Origin: Oscillospiraceae bacterium
GTDB taxonomy: Bacteria; Bacillota; Clostridia; Oscillospirales; Oscillospiraceae
Direction: 5' to 3'
Assembly: GCA_902798545.1 (NCBI GenBank)
Contig: CADBWQ010000015.1
Location: forward strand, 1 to 60,907
Length of the DNA: 60,907 nucleotides
Shown in pieces: positions 1 through 60,907 of the stretch. Within the stretch, counting starts at the first letter, position 1; each line of letters opens with the position of its first letter. The position numbers and the translations under genes are program-made. The notes beneath the pieces were generated by a model that saw only the letters and a list, made by a program, of their open reading frames with translations, was not told the origin of the DNA and ran no database searches.

Positions 1-573
1 GCCCATGCACTCGATGGTCTTGATGAACAGCGGGGCGGTGGTGGAGCGGAGCTTGACACCGTTGAGGTCTTCGGGCTTATAGATGTCCTTGTTGGTGACA
101 ACGGAGCGATAGCCGAAGGAGTAGTGGGTGTCGAGAACATGGATGTTCTCTTCAGCCAGACGGTCAGTGATGTCCTTCACGATCTCGGAACCCATGATGT
201 AGTTGTACTCTGCGTCGTTGGTGAAGAGCATCGGGCCGGCCAGAACGGCGCAGTCACCGACATACTCGGCGAACAGGGAGGGCTCTTCCAGACCGATCCA
301 GTTGTCGCCGTTGTAGGCGTGAACCAGGGAGTCGGCGTAGCAGTCCAGCTCATTCAGGCCGTGATAGGTCACGGTGATGTGGCCTTCGGTCCGCTCGGTG
401 ACGGCTTCGGCGAAGAGCTCGGCCGCCTTGTAGTTCCACTCAGCGGGGTTGAAGACGTTAGAGTAGGTCAGGTCAATGTGAAAATCATCCGCGTCGTCCG
501 CATAAGCCGTTCCTACGGCTGCGAGCGAGAAGATCATGGCCATGACCATCAGCATTGCTAGGAGTTTTTTCAT
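1..573 (-). CDS. dctP: TRAP transporter substrate-binding protein DctP, partial (3' end beyond window)
   Basis: Reading leftward from an ATG at 573-571, the frame is open to the window edge (191 codons visible). It begins with a signal peptide (MKKLLAMLMVMAMIFSLAA, predicted signal peptidase I cleavage near AYA-DD), then a periplasmic-binding-type sequence with the DctP-like stretch ending in LNGVKLRSTTAPLF, which in DctP proteins lies near the carboxylate-binding arginine. DctP proteins capture C4-dicarboxylates or other organic acids outside the membrane and hand them to the DctQM permease, whose genes would lie further left. No lipobox cysteine follows the signal, unusual for a Gram-positive binding protein. 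An AGGATGG ribosome site precedes the start. The exact ligand cannot be judged. Confidence 0.85.
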   Translation of the reverse strand, partial: MKKLLAMLMVMAMIFSLAAVGTAYADDADDFHIDLTYSNVFNPAEWNYKAAELFAEAVTERTEGHITVTYHGLNELDCYADSLVHAYNGDNWIGLEEPSLFAEYVGDCAVLAGPMLFTNDAEYNYIMGSEIVKDITDRLAEENIHVLDTHYSFGYRSVVTNKDIYKPEDLNGVKLRSTTAPLFIKTIECMG

Positions 574-816
574 GTTTTTGCCATCCTTTTCATTTATTTT
601 GGTTATATATTCGTGCTGCGCACGGTAACCACACCATCAGACCCCGAAACAGTCTTTCACCGGTACGCGAAGGCCTCCTGTTTACATAACAAAAAACACT
701 GAAAAGGGCGATCAGCCGCATTGACACGGCTGATGGAAGAAGCGTACAACCAATCGATCGGGGTGCACATCCATGATAAACAAAATAAATATTAACATCC
801 TGTGAATACCGTTTAG

Positions 817-845
817 AATATACGCGCAAAAGCATAAAATGTCAA
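817..845 (-). promoter_or_regulatory. Sigma-A promoter for dctP with ~237-nt leader
   Basis: On the minus strand TTGACA (845-840), a 17-bp spacer and TATATT (822-817) give a near-consensus promoter. The start site would be near 810, leaving a leader of about 237 nt before the dctP ATG. Within the leader, CAGCCG/CGGCTG can form a small hairpin. A perfect palindrome CTGTC-A-GACAG (847-857) abuts the -35 box and could bind an activator or repressor. The 81-codon frame that crosses this leader is not credible as a gene. Confidence 0.7.
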
Positions 846-980
846 CCTGTCAGACAGATTGAGCAGACGCTTTTGACTGATTGCACAAATTGGAGAACGG
901 ATTTTTGTGAGGTTTGCGGTATTGACGAAGAAAACTCTGCAGGTTCTCTTCAGAACTGTTCGGGTCTGCCTAATTTTCTA

Positions 981-1011
981 TTGACAATTCTGTGAGAATG
1001 AAGTATTCTCA
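981..1011 (+). promoter_or_regulatory. Sigma-A promoter with palindromic operator over the -10 box
   Basis: TTGACA (981-986), 17-bp spacer, TATTCT (1004-1009). A perfect inverted repeat TGAGAAT-gaagt-ATTCTCA (993-1011) covers the spacer and the whole -10 element, the position expected of a repressor operator. It drives the glycerol-1-phosphate dehydrogenase gene, with a leader of about 65 nt. The rest of 574-1050 holds only this promoter, the divergent dctP promoter and AT-rich sequence. Confidence 0.75.
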
Positions 1012-1083
1012 GAAAACAAATATAGCCGTTTTTGAGCATATTGAACAAAAATGGAAATGATCTTAAAGGAGACACGTTGGACT

Positions 1084-2322
1084 ATGATCATGAACTGTGC
1101 GCAGTACACCGGCCCCTGCCGCTGCGGCCGGACCCATACCCTCGAGACCAGGAAAGTCGTTGTTGACTACGGCGCTCTGGACCATTTTGAGGAATATATG
1201 GAAGAGCTCGGCCTCACCGGCCGGAGAGCGGTGGTCTATGACACCGTGATTTACAAGCTCACGGAAGGCAAGCATGTGAAGGCCGACCAGGAGATCGTTC
1301 TGGAATCGAAGGGGCTGTTCTCCGAAAAGGGCCTGATCGAGGACATGATGAAACAGCTGGATCATCCGGATGTCATTGTGGCTTTCGGCGCCGGTACGAT
1401 CATGGACTTCGGCCGCTATCCCGCCTATCACCTCGGCATCCCCTTTGTGGCGGTCCCGACCCTGGCCAGTTCCGACGGCTTCACGGCGAACATCTGCTCC
1501 ATTGTCATCGACGGCCAGAAGAAGTCCATCCCGATGCAGGCTCCCGAACTGGTCGTCGCCGACCTCGATATCATCAAGGGTGCTCCTGCCCGCCTGGTGG
1601 CCAGCGGCATCAACGACATCCTGGCCAAGTACATTTCCCTGGTTGACTGGCGCATTTCGAAGATCGTGGCGAATGAATACTATTGCCCGATGGTCGCCGA
1701 CCTTGCCGAGCACGCCCTGAAACTGATGCAGGATGCCGCGGACAAGTACGCCGCGACCGGCGTCGCCGATCACGAGGCCATGACCATGGCCCAGATGGAG
1801 AGCGGCCTCACGATGCAGCTGCTGGATCACTCCCGCGCAGCCTCGGGTGCCGAGCATCTCATGGCGCACCTTGTTGAGATGAAGCCGCCGCGCTTCGAGA
1901 AGGCGGAGGGCATCCACGGCGAGTGCGTCGGTGTCGGAACCTTCCGCTGCTGCCGGCTGTATCACGAGCTGGCGGAGAAGACTCCGAAGGCGAAGCCCTT
2001 CGAGCCGCTCACCAGAGACTGGGTCCTGGAGAAATTCGGCGAGCGCCTCTGCGACGGCATTATGAAGGAGAACGAGAACGACGTGCTCGGTACCTTCGAT
2101 CCACAGAACATCGTCGACCACTGGGATGAGATCAGGGAACTCATCGCGACGATTCCGCCGGTGGAGAAAATGGAAAAGCTCTACAAAGACTGCGGCTGCA
2201 AGTACCTGCCCGAGCATATCGGCATCGATCCGTCTCTGGACGATGAGATGCTGCCCATCTCGGCCGCCATCCGCAACCGGCTCACGCTGGTCCGGATGAT
2301 GCGCGTGCTGGATTTTGAATAA
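1084..2322 (+). CDS. egsA: sn-glycerol-1-phosphate dehydrogenase (AraM/EgsA family)
   Basis: Cytoplasmic NAD(P)-dependent reduction of dihydroxyacetone phosphate to sn-glycerol-1-phosphate, member of the iron-alcohol-dehydrogenase/dehydroquinate synthase superfamily. The protein has the nucleotide-binding GAGTIMD loop (about residues 102-108), the VPTLASSDG segment, and the metal-ligand regions ASGINDILAK, GAEHLMAH and GIHGECVG in family order; about 412 residues is the usual length. The frame opens at 1051, but AAAGGAG at 1065-1071 lies inside that extension and is spaced 12 nt from the ATG at 1084, so 1084 is preferred (1090 is possible). In bacteria such enzymes supply G1P for heptaprenylglyceryl phosphate or unusual lipids. 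It stands alone between its own promoter and a terminator. Confidence 0.88.
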   Translation: MIMNCAQYTGPCRCGRTHTLETRKVVVDYGALDHFEEYMEELGLTGRRAVVYDTVIYKLTEGKHVKADQEIVLESKGLFSEKGLIEDMMKQLDHPDVIVAFGAGTIMDFGRYPAYHLGIPFVAVPTLASSDGFTANICSIVIDGQKKSIPMQAPELVVADLDIIKGAPARLVASGINDILAKYISLVDWRISKIVANEYYCPMVADLAEHALKLMQDAADKYAATGVADHEAMTMAQMESGLTMQLLDHSRAASGAEHLMAHLVEMKPPRFEKAEGIHGECVGVGTFRCCRLYHELAEKTPKAKPFEPLTRDWVLEKFGERLCDGIMKENENDVLGTFDPQNIVDHWDEIRELIATIPPVEKMEKLYKDCGCKYLPEHIGIDPSLDDEMLPISAAIRNRLTLVRMMRVLDFE

Positions 2323-2349
2323 TCCTGCCGGTTTTCGCCTGTTGTATGC

Positions 2350-2380
2350 TTCCCCCGCGCCTGGCGGGGGAATGCTGTTT
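2350..2380 (+). terminator. Rho-independent terminator after egsA
   Basis: Nine-base-pair stem (TTCCCCCGC 2350-2358 with GCGGGGGAA 2364-2372) and a 5-nt loop, followed by TGCTGTTTT. The T-run is short, so termination may be partial. Confidence 0.55.
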
Positions 2381-2400
2381 TCCTTGAGGAGGGGTCGACT

Positions 2401-3147
2401 GTGTTTGAAGAGTTTACAATAAGGGATATGCTGCTGGGGAACCTGACCTTTACACAGAATCTTGATTTCTGCGTCAGGCTGCTGTTGGCCTGCGTCTGCG
2501 GCGCGGCCATCGGGGTCGAGCGCAGCAGGCATTTTAAGGAAGCCGGTGTCCGTACCCATATCATCGTCTGCATGGGGGCGGCTCTCGCCATGATCGTTTC
2601 CAAATACAGTTTTGTGGACCTGACGCTGGCGGACGGTTCCGCGTTTCCCGGGACCAACGGCGCGGACCCTGCCCGTGTGGCGGCCCAGGTCATCAGCGGC
2701 ATCAGCTTCCTGGGCGCCGGTGTCATCTTCAAGCGTGAGGGCCTGGTCCGTGGCCTGACCACCGCCGCCGGCATCTGGGTAACGGCAGCCATCGGTCTTG
2801 CGGTCGGCTCCGGCATGCTGGTGGTGGGCCTCTTTGCCGCGCTTGTGGTCTGCATCCTGCAGGTCCTGATGCACATGTTTGTCTTCGGACCGGACGCCTA
2901 TGCAACAAACCAGCTGCACTTCACCGTCAAGAACGGGTATGAGTTCAACCACGCGCTGACCAAACAGCTCGAGGAATGGAACGGAACGGTACTGGAGAGC
3001 GCCTACTCCCGGAACCAGGAGGACGGCACCACGGACTATGACCTGACAGTGCGCCGCCGCTCGGAGATCACTTATGCTGAGATGAAGGAATTCATCGCCA
3101 AGCATGAGGAGATCATCTCCGCCACCAACAACTCGGCGAAAAAGTAG
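2401..3147 (+). CDS. MgtC/SapB family membrane protein
   Basis: A 248-residue protein with a multi-helix membrane half (roughly residues 20-165) containing the family landmarks GAAIGVERSRHFKEAGVRTHIIVCMGAAL (split here: GAAIGVERSR, AGVRTHI), ISFLGAGVIFK and TTAAGIWVTAAIGLAVG, then a soluble C-terminal domain resembling the ACT-like domain of MgtC proteins. MgtC-type proteins are linked to survival at low Mg2+ and to modulation of the F-ATPase in pathogens; for clostridial members the role is open. GTG is the start: GAGGAGGGG sits 5-13 nt upstream and no better ATG exists. Single gene between two hairpins, so probably monocistronic. Confidence 0.85.
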   Translation: MFEEFTIRDMLLGNLTFTQNLDFCVRLLLACVCGAAIGVERSRHFKEAGVRTHIIVCMGAALAMIVSKYSFVDLTLADGSAFPGTNGADPARVAAQVISGISFLGAGVIFKREGLVRGLTTAAGIWVTAAIGLAVGSGMLVVGLFAALVVCILQVLMHMFVFGPDAYATNQLHFTVKNGYEFNHALTKQLEEWNGTVLESAYSRNQEDGTTDYDLTVRRRSEITYAEMKEFIAKHEEIISATNNSAKK

Positions 3148-3194
3148 CCCGCGGAGAGCTTGAGCTGAAGAAAAGCGCATAAGAAGCGAAATTA

Positions 3195-3226
3195 CCCGGC
3201 GGAAACTCCGCCGGGCGCTTTTCTTT
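3195..3226 (+). terminator. Rho-independent terminator after mgtC-like gene
   Basis: CCCGGCGG (3195-3202), 5-nt loop, CCGCCGGG (3208-3215), then CGCTTTTCTTTCT. Strong GC stem with a T-rich tail. Confidence 0.75.
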
Positions 3227-3335
3227 CTCTGAGGCTTGTGGTAAAATAAGGATAACTGAGAGTGAGACCGCCGGGACCCTGTATCTGGAGAGGAGGAAGT
3301 CCGCCCGGCGGGCGAATCATAAAGGAGCGATGAAA

Positions 3336-4265
3336 ATGCAGGAAACGCAGAACATGTTGGACTTTCTGAGAGAAGAGGGCATCGGTGAATCCCTGATCGG
3401 TGAAATCGAGGCTTTCCGGCGGGCGTATCCGGCGACGGGCGACCTGCGGCGGATTCCGAAGCCCCATTTTCACTATTACGGAAAGGAGATCTGGCTGAAA
3501 GCGCTGACGGCGCTGCTCGCCGGGGAAAACATCCTCCTGGTTGGCCCAAAGGCAACGGGTAAGAATGTCCTGGCAGAGAACCTCTCTGCGGTGTTTGATC
3601 GGCCGCAGTGGGACATCTCTTTCTATCTGAATACGGATGCGGCCTCCCTCATCGGGACCGATACCTTCCGCGGCGGCGAGGTTGTCCTGCGGGAAGGTCC
3701 GATCACCCAGTGCGCGAAAGCGGGCGGCTTCGGCGTCCTGGATGAGATCAACATGGCCAAGAACGAGTCCCTTGCCGTGCTGCATGCGACGCTGGACTTC
3801 CGCCGGATCATCGACGTGCCCGGTTACGACCGGATCAGTCTGGCACCGGGGACCCGCTTCATCGCCACCATGAACTACGGCTACGCCGGTACCAGGGAAC
3901 TCAATGAAGCGCTCGCCTCGCGCTTTATGGTGATCCAGATGCCCATCATTTCGAATGAAAACCTCCGCAAGCTCCTCGTTACCCAGCACCCCGCCCTGAA
4001 GCCGGAATACTCCGACCAGCTGGCCCAGCTCTTTGGCGAGATCCGGGCCAAGTGCGAGAGCGCCGAGATCTCTACCAAGGCGCTGGATCTGCGCGGTCTG
4101 CTCGCGGCGGTTTCCCTCGTCGAGAACGGACTCAGCCTCGGCGACGCGCTGGAGCTCGGCATCATCAACAAGAGCTTTGACGACTTTGAACGCCAGCTTG
4201 TGACCGACATCATCTCCGCGCGCATCGATGGCACAGTCAGCCGGAAAGAGCTCTTCCTGTCATGA
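3336..4265 (+). CDS. MoxR-type AAA+ ATPase
   Basis: About 309 residues. Walker A GPKATGKN (about 70-77), Walker B VLDEINMA (about 134-141), sensor-1 region FIATMNYGY and an arginine-finger segment LNEALASRFMV identify the MoxR/CbbQ/NorQ branch of AAA+ chaperones. These ATPases remodel or insert metals into partner enzymes together with a VWA-domain protein, which here is the next gene, overlapping by 4 nt (ATGA). AAAGGAG at 3321-3327 lies only 2 nt from the ATG at 3330 but 8 nt from the ATG at 3336, so 3336 is the likelier start. The client protein is not evident from the window. Confidence 0.88.
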   Translation: MQETQNMLDFLREEGIGESLIGEIEAFRRAYPATGDLRRIPKPHFHYYGKEIWLKALTALLAGENILLVGPKATGKNVLAENLSAVFDRPQWDISFYLNTDAASLIGTDTFRGGEVVLREGPITQCAKAGGFGVLDEINMAKNESLAVLHATLDFRRIIDVPGYDRISLAPGTRFIATMNYGYAGTRELNEALASRFMVIQMPIISNENLRKLLVTQHPALKPEYSDQLAQLFGEIRAKCESAEISTKALDLRGLLAAVSLVENGLSLGDALELGIINKSFDDFERQLVTDIISARIDGTVSRKELFLS

Positions 4266-5980
4266 TACAGGAAATATCGGACCTGCAGAAAAAGCGCGCT
4301 TACAATCTGATCTGGAACGCTGCGGCGGACTACGGCTTTACCCCGGATTTCAAGTCCTATACCACCGCGGGTATCGCGGATATCTACTGGAACAGTGTTT
4401 TCGGCCTGGCACATAAGTATTATGACTATCCAAAGCTGAGCAAACTGTTTCGCGGCCTGGAGCACGAGGAAGAGGCGGGGGAGTACGAGGCCCTGCTCTG
4501 GCTCGGACTGGAGAACGCCCTTGTACAGAGAGAAAAGAAGACCCGCCCCGCGCTCACCGCGCTGCAGCGGAACTATGCCGAGGCCTGGCTCCGGAAATTC
4601 GGTGGAACAAAGGCGGAGGACGACCGCTTTTTCGACTTTCTGGCAAAAGCGCATTACCGGCGCCTGCTGGGCCTGCCGCAGGAACTCTCCCGCTATGATC
4701 TCGCCCTGCTGGACGAGCTGGAGTTCTCCCCGGACCTGGACACCGATGCCCTTGTGGCGGAGATGCAGCGCCTCCTGCTCAAGTGGTTCGCCATCCGGGC
4801 GAAGGAGCGCTCGCACGAGTTCCATCCCTGGAACCTCCCCTTCCTGAAGAAGGCGGAGACACGAAAGCACGGCAAGGCGAAGCTTCGCCCCTTCGGCCTC
4901 GGCCTGGCCGAGCACCCCCTTCCCGACGACGGCGGCAGCGAGATGCCGGAGGACCCCATGGAGCGCCGAACCTCGCTGAGCGAGGCGGAACTGCGGGAGT
5001 TCATGGCGGAGAAGTACGGCCGGCCGATCCTGCGCCCGGAGCAGATTGCCGCGCTGGAGAAACAGCTCTGCACAGGCAATCACAAAGGCTGCCATCTGCA
5101 TCTGACCAAGGGCGAGGCGGCAACCGCCCACATCCGCAACGGATTCGAAGCCCTGCAGAAAGAGAAAGAAGCGGCCCAGATCGCACGAAACCGCGCTGTT
5201 TTCCACGCACATGAGGCCCAGAACCGCATCGCCATCTCCAGACTCGTGGAGAAGATCCAGAACTCCGTCCTGCTTTACCTCCAGCCCTATACCGTGAGGG
5301 GAAACGCCGGCGAACTGGAAGCCGGCCGTGTCTGGCGGGCACTGGACCTGAACGATCCGGACGTCTTCCGGCGCCGGGAAAACAGCAACGCCGGCGACGT
5401 CAGCGTCGACATCCTTCTTGACGCATCCACTTCTCAGAAGGGCCGCCTGGAGAGCATCTCCGGCCAGGGCTACTGCATCGCCGAGGCCCTGAGCCGCTGC
5501 GGCATTCCATGCCGGGTGATGGGCTTCTGCTCCATGACCGGCTACACCGTCGTCCGGATCTTCCGCGACTACTGGGAATCCGGAAAAAACGACCGGATCT
5601 TCGACTATGTCTCCAACGGCTGCAACCGCGACGGGCTCGCGGTCCGGCTGGTGCGGACCATGATGGAGAACGCGGCCTGTGAGCACCGCATCCTGATCAT
5701 CCTGTCGGATGTGAAGCCCCAGGATATCGTCCGCATCTGGAACGAGGAAGAGGAGAGCTTCATCTCCTATGAGCAGGAGACCGGCGTGCGGGACACTGCC
5801 TATGAGGTGCGCCGTGCCCGGGCTGAAGGGATCGCGGTGATCTGCGTCTTCACCGGCGAGGATGAGGATCTCCCGGCTGCGCGGACGGTCTATGGCCGCG
5901 ATTTTGCGCGGATCCGGTCCGTTGACCAGCTGGCGGATACCGTCGGACTCCTGATCCAGAACCAGATCAGGAACATCTGA
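4262..5980 (+). CDS. VWA domain protein, MoxR partner (NorD/CoxE-like)
   Basis: A 572-residue cytoplasmic protein. The N-terminal two thirds are helical and charged and include GRPILRPEQIAALEKQLC followed by GNHKGCHLHLTKGE, a block typical of clostridial NorD-like partners of MoxR. The C-terminal third is a von Willebrand A domain: VDILLDASTS carries the MIDAS DxSxS motif (about D387-S391), followed by CRVMGFCSMTGYT and a second MIDAS region ILIILSDVKPQD. It overlaps moxR by 4 nt and must be co-translated. By analogy it is the adaptor that binds the client while the ATPase hexamer does work. No obvious client is adjacent; the downstream gene has its own promoter. Confidence 0.82.
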   Translation: MIQEISDLQKKRAYNLIWNAAADYGFTPDFKSYTTAGIADIYWNSVFGLAHKYYDYPKLSKLFRGLEHEEEAGEYEALLWLGLENALVQREKKTRPALTALQRNYAEAWLRKFGGTKAEDDRFFDFLAKAHYRRLLGLPQELSRYDLALLDELEFSPDLDTDALVAEMQRLLLKWFAIRAKERSHEFHPWNLPFLKKAETRKHGKAKLRPFGLGLAEHPLPDDGGSEMPEDPMERRTSLSEAELREFMAEKYGRPILRPEQIAALEKQLCTGNHKGCHLHLTKGEAATAHIRNGFEALQKEKEAAQIARNRAVFHAHEAQNRIAISRLVEKIQNSVLLYLQPYTVRGNAGELEAGRVWRALDLNDPDVFRRRENSNAGDVSVDILLDASTSQKGRLESISGQGYCIAEALSRCGIPCRVMGFCSMTGYTVVRIFRDYWESGKNDRIFDYVSNGCNRDGLAVRLVRTMMENAACEHRILIILSDVKPQDIVRIWNEEEESFISYEQETGVRDTAYEVRRARAEGIAVICVFTGEDEDLPAARTVYGRDFARIRSVDQLADTVGLLIQNQIRNI

Positions 5981-6020
5981 AACTTTTCGGAAAAACCGGC
6001 AGAATTCCTCCCGGGAAGCA

Positions 6021-6049
6021 TTGACCGGAGCAAAGGAAAATGTTAAAAT
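6021..6049 (+). promoter_or_regulatory. Sigma-A promoter for the VanY pair
   Basis: TTGACC (6021-6026), 17-bp spacer, TAAAAT (6044-6049). The TTG at 6021, which could be read as an upstream start codon for the following frame, is part of this -35 box, so the coding start must be downstream. Confidence 0.7.
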
Positions 6050-6086
6050 AAAAAATAACACTGATGAGAGTGAGGAGGGGCGTTTC

Positions 6087-6992
6087 ATGAGATACAGCCG
6101 CCCTGTGCGCCTGGTATTCGGGATCATTATTCTGATCCTTTTTGGCTGGTATCAGGTGAGATGGATGACCAACAGCGTGATGAGCAATGAGGTGGGCAAT
6201 GTACAGAAAAAGCCCGCGGCCGCGGCCAGTACGCCCGCGCCGGAAGCCGCTGTGATGGAAGCCGCACCGGCCGAGGTGACGCCGGAACCCACGCCGGAAC
6301 CCACGCCGGAGCCGACCCCGGAGCCGACCCCGCGCCCGGAGGAACTCAAGGCGGCGGAGCTCGGTCTGCCGACACCGCCTGTGGTCGACGTTCACAGCTG
6401 GGAGCTGATGCTTGTCAATGCCAAACACCCCATCGAGACCTATGAGCCGCCCCAGCTGGCTTATCTGAGCATGAACGGTGAGGACACGGATATCTCCTAC
6501 GATTACAGCGACTACCGCTGCCCGGTGGACTCGCGGATCGCCCAGCCCCTGATTGACTTCACCCAGGGCTGCAGGCAGGCCGGACTCCCGGTCTATCTGT
6601 CCTCGGGCTACCGCTCCTATGACACCCAGAACTATCTCTACGAGCGGAAGATCGGCCAGGGCTATTCGCCCGAGGTCGCCGCGACGATTGTTGCCCGTCC
6701 CGGTACCAGTGAGCACCAGAGCGGCCTGGTCTGCGACATCACGGACTACTATCGCGAGCTGAAGGACAGTTCTCTGGAGCTTACGGATACCTACCAGTGG
6801 CTGAAGGAACACTGCGCGGAGTACGGCTTCGTGGTTCGCTATCCCGCGGACAAGAGCGGCAGCGCCGACAGCATCACCGGCATCATCTATGAACCGTGGC
6901 ACTTCCGCTATGTGGGCGTGGAGCCTGCGACTTATATGATGCAGAACAACCTCTGCCTGGAGGAGTTCCTGGCCCTCTACGGCGTGGAGTAA
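6087..6992 (+). CDS. D-Ala-D-Ala carboxypeptidase, VanY/M15B family, membrane-anchored
   Basis: Zinc carboxypeptidase trimming the terminal D-alanine of peptidoglycan stem peptides outside the membrane. Start ATG 6087 follows GAGGAGGGG (6072-6080) and the promoter. One N-terminal transmembrane helix (VRLVFGIIILILFGWYQV), a low-complexity Pro-Glu-Thr linker with PEPT repeats, then the M15 domain: SSGYRSYDTQ, the zinc-ligand motif SEHQSGLVCD (H210, D217) and EPWHFRYVG with catalytic Glu269 and zinc His272. All key residues are present, so it should be active. The next gene encodes a paralogue 10 nt downstream, in the same operon. Confidence 0.87.
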   Translation: MRYSRPVRLVFGIIILILFGWYQVRWMTNSVMSNEVGNVQKKPAAAASTPAPEAAVMEAAPAEVTPEPTPEPTPEPTPEPTPRPEELKAAELGLPTPPVVDVHSWELMLVNAKHPIETYEPPQLAYLSMNGEDTDISYDYSDYRCPVDSRIAQPLIDFTQGCRQAGLPVYLSSGYRSYDTQNYLYERKIGQGYSPEVAATIVARPGTSEHQSGLVCDITDYYRELKDSSLELTDTYQWLKEHCAEYGFVVRYPADKSGSADSITGIIYEPWHFRYVGVEPATYMMQNNLCLEEFLALYGVE

Positions 6993-7002
6993 GCCCCCGG
7001 CA

Positions 7003-7980
7003 ATGAAGAGAATCCTGTGTATCACAGCGGCGGCGATGCTGCTGCTGTTCATGTGCTTCGCACTTGCGGGCTGCGGACCCATCGACCGGCTGAAGGAACT
7101 GAACGCGGTGCGGATCACCCCGACCCCCTCTCTGGCGGAGTCGGTTGCAACTCCTCCCGCCCCGACGCCTGAGGCGCAGGCCGCCGTGATCGAGACCGTC
7201 GAAGAACCTGCGGCCCCCGCCTCCGAAGAGGCCGGGCTGCCGCCCGCCGACATGGCGGCGGAGCCTGTTGCAGAACCGGTCGCGGAAGACGGCGCCGGGA
7301 CCATCCCGGAACCCGCTGCCGAGGCGGTCCCGGACGCTGTGGCGGTCACGGCGCCGGAACCCCCCGCACCCCTGCCGGATATCGACATCAACAGTTTCGA
7401 GTTTCTTCTGGCAAACTCCTATAACAGCATCGGCATGGAATATGCGCCGCCCTATGCAAACTTCGAAGGCCAGGGGATTGACGCCCGTATTGTGGAACCG
7501 GCGACTGCGTTTGTCAACGCGGCCCGGGAGGCCTGCACCAATGTCTGGGTCAGCGCCGCGTTCCGCAATTCCGAATTCCTCAACAGCTGGTATCTGAGCT
7601 ACTTTAACAACGTCTATCACCGTGATGCTGTCGAGACGGCGAATCACTTCCTCGCCCAGGGCATTGACGAGCACCAGACCGGTCTTGCTATCGACTTTAC
7701 GGATGTGCTGTACCGCGCGGCGCTGTATGAGATCTTTGACGATCCGGAGATGCAGGAAACCGAACTCTACGAATGGGCGGTGGAACACTGTGCCGAATAC
7801 GGCTTCATCCTCCGCTACCCGGAGGGCAAGGAACAGTACTACGGCGTGGCCTGCCGCCATCCGGCCCACTTCCGCTATGTCGGCGAGGAGGCCGCCCGCT
7901 ACATCATGGACAACGACCTCTGCCTGGAGGAGTTCCTGATGATGTACGATGGGAACAAGGTTTTTCTTCCGGCACCCTGA
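7003..7980 (+). CDS. VanY-like M15 lipoprotein lacking the catalytic glutamate
   Basis: A 325-residue lipoprotein (signal peptide with lipobox LAGC) followed by a Pro/Ala/Glu-rich linker and an M15B-type domain paralogous to the preceding protein. The zinc ligands are retained (EHQTGLAID, H224 and D231; HFRYVG, H289), but where the active paralogue has EPWH this one has HPAH, so the catalytic base Glu is His286 and the following Trp is Ala. The substrate-binding GYRS segment has become AFRN. The C-terminal tail DNDLCLEEFLMMY matches that of the paralogue, showing recent duplication. Either it is a non-catalytic peptidoglycan-binding partner or it has altered chemistry. Translationally close (10 nt) to the upstream gene; terminated by the hairpin at 8039. 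Confidence 0.82.
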   Translation: MKRILCITAAAMLLLFMCFALAGCGPIDRLKELNAVRITPTPSLAESVATPPAPTPEAQAAVIETVEEPAAPASEEAGLPPADMAAEPVAEPVAEDGAGTIPEPAAEAVPDAVAVTAPEPPAPLPDIDINSFEFLLANSYNSIGMEYAPPYANFEGQGIDARIVEPATAFVNAAREACTNVWVSAAFRNSEFLNSWYLSYFNNVYHRDAVETANHFLAQGIDEHQTGLAIDFTDVLYRAALYEIFDDPEMQETELYEWAVEHCAEYGFILRYPEGKEQYYGVACRHPAHFRYVGEEAARYIMDNDLCLEEFLMMYDGNKVFLPAP

Positions 7981-8038
7981 CTGCCGGAACAGTCTGACCG
8001 GAGTCCGGTCTTTGCCGGCTGGATCAGCGTGAGACCTG

Positions 8039-8068
8039 AAAATGCCGCCGGTGGCGGCATTTTCTTTG
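8039..8068 (+). terminator. Terminator after the VanY pair
   Basis: Eleven-base-pair stem AAAATGCCGCC (8039-8049)/GGCGGCATTTT (8053-8063) with a 3-nt loop, followed by CTTTG. It overlaps the 5' extension of the next open frame, which argues for a later start there. Confidence 0.7.
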
Positions 8069-8112
8069 AAGCATCCTTTGAATTATCCGCGGAAATGGAA
8101 CACAGGGCTTGG

Positions 8113-8502
8113 ATGGAAAAAACAGAGAAAAAGAAATATACCCGGGATCTGATTCTGGTGGGGATTGTTCTGCTGGCTGCGCTGCTGCTGTTTTTTATGG
8201 TTCGGAACAACCAGGAGAAGGCCACCGGAACCGGCGCCGAGGCGGTCGTCACAGTGGACGGCCTGGAGATCGGCCGATACCCGCTGAAGACCAACGGCAC
8301 CTTCCCGCTCAACGGCGGGAGCAATATCCTTGTCGTTGAAAACGGCGAGGCCTGGGTCAGCGAGGCCAACTGCCCTGACAAGGTCTGCATGGGCATGGGG
8401 AAAATCAGCCGCAACGGGGAATTCATCGCCTGCCTGCCAAACCGGCTGATCGTCGTGGTCGAGGGCGGGGAACAGAACGCCCTTGTGGACGGAATGACAT
8501 GA
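8113..8502 (+). CDS. NusG domain II (NGN-less) membrane-anchored protein
   Basis: About 130 residues: one N-terminal membrane helix (LILVGIVLLAALLLFFMV) and an extracytoplasmic domain of the NusG_II family (PF07009), recognised by GLEIGRYPL, the paired-cysteine segment CPDKVCMGMG.IS and IACLPNRLIVVV. The frame opens at 8029, but that extension is inside the terminator stem; ATG 8113 has AGGG just upstream and places the helix near the terminus (8095 is the alternative). In Clostridia this family usually sits beside a Gx transporter, Rnf or ApbE genes; here it overlaps the Gx transporter by 4 nt. The biochemical role is not known. Confidence 0.8.
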   Translation: MEKTEKKKYTRDLILVGIVLLAALLLFFMVRNNQEKATGTGAEAVVTVDGLEIGRYPLKTNGTFPLNGGSNILVVENGEAWVSEANCPDKVCMGMGKISRNGEFIACLPNRLIVVVEGGEQNALVDGMT

Positions 8503-8990
8503 AGACCGGAAAGCTGACCGTCATGGCGCTCACGACAGCTCTCGCCATGATCCTCTCGTTTATCGAGAGCCAGATTCCCGCCTTCGTGGCCGTCCCCGGT
8601 GTGAAGGTGGGCCTTGCGAACATCGCCGTCGTCTTCGCGCTCTACAAGCTGGGCTGGAAGGAAGCTGTGGCGGTTTCCCTCGTCCGCGTCGTTCTGGTGT
8701 CGATGCTCTTCGGCAGCCTTGCAAGCATGTTCTACAGCCTTGCCGGTGCGGCGCTGAGCCTGATCGGCATGGGCCTTCTGAAAAAGAGCGGGAAATTCAC
8801 CGAGATCGTGGTGAGCGTTGCAGGCGGCATTCTCCACAACATCGGCCAGATTGCCATGGCCTGTCTCATCCTTGAGACCGACGTACTGCGCTACTATCTG
8901 CCGTTCCTGCTTCTGAGCGGAACGGTCGCCGGGGTGGTAATCGGCGTGATCTCAGCTATTATGGTAAAGAGGATCCACATCGCAGAATAG
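8499..8990 (+). CDS. Gx transporter family protein (Hpre_diP_synt_I family)
   Basis: A 163-residue integral membrane protein with about five helices and the family pattern of a substrate-specific (S-component-like) transporter: LSFIESQIPAFVAVPGVKVG, LANIAVVFAL, GAALSLIGMGLLKK and GGILHNIGQIAMA. It was historically called heptaprenyl diphosphate synthase component I because of its neighbourhood, but the fold resembles ECF S-components. Overlaps the NusG-II gene by 4 nt (ATGA). The ligand cannot be told from sequence. Confidence 0.82.
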   Translation: MKTGKLTVMALTTALAMILSFIESQIPAFVAVPGVKVGLANIAVVFALYKLGWKEAVAVSLVRVVLVSMLFGSLASMFYSLAGAALSLIGMGLLKKSGKFTEIVVSVAGGILHNIGQIAMACLILETDVLRYYLPFLLLSGTVAGVVIGVISAIMVKRIHIAE

Positions 8991-9032
8991 CGATTGATCG
9001 ATAGAAAAAAATATGAATCAACGGAGAGAAAA

Positions 9033-11714
9033 ATGGCAGAACTGAGACCCAAAATTGTAAAACTCTGTCACATTGTCGGCGGTATCACCGGCGTTGTGAA
9101 CAAGATCGATGAAAACGCTCCTGAGTACTACAGTCTCGCGAGCATCGTGACCGATGACGAGGCGGATGTCGCCATCGCCGCCGGCCTGAGAAAGCTCCGC
9201 ACCGCCGGCTACCTCGCCAGGAAGGTCGGCAAGCCGGTCGAAGAGGTGGAGAAGCTCGCAAAGCACCTCGCCTGGATCGGCATCTTCCGCTGCACCTATG
9301 ACCCGACCCTCGGCGAGGATGTCTACTTCATGCAGATCTTCGCCCCGGGCATCATGGAGATGCTGGTCAATAACCAGGAGCTCCTGGACACCCACCCCGA
9401 AGTCGGACGGGCGTTCGAGGAGTACACCCGCATCCGTATGCAGACCATGTCCCCGCTGCTCCCGAATGGCTACGGCCTGATGCGCGTTGTCCCTGTGGAG
9501 AGCGCCATCAAAGACATCCCGAATGTCCACGACTATGAAAAGCTCAGCTATTACCTCAACAAGTATGACCGGTTCTGCGTCTCTCCCTGCTCCTGCCGTG
9601 CCTCCCGCACAAGCCTCAATGACGGATGCGGGCACCTGGCGGAGGAGATGTGCATCCAGATGGGCAAGGGTGCGGAGCATTATATCCGCACCGGCCGCGC
9701 CCGCGAGATCACCCGCGAAGAGGCGCTGGAGATCATCGCCCGCGCTGAGGAGAACGGCCTCATGCACGATATCCCCAACATCGAGGAAGCCGGCGAGAGC
9801 GCGGCCATCTGCAACTGCTGCTCCTGCGCCTGCTTCGGTCTGCGTGTCGGCCTGATGTTCGGCGCCCGTGACGCCATCCGCTCCAACTTCGTGGCTGAGG
9901 TGGACGAGGCCAAATGCGTCGCCTGCGCCCAGTGCGTGGAAGTCTGCCCGGCCAACGCCCTCAAGCTGGGCCAGAAGCTCTGCAGCACGGTGAACATCGC
10001 TCCCCAGAAGTACACCAAGCTCTCCGAGCATATCGTCTCGAAGGACGCCTGGAACCCCGATTACCGCGAGAACCGCCAGGATGTCCTCCCCAGCGGCACA
10101 GCCCCCTGCAAGGTGGCGTGCCCCGCCCACATCCCGGTCCAGGGCTATCTGAAGCTCGCCGCCCAGGGACGCTATGAGGACGCGCTGGACCTCATCCGCA
10201 CCGAGAATCCTCTGCCCGCCGTCTGCGGCCGCATCTGCAACAAGAAATGTGAGGCCGAGTGCACCCGCGGCGGCGTCGACGAGGCTGTCGCCATCGACGA
10301 AGTCAAGCGCTTTATCGCCGACCACGACCTCAACAGCGAGACCCGTCGGATCCCGAAGATGGTCAACCAGATCGGAAAACCCTATACCGAGAAGATCGCC
10401 GTCATCGGCTCCGGCCCGGCCGGACTCAGCTGCGCCTATTACCTGGCGAAGAAGGGCTATCCGGTCACGGTCTTCGACCGCAACCCGGTGCCGGGCGGCA
10501 TGCTGACCCTCGGCATCCCGAATTTCCGCCTGGAGAAGGATGTGCTCAACGCCGAGATTGACATCATCCGCGAGATGGGTGTCACGTTCAAATGCGGCGT
10601 CGAGGTCGGCAAGGACGTCACCATCCAGCAGCTCCGTGACGAGGGCTACAAGGGCTTCTATCTCGCCATCGGCGCCCAGAAGTCGGCCCCGCTCGGAATC
10701 CCCGGCGAGGACCTCACGGGTGTCTGGGGCGGCGTGGACTTCCTGCGTGAAGTGAACCTCGGCGGACGGCCCGAAATCGGAAAGCGCTGCGCCGTGGTCG
10801 GCGCAGGAAACGTCGCCATGGACGTCTGCCGTACGGCAGTCCGTCTCGGTGCCGAGGAGACGTATATCATCTACCGCCGTTCCGAGGCCGAGATGCCCGC
10901 CGATCCCGAGGAAGCCGGCGAGGCAAAGGACGAGGGCGTACAGTTCCGCTTCCTGAACGCGCCGGTGGAGATCGTCGGCGAGGACGGAAAGGTCACCGGC
11001 CTTCGGGTCGAGATCATGGAACTCGGCGAGCCGGATGAGAAGGGCCGCCGCAAACCCGTCGGCACCGGAAAGTTCGAGACCATCGCGGTCGACTCCGTCA
11101 TCGGCGCCATCGGCCAGAAGGTCGACTGGGGCAGCCTGGATGTCGGCGCGCTGAAGACCACCGCCAAAGGAACCGCCGAAGCCGACAGCCTGACTTACCA
11201 GACCGCCGAGCCGGACCTCTTCGTCGGCGGCGACGTGTATACCGGACCCAGCTTTGCCATCAACGCCATCGCCGCCGGCAAGGAGGCCGCCATCTCCCTG
11301 CACCGCTATGTCCATCCGGGCCAGACCCTTACCATGGGCCGTGACCGCCGTGTCTATACCGCCCTGGACAAGGAACATGTCCAGCTTGAGATCGCCGACT
11401 TCGACAAGACCCACCGCCAGATCCACGGCTATAACAAGGAGAAGGCAAAGACCTTCTCCGATGCCCGCGTGACCTTCACCGAGGAGCAGGTCCGCAAAGA
11501 GACAGCCCGCTGTCTCGGCTGCGGCGCCACCAAGGTCGACCCATACCTCTGCATCGGCTGCGGCATCTGCACAACCCGCTGCAAGTTCGACGCCATCCAC
11601 CTGAACAAGGTGCGCGACTGGCACGCCGGCAGATACGAGACCATGCCCATCAAGGCGGCCGCCGGCCTCGTGAAGAAGACCGGGAATATCGTCAGGAAAA
11701 CGGTCACAAAGTAA
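9033..11714 (+). CDS. Large multi-cluster Fe-S/FAD oxidoreductase with GltD-like core
   Basis: About 893 residues, cytoplasmic. Order of parts: an N-terminal region (1-280) with cysteine clusters CVSPCSCRA (182-189) and CNCCSCAC (260-267); a 4Fe-4S ferredoxin motif CVACAQCVEVCPANA (295-309); a glutamate-synthase-small-subunit-like Fe-S domain (CKVACPAH, CGRICNKKCEAEC); FAD-binding VIGSGPAGLSCAYYLAKKG (458-476); NAD(P)-binding VVGAGNVAMDVCR; and a C-terminal 4Fe-4S motif CIGCGICTTRCKFDA. GltD/NfnB-type cores move electrons between NAD(P)H and ferredoxin-like partners; the N-terminal block suggests an extra redox partner. ATG 9033 with GGAGAG at 9023-9028 is preferred to the upstream start at 8994. 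The stop overlaps hypA by 1 nt, hinting at a link to hydrogen metabolism, although no hydrogenase is in the window. Confidence 0.8.
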   Translation: MAELRPKIVKLCHIVGGITGVVNKIDENAPEYYSLASIVTDDEADVAIAAGLRKLRTAGYLARKVGKPVEEVEKLAKHLAWIGIFRCTYDPTLGEDVYFMQIFAPGIMEMLVNNQELLDTHPEVGRAFEEYTRIRMQTMSPLLPNGYGLMRVVPVESAIKDIPNVHDYEKLSYYLNKYDRFCVSPCSCRASRTSLNDGCGHLAEEMCIQMGKGAEHYIRTGRAREITREEALEIIARAEENGLMHDIPNIEEAGESAAICNCCSCACFGLRVGLMFGARDAIRSNFVAEVDEAKCVACAQCVEVCPANALKLGQKLCSTVNIAPQKYTKLSEHIVSKDAWNPDYRENRQDVLPSGTAPCKVACPAHIPVQGYLKLAAQGRYEDALDLIRTENPLPAVCGRICNKKCEAECTRGGVDEAVAIDEVKRFIADHDLNSETRRIPKMVNQIGKPYTEKIAVIGSGPAGLSCAYYLAKKGYPVTVFDRNPVPGGMLTLGIPNFRLEKDVLNAEIDIIREMGVTFKCGVEVGKDVTIQQLRDEGYKGFYLAIGAQKSAPLGIPGEDLTGVWGGVDFLREVNLGGRPEIGKRCAVVGAGNVAMDVCRTAVRLGAEETYIIYRRSEAEMPADPEEAGEAKDEGVQFRFLNAPVEIVGEDGKVTGLRVEIMELGEPDEKGRRKPVGTGKFETIAVDSVIGAIGQKVDWGSLDVGALKTTAKGTAEADSLTYQTAEPDLFVGGDVYTGPSFAINAIAAGKEAAISLHRYVHPGQTLTMGRDRRVYTALDKEHVQLEIADFDKTHRQIHGYNKEKAKTFSDARVTFTEEQVRKETARCLGCGATKVDPYLCIGCGICTTRCKFDAIHLNKVRDWHAGRYETMPIKAAAGLVKKTGNIVRKTVTK

Positions 11715-12055
11715 TGCACGAACTCGGTATCTGCGACGCGCTGCTCAGGATGGTGCGCGGCATCGCCCGGGACGAGGAGCTGGAGACCATCCGGCGGATC
11801 ACCGTCGAGGTCGGTTCCCTCAGCGGCGTTGTCCCCGCCTATATGTCCGACTGCTGGGAGGCCGTGACCGACGGCACCGAGCTGGAGGGTGTGGAGTTCG
11901 TCGTCGAGGAACTTGAAGGGACAGCCCGGTGCATGGACTGCGGCGAGGAATTCCCCGCGGATGTGAACCGGCTGCGCTGCCCGAACTGCAGCAGTGAGAA
12001 ACTCACCCCCCTGACCGGCCGCGATCTGACACTCAAAGAGATCCTGGCGGATTAG
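11714..12055 (+). CDS. hypA: Hydrogenase nickel incorporation protein HypA
   Basis: Nickel metallochaperone for [NiFe]-hydrogenase maturation. 113 residues, full family length: N-terminal MHELGIC with the nickel-binding MHE, and a zinc domain with two CxxC pairs (C73/C76 in CMDCGEEF, C89/C92 in CPNCSS). Start ATG overlaps the upstream stop codon (TAATG), so translation is coupled to the oxidoreductase. No hypB, hypCDEF or hydrogenase structural genes are nearby; they must be elsewhere, or this HypA serves another nickel enzyme. Confidence 0.9.
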   Translation: MHELGICDALLRMVRGIARDEELETIRRITVEVGSLSGVVPAYMSDCWEAVTDGTELEGVEFVVEELEGTARCMDCGEEFPADVNRLRCPNCSSEKLTPLTGRDLTLKEILAD

Positions 12056-12074
12056 AACGAAAACCCAATACAAA

Positions 12075-12106
12075 CGAAAAGCCCCGCCAATCGGCGGGGC
12101 TTTTCG
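12075..12106. terminator. Bidirectional terminator between hypA and ptb
   Basis: Fourteen-base-pair perfect stem (12075-12088/12093-12106) with a 4-nt loop; A-run on one flank and T-run on the other serve the two converging genes. Confidence 0.85.
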
Positions 12107-12117
12107 TATCCGGCGTA

Positions 12118-13065
12118 TTACTCTTTTCCAAAATATTTATGATCGGGATCCTTCCACATTGCGGTGCAGGCGGCCAGGGACAGATACGCCTTGTCCGGGG
12201 AGTCGCTGCGGGAGGTAATGGCGACCGGAATCTTCGCGCCCACGAGAATGCCGCAGCTGGTGGCGCCGGCGTTCATCTGCAGGACCTTGATCAGGAGGTT
12301 GCCGCTCATGAGGTTCGGCACGACGATGCCGTCAAACTCGCCGCAGTACGGGCAGTCGTAGTTCTTCAGCCGCGCGGCTTCCTTGCTCATGATGAGGTCA
12401 TAGGCGATGGGACCGGCGATGTTGCAGTCGGCGATGGGGCGCATCTGGTGCTCGCGCACCATGGTCTGATCCTCAACGGTGTCGCGCATGTGGAAGCTGG
12501 GCTTCTCAACCATGGCCAGCAGGGCGATGTTCGGATGCTCCACATCGAAGACGCGGAGCGCGCGCACCAGGTTCTTCAGGACCTCTCTGCGGGCGTCGGC
12601 GGACGGGTTAATCAGCAGCGTCACGTCAGATACGGCCAGAAGCTTGCTGTATCCCGGAATCTTCAGAAAACAGACATGGGTGACCAGACGGTCGTCGCGG
12701 ATCAGGTGGTTGGCTTTGTTCAGTACCGGCATCAGCAGGTCTCTTGTCGAGGTATTGCCGCGCATCAGGCAGTCGGCATTGCCGGACTTGATCATCTCGA
12801 TGGCGAACTGGACCACGTTGGTGTTGTCATCCACCGGCTGCAGGTCATAGTGACGGTCCTTCAGACCGAGACGCTCGGTCATCTCCTGAATTCTCTTGTA
12901 GTTGCCGATCAGGATCGGCTCCACAAAGCCGTCGGCCTCCGCTTCAAACACGCCCTGCAGGATGGACTCGGAATCCGCGCCTGCGACGGCAACGCGCATG
13001 CGTTTTCCTTCGGCACGGGCTTTGTTGACGATGGCTTCAAACTCTTTTGCGAATTCGACACTCAT
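12118..13065 (-). CDS. ptb: Phosphate butyryltransferase (phosphate acyltransferase family)
   Basis: Cytoplasmic transfer of an acyl group between CoA and phosphate, the first step of butyrate formation via butyryl phosphate or the reverse. 315 residues, with the PTA/PTB-fold segments CLMRGNTSTRDLLMPVLNK, VSDVTLLINPSADARREVL, ALLAMVEKPS and VVPNLMSGNLLIKVL. A strong AGGAGG lies 9-14 nt before the ATG. No butyrate kinase gene adjoins it, so the name rests on the family only; a substrate other than butyryl-CoA is possible. It is transcribed leftward from its own promoter. Confidence 0.83.
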   Translation of the reverse strand: MSVEFAKEFEAIVNKARAEGKRMRVAVAGADSESILQGVFEAEADGFVEPILIGNYKRIQEMTERLGLKDRHYDLQPVDDNTNVVQFAIEMIKSGNADCLMRGNTSTRDLLMPVLNKANHLIRDDRLVTHVCFLKIPGYSKLLAVSDVTLLINPSADARREVLKNLVRALRVFDVEHPNIALLAMVEKPSFHMRDTVEDQTMVREHQMRPIADCNIAGPIAYDLIMSKEAARLKNYDCPYCGEFDGIVVPNLMSGNLLIKVLQMNAGATSCGILVGAKIPVAITSRSDSPDKAYLSLAACTAMWKDPDHKYFGKE

Positions 13066-13162
13066 GGTGAGATACCTCCTGAATTAAATTGATATTTGAT
13101 ATGAAATCATGATTTGTGAAACAATAATACGGGAAAAAGAAACCGAAAATCCACTAAATATC

Positions 13163-13191
13163 ATTGTATCACAAACATTGTCCTCCGACAA
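13163..13191 (-). promoter_or_regulatory. Sigma-A promoter for ptb
   Basis: Minus strand TTGTCG (13191-13186), 17-bp spacer, TACAAT (13168-13163); start near 13156, about 90 nt before the ATG. A second, weaker candidate (TTGTTT-17-TATCAA) lies closer to the gene. Confidence 0.55.
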
Positions 13192-13267
13192 CAGAAAAAA
13201 CCGGAAATCAGTTTTTTTCCGGCCATGGATCCCTTCCGGAAATTCAGGCCGGGGCATGAAAAAACTG

Positions 13268-13296
13268 TTGACAATCGGAGAGATTTCTGGTAATAT
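13268..13296 (+). promoter_or_regulatory. Promoter of the tRNA-Met/tRNA-Glu unit
   Basis: TTGACA (13268-13273), 17-bp spacer, TAATAT (13291-13296). The predicted start is a few nt to ~12 nt before the first tRNA. Confidence 0.85.
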
Positions 13297-13314
13297 ACAC
13301 TTCGCTATCCGAAT

Positions 13315-13391
13315 GGCGGCATAGCTCAGCTGGCTAGAGCATGCGGTTCATACCCGCAGTGTCCCCGGTTCAAATCCAGGTGCCGCTACCA
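13315..13391 (+). tRNA. tRNA-Met (CAT), elongator type
   Basis: Complete cloverleaf with a 7-bp acceptor stem (GGCGGCA/TGCCGCT, one G-U), D-loop AGCTCAGCTGGCTAGAGC, anticodon loop TTCATAC (anticodon CAT), GGTTCAAATCC T-arm and encoded CCA. The first pair G-U and overall form fit elongator Met. A CAT anticodon that becomes Ile2 after lysidine modification cannot be fully excluded. Confidence 0.93.
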
Positions 13392-13421
13392 TAGGCGCAG
13401 CCAATCCTGCGCCTTTTCTAT

Positions 13422-13496
13422 GGCCCGTTGGTCAAGTGGTTAAGACACCGCCCTTTCACGGCGGTAACATGGGTTCAAATCCCGTACGGGTCACCA
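13422..13496 (+). tRNA. tRNA-Glu (TTC)
   Basis: Acceptor stem GGCCCGT/ACGGGTC, anticodon stem CCGCC/GGCGG enclosing CTTTCAC (anticodon TTC), T-arm GGGTTCAAATCCC and encoded CCA. It lies 30 nt after tRNA-Met in the same transcript. Confidence 0.95.
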
Positions 13497-13528
13497 GAGA
13501 GCTCCGATTCCTCGGGGCTCTCTTTTTT
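13496..13528 (+). terminator. Terminator of the tRNA transcript
   Basis: Eleven-base-pair stem starting at the last base of CCA (13496-13506/13513-13523, one G-U), 6-nt loop and a run of six T. Confidence 0.88.
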
Positions 13529-13544
13529 GCAGGAAAAATACTTC

Positions 13545-13573
13545 TTGACTTTAGCACTATAACGTAGTAAAAT
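13545..13573 (+). promoter_or_regulatory. Promoter of the T-box/trpXYZ transcript
   Basis: TTGACT (13545-13550), 17-bp spacer, TAAAAT (13568-13573), just upstream of the T-box leader. Confidence 0.8.
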
Positions 13574-13599
13574 ACGACACAACTTCATAAGGCTGTTTA

Positions 13600-13876
13600 A
13601 ACCGTTGATGAAGAGCAAGTAACCGGTCCGGGGATGGTACAGAGAGCTGCGCAGAGCTGAGAGCGCGGTACAGACAGGATCGTGTGAATGGACTTCGGAG
13701 GGCAATCGGAAGGCGGGGTTCCCGCCCTATGTGCGACGGAGCGGCACTCCGTGAACAAAGCCACCGTATGATGGTACGGGTGAGGAGGACGCGAAAGCGT
13801 CAAGCCGGGTGGCACCGCAGGATTTTCTGATCCTGTCCCAGCATGACTGTATGCGGGGACGGGATTTTTGTTTTTT
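13600..13876 (+). promoter_or_regulatory. T-box riboswitch, tryptophan specifier (UGG)
   Basis: The leader shows the T-box hallmarks: a long stem I ending in GTGTGAA-TGG-ACTTCGGAG, with TGG at 13689-13691 in the specifier position; the antiterminator T-box GGGTGGCACCGC at 13807-13818, which pairs with the uncharged tRNA 3' end; and a competing terminator (about 13829-13866, tail of T at 13865-13876). Uncharged tRNA-Trp should allow read-through into the transporter genes. The rest of 13877-14076 is AT-rich leader with no gene; a small frame at 13809-13991 crosses the terminator and is rejected. Confidence 0.92.
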
Positions 13877-14076
13877 GAAGTTCATCATGTTGTATTATTC
13901 CCGTATTGCTGTGGAGGCGTTTGAAATGTTTATCTTGCACAGACGATGGCGGCGATGGCGTGCCGCGAAAGAAAAGAATATCAGCACATGATCTGTGCAC
14001 ATAATCTGCAAAGTAGAAATATCAGAACATAATAGAAGATAAATATAGAATAAAAAGCTTTAAAGGAGTAATAACC

Positions 14077-15108
14077 ATGAAAAAGATACTTTCCGTCATG
14101 ATGATCCTCGCCATGATCCTGAGCCTGGGCACCGCGGCCTTTGCGGCCGATGCCGGCGATACCGTCTTCAAAGTGGGCATCTGCAACTATGTGGATGACG
14201 CGTCTCTGAACCAGATTGTCGAGAATATTCAGAACCGGCTCGCCGCCATCGGCGAGGAGAAGGGCGTGACCTTCGACATCAGCTATGACAACTGCAACGC
14301 CGATGCCAACGTCATGGCCCAGATTATCCAGAACTTCATCGCCGACGACGTGGATCTGATGGTCGGCGTGGCCACCCCGGTCGCCATGAGCATGCAGGCC
14401 GCCACCGAGGATAACGGCATCCCCGTGGTCTTCGCCGCGGTCTCCGACCCGATCTCAACCGGCCTGGTCGAGTCCATGGATGCCCCCGGTGCCAACATCA
14501 CCGGCACCTCGGACGGCCTGGACACCGCCGCCGTTATGAAGCTCATCTTCGCCGCCGACCCCGAGGCCGACAGCATCGCCCTGCTCTATGACATGGGCCA
14601 GGATTCCTCCACCACCCCCATCGCCGAGGCGAAGGCCTTCCTGGACGAGAAGGGTGTTGCTTACAAGGACTATAACGGCACCACCGTGGACGAGGTCATG
14701 CTCGCGGTTGATGCCCTGATCGCCGACGGTGCGGATGCCGTCTTTACCCCGACCGACAACACCATCATGACTGCCGAGCTCTCCATCTATGAGGCTCTCG
14801 CCGAAGCGGGAATCCCGCACTACACCGGCGCCGACTCCTTCGCGCTGAACGGGGCCTTCGTGGGCTATGGCGTGGATTACGCCAACCTCGGCGTCGAGAC
14901 CGGCAACATGATCGCGAAGCTCCTCCTTGAGGGCGCCAACCCCGCGGATACCGCGGTCCTGACCTTCGACAACGGCACCGCCACCGTGAACACCGAGACC
15001 TGCGAGGCCCTCGGTATGGACTATGACACCGTCGCCGAAGCTTTCGCCCCCCTCTGCACCCAGGTGAACCCCATTACCACTGCCGAGTCTTTCGGCGATC
15101 TCGCGTAA
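14077..15108 (+). CDS. trpX: Tryptophan ABC transporter substrate-binding protein TrpX
   Basis: 343 residues; signal peptide MKKILSVMMILAMILSLGTA with cleavage near AFA-AD, then a two-lobed ABC_sub_bind (COG2984) domain, marked by GDTVFKVGICNYVDDASLNQ, VGVATPVAMSMQ, VVFAAVSDPISTGLVES and ITGTSDGLD. The family is the binding protein of the predicted TrpXYZ tryptophan transporter, and the upstream T-box reads a tryptophan codon, which supports the assignment. There is no lipobox cysteine. AAGGAG lies about 8 nt before the ATG. Confidence 0.88.
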   Translation: MKKILSVMMILAMILSLGTAAFAADAGDTVFKVGICNYVDDASLNQIVENIQNRLAAIGEEKGVTFDISYDNCNADANVMAQIIQNFIADDVDLMVGVATPVAMSMQAATEDNGIPVVFAAVSDPISTGLVESMDAPGANITGTSDGLDTAAVMKLIFAADPEADSIALLYDMGQDSSTTPIAEAKAFLDEKGVAYKDYNGTTVDEVMLAVDALIADGADAVFTPTDNTIMTAELSIYEALAEAGIPHYTGADSFALNGAFVGYGVDYANLGVETGNMIAKLLLEGANPADTAVLTFDNGTATVNTETCEALGMDYDTVAEAFAPLCTQVNPITTAESFGDLA

Positions 15109-15156
15109 ACACCGGAGCGTCTCTCTCCACCGGACGGCTGACCGCTCTGCTCCGTA

Positions 15157-15279
15157 ATGACCTTATCTGCCGCCCTCGATTTGTTCCTACCGCGTCTCAC
15201 CCCGCCCGCAGGGCGGGGTGAGACCGACTACTATGAAAGAGGATAGAAACCCATGACCTTATCTGCCGCCCTCGGTTTG
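15157..15279 (+). repeat. Duplication of the trpY start, separated by a strong hairpin
   Basis: The first 27 nt of trpY (15253-15279) are present upstream at 15157-15183 with one mismatch, including an ATG that opens a 29-codon frame ending at 15246. Between them lies a perfect 14-bp hairpin (15194-15207/15211-15224, loop GCA) without a T-run. Such hairpins after a binding-protein gene commonly stabilise its mRNA and lower permease expression. The short frame is not claimed as a functional gene. Confidence 0.75.
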
Positions 15280-16224
15280 GGCCAGACGGCGCTTGAGCTG
15301 GGACTGATCAACTCCCTGACGGTTCTGGCGCTGTTCCTGAGTTATTCCATGCTGAATGTCTGCGATCTGTCCACGGACGGATGCTTCACCCTCGGCGCCT
15401 GTGTCGGCGCCGTCGTTGCCATTTCCGGGCACCCCTGGCTGGCCCTGCCGGCGGCGATGTGCGCGGGGGTGGTCTCCGGCTTCGTGACGGCGCTTCTGCA
15501 GACCCGGATGGGTGTCGAGAGCCTTCTCGCCGGAATCATTGTGAACACAGGCCTCTATTCCATCAACATCGCTGTCATGGGCAATTCCTCGCTCCTGAAC
15601 ATGAACAAAACCGAGACCGTCTTCTCCAAGGCGAAGGCCCTGCTCAGGGACACGCCCTTTTCGGCCCAGTACAAGCTTCTTGTTGCTCTGATCGCGGTGA
15701 TCGCGGTGATTGTTTTCCTCTCGCTCTTCCTGCGGACACGGCTCGGCCTTGCCATCCGCGCCACAGGCAACAACCCGGACATGGTGCGCTCGTCATCCAT
15801 CAATCCTGCCTTTACGACGACGGTCGGCCTCTGTGTGGCGAACGCTTTCACAGCTCTCTCCGGCTGCCTCCTGGCTCAGTCCCAGAAGTCCGTGAACATC
15901 GACATCGGCACCGGCATGGTGACCATCGCCCTGGCGAGCCTCCTGATCGGAGGCACGTTCATGGGTCGGGGCAGTATCCCCAAACGCGCTGTGGGCGTGG
16001 TTCTGGGCTCGTTCATCTTCCGCCTGGTCTATGCCATCGCTCTGCGCTTTGACATGCCGGCCTCGATGCTGAAGCTCGTCTCCGCCGTCATTGTCATTAT
16101 CGCAATCTCCGGACCTTATCTGAAGAGCCAGGCCCCCATGCTCCGCCGCCGCCTCAGCCACGGTCGGGAAACCGGCCGAACCGGCGCGGCTTCCGCCACG
16201 GGAGAAGGGAAGGAGGTGCGCTGA
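15253..16224 (+). CDS. trpY: Tryptophan ABC transporter permease TrpY
   Basis: 323 residues, about eight to nine membrane helices, COG4120-type permease. Landmarks are LFLSYSMLNVCDLSTDGCFTLGA split over two helices, LLAGIIVNTGLYSIN, the cytoplasmic loop LGLAIRATGNNPDMVRSSSIN that contacts the ATPase, and LIGGTFMGRGSI. It lies between trpX and trpZ in the T-box operon. AGAGG precedes the ATG at a usual distance; the competing ATG at 15157 belongs to the duplicated copy. The last 30 residues are basic and hydrophilic. Confidence 0.87.
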   Translation: MTLSAALGLGQTALELGLINSLTVLALFLSYSMLNVCDLSTDGCFTLGACVGAVVAISGHPWLALPAAMCAGVVSGFVTALLQTRMGVESLLAGIIVNTGLYSINIAVMGNSSLLNMNKTETVFSKAKALLRDTPFSAQYKLLVALIAVIAVIVFLSLFLRTRLGLAIRATGNNPDMVRSSSINPAFTTTVGLCVANAFTALSGCLLAQSQKSVNIDIGTGMVTIALASLLIGGTFMGRGSIPKRAVGVVLGSFIFRLVYAIALRFDMPASMLKLVSAVIVIIAISGPYLKSQAPMLRRRLSHGRETGRTGAASATGEGKEVR

Positions 16225-16225
16225 G

Positions 16226-17011
16226 ATGCTGACCCTGACCCATATCTCCAAAACCTTCAACCCCGGCACCGTGAACGAAAAATGCGCCATACGGGACCTC
16301 TCGCTGCACCTGGACCCGGGCGACTTCGTCACCATCATCGGCGCAAACGGCGCGGGAAAGTCAACGCTCTTCAACGCCATCGCCGGCAGCTTCTACACCG
16401 ACGCCGGCAGCATCGTTCTGGACGGGCGGGACATCACCTTCCTCCCGGAATACAGGCGGGCAAAGATCATCGGCCGGCTGTTCCAGGACCCCATGCTGGG
16501 AAGCGCTCCCGGCATGACCATCGAGGAGAACCTCGCCCTTGCGGCGGGCAGCGGCGGCTGGCTCAGCCATGTCACCAAAGCCGAGAAGGACAACTTCCGT
16601 GACCGTCTCGCCCTGCTCAACATGGGCCTGGAAAACCGCATGAAGCAGCCCGTCGGTCTGCTCTCCGGCGGTCAGAGACAGGCACTGACCCTGATGATGG
16701 CCACCATGGCCAATCCCAAGCTTCTCCTCCTGGACGAGCACACGGCGGCCCTGGACCCCGGGACGGCCGAGAAGGTCCTGAAACTCACGCGGGAGATTGT
16801 GGAGGAAGACCACCTCACCTGCCTGATGATCACCCACAACATGCAGTCCGCCCTGGACCTCGGCAACCGCACCCTCATGATGGACAGCGGGGATATCATC
16901 CTCGACATCGCGGGGGATGAGCGCCGTGGCCTCACCGTTGAGGACCTGCTGCGGCGCTTCAAGGCGGGCGTCGGCCGCGCACTGGACAACGACCGCATGC
17001 TGCTGTCATAA
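16226..17011 (+). CDS. trpZ: Tryptophan ABC transporter ATP-binding protein TrpZ
   Basis: 261-residue nucleotide-binding subunit: Walker A GANGAGKST, Q-loop GRLFQDPMLG, signature LSGGQRQALTL, Walker B LLLLDEHTAALDP and H-loop MITHNM. It starts 1 nt after the trpY stop with AAGGAGG inside the trpY end, so the three genes form one operon. A hairpin terminator follows at 17023. Confidence 0.9.
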   Translation: MLTLTHISKTFNPGTVNEKCAIRDLSLHLDPGDFVTIIGANGAGKSTLFNAIAGSFYTDAGSIVLDGRDITFLPEYRRAKIIGRLFQDPMLGSAPGMTIEENLALAAGSGGWLSHVTKAEKDNFRDRLALLNMGLENRMKQPVGLLSGGQRQALTLMMATMANPKLLLLDEHTAALDPGTAEKVLKLTREIVEEDHLTCLMITHNMQSALDLGNRTLMMDSGDIILDIAGDERRGLTVEDLLRRFKAGVGRALDNDRMLLS

Positions 17012-17022
17012 ATTCCTCTTTC

Positions 17023-17054
17023 GAAGCCCCGGGAGGTGCGACTCCCGGGGCTTC
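17023..17054 (+). terminator. Terminator after trpXYZ
   Basis: Thirteen-base-pair stem GAAGCCCCGGGAG/CTCCCGGGGCTTC (17023-17035/17042-17054), 6-nt loop, weak T-run (TGCCGTTTTA). Confidence 0.7.
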
Positions 17055-17100
17055 TGCCGTTTTACGACCGGCTGACGTCGCAGGCGAATGAAAGTTTCTC

Positions 17101-17129
17101 TTTAATTCCTATAAAATTTGTGGTATATT
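17101..17129 (+). promoter_or_regulatory. Putative promoter/operator of rrf2
   Basis: A -10 TATATT (17124-17129) with a weak -35 TTTAAT (17101-17106), 17 bp apart. ATTCCTAT at 17105-17112 overlaps the -35 box, and the same 8-mer occurs inverted just past the iscS promoter (17710-17717), suggesting a shared regulator. Confidence 0.45.
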
Positions 17130-17164
17130 GATGGCACTGCGAAAAAAGAGAAGGAGGGCGGCAT

Positions 17165-17605
17165 ATGAACATCACCAGCAAGGGCCGCTACGCACTGCGC
17201 GTCATGCTGGACCTGGCCCAGCATCCGGAGGACGGCTACGTCTCGCTGAAGGTGACGGCGGAGCGGCAGAACATCTCCCTGAAATACCTGGAGATGATCA
17301 TCTCCCATCTGAAGAAGGCGGGCCTCGTGGAGAGCACCCGCGGCAAGGAGGGCGGCTACCGTCTGACCCGGGCGCCGGGGGACTATACGGTCCTCGAAAT
17401 CCTTGACAGCATTGAGGACAACCTGGCCCCGGTATCCTGCATCCAGGCCGGGGCGGTCACGTGCGACCACGCCGCGGCCTGCCTCACCATCCCGATGTGG
17501 AAGGAGCTGGACGACCTGACCAACGCGTATCTGTCATCTGTCACCCTTGCGGACCTCATGAGCGGGAAGAAGTGGGCCGCGGCAGGGGAGATCGCGCCGG
17601 CGTGA
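17165..17605 (+). CDS. Rrf2/IscR-family transcriptional regulator
   Basis: 146-residue DNA-binding protein: winged helix (MNITSKGRYALRVMLDLA, then LKVTAERQNISLKYLEMIISHLKKAGLV, wing GGYRLTRAP) followed by a dimer helix. Three cysteines, C92, C100 and C106, sit where IscR binds a [2Fe-2S] cluster (IscR spacing is C-x5-C-x5-C; here C-x7-C-x5-C). It precedes iscS and iscU, so it is probably the Fe-S-sensing repressor of this cluster. GGAGGGCGGCAT gives the ribosome site before ATG 17165. Confidence 0.88.
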   Translation: MNITSKGRYALRVMLDLAQHPEDGYVSLKVTAERQNISLKYLEMIISHLKKAGLVESTRGKEGGYRLTRAPGDYTVLEILDSIEDNLAPVSCIQAGAVTCDHAAACLTIPMWKELDDLTNAYLSSVTLADLMSGKKWAAAGEIAPA

Positions 17606-17668
17606 AGGCCGGAGCTCCGGGCCGGCATCGCCGAATGCGCGGATGAGACAAAATCGCCGCAATGTGAC

Positions 17669-17696
17669 TTGACAAGCCTGCAAACTATGATATAAT
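17669..17696 (+). promoter_or_regulatory. Sigma-A promoter for iscSU
   Basis: TTGACA (17669-17674), 16-bp spacer, TATAAT (17691-17696), full consensus hexamers. ATAGGAAT at 17710-17717 lies at about +8 and may be the operator for the upstream Rrf2 protein. Confidence 0.82.
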
Positions 17697-17785
17697 CCCC
17701 AGTGAAATCATAGGAATAAGCAGCACAATAGAATTATGTAAACCGATGAAACGGTGAAAACTGATAATAGAAAGAAGGAGACACC

Positions 17786-18973
17786 ATGTTTGTTTATGCG
17801 GACAATGCCGCGACCACCTGCGTCAGCAAAACGGCGCTGGACGCGATGATGCCGTACCTGACGGATCAGTACGGAAACCCCTCCAGCCTCTATGCCCTCG
17901 GACAGAGGGCGAAGGAAGCTCTGGACGAGTCCCGCGAGACGATCGCCCGGTACATCAACGCCGACCCGAAGGAGATTTACTTTACCTCCGGCGGCAGCGA
18001 GGCCGACAACCAGGCCATCGTTTCCGCTGCCCGGATGGGCGCGCGGAAGGGGAAGAAGCACATCATCTCCACCCAGTTTGAGCACCACGCCGTCCTGCAT
18101 ACCCTCTCCAGACTTGAGAAGGAGGGCTATGAGGTCACGCTGCTGGATCCGCATTCCGACGGCGTGATCCGGCTTGAGGATGTCGAGAACGCCCTGCGGG
18201 ACGACACCTGCCTCGTGACGATCATGTTTGCCAACAACGAGATCGGCACCGTCCAGCCCATCGCCGAGATCGGCGCCCTGTGCCGCGAGCGGAAGGTCCC
18301 CTTCCATACGGATGCGGTTCAGGCCGCGGGCCACATGCCCATCGACGTCAAGGCCATGAACATCGACATGCTCTCCATGTCCGGCCATAAGTTCCACGCC
18401 CCCAAGGGCGTCGGCATCCTGTACGCAAAACGGGGGATCGTTCTCACCAACATCATCGAGGGCGGCGCCCAGGAGCGCGGCAAGCGCGCCGGAACCGAGA
18501 ACGTCGCCGGCATCGTCGCCATGGCCGCGGCGCTGAAGGAGAGCTGCGACCACATGGAGGAGAACACCGCGAAGATCATCCCCATGCGCGACAAGCTCTT
18601 CGCCGAGCTCAGCAAGATCCCCCACAGCAAGATTAACGGCAGCCTCGAGCATCACGTGCCCGGTACGGTGAACATGTGCTTTGAGGGCATCGAGGGCGAG
18701 AGCCTCCTTCTCATGCTGGACGACCAGGGCATCTGCGCCTCCTCGGGCAGCGCCTGCACCTCCGGCTCTCTGGATCCGAGCCATGTGCTGCTCTCCATCG
18801 GCCTGCCGCACGAGGTCGCCCACGGAAGCCTGCGCCTGTCCATCGGCGAGTACAACACCATGGAGCAGATCGACCACATCGTCGAAGTTGTTCCGAAGGT
18901 CGTGAAATATCTGCGCAGCATCAGCCCCGTCTGGGACGAACTGGAGAAGGGCGAGCTCAAACACCTGATTTGA
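17786..18973 (+). CDS. iscS: Cysteine desulfurase (IscS/NifS type)
   Basis: PLP enzyme that takes sulfur from L-cysteine for Fe-S cluster assembly. 395 residues. N-terminal [11 protein letters not shown] lysine K202 in [10 protein letters not shown], and the persulfide cysteine C324 in SSGSACTSG within the extended loop typical of group I desulfurases; the [11 protein letters not shown] segment is conserved. AGAAGGAG precedes ATG 17786. The scaffold gene iscU follows 64 nt downstream and the Rrf2 regulator precedes. Confidence 0.94.
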
Positions 18974-19037
18974 TTACGCAAACGCCTGCCCCGCCCGCCG
19001 CGGGGGATGAGACAGAATAATAAAGGAGAGAAAAATC

Positions 19038-19475
19038 ATGGCACTCTATAGTGATAAAGTAATGGACCATTTCCGCAATCCCCGCAACCTCGGCAAGCTG
19101 GATGACGCCGACGGCATCGGCGAGGTCGGCAACGCCAAGTGCGGCGACATCATGCGCATGTATATCAAGGTTGACGACGGCATCATCACCGATGTCAAGT
19201 TCAACACCTTCGGCTGCGGCAGCGCCATCGCCACCAGCTCCATGGCCACCGAGCTCATCAAGGGCAAGCCCGTGGAGGAAGCCCTCGAACTCTCCAACAA
19301 GGCCGTGGTGGAGGCGCTTGACGGGCTGCCCACCCACAAGATCCACTGCAGCGTTCTGGCCGAAGAGGCCGTCCGCGCCGCGGTGAAGGACTACTACGAC
19401 AAAAACGGCATCGCCTATGACCCCGAGATGTTCAAAGAGAGCGACGACCCCCACGGAGAGAGCTGCGAGGCGTAA
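19038..19475 (+). CDS. iscU: Fe-S cluster scaffold protein IscU/NifU-N
   Basis: 145-residue scaffold on which IscS-derived sulfur and iron build [2Fe-2S]/[4Fe-4S] clusters. The three ligand cysteines are C35 (GNAKCGD), C60 (TFGCGSA) and C104 (KIHCSVL), and Asp37 lies in CGD. The C-terminal tail (PEMFKESDDPHGESCEA) extends beyond the usual NifU-like end and contains an extra Cys. AAAGGAGAG precedes the ATG. The stop-codon region is part of a 19-bp tandem repeat. Confidence 0.93.
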   Translation: MALYSDKVMDHFRNPRNLGKLDDADGIGEVGNAKCGDIMRMYIKVDDGIITDVKFNTFGCGSAIATSSMATELIKGKPVEEALELSNKAVVEALDGLPTHKIHCSVLAEEAVRAAVKDYYDKNGIAYDPEMFKESDDPHGESCEA

Positions 19476-19516
19476 CCGGAGCTGCGCGGCGTAACCGGAG
19501 CCTTGAGGCGCGGCCG
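19460..19516 (+). repeat. 19-bp tandem repeat across the iscU stop codon
   Basis: Units 19460-19478 and 19479-19497 differ at one position; 19498-19516 is a more diverged third copy, with a possible fourth remnant. The first unit holds the last codons and TAA of iscU. Confidence 0.75.
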
Positions 19517-19564
19517 GAGCTGCAAAGCCGCGAAGCCGCAGAATCGCATCATGACAGGAAAGAA

Positions 19565-19606
19565 ACCGCTCACCCGCCCGCGACAGGGCAGGGGTGGGCG
19601 GTCCTT
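19565..19606 (+). terminator. Terminator after iscU
   Basis: Stem ACCGCTCACCC (19565-19575)/GGGTGGGCGGT (19592-19602) with inner GCCC/GGGC pairing, then CCTTT. From here to 19720 no gene is seen. Confidence 0.65.
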
Positions 19607-19720
19607 TCATCCGTCCGGGATCTGCGCCTGTCCTGCCCGGGGGCGTTATCCCTGACTGAAAAGATAAAAAGTCCTGAAACAAAGCATAAGAATTTGTACA
19701 TTTTTTTGAACAATTCCATG

Positions 19721-19780
19721 TTGAAATATGACTGATCAGATGCTATAATTTAGTGTGCTATAATTACAGAATGATATAAT
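19721..19780 (+). promoter_or_regulatory. Exopolysaccharide operon promoter with three TATAAT boxes
   Basis: TTGAAA (19721-19726), 17-bp spacer, TATAAT (19744-19749). Two further TATAAT hexamers follow at 19759-19764 and 19775-19780, 15 and 16 bp apart, without clear -35 partners. The leader to the first ATG is about 105 nt. Confidence 0.75.
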
Positions 19781-19861
19781 GTTATCAATCTGTCCGGCTG
19801 TGCTGCTTCTGATGCGCGGCTGCTCCTTTCAACTACTACGTTTCAGACCGGAGATAGATCT

Positions 19862-21004
19862 ATGACATTTCGTAAAGCGATTGCGCTGATTCTGATTCTC
19901 GCGCTGCTGGGCGGCGGCGGGTACTACCTGCTGAAGACCGAGCGCGAGGACGATGAGCGGATGCGCAACTTATATTCCGAGGTCGAGCCGCTGGAGCGCG
20001 AGCGCGAGTCTCTCGCTCTGGAGAAGAAAAACCTCGAGACCGACTACGCCCTGAAGATGCGGGATTACGGCACGGTGGAGATCCTGTTCACAACCCTGGA
20101 TGCACAGATCTTTACGGATGTCTGGCCGGTGATGCGCAGCCGCGACATCGTCGGCGTGCTGCCGCTGTCGTTTGTTGAGGTCCCCGCGTACTACAACAAG
20201 CTCACCGCCGAACAGATCCGCACCCTGCTGGCGGACGGCTGGGGCCTGTGCGTGAAGTATGAGAACGTCGGTGGATCTTTCAAAAACTGGTATGATGCAC
20301 TTGGACGCTTCCTGGAGACAATGAACCTGCCCGCACCGACGGCCGTGTACTTCCCGAACGACGAGTATGACAGCGAGACCATGGATGAAGAGCTGATCGA
20401 GTGCGGGATCAAGACCGTGATTACGAACGCGTCAGACGGACGCAGCAATACGGTTTCGGATGTGACGGCGCCGCTGTGGAAGACCGGGGCCATGCCATTC
20501 GGTTACACCGGCTCCTATGCCGATCTGGAGCTCCTCGGCCGTACCGACGGGGCCAACCTTGTTTTCACGGTCCAGCTCAACGAGATCTGGGACAAGGCGA
20601 AGAACAAGAACATCGAGAGTCAGGAAAAGGCGAATTTCATCGAAGTTCTGGACAGCTGGAAGGAACTGCTCTATGAGGAGGATCTTCTTGCCGACTTTGA
20701 ACAGGTGGGACCGACCCCGAATATCTATGTGGACACTACGGATCCGGAGGTCCTCCATGAGATGTATCTGGAAACGCTGACCCCGGCCCAACAGTTGCTC
20801 CTCTCCAAGTTCCGCTCTGCGAGTATTGATACGGCCCTCTCCCTGCACCGGGATACGGCGGTGAAGAACGCGGCGCTGAAGCTGGAGATGCAGCAGAAAG
20901 AAGCCGAGCTGGATCAGAAGATCGCCGTGCTTGACGCGAAAATCAGGGACACCTACACCGCACACGGTGTCGGGCAGACCGGGAAAGCGGAAGAAAATTC
21001 ATGA
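19862..21004 (+). CDS. Membrane-anchored coiled-coil protein with polysaccharide-deacetylase-like domain
   Basis: 380 residues: one N-terminal helix (AIALILILALLGGGGYYLL), a short coiled coil (about 35-65), a globular part (about 70-270) and a C-terminal coiled coil (about 330-370). The globular part resembles a degenerate NodB/polysaccharide deacetylase barrel (LFTTLDAQIFTDVWPVM, GVLPLSFVEVP, TAVYFPNDEYDS, AMPFGYTGSYADL), but the metal-binding Asp-Asp/His-x3-His pattern is not visible, so activity is doubtful. As first gene of the Wzz/BY-kinase operon, overlapping wzz by 4 nt, it likely acts at the cell surface in exopolysaccharide export or modification. Function not established. Confidence 0.6.
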   Translation: MTFRKAIALILILALLGGGGYYLLKTEREDDERMRNLYSEVEPLERERESLALEKKNLETDYALKMRDYGTVEILFTTLDAQIFTDVWPVMRSRDIVGVLPLSFVEVPAYYNKLTAEQIRTLLADGWGLCVKYENVGGSFKNWYDALGRFLETMNLPAPTAVYFPNDEYDSETMDEELIECGIKTVITNASDGRSNTVSDVTAPLWKTGAMPFGYTGSYADLELLGRTDGANLVFTVQLNEIWDKAKNKNIESQEKANFIEVLDSWKELLYEEDLLADFEQVGPTPNIYVDTTDPEVLHEMYLETLTPAQQLLLSKFRSASIDTALSLHRDTAVKNAALKLEMQQKEAELDQKIAVLDAKIRDTYTAHGVGQTGKAEENS

Positions 21005-21759
21005 TCAAGAAAGACGACAGACAGGAAGAATATATCGACCTCCTTGAGGTTGTGCGTATTCTGTGGAGACAGATTGTTCCGATCATGCTGGTCGGAATCG
21101 CGTTTGCGGCGCTCCTTTTCGGGTATGCGCGTTTTTTCAAGACGCCCAAGTACGAGGCGAATGCGCTGTTCTATGTCAATAACAGCACCTTCTCTCTCTC
21201 CAGCGCCGTGGCCATCAGCACCGGTGAGCTGAGCGCGGCCTCGGACCTGGTGGACACCTATGTGGCCATTCTTCAGTCCCGTGCCAATATGGAACAGGTG
21301 ATCTCCCAGAGCGGTGTGGACTATACCTACGAGGAACTGCGGGAGATGATCTCCGCCAAGGCGGTGAACGCCACGGGCCTTTTCCAGGTGTCGGTCACCT
21401 CACCGAATCCGGAGGAGGCGAGAACTCTTGCCAATGTCATCGCCAATATCCTCCCGGATAAAATATCGGACATTGTTGCCAACAGCTCGGTCGAGATCGT
21501 CGACTATGCGGTTACGCCGCATCAGCGCGTCTCGCCCAGCTATATCAAATATGCCGCCATCGGCCTGCTCTTCGGCATGGTCCTTTGCGCCGGCATTGTG
21601 CTGCTCTCGGCCTATACGGACAATGTGATCCACAGTGAGGATTACCTCCTCCAGAATTATCAGCTGCCCGTCCTGGCCACGATCCCCGACCTGACCGCCA
21701 AGACATCCAAAAAGTATGGGTATTACAGCGCGTCGGCCAAGAAGGGAGGCGTCAGCTGA
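21001..21759 (+). CDS. Wzz/YveK-type chain-length regulator, BY-kinase modulator
   Basis: 252 residues with two membrane helices (about 25-48 and 176-200) flanking an extracellular Wzz domain (YEANALFYVNNSTFSLSS, SPNPEEARTLANVIANILPD). The Gram-positive form is split from its kinase: this protein is the transmembrane activator whose cytoplasmic tail docks on the ATPase encoded next. It regulates chain length or export of exopolysaccharide. Overlaps both neighbours (4 nt upstream, 1 nt downstream). Confidence 0.87.
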   Translation: MIKKDDRQEEYIDLLEVVRILWRQIVPIMLVGIAFAALLFGYARFFKTPKYEANALFYVNNSTFSLSSAVAISTGELSAASDLVDTYVAILQSRANMEQVISQSGVDYTYEELREMISAKAVNATGLFQVSVTSPNPEEARTLANVIANILPDKISDIVANSSVEIVDYAVTPHQRVSPSYIKYAAIGLLFGMVLCAGIVLLSAYTDNVIHSEDYLLQNYQLPVLATIPDLTAKTSKKYGYYSASAKKGGVS

Positions 21760-22643
21760 TGGCAAAGAAAGAAACCACCGAACAGACCGTCAAGCCTTCC
21801 CGCAGAAACAAGCAGAAGGGACTGGTCTGCGACAATCTGAGCTTCGCGGCGGCGGAGTCGTATAAGCTTCTCCGGACGAATCTTAATTTCTCCCTCCCGG
21901 AGAAGCCCTGCCACATCATTGGCGTGACCAGCTCCGTCCGTGGAGAAGGCAAGTCCACCACCTCGGTGAACATCGCCTATACGATCGCCCAGACCGGGAA
22001 AAAGGTCCTGCTCATCGATGCGGATATGCGTCTGCCCAGTGTGGCGGCAAAACTGGAGATCCATGGCGCGCCTGGCCTCTCCAACCTGATCGCCGGGATG
22101 AATGCGGAGCAGAGCTGCCTGCGGAAGTCCGGTTATTTTGACAACTGGTATATCCTCCCCGCCGGAGATATCCCGCCGAACCCTTCCGAGCTTCTGGGCT
22201 CTGAGCGGATGCACGCCCTGTTGGAGCGCTATTCCGGTGTCTTCGATACCGTTATCATCGACCTGCCGCCCATTAACATCGTCGCCGACGCCCTGGTCAT
22301 TTCCAAGTGGACCGACGGGCTGATCGGTGTGGTGCGCCAGAACTACACGGACAAGCGCGCCCTGGCTGACTGCATGTACCAGGTCGAGAAACTCGGCGTC
22401 AAATTCCTCGGGTTTGTCATGACCGACGCCGCGGTCGGTGAGAGCAGCTACAAGTCCTACGGCAAGTACAGCAAGAAGTACGGCTATGGCTACGGCTACG
22501 GTTCGGACTACGGCTATGAGATTTCCCAGTCCAGCTCCACCGGAAGCAAGAAGAAAGCGTTCCTCGATGCCGCCGGCGATGATACCCCGGGTGCCGGGGC
22601 AGGGACCGCAGAAACGGAAGCATACGGCGAATCCGAAGGATGA
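21759..22643 (+). CDS. CpsD/CapB-family tyrosine-protein kinase
   Basis: 294-residue bacterial tyrosine kinase: Walker A GEGKST (62-67), Walker A' LLIDADMRLPS, Walker B VIIDLPP, and a C-terminal cluster of tyrosines (KYSKKYGYGYGYGSDYGYE) as autophosphorylation sites. With Wzz and the PHP phosphatase it forms the phosphorylation switch controlling exopolysaccharide synthesis. About 40 residues after the Tyr cluster are acidic and low-complexity. The overlap with both flanking genes indicates co-translation. Confidence 0.9.
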   Translation: MAKKETTEQTVKPSRRNKQKGLVCDNLSFAAAESYKLLRTNLNFSLPEKPCHIIGVTSSVRGEGKSTTSVNIAYTIAQTGKKVLLIDADMRLPSVAAKLEIHGAPGLSNLIAGMNAEQSCLRKSGYFDNWYILPAGDIPPNPSELLGSERMHALLERYSGVFDTVIIDLPPINIVADALVISKWTDGLIGVVRQNYTDKRALADCMYQVEKLGVKFLGFVMTDAAVGESSYKSYGKYSKKYGYGYGYGSDYGYEISQSSSTGSKKKAFLDAAGDDTPGAGAGTAETEAYGESEG

Positions 22644-23347
22644 TCGATTTCCACAGCCATATTCTCCCAGGCATCGACGACGGCAGCAGAAGCGTGGAGA
22701 TGAGTCTTCAGATGCTTGCCGCCATGCGGCAGCAGAAGATCGATACCGTCGTCGCCACCTCGCACTTCTATGCGACCCAGCGTACCCCCCATCGCTTCCT
22801 CGAACGCCGTGAGGCGGCCTGGGAAAGCCTGGCGGATGCCCTGCCCGCCGATGCGCCTGAGATCATTCTCGGCGCGGAGGTGCTCTATTTCCCGGGTATC
22901 AGCCACATGGCAGAGCTTCCACAGCTCTGTATGGAGGGCAGCAACATCCTCCTGTTGGAGATGCCCTTTGATTCCTGGAGCGAGTACTACATCCGCGAGG
23001 TTATGGAACTGGCCCGCAGCGGTGAGTTTACGATCGTCATGGCGCATATTGAGCGGTATTATTTCAAACAGCCGGTCTCCGTCTGGGATGATTTCCTGGA
23101 GGAGGGGATCCTGATGCAGTCCAACGCGGACTTCTTCCTGCCCTTCCGGACCCGGCGCAAGGCGCTGAAGCTTCTGCAGGACGGCAGGATCCATCTCCTG
23201 GGGACGGATGCGCACAATGTGTCGTCCCGCCCGCCGCGCATGGACGAAGCGGTTGAGATGATCCGCAGGCATCTTGGCAAGGCAACCCTCAACGAGATGG
23301 ATCGGTTGGGACGGGCATTGCTTCGGGAGGCGGGTTATGAATCGTAA
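22640..23347 (+). CDS. CpsB/CapC-type PHP tyrosine-protein phosphatase
   Basis: 235-residue metal-dependent phosphatase of the PHP superfamily that dephosphorylates the BY-kinase. Metal-ligand motifs: DFHSHILPGIDDGS at the N-terminus, ATSHFYATQRTPHRFLERR, GAEVLYFPG, MAHIERYY and LGTDAHNVSSRPP. 4-nt overlap with the kinase gene and 11-nt overlap with the next gene. Confidence 0.9.
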   Translation: MIDFHSHILPGIDDGSRSVEMSLQMLAAMRQQKIDTVVATSHFYATQRTPHRFLERREAAWESLADALPADAPEIILGAEVLYFPGISHMAELPQLCMEGSNILLLEMPFDSWSEYYIREVMELARSGEFTIVMAHIERYYFKQPVSVWDDFLEEGILMQSNADFFLPFRTRRKALKLLQDGRIHLLGTDAHNVSSRPPRMDEAVEMIRRHLGKATLNEMDRLGRALLREAGYES

Positions 23348-24062
23348 AATCCTGTCCTGTTGCCTGCTCCTGTGCTGCAGTCTGCTGGTCTGCTGTCTCT
23401 CCGGCTGTGCCGGCAAAACGGCGCAGACCTCCGGAAACGTACTGGACACGGCCCGCGAGGCCGCCCTGCAGGAAAAGCCGATCGACTTTTCCGAACTGGA
23501 GAAGCTGAACCCCGACATCTGCGGCTGGCTCGTGATCCCCGGCATGGAACTCAGCGAGCCTGTGCTCCGCCATCCGGAGGACGATACCTGGTACGCCGGC
23601 CATGCCCCAGACGGCAGTGAAAACGCGGGAGGAAGCGTCTATTGCCAGGCCACCTACAATACCGCGGACTTCACGGACCCGGTCACGGTGCTCTATGGAT
23701 CGGAATTGACCCCCGGCCGGCAGTTTTCCGGCCTCATGAAGTTCTATTCCGAGGACGGATCACTGCAGCGGGCCGGCGAGATCCGGATCTGCACCCCGAC
23801 AGGGACCCTGTCGTATCAGGCCTTCGGCGCGGGCCTGTATAACAGCACGCATATCATCCACGACCACAACGGCTTTCAGAAGCCGGGTGAGCTGGAAGCC
23901 TTTCTCACGGCCTTTCGGCAGTACCACAGCATGTCGCGTCAGTATGACGACGGCATCACCCTGACGGATTCGGACCGAGTCCTGATCCTGTCGACGCATG
24001 TCCCCCGGAACGAGGACCTGCGCTATCTCGTTGTTGCTAAGCTGGTCGGACAGACCGGTTGA
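23337..24062 (+). CDS. Sortase-B-fold lipoprotein without catalytic His and Cys
   Basis: About 241 residues. Start ATG 23337 follows CGGGAGG and yields a lipoprotein signal (Cys-rich helix ending LSGC); the frame's upstream extension has no support. The mature part matches class B sortase: LNPDICGWLVIPGMELSEPVL, TVLYGSELTPGRQFSGLMKFY, and LILSTHVPRNEDLRYLVVAKL. In active sortases the second block has His (YGHN) and the third has Cys (LSTC); here they are Ser122 and His221, while the Arg (R229) persists. A transpeptidase mechanism is therefore unlikely; it may bind exopolysaccharide or wall precursors. It overlaps the phosphatase gene by 11 nt. Confidence 0.78.
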   Translation: MNRKILSCCLLLCCSLLVCCLSGCAGKTAQTSGNVLDTAREAALQEKPIDFSELEKLNPDICGWLVIPGMELSEPVLRHPEDDTWYAGHAPDGSENAGGSVYCQATYNTADFTDPVTVLYGSELTPGRQFSGLMKFYSEDGSLQRAGEIRICTPTGTLSYQAFGAGLYNSTHIIHDHNGFQKPGELEAFLTAFRQYHSMSRQYDDGITLTDSDRVLILSTHVPRNEDLRYLVVAKLVGQTG

Positions 24063-24086
24063 GCATATAAATGTGTATCCTAATAA
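24059..24086 (+). promoter_or_regulatory. Possible internal promoter before the secreted acidic protein
   Basis: TTGAGC (24059-24064), 16-bp spacer, TAATAA (24081-24086), spanning the stop codon of the preceding gene. Moderate match. Confidence 0.4.
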
Positions 24087-24116
24087 TTTTTGAGGATGAA
24101 AGGAAGGAAGAAACCC

Positions 24117-24770
24117 ATGAAAAAACTCTTAGCCGTCCTGCTCGCAGTCATGATGCTCTCCGGCATCGCCGTCTCTGCCTTTGCCGTCGACAGCCCCACT
24201 CAGGACACCTCCGGCGCTCCCGCGGTTGAGGAAGCTGCTCCTGCCGTTGCCGCTCCCGCCGAGGAGGAAGATGCCGCCACGCCCGAAGAGATCGCCGACG
24301 CCGAAGCCACCGAGGAAGAGGCCGTTGAGGCACTCGGCGAAGTGACCGCCGAATCCGAGGACGCCGCCGAGGGCGAGGATGCCGTCATTGTCGGTCTTGG
24401 CAGCCTGCCTGAGGAAGCCACCCCGAAGATGGAAGAGGACTATGTCGCCATCGTCGATAACCTGGTCGCCGCGAAGAAGGACCTGGCCGAGAAGAAAGAG
24501 GCCGCCATCCCCGCCGCTGTTGTTGAGGCTCAGCCCGCCGGTGTCACCCTGACCGCCAGCCAGCCCTTCCGTGCTGTTGCCAGCGTCTACCCCGCCACCA
24601 TCACCATCGCCGTTGAGAATCCTGCCGACTTTGCCGGCATGATGGCCTTTGTGAACGGCGAGTGGGTCATGATCCACACCGTCGTCGACGAAGAGGCGGG
24701 CACGGTCACCTTCGTTCTGGACCAGCCCTCTGTTCTGAGCATCATCACTGCCGTTGTCGAGGCAGCCTGA
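24117..24770 (+). CDS. Secreted acidic protein of unknown function
   Basis: 217 residues from ATG 24117 (GGAAGGAAG upstream; the earlier start at 24090 would precede the ribosome site). Signal peptide MKKLLAVLLAVMMLSGIAVS with cleavage near AFA-VD, a very acidic Ala/Glu-rich segment (about 30-100), then a small beta-rich domain (about 145-217: ASVYPATITIAVENPADF, GEWVMIHTVVDEEAGTVTF, LDQPSVLSIIT) resembling short surface-protein modules that follow VENP-like turns. No lipobox, no LPxTG. It sits between the sortase-fold protein and the LCP ligase, so a role in the exopolysaccharide envelope is likely but unproven. Confidence 0.65.
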   Translation: MKKLLAVLLAVMMLSGIAVSAFAVDSPTQDTSGAPAVEEAAPAVAAPAEEEDAATPEEIADAEATEEEAVEALGEVTAESEDAAEGEDAVIVGLGSLPEEATPKMEEDYVAIVDNLVAAKKDLAEKKEAAIPAAVVEAQPAGVTLTASQPFRAVASVYPATITIAVENPADFAGMMAFVNGEWVMIHTVVDEEAGTVTFVLDQPSVLSIITAVVEAA

Positions 24771-24780
24771 TCTCTGAACT

Positions 24781-25803
24781 TTGCGCAGACATAAGAGACA
24801 TACCGGCAGGTCTGCCGCGTTCATCGCCCTGCTTGCGGCGGTGATCGCGGCGGGCCTGTTCGGCTTATACCGCTGGGAGCAGCAGGACCGTGCGCGGGAG
24901 GCGGAGCAGATCGCCGCCCGCAGCATTGACACGCTCCCGCAGGAGCTGGAGGTCTACTATCAGGGGCGCTGGTACCGCCTGCGCGACCGGGTCGAGACTG
25001 TCCTGATCATGGGCCTGGACAAGTTCTCTGAGCGGATCGACACCGTCAGCGAGGGGGACCTCCTGAATGACCTGCAATCCGACTTTCTGATGCTGCTGGT
25101 CATCGACCCGGCGGATCAGAGCGCCACCGCGCTCCAGCTCAACCGCGACACCATGGCCGAGATCCGTCGCCTTGGCTACGGCGGAATCAAAACCGGCCTC
25201 ATCACCCAGCAGCTCGCCCTCTCCCATACCTATGGCAGCGGGGGCAAGGACAGCTGCCGCAACACCGTGCAGGCGGTCTCGCGCCTGCTGTATGACGTCC
25301 CCCTGGACCACTACTACGCCGTGACCATGGACGCCATTCCGGTCCTGAACGACCTTGTGGGCGGAATCACGGTGCATGTGGACGACGATCTCACCGCGGC
25401 GGACCCGGTCCTGGTCCAGGGGACGGATGTGACCCTCCACGGCGACCAGGCGCTGCACTTCGTGCGGGCGAGAATCAACGTCACCGACGGCACAAATCTC
25501 AGCCGTATGAAACGCCAGCGCGTGTATATGAACGCCCTGTACGACCGGCTGAATGAGAAGCTCCGCGCCGGCGACCGCTTTGCCCTGACCCTGGCCGACA
25601 CCCTGGAGGAGTACGCGGTTTCAGACCTCATCACGGATGAACTGGCCCAGCTGGCTGACCGTCTGAAGGGCTATACCTTCAAGGGCATCGAGACCGTCCC
25701 CGGCGAAGCCCGCATGGGCGCGCGCCATGTCGAGTTCTATCCGGACGAGGAGGCCCTGCGGGAGACCGTGATCCGCCTCTTCTTCGAGCCGAAAGCGGCG
25801 TGA
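24781..25803 (+). CDS. LytR-CpsA-Psr (LCP) family glycopolymer ligase
   Basis: 340 residues: one N-terminal membrane helix (FIALLAAVIAAGLFGLY) and an LCP domain with VLIMGLDKFSERIDT, SDFLMLLVIDPADQSATALQLNRDTM (the Arg/Asp pair binding pyrophosphate), YGSGGKDSCRNTVQAVSRLL, VGGITVHVDDDL and LHGDQALHFVRARINV. LCP enzymes transfer lipid-linked glycopolymers to peptidoglycan. The only start preserving the helix is TTG 24781, 10 nt after the upstream stop and without a clear Shine-Dalgarno, suggesting coupling. It closes the exopolysaccharide operon. Confidence 0.86.
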   Translation: MRRHKRHTGRSAAFIALLAAVIAAGLFGLYRWEQQDRAREAEQIAARSIDTLPQELEVYYQGRWYRLRDRVETVLIMGLDKFSERIDTVSEGDLLNDLQSDFLMLLVIDPADQSATALQLNRDTMAEIRRLGYGGIKTGLITQQLALSHTYGSGGKDSCRNTVQAVSRLLYDVPLDHYYAVTMDAIPVLNDLVGGITVHVDDDLTAADPVLVQGTDVTLHGDQALHFVRARINVTDGTNLSRMKRQRVYMNALYDRLNEKLRAGDRFALTLADTLEEYAVSDLITDELAQLADRLKGYTFKGIETVPGEARMGARHVEFYPDEEALRETVIRLFFEPKAA

Positions 25804-25816
25804 GAGCAGATGACGT

Positions 25817-26392
25817 TCAGAAGAGCTGCATCTGCAGATAGGCCGCGTCCAGGGCGTCCTGGGTGATCCCGAGGTAACGCCGTGTGACGGCGAAGCTTGT
25901 GTGGTTGTAGATCTGCATGATGATCTCCGGGCGGATCCGCGCCCGGGACCACGCGTTGTATCCCCAGGTCTTCCGAAGGCTGTGGCACCCGATGTGACCC
26001 GTCAGCCCGAGCGCGGACACGGCGCTCTTGATGATCCGCCAGGCCTGGACCCGGCTGATGGGCTTTTCCTCCCGCCGATGATTGGAGAAGAGATACTCCC
26101 CCTCGCGGCGCGGAAAGAAGAGGGCCAGGGCCCGCAGCGCCTCGCGGTTCAGGGCGATGATCCGCGTCTTGCCGGTTTTGCGCTCGGTGACCGTAAGGCG
26201 GTCCCGCAGGCATCCGTGCTCAAAGTCGTACACATCCGCCCAGCGCAGGCGCAGAAGGTCGCTGACCCGCAGGGCGGTGTGGGCGCCCAGCACGACAAAG
26301 GTGTAGTTCCGCAGCTCGCCGCGCTTCAGAAAGAAGTTCGCCAGAGCCTTGAGCTCCCGCCTGCTGCGGATCGGATCGGTGGCAAAAGACAT
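25817..26392 (-). CDS. Small tyrosine recombinase (FimB/FimE-sized)
   Basis: 191 residues consisting of a catalytic domain only. The catalytic set is complete: R42 ([14 protein letters not shown]), K72 (TERKTGKTR), H137-x-x-R140 (CHSLRKTW), H164 (YNHTSF) and Y173 (TRRYLG). Lacking the N-terminal core-binding domain of phage integrases, it resembles invertases of the FimB type that flip promoters for surface structures. It converges on the LCP gene (13 nt apart). AAGGAG lies about 10 nt before the ATG; a promoter is at 26491-26520. DNA target not identified with certainty. Confidence 0.85.
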
Positions 26393-26464
26393 AAAAAATA
26401 CACTCCTTCACGTTAAGATGGCGTTAAGAACCACGCGTCTACGTGAATGAATGTAACACATTAA

Positions 26465-26520
26465 CCAGACAGTTTCTGTCCGGATTAAAAATTATATCAT
26501 AACTGCCGGTTTCTTTGCAA
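26465..26520 (-). promoter_or_regulatory. Recombinase promoter with operator-like inverted repeat
   Basis: Minus strand TTGCAA (26520-26515), 18-bp spacer, TATAAT (26496-26491). Immediately downstream, CCAGACAG-ttt-CTGTCCGG (26465-26483) forms a near-perfect inverted repeat at about +2 to +20, a position suited to autorepression. Confidence 0.65.
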
Positions 26521-26594
26521 GATTTTTGACCCGATTGCAAATAACCTACGGGCATATTTAATCGCAGAAAACAAGTAAATATCGATGATTTCCC

Positions 26595-26647
26595 AAATCC
26601 CCGATGTAACGGAATGGTTAATCCGTTACATCGGGGATTTTTTTTGT
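26595..26647 (+). terminator. Leader terminator upstream of the helicase gene
   Basis: Perfect 19-bp inverted repeat (26595-26613/26622-26640) around an 8-nt centre (ATGGTTAA), followed by eight T. It lies 17 nt before the helicase start and downstream of plausible plus-strand promoter elements (TTGCAA at 26535, TTTAAT near 26557), so it would end transcripts before the gene unless disrupted. Confidence 0.75.
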
Positions 26648-26663
26648 TTTTGGGGGTCCTGGG

Positions 26664-29654
26664 GTGAGCGAAATTCTTTTTCCGCACAACAGTGCAGCTT
26701 ACAGGAAAGTCCTCACCATGCTGGAAGAGAGCGGCAAGGCCTGCGTCATCCATCCGACCGGAACGGGGAAGAGCTTCATCGGCTTCCAGTACGCCGCGGA
26801 TCATCCGGACGAACGAATCCTGTGGCTGGCCCCGTCCCAGTACATTTTCACGACCCAGCTGGAAAACTGGAAACGGGCCTGTGCTTCCGCAGATGCCATG
26901 CAAGCGGGCAACCGGACGGAGTCCGGCTCCTGGCGAGTCGCAGGAGGTAACGACCCCGGCAATATCTCCTTCCTCACCTACGCCAAGCTCTCGATCCTGA
27001 CACCCGACGAGCTCGCCGGACTGCGGCCCGCGGTGATCCTCGCGGACGAAATGCACCGCACCGGCGCCAGCGTCTGGGGTGAGGGCTTCCGCCGCCTCCG
27101 GGAGCGCTTCCCCGAGGCCCGGCTCATCGGTCTGACCGCCACGAACATCCGGTACCTCGACGGACAGCGCGACATGGCCCAAGAGCTTTTTGACGGACAG
27201 GTCGCCTCGGAGATGAGCCTCGGCGAGGCCATTGTCCGGGGAATCCTGCCGGCACCGAAGTATGTGCTCTCGATCTTCAGGTACAAGGACGATCTCGCAA
27301 AGTACGAGCTGCGGGCCAGGCGCACGAAAAACAGGGCGACCAGGGACGCGGCCGAAGAGATCATCGAGAAGCTGCGGAGGGCGCTGGAAAACGCCGTCGG
27401 CATGGATCAGCTTTTTGCAAAGCACATGACGGACCGGGCGGGGAAGTACCTCGTCTTCTGCGCGAATTACGAGCACATGACCGAGATGATCCAGACCGGA
27501 AAGGACTGGTTCCACCTTGTGGATGCGCATCCGCATGTCTATTCCGCCTACGCCGATGACCCCGCGACGTCCAGGGCCTTCGCGGACTTCAAGGCGGACA
27601 GAAGCGACCACCTCAAGCTCCTCTACTGCATCGACATGCTGAACGAAGGGGTGCATGTGGACGATGTCTCCGGCGTCATCCTCCTGCGCCCGACCGTCAG
27701 CCCCATTGTCTATAAACAGCAGATCGGCAGGGCCCTGTCCTCCTCTTCGGGCAAGACCCCGGTTATTTTTGACATCGTTCTCAACATTGAAAACCTCTAT
27801 TCCGTCGGCAGCATCGAAGAGGAGATGGAGGCGGCGACGGTATACTACCGCGACCTCGGCCAGGGCGAGGAGCTGACGGACTCGTTTGAGATCATCGACG
27901 AAGTGCACGACTGTCTCGAGCTCTTCGACCGCCTCAACGACACGCTGACGGCCTCCTGGGACCTGATGTACGAGTGCGCCCGGAAGTATTGGGAGGAGAA
28001 CGGCGACCTGGATGTACCGAAACGCTATGTAACCGCGGAGGGCTACTCCCTGGGTCCGTGGCTGGACCGGCAAAGAAGGGTCTGCAGCGGGAAAACGGCC
28101 GGAATCCTCACCCCCGGACAGATCGCGAAGCTGGACGCGCTGGGCATGCGCTGGAAGAGCGTGTCCGAGCTCTCCTGGGAACGGTATTACGCCGCGGCGA
28201 AGGCGTACCGCGACGCCCACGGCGACCTTCTGGTGAAGATCGACTATGTTTCCCCGGACGGCCTCGCCCTCGGCAGCTGGATCGCAAACCTCCGTGCCCA
28301 GCGGAAGGCGGGCATCCGGAGCGGGTATCTGACGGAGGAGCGGGTGGCGGCCCTGGACGCCCTTGGCATGACCTGGAACGTGCCGGACTATTACTTCGAG
28401 ACAAACTACGCCGCCGCCGTCGCCTGGCACCGGCAGCACGGCGATCTGGACGTGCCCCAGAGCTATGTCAATGAAGACGGCATCCGTCTGGGCGCATGGA
28501 TATCCGGCATCCGCCAGAGAAGGCGGACGGGCAGACTCTCCTTCTCCCCGGATCAGATCGCGCGCCTGGATGAACTGGGCATGATCTGGACCGACCGGTA
28601 CGGCATGCGCTGGGAGCAGGGCTTTGAACACGCCCGCGCCTATGCCGCCGTGAACGGCAGCCTGCTGGTCCCGCCCTCCTGGGTGTGTCCGGACGGCTTC
28701 AGGCTGGGCGACTGGGTGTCGAACCAGAGGGAAAAATACCGCGCCGGCACCATGAAGCCCGAGCGGCGCGACAGACTGGAAGCAATCGGCATGGTGTGGG
28801 AGCTCCCCGACCCATGGGAACTGCGCTTCCGGCTGGCGGAGCAGTATTACCGCGAGCACGGGAATCTCCGCATGCCCGCCGACTGGACCGTGGAGGGAAT
28901 CTGGCTCGGCAGATGGCTGGACGAACAGCGCCTGATCCGGGAGGGAAAACGGAAGGGCAAACAGCTGAGCCCGGAACAGATCCGGCGCCTGGAATCGATC
29001 GGAATGACCTGGACAAACCGGGTGGACGCCGCCTGGGAGGAAACCCTGGAAGAGGCAAAGGCCTGTCTGAAACAGTACGGGGATATCCCGTCGGATGCCG
29101 TCAGCCGTCGGGGCTATCATCTCCGGAAGTGGCTGGTGGATAACAGGCGGAAGGCCGCAAAGGGGCAGCTGAGCCCCGAACGCGCCGCGGGAATCCGCGC
29201 GCTCATGCTGCCCGAAAAGGGGGAGAACCGCTGGCTGGAAGCAGCGGCGGCGTACCGGGAAGCGCACGGGGATCTGGACGTGCCGGCAAAGTACATCACC
29301 CCGGACGGCCGGCGGCTTGGCCTCTGGATCCAGAACACGCGCCGCGACGGCCGCGAAAAACTGAGCCGGGAAGACGCCGAGCGACTCGATGCCCTCGGCA
29401 TGATCTGGGGAAACCGCTTCGACGCCGCGTGGGAGCGGGCCCTTCGGGCACTGGAGGAGTATGTTTCCGCGCATGGGAACGGGAAACTGCCCTTCCGGTA
29501 TACCACCGCGGACGGCTTCGGCCTGGAGCGCTGGCTGTACGAACAGCGGAAGGCCGCCGTGAAAGGAAAACTGCGGCAGGACCGGCTGGAAAAACTGGAG
29601 CGGGTCGTGCCCGGCTGGCAGAACCAGTATATCGAGCGGGCACAGAACCCGTAA
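26664..29654 (+). CDS. SF2 helicase with eight C-terminal helicase-associated (HA) repeats
   Basis: 996 residues. The N-terminal third is a DEAD/DEAH-like helicase: Walker A PTGTGKS (31-37), DEMH (128-131), motif III-like LIGLTATNIRY, and C-terminal lobe motifs LLYCIDMLNEGVHVDDVSG and QQIGRALS. From about residue 432 to the end run eight ~65-residue HA domains (PF03457), each with W-x-x-x-(Y/F)...HGDL-V...(G)..LG-W....R....L...R...L..LGM-W; repeats 6 and 8 are the most diverged. HA domains are thought to bind nucleic acid. The start is GTG 26664 after a G-rich site. The neighbours are the divergent tyrosine recombinase and exopolysaccharide genes. Role unknown. Confidence 0.82.
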   Translation: MSEILFPHNSAAYRKVLTMLEESGKACVIHPTGTGKSFIGFQYAADHPDERILWLAPSQYIFTTQLENWKRACASADAMQAGNRTESGSWRVAGGNDPGNISFLTYAKLSILTPDELAGLRPAVILADEMHRTGASVWGEGFRRLRERFPEARLIGLTATNIRYLDGQRDMAQELFDGQVASEMSLGEAIVRGILPAPKYVLSIFRYKDDLAKYELRARRTKNRATRDAAEEIIEKLRRALENAVGMDQLFAKHMTDRAGKYLVFCANYEHMTEMIQTGKDWFHLVDAHPHVYSAYADDPATSRAFADFKADRSDHLKLLYCIDMLNEGVHVDDVSGVILLRPTVSPIVYKQQIGRALSSSSGKTPVIFDIVLNIENLYSVGSIEEEMEAATVYYRDLGQGEELTDSFEIIDEVHDCLELFDRLNDTLTASWDLMYECARKYWEENGDLDVPKRYVTAEGYSLGPWLDRQRRVCSGKTAGILTPGQIAKLDALGMRWKSVSELSWERYYAAAKAYRDAHGDLLVKIDYVSPDGLALGSWIANLRAQRKAGIRSGYLTEERVAALDALGMTWNVPDYYFETNYAAAVAWHRQHGDLDVPQSYVNEDGIRLGAWISGIRQRRRTGRLSFSPDQIARLDELGMIWTDRYGMRWEQGFEHARAYAAVNGSLLVPPSWVCPDGFRLGDWVSNQREKYRAGTMKPERRDRLEAIGMVWELPDPWELRFRLAEQYYREHGNLRMPADWTVEGIWLGRWLDEQRLIREGKRKGKQLSPEQIRRLESIGMTWTNRVDAAWEETLEEAKACLKQYGDIPSDAVSRRGYHLRKWLVDNRRKAAKGQLSPERAAGIRALMLPEKGENRWLEAAAAYREAHGDLDVPAKYITPDGRRLGLWIQNTRRDGREKLSREDAERLDALGMIWGNRFDAAWERALRALEEYVSAHGNGKLPFRYTTADGFGLERWLYEQRKAAVKGKLRQDRLEKLERVVPGWQNQYIERAQNP

Positions 29655-29691
29655 GGAATGAACAAACCACAGAAGAAGGGAGGCGTCAGTC

Positions 29692-29808
29692 GTGTATAAA
29701 AGAAGCAATCAGAACTGGGTAAAACATCTCGACTTCATCGTACTCGATGCGGCCACCCTTTTACTATTCTGTGATCATATTTCCCCGATTGCTTTCCATA
29801 GCTGTTAG
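29692..29808 (+). pseudogene. Truncated N-terminus of an exopolysaccharide sugar transferase
   Basis: A GTG preceded by GGGAGG opens a 38-codon frame beginning VYKRSNQNWVKHLDFIVLDA, the typical first residues of Gram-positive polyprenyl glycosylphosphotransferases, up to the first hydrophobic helix. After ATLLL the sequence departs from the family and hits TAG at 29806. The remaining ~430 residues are absent. The ribosome site shares 17 nt with the end of the wzz gene. Interpreted as a deletion remnant. Confidence 0.7.
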
Positions 29809-29826
29809 GCGAAGGAGGAGTACCAG

Positions 29827-32109
29827 ATGCTTGTCTGGTGGAAAATTGTACTTGCTGCAATCATAGCATTTTTAATTTCATATGTTGCTACTCCTGTGGT
29901 TAAGAGCTTAGCGGAAAAAACACATACCGTGGATATTCCGGCGGATTATCGACGGGTTCATGATCATCCGATACCCTTGCTCGGCGGACTTGCAATCTGG
30001 CTGGCATTTGTTATATCCGTACTGATACTGGTCCCTCTTAATCGACAGGTGATTGGCCTGCTTGCCGGTGCAAGCCTGATTATGCTGATGGGTGCCGTGG
30101 ATGACAGGTATAATCTCAGCCCGTGGATAAAGCTCTTTGTGCAGATCCTTGCCGCGGGTATCGTCATCTACAGCGGTATTTACATCAGGAATCTTTCTTT
30201 CATCGGCGAGGGTGAATCGGGTTTCGGTGTTCAGCTTGGCTGGCTCTCTGTTCCTGTAACGATTATCTGGATCGTCATATGTACCAATGCAGTGAATTTG
30301 ATTGATGGTCTGGATGGCCTTGCTGTGGGCATTACTGCGATTTCTGCGACAACGCTTTTGATCGCGAACCTGATGCTCCCCTCATCGTTCTGGTATGTAC
30401 CCATTCTGATTGCGGCCATTCTTGGTGCATGCATCGGGTTTCTCCCGTATAATCTTCATCCTGCGAAGATTTTTATGGGGGATACCGGGTCTCAGCTTCT
30501 TGGATTTCTTCTTTCTGCGGTTTCCATTCTGAGCCTTACCAAGTTCCATGCGCTGGTACCATTTGTCGTTCCTATTCTGGCGCTTGCCCTGCCTTTGGGC
30601 GATACTGCCTTCGCGGTTGCCCGCAGGATCGTCAAAAAACGCAGTATATTTAATGCGGACAGCGGACATATCCATCACCGCCTGCTTGCCACAGGTATGA
30701 GCCAGAGACAGGTTGTTGCCGTGCTGTATGTGGTTACTGTCTTTTTCTGCTTTGTCTCTTTGCTCGTGATCCGTCCCGGGGATCAGCTGATTCGTTTTAT
30801 TCTGATTGTCTTCGTGCTTGTGGTTGCCTTCCTCGCGCAGTTTATGTTTTTCCCGATCAAGACCAAGGAGGAGGATGGGGAAAAAGCTGCGACAGGGGTG
30901 AAGAAGCATATCCTTGTTGTCTCTCAGTATTACTATCCCGAGAACTTCCGCATCAATGACATGACCTGCGAATGGGTGAACCGTGGATACAAGGTGACCG
31001 TTCTGACCGGTGTACCGAACTATCCTGTCGGTGAGTTCTTCCCCGGCTATTCCTGGACAAAGAAACGGCATGAAGTTTGGAACGGTGTTGAGATCCTCCG
31101 TATTCCGGTGGTGCCCCGCGGCCATGGCCCCATTGGCATGGTACTGAATTACTTTTCTTTTGTTGTGACTGGCTGGATCTGGAACTGGGTGACCGAGGTC
31201 GATGCTGATCTCGTGTTCAGTTTTGAGACCAGTCCCATGACCCAGGTGAAGGTGGGCTGCCGTTATGCGAAGCGGCACCATGTTCCTCATTATGCTTATA
31301 TTCAGGATCTCTGGCCAGAGAATGTGGAAGTCGTAACCGGCATCCACAGCAAGCTTGTTATTAAGCCGATCGACCGTATGGTTGACCAGATATATAAGGA
31401 TGTGGATGAGATCTATGCCACATCTCCAAGCTTCGTGGAAGCAATCGTGAACCGCAATGTACCTGTTCCGAGAGAAAAGGTTCATTATTGGCCGCAGTAC
31501 GCAGAGGAGTTCTATCGTCCCATCGAAAATGCGGATGTCTTTGAGATACCGAAGGACGACAGCCTGAAAATTGCTTTTACCGGAAACCTCGGCTTTGCCC
31601 AGGGGCTGGATGTCCTGCCGAAGGCTGCGGAATTGCTGAAAGAGGATAATGTGAAATTCGTTATTGTCGGCGGCGGACGCTACCAGGAAAAATTTGAAGA
31701 AGAAATCAGAGAGAGAAAAGTCCAGGATAAGTTCATCCTGATTCCGCGGCAGGCGCCGGAACGGATCCCCGAGATGCTGAGTGCCTGTGATGCCGGGTTT
31801 GTCTCTTTCGCAAAGGATCCTCTTTGGGAAAACACAATTCCCGCTAAACTTCAGACTTATATGGCCTGTGGCAAGGCGATTATTGCCTCTGCTTCCGGCG
31901 AGACGGAGAGAATCATCAGGGAAGCGCAGTGCGGCTTCTGCGCTGAGTGTGGCAACCCAGAAGCGCTGGTGGCTGAAATCCATAAGCTGATGGTCGCGGA
32001 TCGCAGACAGCTGGGAAAGAATGCCCGCGCATATTTCGAAGCGAACTTCACAAAGAAAATGCTGATGGATGAAATGGATGAGTATTTTGCTGCGAGGATT
32101 GAATCATGA
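29827..32109 (+). CDS. Fused WecA/TagO-type phosphoglycosyltransferase and WbuB-like GT4 glycosyltransferase
   Basis: 760 residues in two parts. Residues 1-345: about ten membrane helices with polyprenyl-phosphate HexNAc-1-phosphate transferase motifs (MGAVDDRYNL, NAVNLIDGLDGLA, KIFMGDTGS, GHIHHRLLATGMSQ), which load sugar phosphate onto undecaprenyl phosphate at the inner face. Residues 352-755: a GT4/GT-B glycosyltransferase (ILVVSQYYYPENFRINDM, PHYAYIQDLWPENVE, ITFTGNLGFAQGLD-like segment IAFTGNLGFAQGLD, C-terminal PAKLQTYMACGKAIIASASGE). These are usually separate proteins; the fusion would add the second sugar directly. AGGAGGAG precedes the ATG; 4-nt overlap with the next gene. Visibly AT-richer than the core genes. 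Confidence 0.83.
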   Translation: MLVWWKIVLAAIIAFLISYVATPVVKSLAEKTHTVDIPADYRRVHDHPIPLLGGLAIWLAFVISVLILVPLNRQVIGLLAGASLIMLMGAVDDRYNLSPWIKLFVQILAAGIVIYSGIYIRNLSFIGEGESGFGVQLGWLSVPVTIIWIVICTNAVNLIDGLDGLAVGITAISATTLLIANLMLPSSFWYVPILIAAILGACIGFLPYNLHPAKIFMGDTGSQLLGFLLSAVSILSLTKFHALVPFVVPILALALPLGDTAFAVARRIVKKRSIFNADSGHIHHRLLATGMSQRQVVAVLYVVTVFFCFVSLLVIRPGDQLIRFILIVFVLVVAFLAQFMFFPIKTKEEDGEKAATGVKKHILVVSQYYYPENFRINDMTCEWVNRGYKVTVLTGVPNYPVGEFFPGYSWTKKRHEVWNGVEILRIPVVPRGHGPIGMVLNYFSFVVTGWIWNWVTEVDADLVFSFETSPMTQVKVGCRYAKRHHVPHYAYIQDLWPENVEVVTGIHSKLVIKPIDRMVDQIYKDVDEIYATSPSFVEAIVNRNVPVPREKVHYWPQYAEEFYRPIENADVFEIPKDDSLKIAFTGNLGFAQGLDVLPKAAELLKEDNVKFVIVGGGRYQEKFEEEIRERKVQDKFILIPRQAPERIPEMLSACDAGFVSFAKDPLWENTIPAKLQTYMACGKAIIASASGETERIIREAQCGFCAECGNPEALVAEIHKLMVADRRQLGKNARAYFEANFTKKMLMDEMDEYFAARIES

Positions 32110-33323
32110 AGAATAAGTTTGAAGCAAAATACTATTATCGCGCTGCGTGCGCAATCATCCTGATTGCGGTTGCGGTCAGCATGTTTGCGTATGTCTGGAT
32201 CCCGTTTGTTTCGGATCATAATCAGACTAATCATCTGACAGGCTTTGGTAATATCGGCATGTCTTTAGGCCTTTATGCGATTGTTTATGCTTTTTCTGGT
32301 TATCGTTTTCGGGCTTTCATTATTGGCGACGAGAGGAAGGCCAGCATCATTGCGGCTCAGATTGTGACGCTGATTGTTACGGATATTACCGAGATCTTCA
32401 TCTCTCTGGCTATTCTGGGCGAGTTTCGCTTCTTCTGGATGATTACGTGGAGATACTTCTTGCTTGGGTGTGTGCAGGCCGTGGTAAACGGCTTGATTAC
32501 AGTTTTGATGGTAAGCGGATACCGCAGCATATTTCCACCTTATCAGATCCTTGAGATTCATGGGGATGCGGATAATGGCTTGAGAGAAAAGATGAATGCC
32601 GTCTTCTACAAGTTTCATGTGAAAGACAGCATCCATTATTCCACTGCTGATATTGATAAAAAGATCCGGGATTATGATGCGGTTCTGATCAATGATATTC
32701 CGGCTGTGAACAAAAATGACATCGTCAAGTTCTGTTTTGAACAGGATAAACGTGTTTATATCACGCCTAAGATTTCCGATATTCTTGTCAAATCTTCCTT
32801 GGACGTAAACCTGTTTGATACCCCGGTTTATCTCTGCCGTAATGATGGTATTACAACAGCCGAACTTTTCTGTAAGAGGGCTTTTGACCTGATTGCCAGT
32901 CTTGCTGCTCTGATCATTCTGTCACCGCTCTTTCTGGTCACGGCAATTGCGATTAAGAAAGAGGATGGAGGCCCGGTATTCTTCCGACAGGAGAGATGTA
33001 CTGTTGGGGGGAAGCGTTTCATGATCGTTAAGTTCCGTTCCATGATTGTGAATGCCGAAGCAGATGGCCGCACGCATCCTGCGGGCGAAGATGATGATCG
33101 TATTACCAAGGTAGGTAAAGTGATTCGTGCGGCGAGAATCGATGAGCTTCCTCAGGAAGTATTAAGCTGCCTACGTGATAATCCTAGAATGACCAATGCT
33201 AACTTAATAGAAAAGATCGGGAAGTCTCAGCGAACGATAACTCGTATATTAGCAACCCTAAAAGGAAAAGGCTTAATTGTACGTGTTGGATCGAATAAAG
33301 CGGGATACTGGCAGGTAGTGTAA
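32106..33323 (+). CDS. Truncated exopolysaccharide sugar transferase fused to a winged-helix tail
   Basis: 405 residues. Residues 1-350 are a polyprenyl glycosylphosphotransferase: four to five N-terminal helices, a Rossmann-like CoA-binding-type middle, then the catalytic segment CKRAFDLIASLAALIILSP, FFRQERCTVGGKRFMIVKFRSM and RAARIDELPQ. Family members continue with a WNVLKGDMSLVGPRP-type block of about 40-60 residues; here it is replaced at about nt 33156 by 55 residues of a winged helix (LIEKIGKSQRTITRILATLK, ending RVGSNKAGYWQVV), the usual C-terminus of AlbA/Schlafen-like ATP-binding regulators. A deletion probably joined two genes. Enzyme activity is doubtful because the conserved GPRP region is missing. 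Overlaps the preceding gene by 4 nt. Confidence 0.78.
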   Translation: MKNKFEAKYYYRAACAIILIAVAVSMFAYVWIPFVSDHNQTNHLTGFGNIGMSLGLYAIVYAFSGYRFRAFIIGDERKASIIAAQIVTLIVTDITEIFISLAILGEFRFFWMITWRYFLLGCVQAVVNGLITVLMVSGYRSIFPPYQILEIHGDADNGLREKMNAVFYKFHVKDSIHYSTADIDKKIRDYDAVLINDIPAVNKNDIVKFCFEQDKRVYITPKISDILVKSSLDVNLFDTPVYLCRNDGITTAELFCKRAFDLIASLAALIILSPLFLVTAIAIKKEDGGPVFFRQERCTVGGKRFMIVKFRSMIVNAEADGRTHPAGEDDDRITKVGKVIRAARIDELPQEVLSCLRDNPRMTNANLIEKIGKSQRTITRILATLKGKGLIVRVGSNKAGYWQVV

Positions 33324-33410
33324 AATAATAAAAACCGGCACTTCAAAAAAGCTAAAAAGTGCGCTTTGTCAGATAATATGGCCGATAAACACGTGCGCTT
33401 TATCGGAATT

Positions 33411-33596
33411 TAAACACGCTACAAAATGTATCCCATTGAAGTAAAATCGGGAAAAACGTATTCGCTAAAGTCTTTGATTCGGTTCAAGGAGAAATATAAG
33501 CAAAGGATTGGTGGAGTCTACGTTATTCACCCGAAGAATCTGATTGAGAAAGATGACATCCTATGTATTCCTCCGTATATGACGATGTGCCTATAG
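33411..33596 (+). pseudogene. C-terminal remnant of a DUF4143 ATPase
   Basis: An open stretch ending with TAG at 33594-33596 reads MYPIEVKSGKTYSLKSLIRF from 33426, then GGVYVIHPKNLIEKDD and PPYMTMCL. This matches the C-terminal nuclease-like end of DUF4143 ATPases (IEVKSGK, YVIH, P-x-YM). The ATPase part is absent; an in-frame stop lies at 33411. Between 33324 and 33410 there is only AT-rich sequence with an inverted CCGATAAA/TTTATCGG. Confidence 0.7.
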
Positions 33597-33623
33597 TACT
33601 CTTCTTCTTCGAAAAGTTCTAAG

Positions 33624-33655
33624 TGAAAAAAATGCGGAATGCCGCAAAAATTTCA
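33624..33655. repeat. Nested palindrome, copy 1
   Basis: TGAAA-n4-TGCGG-n4-CCGCA-n4-TTTCA, perfectly symmetric in both arms, 28 nt after the DUF4143 remnant and just upstream of a promoter. Confidence 0.85.
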
Positions 33656-33665
33656 GATATATGGC

Positions 33666-33695
33666 TTGCTATGCTCACAAGTCCGGTGGTATAAT
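33666..33695 (+). promoter_or_regulatory. Promoter of the DUF4143 ATPase gene, framed by palindromes
   Basis: TTGCTA (33666-33671), 18-bp spacer, TATAAT (33690-33695). Palindrome copy 1 ends 10 bp upstream of the -35 box and copy 2 covers about +1 to +31. Confidence 0.65.
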
Positions 33696-33702
33696 AACCT
33701 CG

Positions 33703-33733
33703 TGAAAAAATTGCGGATGCCGCAAAAATTTCA
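33703..33733. repeat. Nested palindrome, copy 2
   Basis: TGAAA-n4-TGCGG-n3-CCGCA-n4-TTTCA, ending at the base before the ribosome site of the ATPase gene; it would form a hairpin in the 5' leader as well as an operator in DNA. Confidence 0.85.
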
Positions 33734-33747
33734 TGGAGGTTATTTCG

Positions 33748-35049
33748 ATGCAGTATGCCAGAAAGCAATATATGGATCAGCTGATCCGCAAAAGGGACAA
33801 TGGACGTATCAAAGTCATTACGGGTCTCAGACGGAGCGGAAAGTCCTACCTCCTGTTTACTCTTTACCGTCAGTACCTCCTGGATAACGGTGTCGGAGAA
33901 GATCAGATCGTAGGACTTGCTCTGGACGAGATCGATAATGCAAAATATCGCAACCCTTTTGAACTGAACAAGGTCGTGAAGGAGCGGATGCCGGATAAGA
34001 ATAAACGCTATTACGTGTTTATCGATGAAATCCAGTTTGTAGACGAGATCCGGAATCCATATGTGGATAATCCGAATGAGAAGATCACCTTTATCGATGT
34101 GGTGCTTGGGCTCATGAAGATTCCGAATGCCGATATCTATGTAACGGGAAGCAACTCAAAGATGCTTTCCTCAGATATCCTCACGCAGTTCCGTGACCGG
34201 GGTGATGAGATTCGTGTCAATCCGCTGTCCTTTGCGGAAGTCTTTGAGCATTATGAAGGAGATAAGCGTGGAGCATGGCGTGACTACTACACCTACGGCG
34301 GTATGCCTTTGGTTTGGGCAATGGAGTCCCATGAGGAGAGAAGCCGCTATCTGCGGGACCTTTTCAACCGTACTTATATAAAGGACGTCCTGGAGCGCCA
34401 TCAGGTGAATAATGATGCAGAGGTCCTGGAAATTCTTCTGAATGTGCTGGCCTCGGGTATAGGTTCTCTGACCAATCCGAGCAGGCTGTCGAACACGTTC
34501 GCAAGTGAACGACAAATCCGGATTGCGCCGGATACGATAGACAAATACATCGGATTTTTTATGGAGGCGTTTCTGATTCAGAAAGCAGAGCGGTACGATG
34601 TGAAGGGACGGAAGTACATCAAGACACCTGTCAAGTACTATTATTCCGATCCCGGCTTACGAAATGCAAGGCTCGGATTCAGACAGTTGGAAGAAACGCA
34701 TCTGATGGAGAATGTCCTGTACAACGATCTTATTCGCAGAGGCTTCGATGTGGATGTCGGTGTGATTGAGCAGAATACGAGGGATGAAGCAGGAAAGAAG
34801 ATCCGCAGGCAACTGGAAGTTGATTTTGTGGTTAACAGAGGCGATGAACGGTATTATATTCAATCTGCGCTGTCTGTCGATGATCCTGAAAAGAAGGAAC
34901 AGGAGATTGCCTCGCTGATCAGAATACCTGATTCCTTCAGGAAAATCGTAGTTGTCAAAGACTATGTGAAACCATGGCGGGATGAAAACGGCATTCAGTA
35001 CGTTGGCATCGAGGATTTCCTTCTGGATGAAAGCCTTATTTCCGGATAA
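33748..35049 (+). CDS. AAA_14/DUF4143 ATPase
   Basis: 433 residues. N-terminal STAND-like AAA domain with Walker A GLRRSGKS (26-33), Walker B YVFIDEIQ (about 89-96), sensor VTGSNSKMLS; then a winged helix and the C-terminal DUF4143 domain (FFMEAFLIQKAERYDVKGRK, PVKYYYSDPGLRNA, RQLEVDFVVNRG). In many relatives the last domain keeps an E-x-K nuclease-like motif; here the equivalent strand reads YYIQSALS, so that motif is lost. GGAGG at 33735-33739 sets the start at ATG 33748 rather than 33733. Function unknown; this family is abundant and variably present in gut bacteria and often sits in accessory loci. Flanked by palindrome copies 2 and 3. Confidence 0.85.
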   Translation: MQYARKQYMDQLIRKRDNGRIKVITGLRRSGKSYLLFTLYRQYLLDNGVGEDQIVGLALDEIDNAKYRNPFELNKVVKERMPDKNKRYYVFIDEIQFVDEIRNPYVDNPNEKITFIDVVLGLMKIPNADIYVTGSNSKMLSSDILTQFRDRGDEIRVNPLSFAEVFEHYEGDKRGAWRDYYTYGGMPLVWAMESHEERSRYLRDLFNRTYIKDVLERHQVNNDAEVLEILLNVLASGIGSLTNPSRLSNTFASERQIRIAPDTIDKYIGFFMEAFLIQKAERYDVKGRKYIKTPVKYYYSDPGLRNARLGFRQLEETHLMENVLYNDLIRRGFDVDVGVIEQNTRDEAGKKIRRQLEVDFVVNRGDERYYIQSALSVDDPEKKEQEIASLIRIPDSFRKIVVVKDYVKPWRDENGIQYVGIEDFLLDESLISG

Positions 35050-35059
35050 TGGATGCCCG

Positions 35060-35089
35060 TGAAAAAATGCGGATTGCCGCAAAAAATCA
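35060..35089. repeat. Nested palindrome, copy 3 (degenerate outer arm)
   Basis: TGAAA-n3-TGCGG-n4-CCGCA followed by AAAAATCA: the inner palindrome is intact and the outer right arm has decayed. It begins 11 nt after the DUF4143 gene. Confidence 0.8.
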
Positions 35090-35113
35090 GCGCTCTGAAA
35101 AATGCTCAGAGAC

Positions 35114-35142
35114 TTGACAAAGGCGACTGGACAGATTACAAT
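35114..35142 (+). promoter_or_regulatory. Sigma-A promoter of the second ATPase gene
   Basis: TTGACA (35114-35119), 17-bp spacer, TACAAT (35137-35142). Confidence 0.78.
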
Positions 35143-35204
35143 GTTGCCAAACTGAATAAAAGTTCAGAGAAAAATTATTCAGAAACAAAAAGAGGTGAGA
35201 ACCT

Positions 35205-36575
35205 GTGTTTATAGGACGGGAAAAAGAGCTGCAAGCCCTTTCGGCCGAGCTGTCTGCAGGGAAGAAAAAAACTGCTGTTCTGATATATGGAAAACGCAGA
35301 GTCGGAAAATCAACGTTAATCAATGAGGCCGCCAAGGTGTTTGATGGTATTGTTGTCAACCATCTGTGCGTGACGAGCACCTTTGAAGGAAATCTGGAAC
35401 TCCTTTACAGGAATGTGTCAGAGGGCCTGTCTCTCCCAAATATTCGTTTCGATTCTTTGTTTGCGATGATGGATTACCTGGGGACGTTGGACAAGAGAAT
35501 TCTGCTGATCATTGATGAGTATCCCTATCTGAAGCAGACAAAAAAGAAGAATGAAGTCGACTCTTATATGCAGGCGGTCATCGACAGGCTTCCCGGGAAT
35601 GTGAAGCTGATTCTCTGCGGTTCCTACATTACGATTATGAAGGAATTACTGGCAGAAGATAATCCGTTGTTCGGCAGATTCTCCCTGATCCAGCATATCC
35701 ACGATTTTGATTATTACGATGCCGCACAATTCTACCCTGACCTGCCGGTACGTGAGAAAGCTGCCTTCTATGGTGTGTTTGGAGGATGCCCTTATGTCCT
35801 TGAGAATCTTGAAACGGACAAGTCCGTAAAAGACAATATCATTCGTCTGCTTCTGCCCGAAACGGGACTTATCAGGTCGCACATCGAAAACGTTATGTTG
35901 AAGGAGATTCAAAAATCCTTTGATGCCAGGATATTGGAGTCCCTTGGAAACGGGAAGAAGAAATATACGGAGATAAGGGATCAGCTGGGAGGCAGTGAGA
36001 CAGGGCTTTTGGATAAACAGCTGAAGATTCTTCTGGACATGGAGACAATACAGAAGACCGAGCCGATCAACCGACGGAATGACAGGAAAAAGCAGTTTTA
36101 TGAAATCACGGATAACCTGATGCGTTTCTACTTCTCGTTTATCTTCGGAACCGCCGGTACCATTGCAAGGATAGGGGAAGAGCAATACTATGATCGGAAC
36201 ATCGAGAAGACTCTTGAGCAGTTCATCAGCAGAAGATTTGAAGGAATCGCTCTGCAGTACTTCCACAGGATGGCGGTTCGAGGAAAGATCCCGGATATCG
36301 AGGATTTCGGCTCCTATTGGTATGATGACCCGGTAAATAAAACAAACGGAGAATTCGATTGTGTTATCAGGCGTACCGGCAATCTGTACGACTTCTATGA
36401 ATGCAAATTCTTCGACAGGCCAATGACACTTAAGGAGTGTGAGCAGGAAAAGGATCAGCTCCAGAAGCTGCAGGGAATTGAAGTGACCAGAACAGGCTTT
36501 GTGTGTGCAGGGGGCTTCGATTTTGAAAGCAAAAGCGAATTTATTCTGATTGACGGGGAAGCCCTGTATCAGTGA
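35205..36575 (+). CDS. ATPase_2/DUF234-type ATP-binding protein
   Basis: 456 residues: archaeal-ATPase-like NTPase with Walker A GKRRVGKS (29-36), Walker B LLIIDEY (about 100-106), sensor ILCGSYITIM, a winged-helix segment (GNGKKKYTEIRDQLGGSETGL, split by a loop), and a C-terminal DUF234 domain with a PD-(D/E)xK-like core (GEFDCVIRR then YDFYECKFF, giving D...E-x-K). Start is GTG 35205 after AGAGGTGAG. The domain plan (STAND-like ATPase plus nuclease-like end) parallels the upstream DUF4143 protein. A defence or mobile-element role has been suspected for such families but is not shown here. Confidence 0.82.
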   Translation: MFIGREKELQALSAELSAGKKKTAVLIYGKRRVGKSTLINEAAKVFDGIVVNHLCVTSTFEGNLELLYRNVSEGLSLPNIRFDSLFAMMDYLGTLDKRILLIIDEYPYLKQTKKKNEVDSYMQAVIDRLPGNVKLILCGSYITIMKELLAEDNPLFGRFSLIQHIHDFDYYDAAQFYPDLPVREKAAFYGVFGGCPYVLENLETDKSVKDNIIRLLLPETGLIRSHIENVMLKEIQKSFDARILESLGNGKKKYTEIRDQLGGSETGLLDKQLKILLDMETIQKTEPINRRNDRKKQFYEITDNLMRFYFSFIFGTAGTIARIGEEQYYDRNIEKTLEQFISRRFEGIALQYFHRMAVRGKIPDIEDFGSYWYDDPVNKTNGEFDCVIRRTGNLYDFYECKFFDRPMTLKECEQEKDQLQKLQGIEVTRTGFVCAGGFDFESKSEFILIDGEALYQ

Positions 36576-36726
36576 TTTGAGGCTCGGAATGAACGCGATC
36601 CATCCGGGAGCCAGAATACAGGCAGTCCGAATCTTAAACCTCTTCTTGCAACCGGAAAACTCAGCATGACTATCCCCGATAAACCAAATAGCAAAAACCA
36701 AAAATATGTTGCGATCACGTAGCACA

Positions 36727-36775
36727 CAGCCCCCTGAGCGGCTTTCCAAATCCCGGATAGCGGCTGAGGGGGCTG
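36727..36775 (+). terminator. Terminator-like inverted repeat after the ATPase gene
   Basis: 17-nt arms (36727-36743/36759-36775) with two mismatches around a 15-nt loop. There is no strong T-run. The stretch 36576-36834 otherwise shows no convincing gene. Confidence 0.55.
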
Positions 36776-36834
36776 CTTCAATAAAATTCTGCAGTTAACC
36801 AGATTTGCAGAAAACCATTGAAATGGAGGTCGGC

Positions 36835-36960
36835 ATGAACACAATCCACCACATCGCCATCATATGCTCTGATAAAGAAGAAGCACTTCTATCAGAACTT
36901 TTTTCTTGACTTTCCAGGGAAAATGATTTATCAAAAATTTGCGGTGAGTATTGGGCAAAT
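36835..36960 (+). pseudogene. Frameshifted remnant of a VOC/glyoxalase-family protein
   Basis: Preceded by GGAGG, an ATG at 36835 reads MNTIHHIAIICSD, the classical start of small VOC (glyoxalase-like) proteins. A frameshift follows: the expected continuation KKKHFYQNFFLDFPGKM appears in another frame across 36877-36925, after which similarity ends. Only about 40 of the usual 125 residues remain. Confidence 0.55.
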
Positions 36961-36961
36961 G

Positions 36962-36989
36962 TTGACTTCGGTCAAAAAATGAGTATACT
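36962..36989 (+). promoter_or_regulatory. Promoter of araC-GH39 with palindrome over the -35 box
   Basis: TTGACT (36962-36967), 16-bp spacer, TATACT (36984-36989). TTGAC-ttcg-GTCAA (36962-36975) covers the -35 element and is a candidate operator. Confidence 0.6.
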
Positions 36990-37069
36990 TTTCTCTGAGA
37001 TCTGTTTCCCGATCATAAATCACTTAGTGCTGTTGAGCGGGGACTGAGATTCCGGATGGAGGCTGCAAT

Positions 37070-39589
37070 ATGAAAAGCAATATGAAAGCCAAGTTTGAGC
37101 TGGTGGAATACAACACAGGTTCCCTGTATGTTGCAAGGCGGGTAAAAAAGATTTCAAGTGAGCTCCACTGGCACAGAGAAATTGAAATTGTGTATGTGAT
37201 TCACGGTTCACTGGATGTGAGGGTCGATAAAAAAGAGTTTTCTGCCAAAGACAGGCAGATGGTGCTGATCAATGCCAATCAGATCCACTCTATCAACGAT
37301 GACAGCAATGTTGAAGGGGATTTTTTCCTTCTGCAGATTAACGAGCAGCTGCTGAAAAACCTGAGGCAGGATTCCAAACAATTCAGACTGACGACCCTGA
37401 TAGACCGGGAGGATGAGGAGGTTTCTCCTGAAGCAGCAGAAGAAGTGTTTTCCGATATGGACAAAATTGTGGAAGAAGCGGAAAACAATTCAGACCCGAC
37501 GAAAGTGAATACGTTATCCCTCCTGCTGCTTTCAGCGCTGATAAAGAACTTCGGGACAGTTCAGTCTGAACTTGTTATGAACAACAACGATAATCAGTAT
37601 TATATGGTGAAGAAGATTATCGACTATATCAGCAACAATTATGCCAGCCAAGATTTAAATCAGGCAGATGCGGCGAAAAAGCTCGGGCTAAGCGCCGGGT
37701 ATCTTTCCCGTCTGTTTTCTGCTTATACAAATACTTCGTTTGTACACTATCTGAATACATACCGCATTGACAATATCTGCTATGAACTTCTGAGCACGAA
37801 AGATACAGTTACTGAGATATATCTGCGCAACGGCTTCTCAAACGGGAAAACTTTTAACCGCGTTTTTAAAGCAATAACGGGGGTAAGCCCGAGAGAGTAC
37901 AGGTCTGATCTTTCCAAGAGCAGAAGTATAAAAATTAACACTGACCGCACAACTTCAACGTCAGTCGGTTCCTATGTCAATTATGCAGACACCAGCAACA
38001 GGGATACAAGCAGCCTGCAGAAGGATTTTCTTGTCAGTGACACCGGAATAAAGCATTCTCAGGAAGCAATGCACCATATAACCAGAAGCATCAGCGCAAG
38101 TATTCTTTCTCCGACATCACAGTTAAAAAAACCTGCACAGAAACTTCTTTGTACAGGCAGGGCATTTGATATTCTGCTTGCTCCGTGGAGAGAGCAGTTT
38201 GAGATGTGCCTGGCAGAGATGAGATTTGATTATCTGCGTTTCCACGGTTTGTTTAATGATGAGATGGGGATTATATACAGGAAGGGCCAGTACAGCGATT
38301 ATAATTTTTATTATGTTGATAAGGCAATAGCCTATCTGCTGGAACACGGCGTCCGACCTTATATTGAGCTCTCTTTTATGCCCTCGACACTGGCAAGCAA
38401 GCCGGATACCGTTTTTGTTTACCGTGCCAATATTTCCATGCCCAGGGAAATCGAAGAGTGGGAAAAACTTCTGGATGCATTTATACAGCATGTTATCCGC
38501 AGGTTCGGCAGGGAGGAAGTGACTCACTGGTATTTCGAGGTCTGGAATGAACCGGATATTGACGAGTTCTGGGCAAACACATATGAAGAATATCTGCTGC
38601 TTTACCGGGTGAGTTATAAAGCACTAAAAAAGGCCGATATGCGGCTGAAGGTTGGCGGCCCTGCATCTTCGAGCGTTATGTTTCAGAAGAAAACAAAGTT
38701 TTTTGAGTTCCTGGATTATTGCAAAGAACACAGGATTTATCCTGACTTTGTCTCTCTGCATCCGTATCCTGCCATCTTTATGAAAGACGACAATAACTAT
38801 GAAGAGCTTCAGAAGGTATGCGATGTAGAATACACAAGGAAGAATATGACATGGGTAAACGGAGTGATGAAAGAACGGGGCCTTTCCAATATTCCTGTTC
38901 ATATGAATGAATGGAATTCCAGCCCGAGATTTGATGATTATACACACGATACGGCCTATATGGCAACCTATGTAATCAGCACGGTCCTCAGCTGCAGCAA
39001 TTTGTGTGATGTGTTAGGATGGTGGACATTATCTGACCTGTTTGATGAGGGAGGAGTTGTTTATAAAGAATTCGGAGGAGGATTCGGCTTACTAAACAGA
39101 GATGGTTTAAAGAAGCCTGCCTACTGGGGCATGTGGGCTTTAAACAAACTGTGTGACAGTGTTATTGAAGAAGGAGAAGACTATATCATCACCAGAGATG
39201 AAAAGCATATTGCAGTTCTGATCTGGAATTATGCTTTTTTTAAAGATAAATTCGCTGAAGGAGACAGATCCGGATTAAGCTACTATAACCGCTATGATAT
39301 TTTTGATGAAGTACCCGCAAAGAAAGTACAGCTGACGCTGACAGGTTTTCATTCCAGCACACTTGTGATTAATAAATACAGCTTCAGCCGACGCCACGGA
39401 AGCATTTATGATTTCTGGATAAACTCCGGCGCGATGGAATATCTGAACAGCGAGCAGCTGAAGATGCTGAAGGAAAACAATCATCTGCGCACAGCGAGCT
39501 TTGTGAAATCAAATATTGAGGAATTGATCCTGGAGGAAGAGATCAGACAATTCGGCTTTGCGTTGTATGATATAACATTTTTGGAGTGA
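37070..39589 (+). CDS. AraC-family regulator fused to a GH39 beta-xylosidase-like domain
   Basis: 839 residues. N-terminal cupin sensor (about 1-110: ELHWHREIEIVYVIHGSLDV), AraC/XylS double helix-turn-helix (about 180-285: NQADAAKKLGLSAGYLSRLF, NGFSNGKTFNRVFKAITGVS), and a C-terminal GH39 barrel plus beta-domain (about 340-839) with acid/base Glu494 in WNEPD and nucleophile Glu614 in MNEWNSS. There is no signal peptide, so the whole protein is cytoplasmic; the catalytic residues are kept. It probably senses xylo-oligosaccharides and controls the following GH43/ABC genes. GGAGG lies 7 nt before ATG 37070. Confidence 0.87.
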   Translation: MKSNMKAKFELVEYNTGSLYVARRVKKISSELHWHREIEIVYVIHGSLDVRVDKKEFSAKDRQMVLINANQIHSINDDSNVEGDFFLLQINEQLLKNLRQDSKQFRLTTLIDREDEEVSPEAAEEVFSDMDKIVEEAENNSDPTKVNTLSLLLLSALIKNFGTVQSELVMNNNDNQYYMVKKIIDYISNNYASQDLNQADAAKKLGLSAGYLSRLFSAYTNTSFVHYLNTYRIDNICYELLSTKDTVTEIYLRNGFSNGKTFNRVFKAITGVSPREYRSDLSKSRSIKINTDRTTSTSVGSYVNYADTSNRDTSSLQKDFLVSDTGIKHSQEAMHHITRSISASILSPTSQLKKPAQKLLCTGRAFDILLAPWREQFEMCLAEMRFDYLRFHGLFNDEMGIIYRKGQYSDYNFYYVDKAIAYLLEHGVRPYIELSFMPSTLASKPDTVFVYRANISMPREIEEWEKLLDAFIQHVIRRFGREEVTHWYFEVWNEPDIDEFWANTYEEYLLLYRVSYKALKKADMRLKVGGPASSSVMFQKKTKFFEFLDYCKEHRIYPDFVSLHPYPAIFMKDDNNYEELQKVCDVEYTRKNMTWVNGVMKERGLSNIPVHMNEWNSSPRFDDYTHDTAYMATYVISTVLSCSNLCDVLGWWTLSDLFDEGGVVYKEFGGGFGLLNRDGLKKPAYWGMWALNKLCDSVIEEGEDYIITRDEKHIAVLIWNYAFFKDKFAEGDRSGLSYYNRYDIFDEVPAKKVQLTLTGFHSSTLVINKYSFSRRHGSIYDFWINSGAMEYLNSEQLKMLKENNHLRTASFVKSNIEELILEEEIRQFGFALYDITFLE

Positions 39590-39692
39590 TTTTTGTTTGC
39601 TTCATCTCACATGCACCTGACAAAATGACGAAGAATTATAAAAATTTAAGGTATAATAATCTAATAATAATAATTTAATAAAAATATGAGAT

Positions 39693-39735
39693 AAAGAAGT
39701 CATCTTTTGACTAGACAAAAGATGACTTCTTTTAT
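39693..39735 (+). terminator. Strong hairpin between araC-GH39 and GH43
   Basis: 17-bp perfect stem (39693-39709/39716-39732) with a 6-nt loop; a TATAAT at 39652-39657 upstream suggests it may also act as a leader attenuator for the GH43 gene. Confidence 0.7.
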
Positions 39736-39771
39736 ATACTGAATTCAACTACAGCGGGGAGAGTGTGACAA

Positions 39772-41265
39772 ATGTCAAATGTAAATAACCCCATAATCAA
39801 AGGTTTTAATCCGGATCCGAGCATTTGCAGAGTAGGGAACATTTATTATCTCGTTACATCGACTTTTGAGTTTTTTCCCGGAATTACGATTTATAAAAGC
39901 TGCAACCTGATTAATTGGGACATCATCGGACACTGCCTGACGGACGACAGGCTGACGCTCAACAACTGCAGACCATCGGGCGGCCTTTACGCACCGACGA
40001 TCCGTTATCACGACGGGTACTTCTTTATTACCTGCACGAATGTGACGGATAAAGGGAACTTCGTTCTATATTCAAACAGTATTACCGGCCCCTGGAACGG
40101 TCCTTTCTGGGTGGAACAGGGAGGCATTGATCCGTCACTTTTTTTTGACGATGACGGCAAATGCTATCTTGCCTCATCGTGCGACTGGGAGGGCAAGACC
40201 AGCATTTTACAGTGTGAGATCGACCCGTATACAGGCAGACAGCTTTCTAAGAGCAGGCTGTTAAGCACGGGAACAGGCGGGAAGTACCCGGAAGCACCGC
40301 ACATGTATAAAATTCATAACAGGTATTATCTGATGCTGGCAGAGGGCGGCACTGAATACGGGCATATGGTCACAATACAGAGATCTGATAATCCGTGGGG
40401 CCCGTTTGAAAAATGCCCGCATAACCCGATACTGTCACACCGCGGCAGGAATGCACAGTACAGTCCGTTCCAGTGCGTGGGGCATGCGGATATCATCGAA
40501 GATCCGGATGGTAACTGGTGGATGGTTTCACTGGGAGTACGGACATTGCCCGGGGTGCTGCTGCACAATCTCGGCCGTGAAACATTTTTATCCAGGCTGG
40601 TATGGACGGATGACCAATGGCCGAAGATCAATGATGAAGGATTGCTTACTGAGACAATCACAGCTGAAGGTGAGACAAAGAATGATTCAATCGATTTTTC
40701 AGACGATTTTACTGATAAATCATTTTCCAATGAGTATCTCTTCCTGCGAAATCCCAGAAAAGAAAACTATATAAGGGAGAATGGCAGACTGCTTTTAAAG
40801 GGAGCCGGCTCCATCAGTGAGAACAGCTCACCGACAATTGCATGCATCCGGCAGAAAGACTTTGAAGCACATTGCCGCGTGAACCTTGAGATTCCAGACG
40901 GAGAAAGCAATTTCACGGGAGGAATAAGCGCCTATTACTGCAGCGATCAGCATTATGACCTTTACCTTGAAAATGAAGGTTCAGACACTTATCTGGTTTT
41001 TACAAGAACGATATATGATGTGGTGAAAAGCGACAGGTTCCCGGTTTACGAAAAGAAAACAGCATTATATATTGACAGTGACAGAGACTATTATTATTTT
41101 TCCGCAGGAAACGGAGATAATAAAAAAATGCTGGGGAAGGCAAGAGTCTACGGCCTTTGCACTGAAGTTTCCAGCTCAATGACGTTTACCGGCGTAATGA
41201 TTTCACTGTTTTGTGAAAAGGGAACGGTCGGTTTCAGAGATTTTCGCATAAACTATGATTTGTGA
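39772..41265 (+). CDS. GH43 family beta-xylosidase/arabinofuranosidase
   Basis: 497 residues, no signal peptide, so an intracellular enzyme acting on imported oligosaccharides. Five-bladed propeller landmarks: NPIIKGFNPDPSICRVG with the catalytic-base Asp, GGIDPSLFFDDDGKCYL with the pKa-modulating Asp, and KYPEAPHMYKI with the general-acid Glu. The C-terminal half (from about residue 310) is a beta-sandwich of the GH43_C2/DUF1349 type. Typical substrate is xylo-oligosaccharide; arabinosides are an alternative. It is followed 44 nt later by a sugar ABC binding protein. Confidence 0.87.
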   Translation: MSNVNNPIIKGFNPDPSICRVGNIYYLVTSTFEFFPGITIYKSCNLINWDIIGHCLTDDRLTLNNCRPSGGLYAPTIRYHDGYFFITCTNVTDKGNFVLYSNSITGPWNGPFWVEQGGIDPSLFFDDDGKCYLASSCDWEGKTSILQCEIDPYTGRQLSKSRLLSTGTGGKYPEAPHMYKIHNRYYLMLAEGGTEYGHMVTIQRSDNPWGPFEKCPHNPILSHRGRNAQYSPFQCVGHADIIEDPDGNWWMVSLGVRTLPGVLLHNLGRETFLSRLVWTDDQWPKINDEGLLTETITAEGETKNDSIDFSDDFTDKSFSNEYLFLRNPRKENYIRENGRLLLKGAGSISENSSPTIACIRQKDFEAHCRVNLEIPDGESNFTGGISAYYCSDQHYDLYLENEGSDTYLVFTRTIYDVVKSDRFPVYEKKTALYIDSDRDYYYFSAGNGDNKKMLGKARVYGLCTEVSSSMTFTGVMISLFCEKGTVGFRDFRINYDL

Positions 41266-41309
41266 TTCCAGATGCGTTGCATCAAAATATAAAAGGAGGT
41301 ATCATACAA

Positions 41310-42584
41310 ATGAAACGCATTCTAGCAGTAATCCTTGTTCTCGCACTTATGTGCCCCGTGTCCTTCGCTTTTGCTGAGGAGGAAACTGTTCTCCGTTTCT
41401 GGAACCCGGAGGACAGCCCTGAGGCTATCGCTATGCTGGACTCCATGATTGCAAATTTCGAAGCATCACATCCCGGCGTGCGGGTTGAGCTCACAACAAT
41501 TCCATGGGGAGATATTTACTCAAAGTGGATGACAGCAATAGAGAGCGGTACAACACCGGACGTCAGCCTTGCTTCAGCAGCATATGCGCGTTCCCTTTAT
41601 TCTGTTGGCGCTCTTGAACCACTGACTGATGTTATCCCTGAAGATTTCTTCGCTGACAGTGCAAAAGCATTTGTAGATGTTCACACAGCAGAAGATGGCG
41701 AAATCGTTGGCATGCCGTATGTTCAGAACTGTGTTGTGCTCTGGTACCGCAAGAGCTCTTTCGAAAAGCTTGGCCTTGAACCGCCAAAGACCTGGGATGA
41801 AATGCTGAAGGATGCAGAGCTTCTGACAGGAGACGGCAAGTATGGTATGTTGGTAACGGCATCCCGGTCACACATTACGCAGCAGTGCTTCTACTCTCTG
41901 ATCATGGCGAACGGCGGCGAGATTACCGACCACGAAACAGGCACGCAGAATTTGTTTAACAGCCCGCAGAATGTTGAAACACTTGAGTACTACAATAAGC
42001 TCGCACAGTTCACACCGCCAGGATCTCTCGGTTACGAGCGTCCGGACGCAGAGAGTGCTATGGCTACCGGCCTGATTGATATGTTTGTTTACGGTTCATG
42101 GCTTGGCGGCGCACTGCTTGCAAGTGCCCCGGATGTTTACAATGACTTTGCTGTTGCTCCTGTGCCAGGCAACAATGGCGCACGCGGTTCCAATATGGGC
42201 AACCTTGATATCGTGGTTTTCAAAAACAGCCCGAATACTGAACTTGCCAAAGAGTTTGTGCTGTTCCTCATGGATAATGAGAACTATCTGCCTTGGGTTA
42301 CATCTAACCCGACAAGCTATATGCCTGTGACAAAAGCAGCGCAGGAAAGCCCGGATTATTATGAGAATGAGAATGTAGTTGCGGCGAAAGATATCATTGA
42401 TGTGGTTATGCAGGAGCTGCCCTATGCATGGGTCTACGGCGCACCAAACCCGAATGCCGGCCAGCTGGAGGGCCTTTCCACAATTACTTATGCAGTTACC
42501 CGCACCCTGCTTGAAGGAATGGATCCTGCAGAGTCGATAGCTGTTACAGCAGAAGAAGTAGGAGAAGTTCTTTTCCCTGAATAA
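41310..42584 (+). CDS. Sugar ABC transporter substrate-binding protein
   Basis: 424 residues from ATG 41310, 9 nt after AAAGGAGGT (the earlier in-frame start at 41262 would precede that site). Signal peptide ending FAFA-EE, no lipobox, then an SBP_bac_1-type protein of the CUT1 class (VLRFWNPEDSPEAIAMLD, TTPDVSLASAAYARSLYSVG, GMPYVQNCVVLWYRKSSFEK, ELAKEFVLFLMDNENYLPWV). Likely ligand is a xylo- or arabino-oligosaccharide, judged from the neighbouring GH39 and GH43. Confidence 0.88.
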   Translation: MKRILAVILVLALMCPVSFAFAEEETVLRFWNPEDSPEAIAMLDSMIANFEASHPGVRVELTTIPWGDIYSKWMTAIESGTTPDVSLASAAYARSLYSVGALEPLTDVIPEDFFADSAKAFVDVHTAEDGEIVGMPYVQNCVVLWYRKSSFEKLGLEPPKTWDEMLKDAELLTGDGKYGMLVTASRSHITQQCFYSLIMANGGEITDHETGTQNLFNSPQNVETLEYYNKLAQFTPPGSLGYERPDAESAMATGLIDMFVYGSWLGGALLASAPDVYNDFAVAPVPGNNGARGSNMGNLDIVVFKNSPNTELAKEFVLFLMDNENYLPWVTSNPTSYMPVTKAAQESPDYYENENVVAAKDIIDVVMQELPYAWVYGAPNPNAGQLEGLSTITYAVTRTLLEGMDPAESIAVTAEEVGEVLFPE

Positions 42585-42603
42585 TTCCGTTTAACACTTA
42601 AAG

Positions 42604-42631
42604 GGGGCGGCTGGTAAACTCTGGTCGCCCC
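42604..42631 (+). terminator. Attenuating hairpin after the binding-protein gene
   Basis: GGGGCG (42604-42609)/CGCCCC (42626-42631) with internal pairing and no T-run; probably stabilises the binding-protein mRNA and limits downstream transcription. Confidence 0.5.
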
Positions 42632-42663
42632 ATTGTGATTTCATAAAAATGGAGAGGTGGAAA

Positions 42664-44964
42664 ATGACTGATTATAAAATAAGCTTTCCGGAAGTAAATG
42701 GTAAATACAGTGTGCTGATTGAGGCTGCAGACTTCTCAGCAAAGGCTGTAAGTCCGGTTGAACTCCAGGTGCTGCATGGCAGACACTTATCTGCAAAGTA
42801 TTCCAAAATTGAAGAAAAAGAGAACAAAGTTTTTGCTTTCGCTACTCTCTCTGACGGATGCGGGATTGAAATAGAAGTGCAGGATATCTGGGCAGAAGCT
42901 CAGCTTGGATTCAAACTGCAAAGGAAAGTAAAATGCAATTGTGCAAATGCCGGTTCTGCAATCAGGTGGACAACAAATTTCAGATGTGCTGTGAGTGACG
43001 CTGCTTCCTTTGATGATTATCAGTTCGTAGTCCCAGGTTCTTTTTATAATAAAAACGATACTGATAAAGACGGCATGGATGATTATCTGGGCACCTTCAA
43101 TCAGGATTATAAAGATGACAGGAATCCGACACTCTCTGTGACAGCATATGCACCGAAGAAAAACTTCTGCTTTGCGCTTATCCGGGCAGATAAGCCTGAA
43201 CTGGATGTTACAATTACTCATGAGCAGATCAAGCAGAGGCATTTTGTCCACGAAACAGACATTGGATCTTTGGGATTTTCTCCAAGCCCCTACGCAACAG
43301 GTGAGTGTATCCTGCGCTGCGATTATCCATTCTATGAAAGAACGTCTTTCTGCCTGAATGTGGACGGCTCTGAATGGGCTGCATATAAGAGCATCTCAGC
43401 CGGCACAGAATTCCAATCCGGTTATCTTTTCATCATGGACAGCGCTGATACTCTGACAGAGGCTGCGTGGAAGGTTCATAAATATCAGGCTGACAGAATA
43501 CTCAATTCTGAAGTGCCACTGCCTTTCACTCTCGAAGAGGCGAGAGATGCAAGAAGAAAGATGCTTTTTGACAGTTACCGTAATTTCCCTGAAAGAAAAG
43601 GCAGCCCTGCCGGTTTCTGCGTTCATTTTTCACCGCGTAAACATTACGGAAAATATAATATTATTGAATATGGTTTCTGCGGCGCACAGGCAATGGTGAG
43701 CTATGTTATCCTGAACGGGTATTATGAAAACGGAAACGAAGAGTATTATGAGAGAGCAGTTAAAACGCTGGACTTTTTTGTAGACAGAGCAATTGCCCCA
43801 TCCGGCATTCCTGAAGGAATCTATAATGCAGATACAGATTCCTTTGTATACTGGTGGACGGGGATACTCTTCCCATTCCAGTATTCCGCGGACAGAGAAA
43901 CGCTTGTAAATTTCGTCGGTGAGCAGATTGTTGACTCGCTGATGGATGTTGCCAATGAACTGAAAAAAGTAGAAGGCAACTATACCAGGAGCATGTGCGA
44001 AACAATCTATTATCTTGCACTTGCCTATGAGAAAGAAAAAGCGCACGGAAAAGATCATCCAAAGTGGCTCACAACAATAGATACGTTCTGCAACAAGCTG
44101 CTTGAAATGCAGGACGAAAGGGGATTCTGGTACAGAGGGTATTCCATGACGGGCGAGCCTCTGACCAGGCCGGCTGCCTGGTTCGGCGCCAGTGTTACAG
44201 AGCTTGGCAGCGGGACGATATTCCCGGTTGAAGTCCTGGTTCAGTACTACCGGATGACTAAGGATCCAAAATATTTTGAAGCTGCAAAACGCGGAGCTGA
44301 ATTTATACGCCGGGAGTATGTAGACAGCGTGACTTATCTCGGCGGATTAAACGACACGACCCATATAAAATCAGTTAAAATTGATGCTATCGGTGTAATG
44401 TACGCAATGAGAAGCATGCTGATGGTATATGAGATCAATCATGATCCGAATCTTCTGCTGGGTGCACGGGATGCGGCGAGAATACTGGCGACATGGACAT
44501 ATATCTGGGATATTCCGTTCGATGAGGGAACACTGCTCGGGAAAAACGGATTCAAAACAACCGGATGGACAGCCTGCGATGTTATACCTGCATGCAGCTA
44601 TGTGGATGATGAATTCCCTGAATTTGTACCGGATCTGCTTAAGATAGCAACTTACTGCAAGGATAGAGATATAGCCCTGTTGGCGAAAACAGTCACAAGA
44701 GGTATGCACCACGGCCTGTCAATGCCACAGCGTATGTATGACTATGCTATGCCAGGCGTCCAGACTGAGGGATATATGACATCGCTTTGGTTGAGCGACA
44801 CCGGCAGGAAGGAATTTTCCGGGGCTGCTGCGAAAAATAAGGGCGATGATAATGATACCTGCAACGGGCTGATCAATGCACAGGCACTGACAAATCTTGA
44901 TTATATCCTTGAAAAATACGGAACATTAGACTTCGATAAGGTTATAGAAAAAGTTATGGAGTGA
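42664..44964 (+). CDS. Unassigned 766-residue protein, possible helical-barrel glycosidase
   Basis: Not recognised as a named family. Residues 1-270 look like a beta-sandwich (KYSVLIEAADFSAKAVSP, TLSVTAYAPKKNFCFALIRA) and 290-766 like an alpha/alpha barrel with repeated helices and aromatic-rich loops (IIEYGFCGAQAMVSYVILNG, SGIPEGIYNADTDSFVYWWT, MQDERGFWYRGYSMTGEPL, KTTGWTACDVIPACSYVDDE). This layout is common in six-hairpin glycosidases. Candidate acids include E in IPEGIY and D/E in YVDDEFPEF. No signal peptide. GGAGAGGTGG (42651-42660) sets ATG 42664. Its place between binding protein and permeases ties it to uptake of a plant glycan. Confidence 0.6.
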   Translation: MTDYKISFPEVNGKYSVLIEAADFSAKAVSPVELQVLHGRHLSAKYSKIEEKENKVFAFATLSDGCGIEIEVQDIWAEAQLGFKLQRKVKCNCANAGSAIRWTTNFRCAVSDAASFDDYQFVVPGSFYNKNDTDKDGMDDYLGTFNQDYKDDRNPTLSVTAYAPKKNFCFALIRADKPELDVTITHEQIKQRHFVHETDIGSLGFSPSPYATGECILRCDYPFYERTSFCLNVDGSEWAAYKSISAGTEFQSGYLFIMDSADTLTEAAWKVHKYQADRILNSEVPLPFTLEEARDARRKMLFDSYRNFPERKGSPAGFCVHFSPRKHYGKYNIIEYGFCGAQAMVSYVILNGYYENGNEEYYERAVKTLDFFVDRAIAPSGIPEGIYNADTDSFVYWWTGILFPFQYSADRETLVNFVGEQIVDSLMDVANELKKVEGNYTRSMCETIYYLALAYEKEKAHGKDHPKWLTTIDTFCNKLLEMQDERGFWYRGYSMTGEPLTRPAAWFGASVTELGSGTIFPVEVLVQYYRMTKDPKYFEAAKRGAEFIRREYVDSVTYLGGLNDTTHIKSVKIDAIGVMYAMRSMLMVYEINHDPNLLLGARDAARILATWTYIWDIPFDEGTLLGKNGFKTTGWTACDVIPACSYVDDEFPEFVPDLLKIATYCKDRDIALLAKTVTRGMHHGLSMPQRMYDYAMPGVQTEGYMTSLWLSDTGRKEFSGAAAKNKGDDNDTCNGLINAQALTNLDYILEKYGTLDFDKVIEKVME

Positions 44965-44968
44965 TACC

Positions 44969-45880
44969 ATGGAGAGCGAACTCGCAAGGAATCAGAGGCG
45001 AAGAAGAATAAAAGAAGCTGCAACAGGATATCTGCTTCTGCTGCCTGTGCTGCTTGTTATCTTTCTTTTCGTTTTTTGGCCGATGGTCTCCTCCCTTCGG
45101 ATGAGTTTCTTCAAAAAACAATTAGGCATATCAGCAATGAAATATGTCGGATGGAAGAATTATAAGGACCTTTTTAAGAACGCACTGTTTAAAAAGTCAC
45201 TGATTAATTCTCTCATCTGGACAGTCGCTTCAACAGCATTTCAGTTTGTCCTGGGGATGATTTGCGCTTTAATACTGAATCAGAAATTCAGAGGACGCGG
45301 GTTCTGGAGAGGACTGTTCATAGTGCCCTGGGTTGTGCCGCCTGTTGTTGTGGCAATTATATACCGCTGGCTTTTAAATGGCCTTTTCGGATATGCTAAT
45401 CAGATATTTCAGGCACTGCATTTGTTCGAAGAGCCTCTGGGATGGTTTTCTGATGCAAAACTTGTGATGCCGGTTTTGATCTTTATCAATGTCTGGCGGG
45501 GAGTTCCTTTCATGATGATTACTTTGCTTGCCGGTATGCAGACAATCCCAATGGAATTGTATGAAGCGGCCAAAGTTGACGGAGCAAGTTCGGTTCAGCG
45601 GTTTTTCCATGTCACAATCCCGAATATGAAATATGTAATTTCTATCGGACTGTTGATCTATACTTTATGGAACTTCAATAACTTTGATATGATCTATCTG
45701 CTTACAAAAGGCGGGCCGGGGACTATTTCATTTACACTGCCGGTTATGATTTACTCAGCAGCATTTGAAGAATTTCAATACGGCAAGGCAGCCGCAATCT
45801 CGACAGTGATGTTCCTGATTCTGGCAGTTGTAGCTTTTATCTATCTCCGCTTGATGCATTCGGAAGAGGAGGGTTCATAA
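44969..45880 (+). CDS. Sugar ABC transporter permease (MalF/UgpA type)
   Basis: 303 residues, six membrane helices, first of the CUT1 permease pair. LLLLPVLLVIFLFVFWPMV forms the first helix, and the EAA loop EAAKVDGASSVQRFFHVTIP contacts the ATPase. It begins 4 nt after the preceding stop and is followed immediately by the second permease. A short basic leader (ARNQRRRRIKEA) precedes helix 1. Confidence 0.9.
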   Translation: MESELARNQRRRRIKEAATGYLLLLPVLLVIFLFVFWPMVSSLRMSFFKKQLGISAMKYVGWKNYKDLFKNALFKKSLINSLIWTVASTAFQFVLGMICALILNQKFRGRGFWRGLFIVPWVVPPVVVAIIYRWLLNGLFGYANQIFQALHLFEEPLGWFSDAKLVMPVLIFINVWRGVPFMMITLLAGMQTIPMELYEAAKVDGASSVQRFFHVTIPNMKYVISIGLLIYTLWNFNNFDMIYLLTKGGPGTISFTLPVMIYSAAFEEFQYGKAAAISTVMFLILAVVAFIYLRLMHSEEEGS

Positions 45881-46717
45881 ATGACTTCGCTCAGGAAAAA
45901 AATCCCTCTGTTTGAGATTATCATCGGTCTGGGAATTTACTCTATTTATCTGGTATTCCCGGTATACTGGCTGATAGCCAGTTCACTGAAACCAACGGAA
46001 GATCTGTTTCTTGTTCCTGCAACACTGTTTCCTAACCGGATATCACTGGAGAACTTCAGGCTTATCCTGTTTCAGACAAAGGTACCGCAGTATTTTCTGA
46101 ACAGTATTATCACGTCAGTTGCTGTTACAATCATTACGATTGTTATTGCAACCCTTGGTGCATACAGCCTGACAAAATTCAGATTTCCCGGGCGTAAACT
46201 GATATCCGATCTGATCCTGCTGGCATATATATTCCCGGGAATTCTGATTCTGCTGCCATTGTATCAGCTGATTGTCAAGTGGAAGCTTAACAACTCTCTT
46301 ATTGGGCTCATCCTGGCAAATCTGACGTTTACCGTGCCTTTCTGCCTGTGGATGCTGCGCGCCTTTTTCATTCAGCTTCCTGAAAGCCTTGAAGAAAGTG
46401 CAATGATTGACGGCTGCACAAAATTCGGCGCCTTCCGGAGAGTACTGCTTCCACTGGCGTCTCCGGGTATCGTCGCAAGCGGAACTTACGCTTTTATTCT
46501 CTCCTGGAATGAATATATGTTTGCACTGATATTTGTGACAAATGATGCAAACAAAACTTTGCCGCTGGGAGTGGCGGGATTTTTGGGGCATCTTACAATC
46601 GACTGGGGGTCTCTGCTGGCTTCAGCGGTAATAGCGGTGATACCGATTATGCTTGCGTTTATGTTCTTCCAGAAGTATCTGATACAGGGTATTTCTGCCG
46701 GAGCTGTAAAAGGGTAA
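45881..46717 (+). CDS. Sugar ABC transporter permease (MalG/UgpE type)
   Basis: 278 residues, six helices, second CUT1 permease, with the EAA loop EESAMIDGCTKFGAFRRVLLP and the following FILSWNEYMFALIF. Its ATG follows the stop of the first permease with no gap. No ATP-binding subunit is encoded in the cluster; CUT1 systems often use a shared MsiK-type ATPase encoded elsewhere. Confidence 0.9.
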   Translation: MTSLRKKIPLFEIIIGLGIYSIYLVFPVYWLIASSLKPTEDLFLVPATLFPNRISLENFRLILFQTKVPQYFLNSIITSVAVTIITIVIATLGAYSLTKFRFPGRKLISDLILLAYIFPGILILLPLYQLIVKWKLNNSLIGLILANLTFTVPFCLWMLRAFFIQLPESLEESAMIDGCTKFGAFRRVLLPLASPGIVASGTYAFILSWNEYMFALIFVTNDANKTLPLGVAGFLGHLTIDWGSLLASAVIAVIPIMLAFMFFQKYLIQGISAGAVKG

Positions 46718-46761
46718 ACAACAACACTTTGTTTTCTCTCATAGTGATGACTAATTAATGC

Positions 46762-46800
46762 AGAAGACGGAGCAAATAAGGCTCTGTCTTCTCTGTTTTG
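46762..46800 (+). terminator. Terminator of the hemicellulose operon
   Basis: 12-bp stem (46762-46773/46781-46792, one G-U), 7-nt loop, then CTGTTTTG. Confidence 0.75.
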
Positions 46801-46882
46801 ATGAAGCTCCCTGATTTTTGATATCACATTTGGTATCACTGAATAATAAGTCTCATTTAATGGTCTCGTACTTCTTGTGGAC

Positions 46883-47017
46883 ATGATCGAGACTGAGAAG
46901 TACGGGTATTACCACTTGGCCGATGATCCTGCCGATCATTTCATCCAGGTGATATCCTGCTATGATCTTCCGGATCACAATGAAAGCTCCTATATGCAGG
47001 TTGCCACTCCTTCCTGA
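46883..47017 (+). other. Short orphan frame, possible gene remnant
   Basis: A 44-codon frame (MIETEKYGYYHLADDPADHF..., ends VATPS) shows protein-like composition and extends open upstream to a stop at 46847, but has no ribosome site and matches no family I recognise. It lies in the gap 46801-47192 at the right edge of the AT-rich island and may be a leftover of a displaced gene. The rest of this gap contains only a GGGTT-attt-AACCC palindrome (about 47018) and AT-rich sequence. Confidence 0.3.
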
Positions 47018-47192
47018 GGGTTATTTAACCCTTAAGAATTGTACCGCATTTCTGCTGCAATTGTAAGAGAAAATTGCCGAAACATGCCGATTTTCTTGGC
47101 TTTTTCAAGTCTTAGGCTTTGAGGCTTAAGTACTTGAGGGTTAATTATTCGGGAAGTTGAGAGTCAGCTTTTGAAAAAAACCCTAAAAACAC

Positions 47193-47221
47193 TTGCAATT
47201 TGACGCGCAATCTGTTATTAT
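47193..47221 (+). promoter_or_regulatory. rpsB-tsf promoter
   Basis: TTGCAA (47193-47198), 17-bp spacer, TATTAT (47216-47221); an alternative -35 TTGACG is at 47200. The ~110-nt leader contains a GGGGC/GCCCC hairpin shortly before the ribosome site AAAGGAG. Confidence 0.65.
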
Positions 47222-47338
47222 TTATCGGCAATTCGCACGGGGTGCGGACTCTCTCCATGTGGCCGGCGGCTTTGACCGACGGCTTGGCGGAGGGGCTGAG
47301 GCCCCCGGAGGATTAAAAACAAAAAAGGAGAAAACAAA

Positions 47339-48126
47339 ATGGCAGTAGTATCCATGAAGCAGCTGCTGGAAGCCGGTGTCCACTTCGGTCACCAGACCAG
47401 ACGCTGGAACCCCAAGATGGCCGAGTACATCTATTGTGAGCGTAACGGCATCTACATCATCGACCTTCAGAAGACCGTGAAGAAGCTGGAAGAGGCTTAT
47501 CAGTTCGTCCGTCAGCTGGCGGAGAACGGCTGGAAGAGGCTTATCAGTTCGTCCGTCAGCTGGCGGAGAACGGTGACACCATCCTCTTTGTCGGTACCAA
47601 GAAGCAGGCTACGGACGCCGTCCGTGAGGAGGCCTCCCGTGTTGGCATGTACTATGTGAACGCCCGCTGGCTGGGCGGTATGCTCACCAACTTCAAGACC
47701 ATGCGCACCCGCGTGGATCGCCTGGCCCAGCTGAAGAAGATGCAGGAAGACGGCACCTTCGACATGCTTCCGAAGAAGGAAGTCATGAAGCACCTCGGCG
47801 AGATGGAAAAGCTTGAGAAGTACCTCGGCGGCGTGAAGGACATGAAGAAGCTCCCCGGAGCCCTGTTTGTCGTTGACCCGCGCAAGGAGCACAATGCCAT
47901 CGCCGAAGCCCGCAAGCTGCACATCCCCATCGTCGCGATCGTCGACACCAACTGCGACCCGGACGAGGTCGACTATGTGATTCCGGCCAACGATGACGCC
48001 ATCCGCGCCATCCGCCTGATTGCCGCGACCATGGCCAACGCCGTTCAGGAAGGCCACCAGGGTGCGGATGAGACCGAGATGACCATGGCGGAAGTTGAAG
48101 CCGCTGCAGAAGCTTCTGAGGAATAA
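47339..48126 (+). pseudogene. rpsB: 30S ribosomal protein S2, frameshifted by a 44-bp tandem duplication
   Basis: The frame from ATG 47339 gives the normal S2 start ([59 protein letters not shown]). At 47530 a perfect second copy of the 44 nt at 47486-47529 shifts the frame by +2, and reading then runs into a stop at 47657. The remainder of S2 ([52 protein letters not shown]) is intact in another frame to 48126. Deleting one copy restores a normal 247-residue S2. S2 is essential and assembles into the 30S subunit with S1, so an assembly error, a fresh mutation in a mixed sample, or a second copy elsewhere are the options. Confidence 0.88.
47486..47573 (+). repeat. Perfect 2 x 44-bp tandem duplication inside rpsB
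   Basis: Copy 1 47486-47529, copy 2 47530-47573, identical; 44 is not a multiple of three, so the reading frame is broken. Confidence 0.95.
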
Positions 48127-48135
48127 GAATCAATC

Positions 48136-48159
48136 GGGGGCGTTTCAGCGCCCCCTTTT
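48136..48159 (+). terminator. Hairpin between rpsB and tsf
   Basis: GGGGGCG (48136-48142)/CGCCCCC (48149-48155), 6-nt loop, TTTTC. Probably a partial terminator adjusting S2:EF-Ts ratio. Confidence 0.7.
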
Positions 48160-48200
48160 CTGAGTAAAAAAGTAAAACAGAATAACAGGAGGAATATTCA

Positions 48201-49133
48201 ATGGCATTCACCGCTCAGGATGTAAAGACTCTGCGTGAGATGACGAACGTCGGCATGATGGACTGCAAGAAGGCGCTCCAGGCCACCGACGGCGATATGG
48301 ATAAGGCAGTCGACTGGCTGCGTGAGAAGGGCCTTGCAAAGGCCGCGAAGAAGGCCGGCCGTGTGGCCGCCGAAGGCATGGCTTATGCACATGTCTGCTC
48401 CGAGTGCGGCGTCGGCGCTGTCGTCGAGGTCAACTGCGAGACCGACTTCTGCGCGAAGAGCGAAGCTTTCGTGCAGTTCGTGAAAGACATCTGCAAGGTC
48501 GTCATGAATGACAACCCCGCCGACGTGGAAGCCTTGCTCCAGTGCACCTATCCCGGCCGTGACCTGACCGTCGCCGAGATCCTGCCCGAGAAGGTCATGT
48601 CCATCGGTGAGAATCTGCAGGTCCGCCGCTTTGCCCGCTTTGCCGATCCGTTCAACGTGGCCTATGTCCACGCCGGCGGCACCCACGGTGTTCTGGTGAA
48701 CCTGGCCGTCGAGGGTGACATTGACGCCACCGAGATCGGCAAGAACGTCGCCATGCAGATTGCGGCCATGAATCCGAAGTTCTGGGACAAGTCCCTGGTT
48801 CCCCAGGCCGACATCGACCACGAGCTGGCCGTCCAGGTCGCTCTGATGGACAACGATCCGAAGATGGCCGGCAAGCCCGCCGCCATCAAGGAGAAGGCCG
48901 CTGCCGGCAAGCTCAACGCCTTCTTCAGAGACAACTGCCTGCTCCAGCAGGAATTTGTCCGCTCCGACCTGTTCAAGGGCTCCGTCGAGGGCTACATCGC
49001 TGACGCTGCCAAGCAGCTCGGCGGCAAGGTCAAGTTCGTCAACGCCGTTCACTTCATCAAGGGTGAAGGCATCGAGAAGAAGCAGGAGGACTTCGCAGCC
49101 GAAGTCGCTGCTCAGATGAACATGGGCAAGTAA
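48201..49133 (+). CDS. tsf: Translation elongation factor Ts
   Basis: 310 residues. EF-Ts exchanges GDP for GTP on EF-Tu. N-terminal UBA-like domain (AQDVKTLREMTNVGMMDCKK, ALQATDGDMDKAVDWLREKG), then VVEVNCETDFCAKSEAF, the signature for the EF-Tu contact, and two further core segments ending FVNAVHFIKGEGIEKKQEDF. AGGAGG lies 8 nt upstream. The 3' end is echoed by 31-bp repeats after the terminator. Confidence 0.95.
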   Translation: MAFTAQDVKTLREMTNVGMMDCKKALQATDGDMDKAVDWLREKGLAKAAKKAGRVAAEGMAYAHVCSECGVGAVVEVNCETDFCAKSEAFVQFVKDICKVVMNDNPADVEALLQCTYPGRDLTVAEILPEKVMSIGENLQVRRFARFADPFNVAYVHAGGTHGVLVNLAVEGDIDATEIGKNVAMQIAAMNPKFWDKSLVPQADIDHELAVQVALMDNDPKMAGKPAAIKEKAAAGKLNAFFRDNCLLQQEFVRSDLFKGSVEGYIADAAKQLGGKVKFVNAVHFIKGEGIEKKQEDFAAEVAAQMNMGK

Positions 49134-49141
49134 TGAATATA

Positions 49142-49180
49142 TTTCAAGGGCCACCCGCCTCCGGCGGGTGGCCCTTGAAA
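49142..49180. terminator. Terminator after tsf
   Basis: 18-bp perfect stem (49142-49159/49163-49180), 3-nt loop; A-tail and T-head make it bidirectional in form. Confidence 0.78.
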
Positions 49181-49183
49181 ATC

Positions 49184-49252
49184 CCGGCTCAGACGAACAT
49201 GGGCCATGTAATTTCCGGCTCAGACGAACATGGGCCCTGAGATTTCCGCCTC
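49184..49252 (+). repeat. 31-bp repeats echoing the tsf 3' end
   Basis: Units 49184-49214 and 49215-49245 are nearly identical, a partial third starts at 49246. Each contains GCTCAGAcGAACATGGGC, almost the same as the last codons of tsf (49110-49127). Confidence 0.75.
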
Positions 49253-49257
49253 AGATG

Positions 49258-49289
49258 AAAGATCCCCCGCCGTACGGCGGGGGATCTTT
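49258..49289. terminator. Terminator of the leftward LRR operon
   Basis: 15-nt arms (49258-49272/49275-49289) around TA; lies 4 nt beyond the stop of the leftward gene. Confidence 0.75.
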
Positions 49290-49292
49290 ATC

Positions 49293-50648
49293 TCAGCGAT
49301 AGGAAATCGGCTTCAGGGTGTCCTTGTCATACTCGAAGCGGACATACTCCAGCGGGTCATTCCCGCGATAGGCGTAGCAGGTGGGGAAGTTGTCGTACTC
49401 GAACTGGAGACGGAGCTGCTCATACCTTGGCGCGGCTTCCCAGCCGCCGTTGTTATGGATGTCGCCGTAGCGCCAGGACTCCTCGGTGGGGTCTTCGGTG
49501 GTGCTGTTCACGATGCAGTTAGGGTGCAGCTGCTTATACTGCTCAATCTGCTCCGGGGGCACCGGCGAGAGACATCCGATGTACAGCCGGTCCAGATCCA
49601 GGTTCATGATGGGCCGGATGTCGCGCAGCGCGAAGTTGTAGCAGATGTTGAGGTCCTTCAGATTCGTAAGTCCGGAGAGTGGCGTGAGATCGGCGGCGGC
49701 CGAGGTCTGGTACTCCAGATAGTTCAGGTTCTTGCATCCGGCCAGAGGCGAGATGTCCTTGACGGCCGTCATCGCAAGGATCAGGACTTCAAGGTTGGGC
49801 ATGTTGCGGATGAAGGAGATGTCGTACATCAGGTAGTTATGGCCCATGTCCAGGTATTTGACATCCGTGCAGTAGAAGAGCCCCTCAATGGACTCCGGCG
49901 TGTTCAGGTCGCCGCCACGGTCCGGGTTTGAGACCATCAGACGTTCGACATCCGTCCGGGTGCTGTAATCCGCGCCGATCAGGACGCGCCACACCACATG
50001 GACATCGGGAAAACGGTCACGAATCTCGGCCATACGCGGGTTGGAGACGCCGCAGCTGTCCATGTCAAGAACCTTGAGGTTCGGCATACAGGCGGCGATC
50101 TGTTCCACAAGCTCCCCTTCGTCGCTGAAGGGCATGTGGTTGAGGTTCAGAATCTCATCCGAAAGGGAGACGGGATAGCCCTGAATCGTGAAGTCGTAGT
50201 GGATGTCGGCATTCGGCAGGCCTTCGCGCAGCGCCGCCACCTGACTCCAGGAGATGGCGGGCGATTCGGCGGCCGCGGACCCCAGCTCCAGGCTGCGCAG
50301 TGCGGGCAGCGCCGGAAGTACCGCGATGAGACGGTCAAGCTCCTCGGAGCTTGCCTGGGAGAGGTCCAGAGTCTCCACACCGGCGCTGATCTGTTGGCCG
50401 GCGACCTGGAAGTTCAGATCATAGGCGGGTGTTGGCTCCGGCGTCGGTTCCGGGGTCGGAGTCGGCGTTGGCTCCGGCGTGGCTTCCACGGCCGGAACGA
50501 CGGCGGACTCAACAGCGGACTCCGGGGAGACCGTGCCGCTGTCAGGCTCGCTGGTGTGCTTCATGAAGGGCAGACTGCAGCCGCTGAGAAGCGAGATGCA
50601 CAGCAGCAGAGAGAGGGCTGCGCAGAGGGTGGATTTGTGTTTCATCAT
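49293..50648 (-). CDS. Leucine-rich-repeat lipoprotein (paralogue A)
   Basis: 451 residues: lipoprotein signal with LLSGC, a Pro-Thr-Glu linker of PTPEPT units, then an LRR-like domain. Two long blocks recur in all three paralogues in this window: MAEIRDRFPDVHVVWRVLIG followed by TRTDVERLM, and YCTDVKYLDMGHN followed by MPNLEVLILAM, then short LRRs (LTPLSGLTNLKDLNICYN). The C-terminus APRYEQLRLQFEYDN is also shared. Such proteins are exported and face the outside; ligand unknown. It is the second gene of a leftward operon, 39 nt after paralogue B. Confidence 0.75.
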   Translation of the reverse strand: MMKHKSTLCAALSLLLCISLLSGCSLPFMKHTSEPDSGTVSPESAVESAVVPAVEATPEPTPTPTPEPTPEPTPAYDLNFQVAGQQISAGVETLDLSQASSEELDRLIAVLPALPALRSLELGSAAAESPAISWSQVAALREGLPNADIHYDFTIQGYPVSLSDEILNLNHMPFSDEGELVEQIAACMPNLKVLDMDSCGVSNPRMAEIRDRFPDVHVVWRVLIGADYSTRTDVERLMVSNPDRGGDLNTPESIEGLFYCTDVKYLDMGHNYLMYDISFIRNMPNLEVLILAMTAVKDISPLAGCKNLNYLEYQTSAAADLTPLSGLTNLKDLNICYNFALRDIRPIMNLDLDRLYIGCLSPVPPEQIEQYKQLHPNCIVNSTTEDPTEESWRYGDIHNNGGWEAAPRYEQLRLQFEYDNFPTCYAYRGNDPLEYVRFEYDKDTLKPISYR

Positions 50649-50687
50649 GGATACATAAACTCCAGGTTCGAAATTGGCTGAGGGAAC

Positions 50688-52454
50688 TCAGTACAGCGGA
50701 TCGTTCTGCGGCAGGGAGTAGGCCGCCTCGCCCAGGTCATACTGGAACTGCTCACGCAGGAGCGCGTAGCGCGGCATGTAGTCGTAGTTGAAGTAGCCGT
50801 ACTGCATGTAGAAGGCCCACTTGGAGTTGTCCACATGCTCGTCAAAGCGCCAGGTGCCCTGCGAGGGGTCGCCGGCGATGACGTTGACGCGCTGGTTGTC
50901 GACAAAGTCATCCTCCGGGTCCGGCGGAAGCTCGTGCAGGAGCTCCTTCATATAGGCGATCTGCTCGGCGGGGATGCCCGGCGCGGTCAGCGAGCCGATC
51001 CACAGGCGCTCCAGCCCGTCCAGCCCGTAGAGCGGGGTGATGTCGGTGACGCGCGGGCGGTTCATGTCCTCGCCGTTGTTGACGTCGGACTTCACGGTGC
51101 GGCCGATATTGAGATGCCGCAGGCTTGTAAGGCCGGAGAGCGGGGTCAGATCCGTAACGTTGGTGGAGTTGATTTCAAGGTATTCCAGTTTGTGGCAGTC
51201 GGCCAGAGGGGAGATATCGCTGATGTCGTTGATGGCGAGGATCAGAACCTCAAGGTCAGGCATGCTGCGCGCAAAAGAGATATCGGTGATGGCGTTGTTG
51301 TGACCGAGGTCGAGGTACTTGACCTTGGTGCAGTACTGGAGCTTCGCGGCCTCCTCATTGGTAACGGTGCCGCCGCGCAGGGTGGAGGAGGCGAGGATGC
51401 GCTCGACATCCGTGCGGACGCTGTAGCCGGCAAACCAGATGCGCCAGATCACGTCAACGTCCGGGTTCTCGTCCCGGATGACGGCCATGTTCTCGTTGGA
51501 GACATCACAAGTGTCCATATCCAGAGTCTCGAGATTGGTCATATAGGGCAGAATCCTGCGCACCGCGGCGCCCTGGTCGTCCATGCGGATGTGGCTGAAG
51601 CTGAGGTACTCGTCGGCGAGGTTGGCGTCGACGCCCCAGAGACTGAAGGCATAGTCCAGCGCGGCCTCCGGCGCGGCGTCATGGATCGCGGCGACACCGT
51701 CCCAGCCGACGCTGCCGTTCTCACCGCCCAGGCGAATCTTCTGGAGGTTGGTCATGCTGCGCAGGACAGCGGCGGCCTCACCGACCTGATCGGCGCTCAT
51801 GGAGGAGAGGTCGACCTCGGTATCCGAGAGGCTGACCTCCTGCCCAAGCAGAGAGAGCGCATAATGGATGTCGGCGTTCGGGCATGCGGCCGAGAGAGAG
51901 GCCAGAACGTCCGACGGGATCGTATTCCCGGCCTGGGCAAGGCCGAGGTCGACGGTCTGGAGACCCGGCAGGTACTGCAGCAGGGAAGCGGCCTGGGGCA
52001 GCAGAGAGGGATCCATGGAGGCGAGGTTCACCGCAATGACGTCACTGGCAAGCGTTTGCCCGTCCGGGAGCGTCACGGTATAGCGGACGCTGACATCCGG
52101 ATGACTCTGAGCCCAGGACTGAATCTCCGCATAGCAGGTGCTGCCGGAGAAGTCGGCGGATTGCAGCGCGGTGAACTGATCCAGAAGGGCGAGATCCGCG
52201 GGCGTCACGACGGCGGCCAGGTAGTCGGCCGTCTTCTCATAGATGCCCGAGGAGAGCGCGATTTCGTTCTCGTTCTTCGGCTGGGCCACCGGCTGGGCAG
52301 CGGTCTGGGCCACCGGCTCGGACAGATCACCGCCGGATGCGGCGGGAATGCTGTTGCGAAACAGCGTCATGATGCAGGAGTGGCCGCACAGAACGATAAA
52401 CACAAGGTATGCCAGCAGGATGATGCACTTGAAAACATGCAGTACTTTTCTCAT
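50688..52454 (-). CDS. Membrane-anchored leucine-rich-repeat protein (paralogue B)
   Basis: About 588 residues from the ATG at 52454 (GAGAGGCGG upstream; the longer frame from 52535 overlaps the promoter). The N-terminal helix VFKCIILLAYLVFIVLC has no canonical lipobox and probably stays as anchor. Two N-terminal strand/helix repeats (SLSDTEVDLSSMSADQVGEA and similar) precede the conserved core MAVIRDENPDVDVIWRIWFA, VRTDVERILAS, YCTKVKYLDLGHN, MPDLEVLILAI and LTPLSGLTSLRHLNIGRT. The end MPRYALLREQFQYDL is shared with the paralogues. It is longer than A and C by an extra N-terminal repeat block. Confidence 0.75.
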   Translation of the reverse strand: MRKVLHVFKCIILLAYLVFIVLCGHSCIMTLFRNSIPAASGGDLSEPVAQTAAQPVAQPKNENEIALSSGIYEKTADYLAAVVTPADLALLDQFTALQSADFSGSTCYAEIQSWAQSHPDVSVRYTVTLPDGQTLASDVIAVNLASMDPSLLPQAASLLQYLPGLQTVDLGLAQAGNTIPSDVLASLSAACPNADIHYALSLLGQEVSLSDTEVDLSSMSADQVGEAAAVLRSMTNLQKIRLGGENGSVGWDGVAAIHDAAPEAALDYAFSLWGVDANLADEYLSFSHIRMDDQGAAVRRILPYMTNLETLDMDTCDVSNENMAVIRDENPDVDVIWRIWFAGYSVRTDVERILASSTLRGGTVTNEEAAKLQYCTKVKYLDLGHNNAITDISFARSMPDLEVLILAINDISDISPLADCHKLEYLEINSTNVTDLTPLSGLTSLRHLNIGRTVKSDVNNGEDMNRPRVTDITPLYGLDGLERLWIGSLTAPGIPAEQIAYMKELLHELPPDPEDDFVDNQRVNVIAGDPSQGTWRFDEHVDNSKWAFYMQYGYFNYDYMPRYALLREQFQYDLGEAAYSLPQNDPLY

Positions 52455-52506
52455 GGGATTCCGCCTCTCGTCGAATCGCAGATTATTCTGAGATAAAATT
52501 ATAATA

Positions 52507-52535
52507 AGTATAGCACCATGGACACGGCTTTGCAA
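52507..52535 (-). promoter_or_regulatory. Promoter of the leftward LRR operon
   Basis: Minus strand TTGCAA (52535-52530), 17-bp spacer, TATACT (52512-52507). Confidence 0.72.
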
Positions 52536-52605
52536 GAAGAGAAGTTGTCATAATCGCAAAACGGGAGACCGGCGGAAGCGGAAAACGAGGGGGCGGCGGA
52601 AGCGG

Positions 52606-52634
52606 TTGACAGAAGCCGGAAACATGAATATAAT
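52606..52634 (+). promoter_or_regulatory. Consensus sigma-A promoter of cysE
   Basis: TTGACA (52606-52611), 17-bp spacer, TATAAT (52629-52634): exact consensus hexamers and spacing. A repeated CGGCGGAAGCGG lies just upstream. Confidence 0.88.
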
Positions 52635-52679
52635 AGCAACATTGCCCCGCGGAAGGCGGAGACTTTTGTGGAGAGAATT

Positions 52680-53348
52680 ATGTTTCAGGAACTGAGAGAG
52701 ACAATAGAAGCCTATAAGCAGCGCGACCCCGCGGCACGCACCTCGCTGGAGGTGCTGCTGCTGTACCCCGGCATCCATGCCACCCTTGCCCACCGCAGGG
52801 CGCACTGGTGCTATGAGCACCGGCTGTTCTTCCTTGCGCGATGGATTTCGCAGCGCTCCCGCCACAGGACGGGGATCGAGATTCACCCCGGGGCCAGGAT
52901 CGGGAAACGCCTGGTCATTGACCACGGCATGGGTATTGTGATCGGCGAGACCGCGGAGATCGGAGACGACTGCCTGATCTATCACGGCGTGACACTGGGC
53001 GGCACCGGCAAGGACGTCGGCAAGCGCCACCCCACCATCGGGAACAATGTCCTTGTCAGCACCGGGGCCAAGGTACTGGGCCCCATCAACGTCGGGGACA
53101 ACAGCCGCGTTGCGGCAAATGCGGTGGTCCTCTCGGACATCCCGGAGAACAGCACCGCGGTCGGTATTCCGGCCAAGGTTGTCCGCGTGGCGGGAAAGAA
53201 GGTCAACTATGTCCGCGACGTGGACCAGGTGAACGTCATCGACCCGGTGGACGCGGAGCTGGCCGCGCTGCGGGCAGAGCTGCATAAGCTGAGCCGGCAC
53301 GTGTCGTCGGACAGCGAGATCAGCTCTCTGGACAGTTCGGAGCTGTGA
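52680..53348 (+). CDS. cysE: Serine O-acetyltransferase
   Basis: Makes O-acetylserine from serine and acetyl-CoA, the first step of cysteine synthesis. 222 residues from ATG 52680; the GTG at 52668 is itself part of the GTGGAGAG ribosome site. Short N-terminal helical domain typical of Gram-positive CysE/EpsC, then left-handed beta-helix hexapeptide repeats (GIEIHPGARIGKRLVIDHGM, GIVIGETAEIGDDCLIYHGV, TLGGTGKDVGKRHPTIGNNV). The catalytic Asp-His pair lies in VIDHGMG. The C-terminal tail (SSDSEISSLDSSEL) is extended and acidic. Confidence 0.92.
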   Translation: MFQELRETIEAYKQRDPAARTSLEVLLLYPGIHATLAHRRAHWCYEHRLFFLARWISQRSRHRTGIEIHPGARIGKRLVIDHGMGIVIGETAEIGDDCLIYHGVTLGGTGKDVGKRHPTIGNNVLVSTGAKVLGPINVGDNSRVAANAVVLSDIPENSTAVGIPAKVVRVAGKKVNYVRDVDQVNVIDPVDAELAALRAELHKLSRHVSSDSEISSLDSSEL

Positions 53349-53382
53349 GTGCGTTTGACAGCCAATATTCAGGAAAGCGCTC

Positions 53383-53411
53383 TTGACGGTTTCAGTTTTC
53401 TTTTGTATAAT
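53383..53411 (+). promoter_or_regulatory. Promoter of nrfA-resB-ccsA
   Basis: TTGACG (53383-53388), 17-bp spacer, TATAAT (53406-53411), start about 75 nt before the nrfA ATG. Confidence 0.83.
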
Positions 53412-53494
53412 CAAATGTGTATGAAATGCAAAATGTTTGCCTGGGCCCCTTTGGAAGATCCCGCCTGAGGAGAGAGAATCTGGAGGAGAAACGA

Positions 53495-54814
53495 ATGAAC
53501 AAGAAGAAAAACAAACTGCTGTACGATGTTCTGGGCATCTGCTGCGGGCTGGCGGTCCTGGCGACGGGCCTGATTCATCACGCGGTGGCGCCGAAGACTG
53601 CCGCGGCGTCAGGGAACGCGCAGACGGCCGGAACCGTCCTGGCAGTGGCCGAGGCGGAGCACACCGGCAGGGGCGTCGCCAGACAGGTTAAGACCATGTC
53701 CGGCGTCACGGTGCTGCACGCGGCGGACTGGCAGGACGAATACCCCGAGATCTACGACAGCTTCATGAGAAACCGGGAAAACGACGAGATTGTCGATTAC
53801 CTGAAGGAATACCCCCAGCTTGTCACGCTGTATGAGCCCTACGGCTTCTCCAAATACTACGGAAGCGCCCGCGGGCACTTCTACGACGTGGACGACATCC
53901 TGGAGACGGGGCGCCCCCATGCCATGGCCCAGTGCTGGACCTGCAAGACCCCGGACTTTACGAATCTTGTGAACGAGACGGGACCGGAGGTGTATCAGTA
54001 CTCCTTCGACGATGTGCGTGAGCTTGTGAGCGAGGGCATCAGCTGCTACTCCTGCCATGCGAATGAGCCGGGTGAGATCACGGTGACGCACACCTATATG
54101 ATCGACGCCCTCGGCGCTGATTTTGAGAAAGTCGCGGCGGCCAACCTGGCCTGTGGCCAGTGCCATGTGGAGTATTACTTCTATCCGGGCACGGGCGTGA
54201 CCAGTCTGCCCCGCTCTGATCTGGAGAGCATGCATCCGGATGCCATCCTGGACTACTACAACAACGTGCTGGTGGACGAAAACGGCCTTGGCTTTGCGGA
54301 TTACACCAATCCGCGGACCGGTGTCCGCCAGATCAAGGTACAGCACCCCGAGTTCGAGACCTTCCTCGGAAAGGGCTCCATCCACGGCAGCGCCTACACC
54401 TGTGCCGACTGTCACATGGGTACGGTCGTGGGTGCGTCCGGAAAGGCGTATCCAAGCCACTACCTGACAAGCCCTCTGGAGAACCCGGCCCTGATCGAGG
54501 CCGAGTGCGCCAAGTGCCACCAGGATCTGATTTCCGAGGTCCGTGCCGTGCAGGAGAAGGTGGACACCAGAACGACGGAGATCTCCGATCTGCTGGTGAA
54601 CCTGACCGAAGCACTGGCCGCGGCGGTGGAGAGCGGCGACTATACCGACGAACAGCTGGACGCTATCCGCGCACTGGCCCGCGACGCACAGTTCTATTGG
54701 GACTTTGTGTTCGTTGAGAACAGCGAAGGCGCCCACAATCCGGCTCTGACGAATGAATGCCTGGACAAGGCGGAGGCTCTGACCAACGAGGCAATGGGCA
54801 TGCTCAGCACCTGA
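53495..54814 (+). CDS. nrfA: Ammonia-forming pentahaem cytochrome c nitrite reductase NrfA
   Basis: Six-electron reduction of nitrite to ammonium outside the membrane. 439 residues from ATG 53495 (GGAGGAG upstream). An N-terminal hydrophobic segment (VLGICCGLAVLATGLIHHAV) serves as signal or anchor. Five haem sites: the NrfA-specific catalytic CWTCK (147-151) and four CxxCH (184-188, 220-224, 303-307, 338-342). The active-site region YDVDDILETGRPHAM and the calcium-site neighbourhood VQHPEFETFL are recognisable. No nrfH lies next to it. The genes for covalent haem attachment (resB, ccsA) follow in the same direction. Confidence 0.92.
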   Translation: MNKKKNKLLYDVLGICCGLAVLATGLIHHAVAPKTAAASGNAQTAGTVLAVAEAEHTGRGVARQVKTMSGVTVLHAADWQDEYPEIYDSFMRNRENDEIVDYLKEYPQLVTLYEPYGFSKYYGSARGHFYDVDDILETGRPHAMAQCWTCKTPDFTNLVNETGPEVYQYSFDDVRELVSEGISCYSCHANEPGEITVTHTYMIDALGADFEKVAAANLACGQCHVEYYFYPGTGVTSLPRSDLESMHPDAILDYYNNVLVDENGLGFADYTNPRTGVRQIKVQHPEFETFLGKGSIHGSAYTCADCHMGTVVGASGKAYPSHYLTSPLENPALIEAECAKCHQDLISEVRAVQEKVDTRTTEISDLLVNLTEALAAAVESGDYTDEQLDAIRALARDAQFYWDFVFVENSEGAHNPALTNECLDKAEALTNEAMGMLST

Positions 54815-54853
54815 GAAGAGCGCGGAACAGGTACAGAAAGCGAAACAGGACCG

Positions 54854-54883
54854 AGAGCGCCCGCCCGGATGGGCAGGCGCTCT
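54854..54883 (+). terminator. Hairpin between nrfA and resB
   Basis: AGAGCGCC/GGCGCTCT plus GCCC/GGGC separated by a C-A mismatch (54854-54866/54871-54883), followed by TCCCGTT. Likely partial terminator allowing lower expression of the assembly genes. Confidence 0.6.
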
Positions 54884-54903
54884 TCCCGTTCAGGAAACAG
54901 ACG

Positions 54904-56136
54904 ATGAAAAAGACAGTACAGTTTTTCCGTTCAATGCGGTTCGGCATCCTGCTGCTGGCGCTGATCGCGCTGCTCTCCGTGGCGGGGACTGCGATTCCCC
55001 AGGGCAGAGAGGTCGCCTGGTACGCACAGACGTATCAGCGATTTCACGGTGTGATCCTGGCGCTGCGGCTGCATGATGTGTTTCACAGCTGGTACTTCCA
55101 GATGTTGCTGATCCTGCTGGGGCTGAACCTCACGCTCTGCTCGCTGGTACGGATCCGAAAACTGAGCCGGGCGAAGAAAGCCGGGAGAGAAGTGCTCCTC
55201 CGCCTGCCTGCGGAGTTTGTGCTGAATGAAAAGCAGCATGCGGCGATACAGAACGGGCTTCGTGCGATGCGCTGCAGGGAAGAGGCGTGCGGCGACAGCC
55301 TGCTCTACAGTAAAAACGCCTTCGGGCGGTACGGCAGCTTCGTGACGCATCTGTCGATCCTGCTGGTGATCGTCTTCGGGGCCATGGCGCTGTATATGCC
55401 GAAGACGGTGGACCGCGCCTGCCTGCCGGGCGAGTCGGTCACGATGGATGATGGGACCAGGATCGCGGTCCGAAGTTTCCGGATCGAGAACGAAGAGGGC
55501 CGTCTGGACTTTACAAGTGAGCTGACCGTGACGCTTCCGGACGGGCGCGAGAGCGGTCTGCGGGAGATCAAGGTCAACCACCCGCTCTCCTTCAGCCCCT
55601 GGAAGATCTATCAGCAGACCTACGGGACGGCAGGGGCCGTGACGGTGCAGAATCTGGAGACCGGCATGGCGGACACCTTTACCCTGACGGACCTGGTGTT
55701 CCTGTCCCTGGACGGGGTGAACGGCCTGTGGTATGAAGCGGTCTATCCGGATCTCATCCGCGACCCGAGCGGAAATGTCACTCTGATCACGAATACCGCC
55801 GGCAGTTATCCGAATCCGGTCTATCAGGTGCAGACGGCGTCCGACGGCGTCTATACCCCGATCCTTGCCTTCCCGGGGGAGGAACTGCAGGTTGGAACAC
55901 TGAAATTCCGCTTTGAGGACCCGGTGGAGTATCCGGGGCTGCGGATCAAGTATACGCCCGGCTTTATCAACGCGCTGCTGTGCGGGGCGTTCCTGATGCT
56001 GACAGCGGGATTCTATATCACCTTTTTCTGCCAGCCGGTTCAGGTACGCCTGGACAGGGACGGATGCGCCGTCGGAGGACCGAAGCCGGAGGGGATGCGG
56101 ATCCGGATCCGGGAATGGACAGAAGAGACAGGATGA
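54904..56136 (+). CDS. resB: ResB-like cytochrome c biogenesis protein (System II)
   Basis: 410 residues from ATG 54904. ResB/Ccs1 fold: three N-terminal helices (FGILLLALIALLSVAGTAIP with the Pro-Gln-Gly turn, FQMLLILLGLNLTLCSLV, and FVTHLSILLVIVFGAMALYM), a large extracytoplasmic domain (LREIKVNHPLSFSPWKIYQQ), and a last helix (INALLCGAFLMLTAGFYITF). With CcsA it carries haem across the membrane and ligates it to CxxCH cysteines, here presumably of NrfA. The conserved THLS histidine of helix 3 is present. Confidence 0.88.
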   Translation: MKKTVQFFRSMRFGILLLALIALLSVAGTAIPQGREVAWYAQTYQRFHGVILALRLHDVFHSWYFQMLLILLGLNLTLCSLVRIRKLSRAKKAGREVLLRLPAEFVLNEKQHAAIQNGLRAMRCREEACGDSLLYSKNAFGRYGSFVTHLSILLVIVFGAMALYMPKTVDRACLPGESVTMDDGTRIAVRSFRIENEEGRLDFTSELTVTLPDGRESGLREIKVNHPLSFSPWKIYQQTYGTAGAVTVQNLETGMADTFTLTDLVFLSLDGVNGLWYEAVYPDLIRDPSGNVTLITNTAGSYPNPVYQVQTASDGVYTPILAFPGEELQVGTLKFRFEDPVEYPGLRIKYTPGFINALLCGAFLMLTAGFYITFFCQPVQVRLDRDGCAVGGPKPEGMRIRIREWTEETG

Positions 56137-56162
56137 AAGAATCATAAACAGGAGAGTATGGA

Positions 56163-56954
56163 ATGAACGTTCTGTTTTTCGGCAGCCTGGTGCTGTACTT
56201 CGCGGCGATGGCGCTTCAGTTCGCGGCGGTCGCATTCAGGAAAGAAAAACTCGGAAAAGCGGCGTGGATTGCTTTCCTCGCGGCGTTTGCGGCGCAGACC
56301 GCCTACATCATTGTCCGCGGTGTTGTCGCGAGGCGCCTTCCCCTGAGCAATCAGTTCGAATTCGCCACCGCGTTTGCGTGGGGCGTGGCGCTGATGCTGC
56401 TGGTGCTGCGCACACGGATGAAGGCGGAGTGGCTGAGCGCCATCGCGCTGCCGATGATCTTCTTCATTCTCTCCTTTGCGGCGCTGCAGCCGAGGGAGAT
56501 CACCGACCTGATGCCGGCGCTGCGCAGCGGCTGGTTCGGGTTCCACATCGGCTCGGCGGTGATCTCATATTCCGCGTTTATCGTGGCCGGATGCATCGGC
56601 CTGCGGTATATCCTGCTCAGCAGGAAGAACAGGGAAGAGGACAGCTTCAAACTGCAGCAGATGGACTGGCTCAGTTACCGGCTGGTTGCGCTCGGCGTGC
56701 TGATGCTGACGGTGACGATCCTCTCCGGCGCCATCTGGGCGGAGCAGGCCTGGTCCGCGTTCTGGACCTGGGACCCGAAGGAAGTCTGGGCGCTGATCAC
56801 CTGGATCATCTATGTGGTCTATCTCCATCTGCGCCTGCGCAGCAGAAAGCAGGGCCTTGTGATGGCCTGGTACGTGCTGATCGCAGTGCCGGTGGTGATG
56901 TTTACCTTTGCCGGCGTGAACACGCTGATGTCCGGTCTGCACAGCTACGGCTGA
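56163..56954 (+). CDS. ccsA: CcsA/CcsB-type haem-handling cytochrome c assembly protein
   Basis: 263-residue membrane protein with about eight helices and the haem-binding WWD signature (WAEQAWSAFWTWDPKEVWAL), plus the conserved histidine contexts FHIGSAVISYSAF and VNTLMSGLHSYG. Partner of ResB in System II cytochrome c maturation. Starts 26 nt after resB with GGAGAG upstream; a third LRR lipoprotein gene follows 53 nt later. Confidence 0.92.
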   Translation: MNVLFFGSLVLYFAAMALQFAAVAFRKEKLGKAAWIAFLAAFAAQTAYIIVRGVVARRLPLSNQFEFATAFAWGVALMLLVLRTRMKAEWLSAIALPMIFFILSFAALQPREITDLMPALRSGWFGFHIGSAVISYSAFIVAGCIGLRYILLSRKNREEDSFKLQQMDWLSYRLVALGVLMLTVTILSGAIWAEQAWSAFWTWDPKEVWALITWIIYVVYLHLRLRSRKQGLVMAWYVLIAVPVVMFTFAGVNTLMSGLHSYG

Positions 56955-57007
56955 CCGGCGGCCACGGAAAACAATAAAACAGAAACATGCAGGAAAGAGG
57001 AATGACG

Positions 57008-58270
57008 ATGAAGAAGTATCTGTTGCCCCTGCTGCTGATCGTGGCGCTGCTGCTCTGCGGCTGCGGCGCGGCGGCCAATGCGTCAGAGAAGGCAGCGGCG
57101 TCGGCGACGCCGGAAGCGACACCGACACCCACGCCGACGCCGACCCCGACACCGCCGCAGGAGGTCACCTTCCCGGACGGCAGCGTGCACAGACTGGAGG
57201 AGAGCAGTCTTACGCTCACAACGCTGAAGCACGCAGACGTGGATGCGTATGCCGACTGCCTGAAGCAGATGAAGAACCTGACAGCGGTCGACCTGGGCGA
57301 GGAGAGCGAAGCGCGCGGGCTCAGCTGGGAGGACATCGGCAAGCTGGAGGCGGCCTGCCCGGGGGCGGAGCTGAAGTACGGATTCACACTGTTCGAAAAG
57401 CACTTTACGACGATGGATGAGGAGATGAACTTCCACCACGTCCCGATGGACGACGAGGGTGCCGCGGTCCGGGAGGTCCTTCCGCACATGAAACACTGCA
57501 GACTGCTGGATATGGACTTCACAGGGGTCAGCTCCGAACGGATGGCGGAGATCCGGGATGAGTATCCGGACATGAAGGTGGTCTGGCGCATCTTCTTCGG
57601 AACGGACTGCAGCGTGCGGACGGATGTGGAGCGGATCCTGGCGTCAAATCTGAATCATGCGCTGAACAATTACAACACGAAAGAACTCAAGTACTGCACG
57701 AAGGTGAGGCTCTTCGACGTCGGACACAACCAGGGGCTCAGCGACTTCAGCTTCCTGGAGTATATGCCGGATCTGGAGGTTGTCATCGTCAGCATGACCG
57801 GGTTCAACGACCTGAATGTACTGCGCAACGCCAAGAACCTCGAGTACCTTGAATTCCACTCCTGCAAGGAGGGCATGGACCTGTCCCCGCTGGTCAACAA
57901 CCCGAACCTGGAACACATCTGCTGCTGCTTCCTGGGGAGAGTGCAGGGCTGGGAAGCCATCAAATCGCTGACCAAGCTGAAGCGCTTCCACATGGGTTAT
58001 TATACGCTGCTCCCGGACGGCGCGCTGGAGGAACTGAGAGAGCTGATGCCGGACTGCGACTTCAACAACACCAATACGGTGGGCAGCACGGGCGACTGGC
58101 GCTATGAGGCCAACGCAGGCCTGGTTCCGCGGTACGCGGAGCTCTGCCAGCAGTTCGAGTATGACAACTATGCCCATGTCTGCTCGTCCTGGTTCAACGA
58201 TCCGATGTTCTACAAGGATGACGGGAGCTATGACTACAAGTCCTCCTACTGGTTTTTCCCTGCGGAATAA
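57008..58270 (+). CDS. Leucine-rich-repeat lipoprotein (paralogue C)
   Basis: 420 residues from ATG 57008 (AGAGG upstream). Lipoprotein signal LLLCGC, a PTPTPTP linker, then the same core as paralogues A and B: MAEIRDEYPDMKVVWRIFFG, VRTDVERILAS, YCTKVRLFDVGHN and MPDLEVVIVSM, then LRR strands with an unusual Cys-rich one (NLEHICCCFLGRV). C-terminus VPRYAELCQQFEYDN as in the others. It lies downstream of ccsA in the same direction and may be co-transcribed, although its function need not be linked to cytochromes. Confidence 0.77.
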   Translation: MKKYLLPLLLIVALLLCGCGAAANASEKAAASATPEATPTPTPTPTPTPPQEVTFPDGSVHRLEESSLTLTTLKHADVDAYADCLKQMKNLTAVDLGEESEARGLSWEDIGKLEAACPGAELKYGFTLFEKHFTTMDEEMNFHHVPMDDEGAAVREVLPHMKHCRLLDMDFTGVSSERMAEIRDEYPDMKVVWRIFFGTDCSVRTDVERILASNLNHALNNYNTKELKYCTKVRLFDVGHNQGLSDFSFLEYMPDLEVVIVSMTGFNDLNVLRNAKNLEYLEFHSCKEGMDLSPLVNNPNLEHICCCFLGRVQGWEAIKSLTKLKRFHMGYYTLLPDGALEELRELMPDCDFNNTNTVGSTGDWRYEANAGLVPRYAELCQQFEYDNYAHVCSSWFNDPMFYKDDGSYDYKSSYWFFPAE

Positions 58271-58281
58271 GAAGATGAAAT

Positions 58282-58316
58282 AAAAACACCCGCTTCCGAC
58301 GGAAGCGGGTGTTTTT
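58282..58316. terminator. Bidirectional terminator between LRR paralogue C and gph
   Basis: 16-bp perfect stem (58282-58297/58301-58316) with A5 at one end and T5 at the other. Confidence 0.9.
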
Positions 58317-58354
58317 CGTGAAAGCAGTCATGCGCAGAGGGCCGTGCCCTGCAT

Positions 58355-59005
58355 TCAGCCCAGCAGCAGAGCCCCGAGCTCCGTGGGCGTATGGGCCAGT
58401 GTCACGGCGCCGGCCTCGAGAAGCTGCGGCTCATCCCGGAAACCCCAGGTGACAGAGATGCAGTCCATCCCAGCATTCCGCGCGGTCTCAAGATCGACCT
58501 CGGAGTCGCCGATATAGACACAGCGTTCCGGCGGGACGCCCATCCTGGCAGCGGCGGTGAGAACGGTGTCGGGGGCAGGCTTGCGCCGGACGGAAGGACT
58601 CTCGCCGACGGTGTATGCCAGCAGCCCGGAGAAAAAGCTCTCCGCCAGCTCCTGGACGGCCGGATCGGGCTTGTTGGAGACGATGGCGAGCAGGAGGCCC
58701 TCGGCGCGCAGCGCCTCCATGAGCGGAACAATGCCCGCGTAGGGGGCAGTTTTGATCCGGCAGTGCGCGTCATACCAGGGCTTGTAGAAGTCCAGAACCC
58801 GGCTCTGAAGCTCCTGAGGGGTGTCCCGGGGGACACAGTGCGCCACGAGAAAGGCCGCACCGTTGCCGAGACTCTGACGGACATGTTCAAGGCTTACCGG
58901 CGGAAGAGAGAACTGCGCGAGGGAGTAGTTGACGGAATCGTACAGATCGTCCAGCGTGTTCAGGACGGTTCCGTCCATGTCGAACAAGACAGCCTGATAA
59001 CGCAT
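58355..59005 (-). CDS. gph: HAD-family phosphoglycolate phosphatase-like hydrolase
   Basis: 216 residues with all HAD motifs: I VLFDMDGTVLNT, II AIVSNKPD, III RRKPAPD, IV YIGDSEVDLETARNAG, and a helical cap domain after motif I (LYDSVNYSLAQFSLPPVSLE). Gph-like enzymes clear 2-phosphoglycolate or other small phosphates; the substrate is inferred only from family. Its ATG overlaps the stop of the CoA-transferase gene by one base, so the two are co-transcribed leftward. Confidence 0.83.
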   Translation of the reverse strand: MRYQAVLFDMDGTVLNTLDDLYDSVNYSLAQFSLPPVSLEHVRQSLGNGAAFLVAHCVPRDTPQELQSRVLDFYKPWYDAHCRIKTAPYAGIVPLMEALRAEGLLLAIVSNKPDPAVQELAESFFSGLLAYTVGESPSVRRKPAPDTVLTAAARMGVPPERCVYIGDSEVDLETARNAGMDCISVTWGFRDEPQLLEAGAVTLAHTPTELGALLLG

Positions 59006-60312
59006 CAGATCAGGATCCCGCGTTTCTTCGCCTCAAAGCGCAGTTCATCGCGGAAGTCGGGGTGGGCGATGGCGATGAGCTGGCTGACGCGGGAGGAGAG
59101 CGTCTGGCCGCGCAGGTGCGCAATGCCGTACTCGGTCACGATATAGTCGACGTCGTTCTTGCTGGTGGTGACAACGGCGCCGGGGGTGAGAACGGGCTTG
59201 ATCTTGCTGATCGTGCCGCCCTTGGCGGTGGAGGAAAAGGCGATGAAGCTTTTGCCGCCTTTGGACTGGCAGGCGCCGCGGACATAGTCCACCTGGCCGC
59301 CGGAACCGGACATGATCTTCGTGCCGATGCTCTCGGCACAGACCTGGCCGAAGAGGTCGACCTCGAGGGCCGCATTGATGGAGATCATGTTGTCGTTCTG
59401 ACAGATGACCTCGGGATTGTTTACATAATCCACGGGCAGGATTTCGATGGCGGGGTTATCGTCGATGTAGTCGTTGATCGCCTTGGAGCCGAAGGCGAAG
59501 GTGGTCACGCTCTTGCCGCGGTGGATCTGCTTTCTGCTGTTGTTGACAGCGCCGCACTCGATCAGGTCGACCATGGAGCTGGTGAACATCTCGGTATGGA
59601 TCCCGAGGTCATGCTTGGATTTCAGAGCCATGCCCACCGCGTCGGGGATCGCGCCGATGCCGAGCTGGATGCAGGCGCCGTCCGGAATCAGCTCGGCGAT
59701 GAGGTTGCCGATGGTGATGCTGACCTCATCCAGGGTCGGCGCGGGCAGCGTCGGAAGGTCGAAGGTGTTCTCCACAAGGCCGTCGATCTGGCTGATGTGC
59801 AGCTGGGTGCCGCACACGGCGCGGGGTGTGTTTTCATTCACCTCGACAAAAATGTGCTTTGCCTTGTCGATCATGGCGGGGGAGTAGGAACTCACGGTGC
59901 CCAGGCTGAAATACCCGTGTTTGTCCATGGGGGAGACAGAGACACAGAATGCGTCGTATTCATAGTTCGCGCGGATGTGACGGGGACAGTCGCGGTAGTA
60001 GTTGGGAATATAATCCGCGATTCCCGCGGCAAGGGCTTTCCGGGCGCCGCCGCTGGCAAACCAGGATTCACCGGTCACCCGGCCGGAGAGATGATCATCC
60101 GCAAAGAACGCATAGGGATAGGTGTCAAGGAGCATCTGGACACGGACGCCGGAGAGAGAGGAGCTCTCCGCCCGCCTGCAGATGGCGTCGATGATAGCAG
60201 GAGTCTGGCCGATGGCGGCATCCATACCGATCAGCCAGCCGTTTTCCACACGGGCGGCGACTTCGTCGGCGGTGAGTTTCTTCCGGGCATAGAGGGCTTT
60301 ATAGTCGTTCAT
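59005..60312 (-). CDS. Acetyl-CoA hydrolase/transferase family CoA-transferase (4-hydroxybutyrate or butyryl-CoA type)
   Basis: 435 residues from the ATG at 60312 (GGAGG 7 nt upstream; the TTG at 60330 is less likely). Transfers CoA between acyl-CoA and acetate. Family features: IPDGACIQLGIGAIPDAVG, EMFTSSMVDLIECG, and the catalytic-Glu region CAESIGTKIMSGSGGQVDYV, RGACQSKGGKSFIAFSSTAK and VTEYGIAHLRGQTLSSR. Sequence alone does not decide between 4-hydroxybutyrate CoA-transferase and butyryl-CoA:acetate CoA-transferase. Together with ptb it points to butyrate-type fermentation. Confidence 0.85.
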   Translation of the reverse strand: MNDYKALYARKKLTADEVAARVENGWLIGMDAAIGQTPAIIDAICRRAESSSLSGVRVQMLLDTYPYAFFADDHLSGRVTGESWFASGGARKALAAGIADYIPNYYRDCPRHIRANYEYDAFCVSVSPMDKHGYFSLGTVSSYSPAMIDKAKHIFVEVNENTPRAVCGTQLHISQIDGLVENTFDLPTLPAPTLDEVSITIGNLIAELIPDGACIQLGIGAIPDAVGMALKSKHDLGIHTEMFTSSMVDLIECGAVNNSRKQIHRGKSVTTFAFGSKAINDYIDDNPAIEILPVDYVNNPEVICQNDNMISINAALEVDLFGQVCAESIGTKIMSGSGGQVDYVRGACQSKGGKSFIAFSSTAKGGTISKIKPVLTPGAVVTTSKNDVDYIVTEYGIAHLRGQTLSSRVSQLIAIAHPDFRDELRFEAKKRGILI

Positions 60313-60422
60313 TCTGAATCCTCCAAACAAGACCCGCCGGGGAGGCGGTTAATACAAACTATATTCTACACTATTTCATGAGAGATTACCAGATGCAGAA
60401 AAAGAAAAAAGAGCATAAAAAA

Positions 60423-60454
60423 CAAACTCGAAGCCCGGGAGGGCCTCGAGTTTG
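60423..60454 (-). terminator. Terminator downstream of oadB (leftward)
   Basis: Stem CAAACTCGA/TCGAGTTTG plus GCCC/GGGC with one mismatch (60423-60454); on the minus strand it is followed by a T-rich tract (60391-60422). Confidence 0.75.
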
Positions 60455-60537
60455 AGAGGATGAAGAAATGCCATCCATCGCGGTGCAGCCCCCGTGTGGT
60501 AGGGGAGAACACCTGAGCAAATGGAGTTCTTCTGATA

Positions 60538-60907
60538 TCAGCCGCCGAACACGGCGAGCAGGAAGCCTGCCGCCACGGCGGAACCGATGACGCCGGCCAC
60601 GTTCGGACCCATGGCGTGCATCAGCAGGAAGTTGGACGGATTTGCCCTTGCGCCCTCCAGCTGGCTGACGCGGGCGGCCATCGGGACCGCAGACACGCCG
60701 GCGGAACCGATCAGCGGGTTAATCTTGCCGCCCGAGAGCTTGCACATCAGCTTGCCCAGCAGAAGGCCGCCGACGGTCGCAAACTCAAAGGCGATCAGGC
60801 CCAGCACAACGATGAAGATCGTCTGCGGGGTCAGGAAGCGGTAGTACACCGCCGTCGCACCAACCGAGGTGGACAGGAAGATCGTCACGATGTTCATCAG
60901 GGCGTTC
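60538..60907 (-). CDS. oadB: Sodium-pumping decarboxylase beta subunit (OadB/GcdB), partial (5' end beyond window)
   Basis: The last ~122 codons are visible on the minus strand, open to the window edge. The sequence has the highly conserved C-terminal core [40 protein letters not shown] and a hydrophobic end. Beta subunits couple decarboxylation of carboxybiotin (from oxaloacetate, methylmalonyl-CoA or glutaconyl-CoA) to Na+ export. Which acid is used cannot be told here; glutaconyl- or methylmalonyl-CoA decarboxylase are both possible beside a CoA-transferase. Confidence 0.92.

Follow-up and report, generated by a model that had tools for sequence, protein, structure and literature searches.

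In a 60,907-nucleotide contig of an Oscillospiraceae bacterium (GCA_902798545.1, CADBWQ010000015.1; the window), an AAA_14/DUF4143 ATPase gene is accompanied by three copies of a nested palindrome, two of which frame its promoter. Comparison with related loci suggests, with a probability of roughly 0.7, that palindromes 1 and 2 are an operator pair bound by the ATPase that they control. The window features between 33426 and 36575 described below lie on the plus strand.

A preliminary description of this DNA had reported the nested palindrome three times around the gene, and the repeats proved to be real, with the coordinates, the 3-nt centre of copy 2 and the decayed right outer arm of copy 3 all seen again. 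Palindrome 1 (33624–33655) is a perfect TGAAA-4-TGCGG-4-CCGCA-4-TTTCA and is the sole match to this pattern in the window when up to three mismatches are allowed; none of 100 dinucleotide shuffles contained one. It lies near the left edge of the homology between loci, which falls at 33618–33628 for most matches. A promoter match with 10 of 12 consensus bases (TTGCTA-18-TATAAT with TG before the second hexamer, 33666–33695) is positioned between palindromes 1 and 2, which places the first candidate operator upstream of the -35 hexamer and the second (33703–33733) over approximately +1 to +31 of the inferred transcript. This layout agrees with the claims that copies 1 and 2 frame the ATPase promoter and that copy 2 is in the mRNA leader. 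Palindrome 2 abuts a GGAGG ribosome-binding site (33735–33739, read by eye) that serves a start codon at 33748, which is probably the true start of the ATPase rather than 33733. Palindrome 3 (35060–35089) directly follows the ATPase stop codon, and its left gap is 3 nt instead of 4 nt. As described previously, copies 1 and 3 each lie just 3' of a DUF4143 reading frame: copy 3 begins 11 nt past the end of the ATPase gene, while copy 1 begins 28 nt past the end of a C-terminal remnant of a different DUF4143 gene (33426–33596), which is of the ExK type (PIEVKSGK). This remnant is not detected by Pfam, and was recognized by its similarity to the DUF4143 loci L183–L185 (E 5e-5 to 3e-3) and to an unlabelled frame in L051 (2e-11).

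The ATPase itself (33748–35049, 433 aa) consists of AAA_14, a winged-helix-like region and DUF4143. Pfam scores were 88.4 bits for AAA_14 and 55.1 bits for DUF4143, against cut-offs of 27 and 28.1, respectively, and residues 3–428 match the PADLOC model PDC-S01 (E 9.6e-106), a single-gene phage-defence candidate. The AlphaFold model is confident (pLDDT 90.3, pTM 0.89), and by eye it features a predicted winged helix lookalike made up of helices 224–236, 244–255 and 261–273 followed by two strands. The top Foldseek match to this model was the archaeal AAA+ ATPase SSO1545 (2fna; E 2.2e-8, probability 1.00, TM 0.47/0.56), which shares 15% identity with the window protein, while a profile search of solved-structure sequences with the ATPase found nothing. 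An alignment was made with 59 of the 78 available proteins. In its PD-(D/E)xK-like domain D359 is invariant, and Q372-S373-A374 occupy the position expected for ExK (register by eye), with Q372 and S373 invariant and A374 present in at least 90% of the 59 sequences. The catalytic D plus ExK of PD-(D/E)xK nucleases is therefore incomplete, and ordinary nuclease activity would not be expected in this subfamily. This distinguishes it from PDC-S01 as described in published passages, where the ATPase is fused to a PD-(D/E)xK family member.

PDC-S01 is reported to be among the commonest candidate defence genes. Excerpts of two 2026 papers rank it fourth in frequency among prokaryotic defences (PMC12988326) and first among the individual loci of rumen genomes (PMC13356809), and the first of these papers states that experimental validation is pending for most such candidates. 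The published passages give no mechanism and mention neither an operator nor a cassette boundary, and a search of one open-licence library found no paper on operators or palindromes of the AAA_14/DUF4143 family.

The motif is rare away from this gene. Two pattern searches of the 3.03-Mb assembly returned matches at this locus only. When 102 genomes of the genus were scanned for a 19-base pattern, TGCGG-N3/4-CCGCAAAAATTTCA, it matched nine times in five genomes, as against no matches for the same pattern written backwards, and all nine matches adjoin this ATPase (two at the window locus and seven identified by tblastn). A sample of 391 genomes of the class yielded three matches, two of which are at the window locus; the third is inside an unrelated ORF and has no outer arms. 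The preliminary description had named an equal frequency of the motif at random intergenic sites as a refuting result, and this was not seen in these genomes of the genus and the class.

To compare the upstream regions of related genes, relatives were collected by a protein search of genome contigs, and paired repeats were scored as two 28-base stretches 55–100 bp apart, with the 99% null, a score above 19 of 28 bases, set from 1,560 shuffles. A matched repeat pair exceeded this null in 48 of the 78 scored loci (the window and the identical loci L011 and L012 included), a count that speaks for the nearest part of the family, as the best 80 of 495 confirmed relatives (95% to 52% identity) were kept and three further loci had too little upstream sequence. 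Shuffle nulls ignore the relatedness of the loci, so a better yardstick is provided by 160 control regions upstream of other genes on the same contigs, only three of which reached the pair score. Inverted repeats at the promoter of the ATPase are thus conserved beyond chance. The remaining 30 loci fell below the threshold, some of them with one clear site or with an inverted second site, and L015 has a different repeat in place of the pair. Isolates within the set include Bullifex porci, Succinivibrio dextrinosolvens and Oribacterium sinus. The majority of the loci derive from metagenome-assembled genomes, in which faulty binning can make transfer across phyla look more frequent than it is.

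The pair is retained across phyla, and its sequence varies with the clade. Cores of TGCGG..CCGCA, TGCGTA..TACGCA (Bacteroidales and others) and TGTTCC..TCTGCA each characterize a clade, and further cores are AGGTGG..CCACCT in L070 and GGGGCAC.. in L088. The two sites of one locus resemble each other with a mean score of 22.2, whereas site 1 compared with site 2 of another locus scores 21.9 at over 95% protein similarity and falls to 11.0 below 55%. In 62 of 77 loci, the score of the locus's own pair was above its mean score against loci under 75% protein similarity. Divergence of the core from clade to clade, with the two copies of any one locus still matching, points to sites read by one co-evolving partner, and the ATPase is the simplest partner, since the stretch shared between loci holds this one gene. 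The promoter lies between both sites in the window and in the loci read. The suggestion that the palindromes are an autoregulatory operator is therefore well supported by sequence comparison for copies 1 and 2. Site spacings in 47 loci cluster near 72–78 and 82–87 bp. Helical phasing of the two sites was unsupported, as the Rayleigh value was about equal for periods of 8–13 bp in these loci.

Eight plasmid or phage stretches were also viewed, and dyads were visible by eye in six of them at 45–50% identity: in L090/L091 (which are one sequence), L093 and L096, at 47–48% identity, and less distinctly in L092 and L094. L089 (60% identity) and L095 (32%) showed no clear dyad pair by eye. Acinetobacter accounts for 174 of the 235 plasmid records with an ATPase relative, and L095 is the one Acinetobacter record viewed. 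The Prevotella nigrescens sequence L090 is a 2.63-kb circular record that holds the ATPase and a methylase specificity piece, and another strain of this species (L091:985-5322) carries the same ATPase beside methylase genes and an Mpi-type invertase.

An entirely different function is conceivable at the level of nucleic acid structure, with the palindromes acting as terminators of the antisense strand or as RNA hairpins. All three palindromes score as terminator-like on the minus strand (5–6 pairs, then a T run), the region had five such sites compared with 1.5 in shuffles, and copy 2 is within the leader. However, the promoter lies downstream of copy 1, not only the inner but also the outer arms recur, and the TGTTCC clade keeps its pair although this core is not self-complementary and cannot form a hairpin. 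The TGTTCC core is also inverted at site 1 in several members, which together with its lack of self-complementarity favours recognition by a protein. We therefore consider a hairpin or terminator role very improbable. Rfam at gathering scores returned two tRNAs only from the whole window.

A candidate for the part of the ATPase that reads the sites emerged from the same alignment when proteins were divided by the fifth base of the core. Residue 221, which immediately precedes the first helix of the winged-helix-like region, is Asn or Lys in all 21 proteins with a TGCGG core and in none of the 16 with a TGCGT core; the other 22 of the 59 aligned loci have a different core or are unclassed, and Lys also occurs here in several proteins with other cores. 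As this position is the best of all alignment columns and the core classes switch only approximately three to four times on the tree, it is a lead rather than proof.

Among related phage contigs, some carry the unit and others a lone palindrome at one position. Several metagenomic phage contigs that cluster together have the unit immediately 3' of the stop codon of a small gene at the end of a frame after a phrog_709 protein, which we take to be a tail chaperone, the PHROG itself being without known function. The unit is directly after the phage gene in L097, while in L098 and L099 an AlbA_2 gene has been inserted in between and the end of the phage gene is repeated before the unit. In L098, a 53-bp piece of the phage gene (1763-1815) is repeated on the far side of the AlbA_2 insertion (3753-3805), where it is followed by a copy of the 3' end of the next frame. 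The 13 closest phage loci (L116–L128) include the unit in three cases (L116, L119 and L122, which correspond to the L098, L099 and L097 contigs) and a lone palindrome in four (L120, L121, L124 and L125), two of which are decayed; the other six have no palindrome by a pattern search over the locus or by eye in the 330 nt 3' of the gene. For the more distant phage relatives L129–L161, no lone palindrome was found in the 12 of 37 entries covered. A pattern scan of the viral collection returned six contigs, namely those of L097–L099 along with L100, L163 and L166. The unit of L100 has diverged, and a third copy precedes the phage gene that comes next. L163 and L166 have lone palindromes followed by an AbiE unit (by eye), which is broken in L163. 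Homology between L097, which is filled, and L121, which is empty, extends to the last base of the palindrome, breaks and resumes further on. These filled and lone sites, with their breaks in homology, identify the palindrome as a place where gene content changes.

The lone sites bear on who reads the palindromes. They persist in phages that do not carry the gene, and those of L120 (~3480–3511) and L121 (5044–5075) differ by a symmetric core change (TGCGT..ACGCA vs TGCGG..CCGCA) on flanks that are 84% identical, as if both were kept for binding. This could mean that the palindromes are true operators read by a host regulator or by another protein that is not the ATPase. Such a reader is quite improbable, because the sites travel with the gene across phyla, their sequence tracks that of the ATPase and the stretch common to the loci holds the ATPase gene only. 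A host protein would need to have co-evolved with the unit across phyla.

The preliminary description had also proposed that the palindromes mark a cassette boundary, and this stood in part: homology mostly ends at the palindromes and lone palindromes occupy the same spot in related phages, but copy 3 is present in a minority of loci and neither a recombinase nor a target-site duplication was found. Following removal of duplicates, 20 distinct loci match the window gene at over 80%. The matches begin at 33619–33628, the edge of copy 1, in 14 of these and later in the other six (one at a contig edge), while on the right they stop close to either the stop codon (35049) or the end of copy 3 (near 35085); at this divergence, homology outside genes is expected to fade somewhat. 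Two further homology comparisons gave the same edges. Copy 3 exceeded the threshold in 14 of 76 loci, including one (L015) with an unrelated repeat, compared with 2 of 532 controls; L013 is outside this count because of too little upstream DNA, though its copy 3 is visible, and L026 is one below the threshold. The copies at the two edges repeat one palindrome in direct orientation, and many loci lack copy 3. There was no recombinase or transposase inside the unit, and no near-identical empty site was found from which a target duplication could be read. The best filled and empty pair has flanks of 84% (left) and 82% (right) identity, and no relative among 99 genomes matched both flanks of the window locus as an empty site would.

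These edges could be taken to mean that the palindromes are primarily recombination or insertion sites, with a 1.4-kb cassette moved site-specifically by the ATPase or a host recombinase. The alignment of 14 of 20 left ends with palindrome 1, the right ends at the stop codon or palindrome 3, the lone palindromes 3' of the phage gene where relatives carry the unit, the L097/L121 break at the last base of the palindrome and the interleaving of Bacillota, Spirochaetota and Pseudomonadota sequences on the tree would all fit. We nevertheless regard this as unlikely. It gives palindrome 2 no role, yet loci missing one copy usually retain the second (by inspection), and the ATPase has lost its ExK residues. 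The scarcity of palindrome 3, the lack of a recombinase in the unit, the later starts in six loci and the failure to find near-identical filled and empty sites count against it, as does the general fading of homology outside genes. The pair with 97% identity, L050/L068, also shares its further flanks, so that it represents one locus and no move. Ordinary exchange between repeats suffices to explain the cassette-like edges. A combined possibility is a one-gene mobile module, in which the palindromes are both operators and the sites where the ATPase, alone or aided by recombination enzymes of the host, inserts and removes its own gene. This appears unlikely; if true, the lone phage palindromes would be empty targets or footprints, and the core sequence of a clade would be the target to which that clade homes.

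For the preferred reading, a self-bound operator pair, we infer the binding, the repression, the trigger and an antiviral effect of the ATPase. As a dimer or a larger oligomer, the ATPase would bind each nested dyad and occupy or bridge both sites, so that the promoter in between is trapped and the ATPase keeps its own level low. A signal, perhaps an infecting phage or plasmid, might then alter its nucleotide or oligomer state and release repression. Palindrome, promoter, palindrome and gene would constitute one self-regulated module that is exchanged whole and carries its own control wherever it lands, with palindrome 3 and the lone phage palindromes most simply being edges or scars of this exchange, which could proceed by homologous or illegitimate recombination between repeats. 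Palindrome boundaries of this kind would let single-gene modules swap between phages and bacteria without a transposase. A clade-specific operator pair also offers a ligand for DNA-binding assays, a reporter with which to look for the inducing signal, and a candidate residue for specificity. If the ATPase acts as effector and also represses its own gene, derepression in the course of an infection would be a concrete trigger.

Partial parallels exist among characterized systems. According to an excerpt of one study, AbiEi recognizes inverted repeats within its own promoter, which it represses (PMC7319586), and inverted repeats at its own promoter are what the ATPase gene has in common with the AbiE type IV toxin–antitoxin family (AbiEi, Rv2827c). 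AbiE also shares the phage slot of the ATPase unit, as identified by eye in L163 and L166 and by models in L124 (AbiEi E 5.9e-79, AbiEii E 1e-126). However, AbiE comprises two genes with a separate antitoxin, whereas here a single ATPase would be effector and repressor, and the AbiE repeats are 23 bp long and 3 bp apart, in contrast to nested dyads that are approximately 75 bp apart. The AbiE promoters in L124 (2000-2125) and L166 (2190-2340) feature dyads whose CCGCAAAA/GCGGAT half-sites strongly resemble the ATPase half-sites. Similarly, an excerpted account of BrxR describes inverted repeats at a promoter, repression by the protein and an association with phage defence (PMC9122601), although BrxR is a dedicated WYL-domain repressor and no WYL domain was found here. 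The literature offers one hint: a Thermus thermophilus AAA_14/DUF4143 gene is listed with a value of 6.6 in a table from the plasmid-dependent gene expression section of another paper, as excerpted (PMC4406477).

For the DUF4143 family as a whole, the literal motif did not hold up. Thirty-three DUF4143 loci were fetched, of which L005, L007, L188, L200 and L201 were dropped because no Walker-containing ORF was found. Of the 28 remaining genes, sampled from the taxonomic order, a matched pair exceeded the 99% null in two (L191 and L192), both from genomes whose DNA also matched the window gene. A looser dyad test of the other subfamilies, with L191 and L192 left out, placed 14 of 26 loci at or above the 95% null, a result that carries little weight given its shuffle-only null and the possibility that some dyads are terminators of upstream genes (e.g. 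L196). Only one DUF4143 subfamily carries the motif in its literal form.

The next gene in the window encodes an ATPase_2 plus DUF234 ATPase (35205–36575; PADLOC PDC-S27, E 1.6e-39), and by eye its TTGACA-17-TACAAT promoter is framed by two dyads of its own: CTCTGA..TCAGAG (35093–35111), which is upstream of the -35 hexamer, and CTGAA..TTCAG (35152–35167). Homology between the window and genome G015 starts at 35093. In a relative with 82% DNA identity (L054/G015), the arms of both dyads are kept and changes are mainly between the arms. By the paired-repeat measure, the DUF234 promoter of the window did not reach significance (p 0.47), and the measure was over the null for L206, an 89%-identical DUF234 relative in G015. 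The start-finding pattern worked in 7 of 26 DUF234 loci, one of which exceeded the null. Four DUF234 loci with 32–33% identity (L215, L216, L233 and L234) feature, by eye, a long single dyad (TAGTCAAGTACGATTTG..CAAATCGTACTTGACTA) that overlaps the -35 hexamer.

Judged from its neighbours, the window locus looks like a place of module turnover. Upstream of the DUF4143 remnant, an ORF at 32106–33323 begins as a bacterial sugar transferase gene, covering the first 93 of 179 Pfam positions, and continues in frame into a winged-helix segment; it is probably a fusion left by this turnover. Downstream of the DUF234 gene, an 839-aa ORF (37070–39589) combines a glycosyl hydrolase family 39 domain with an AraC-type part for sensing and DNA binding.
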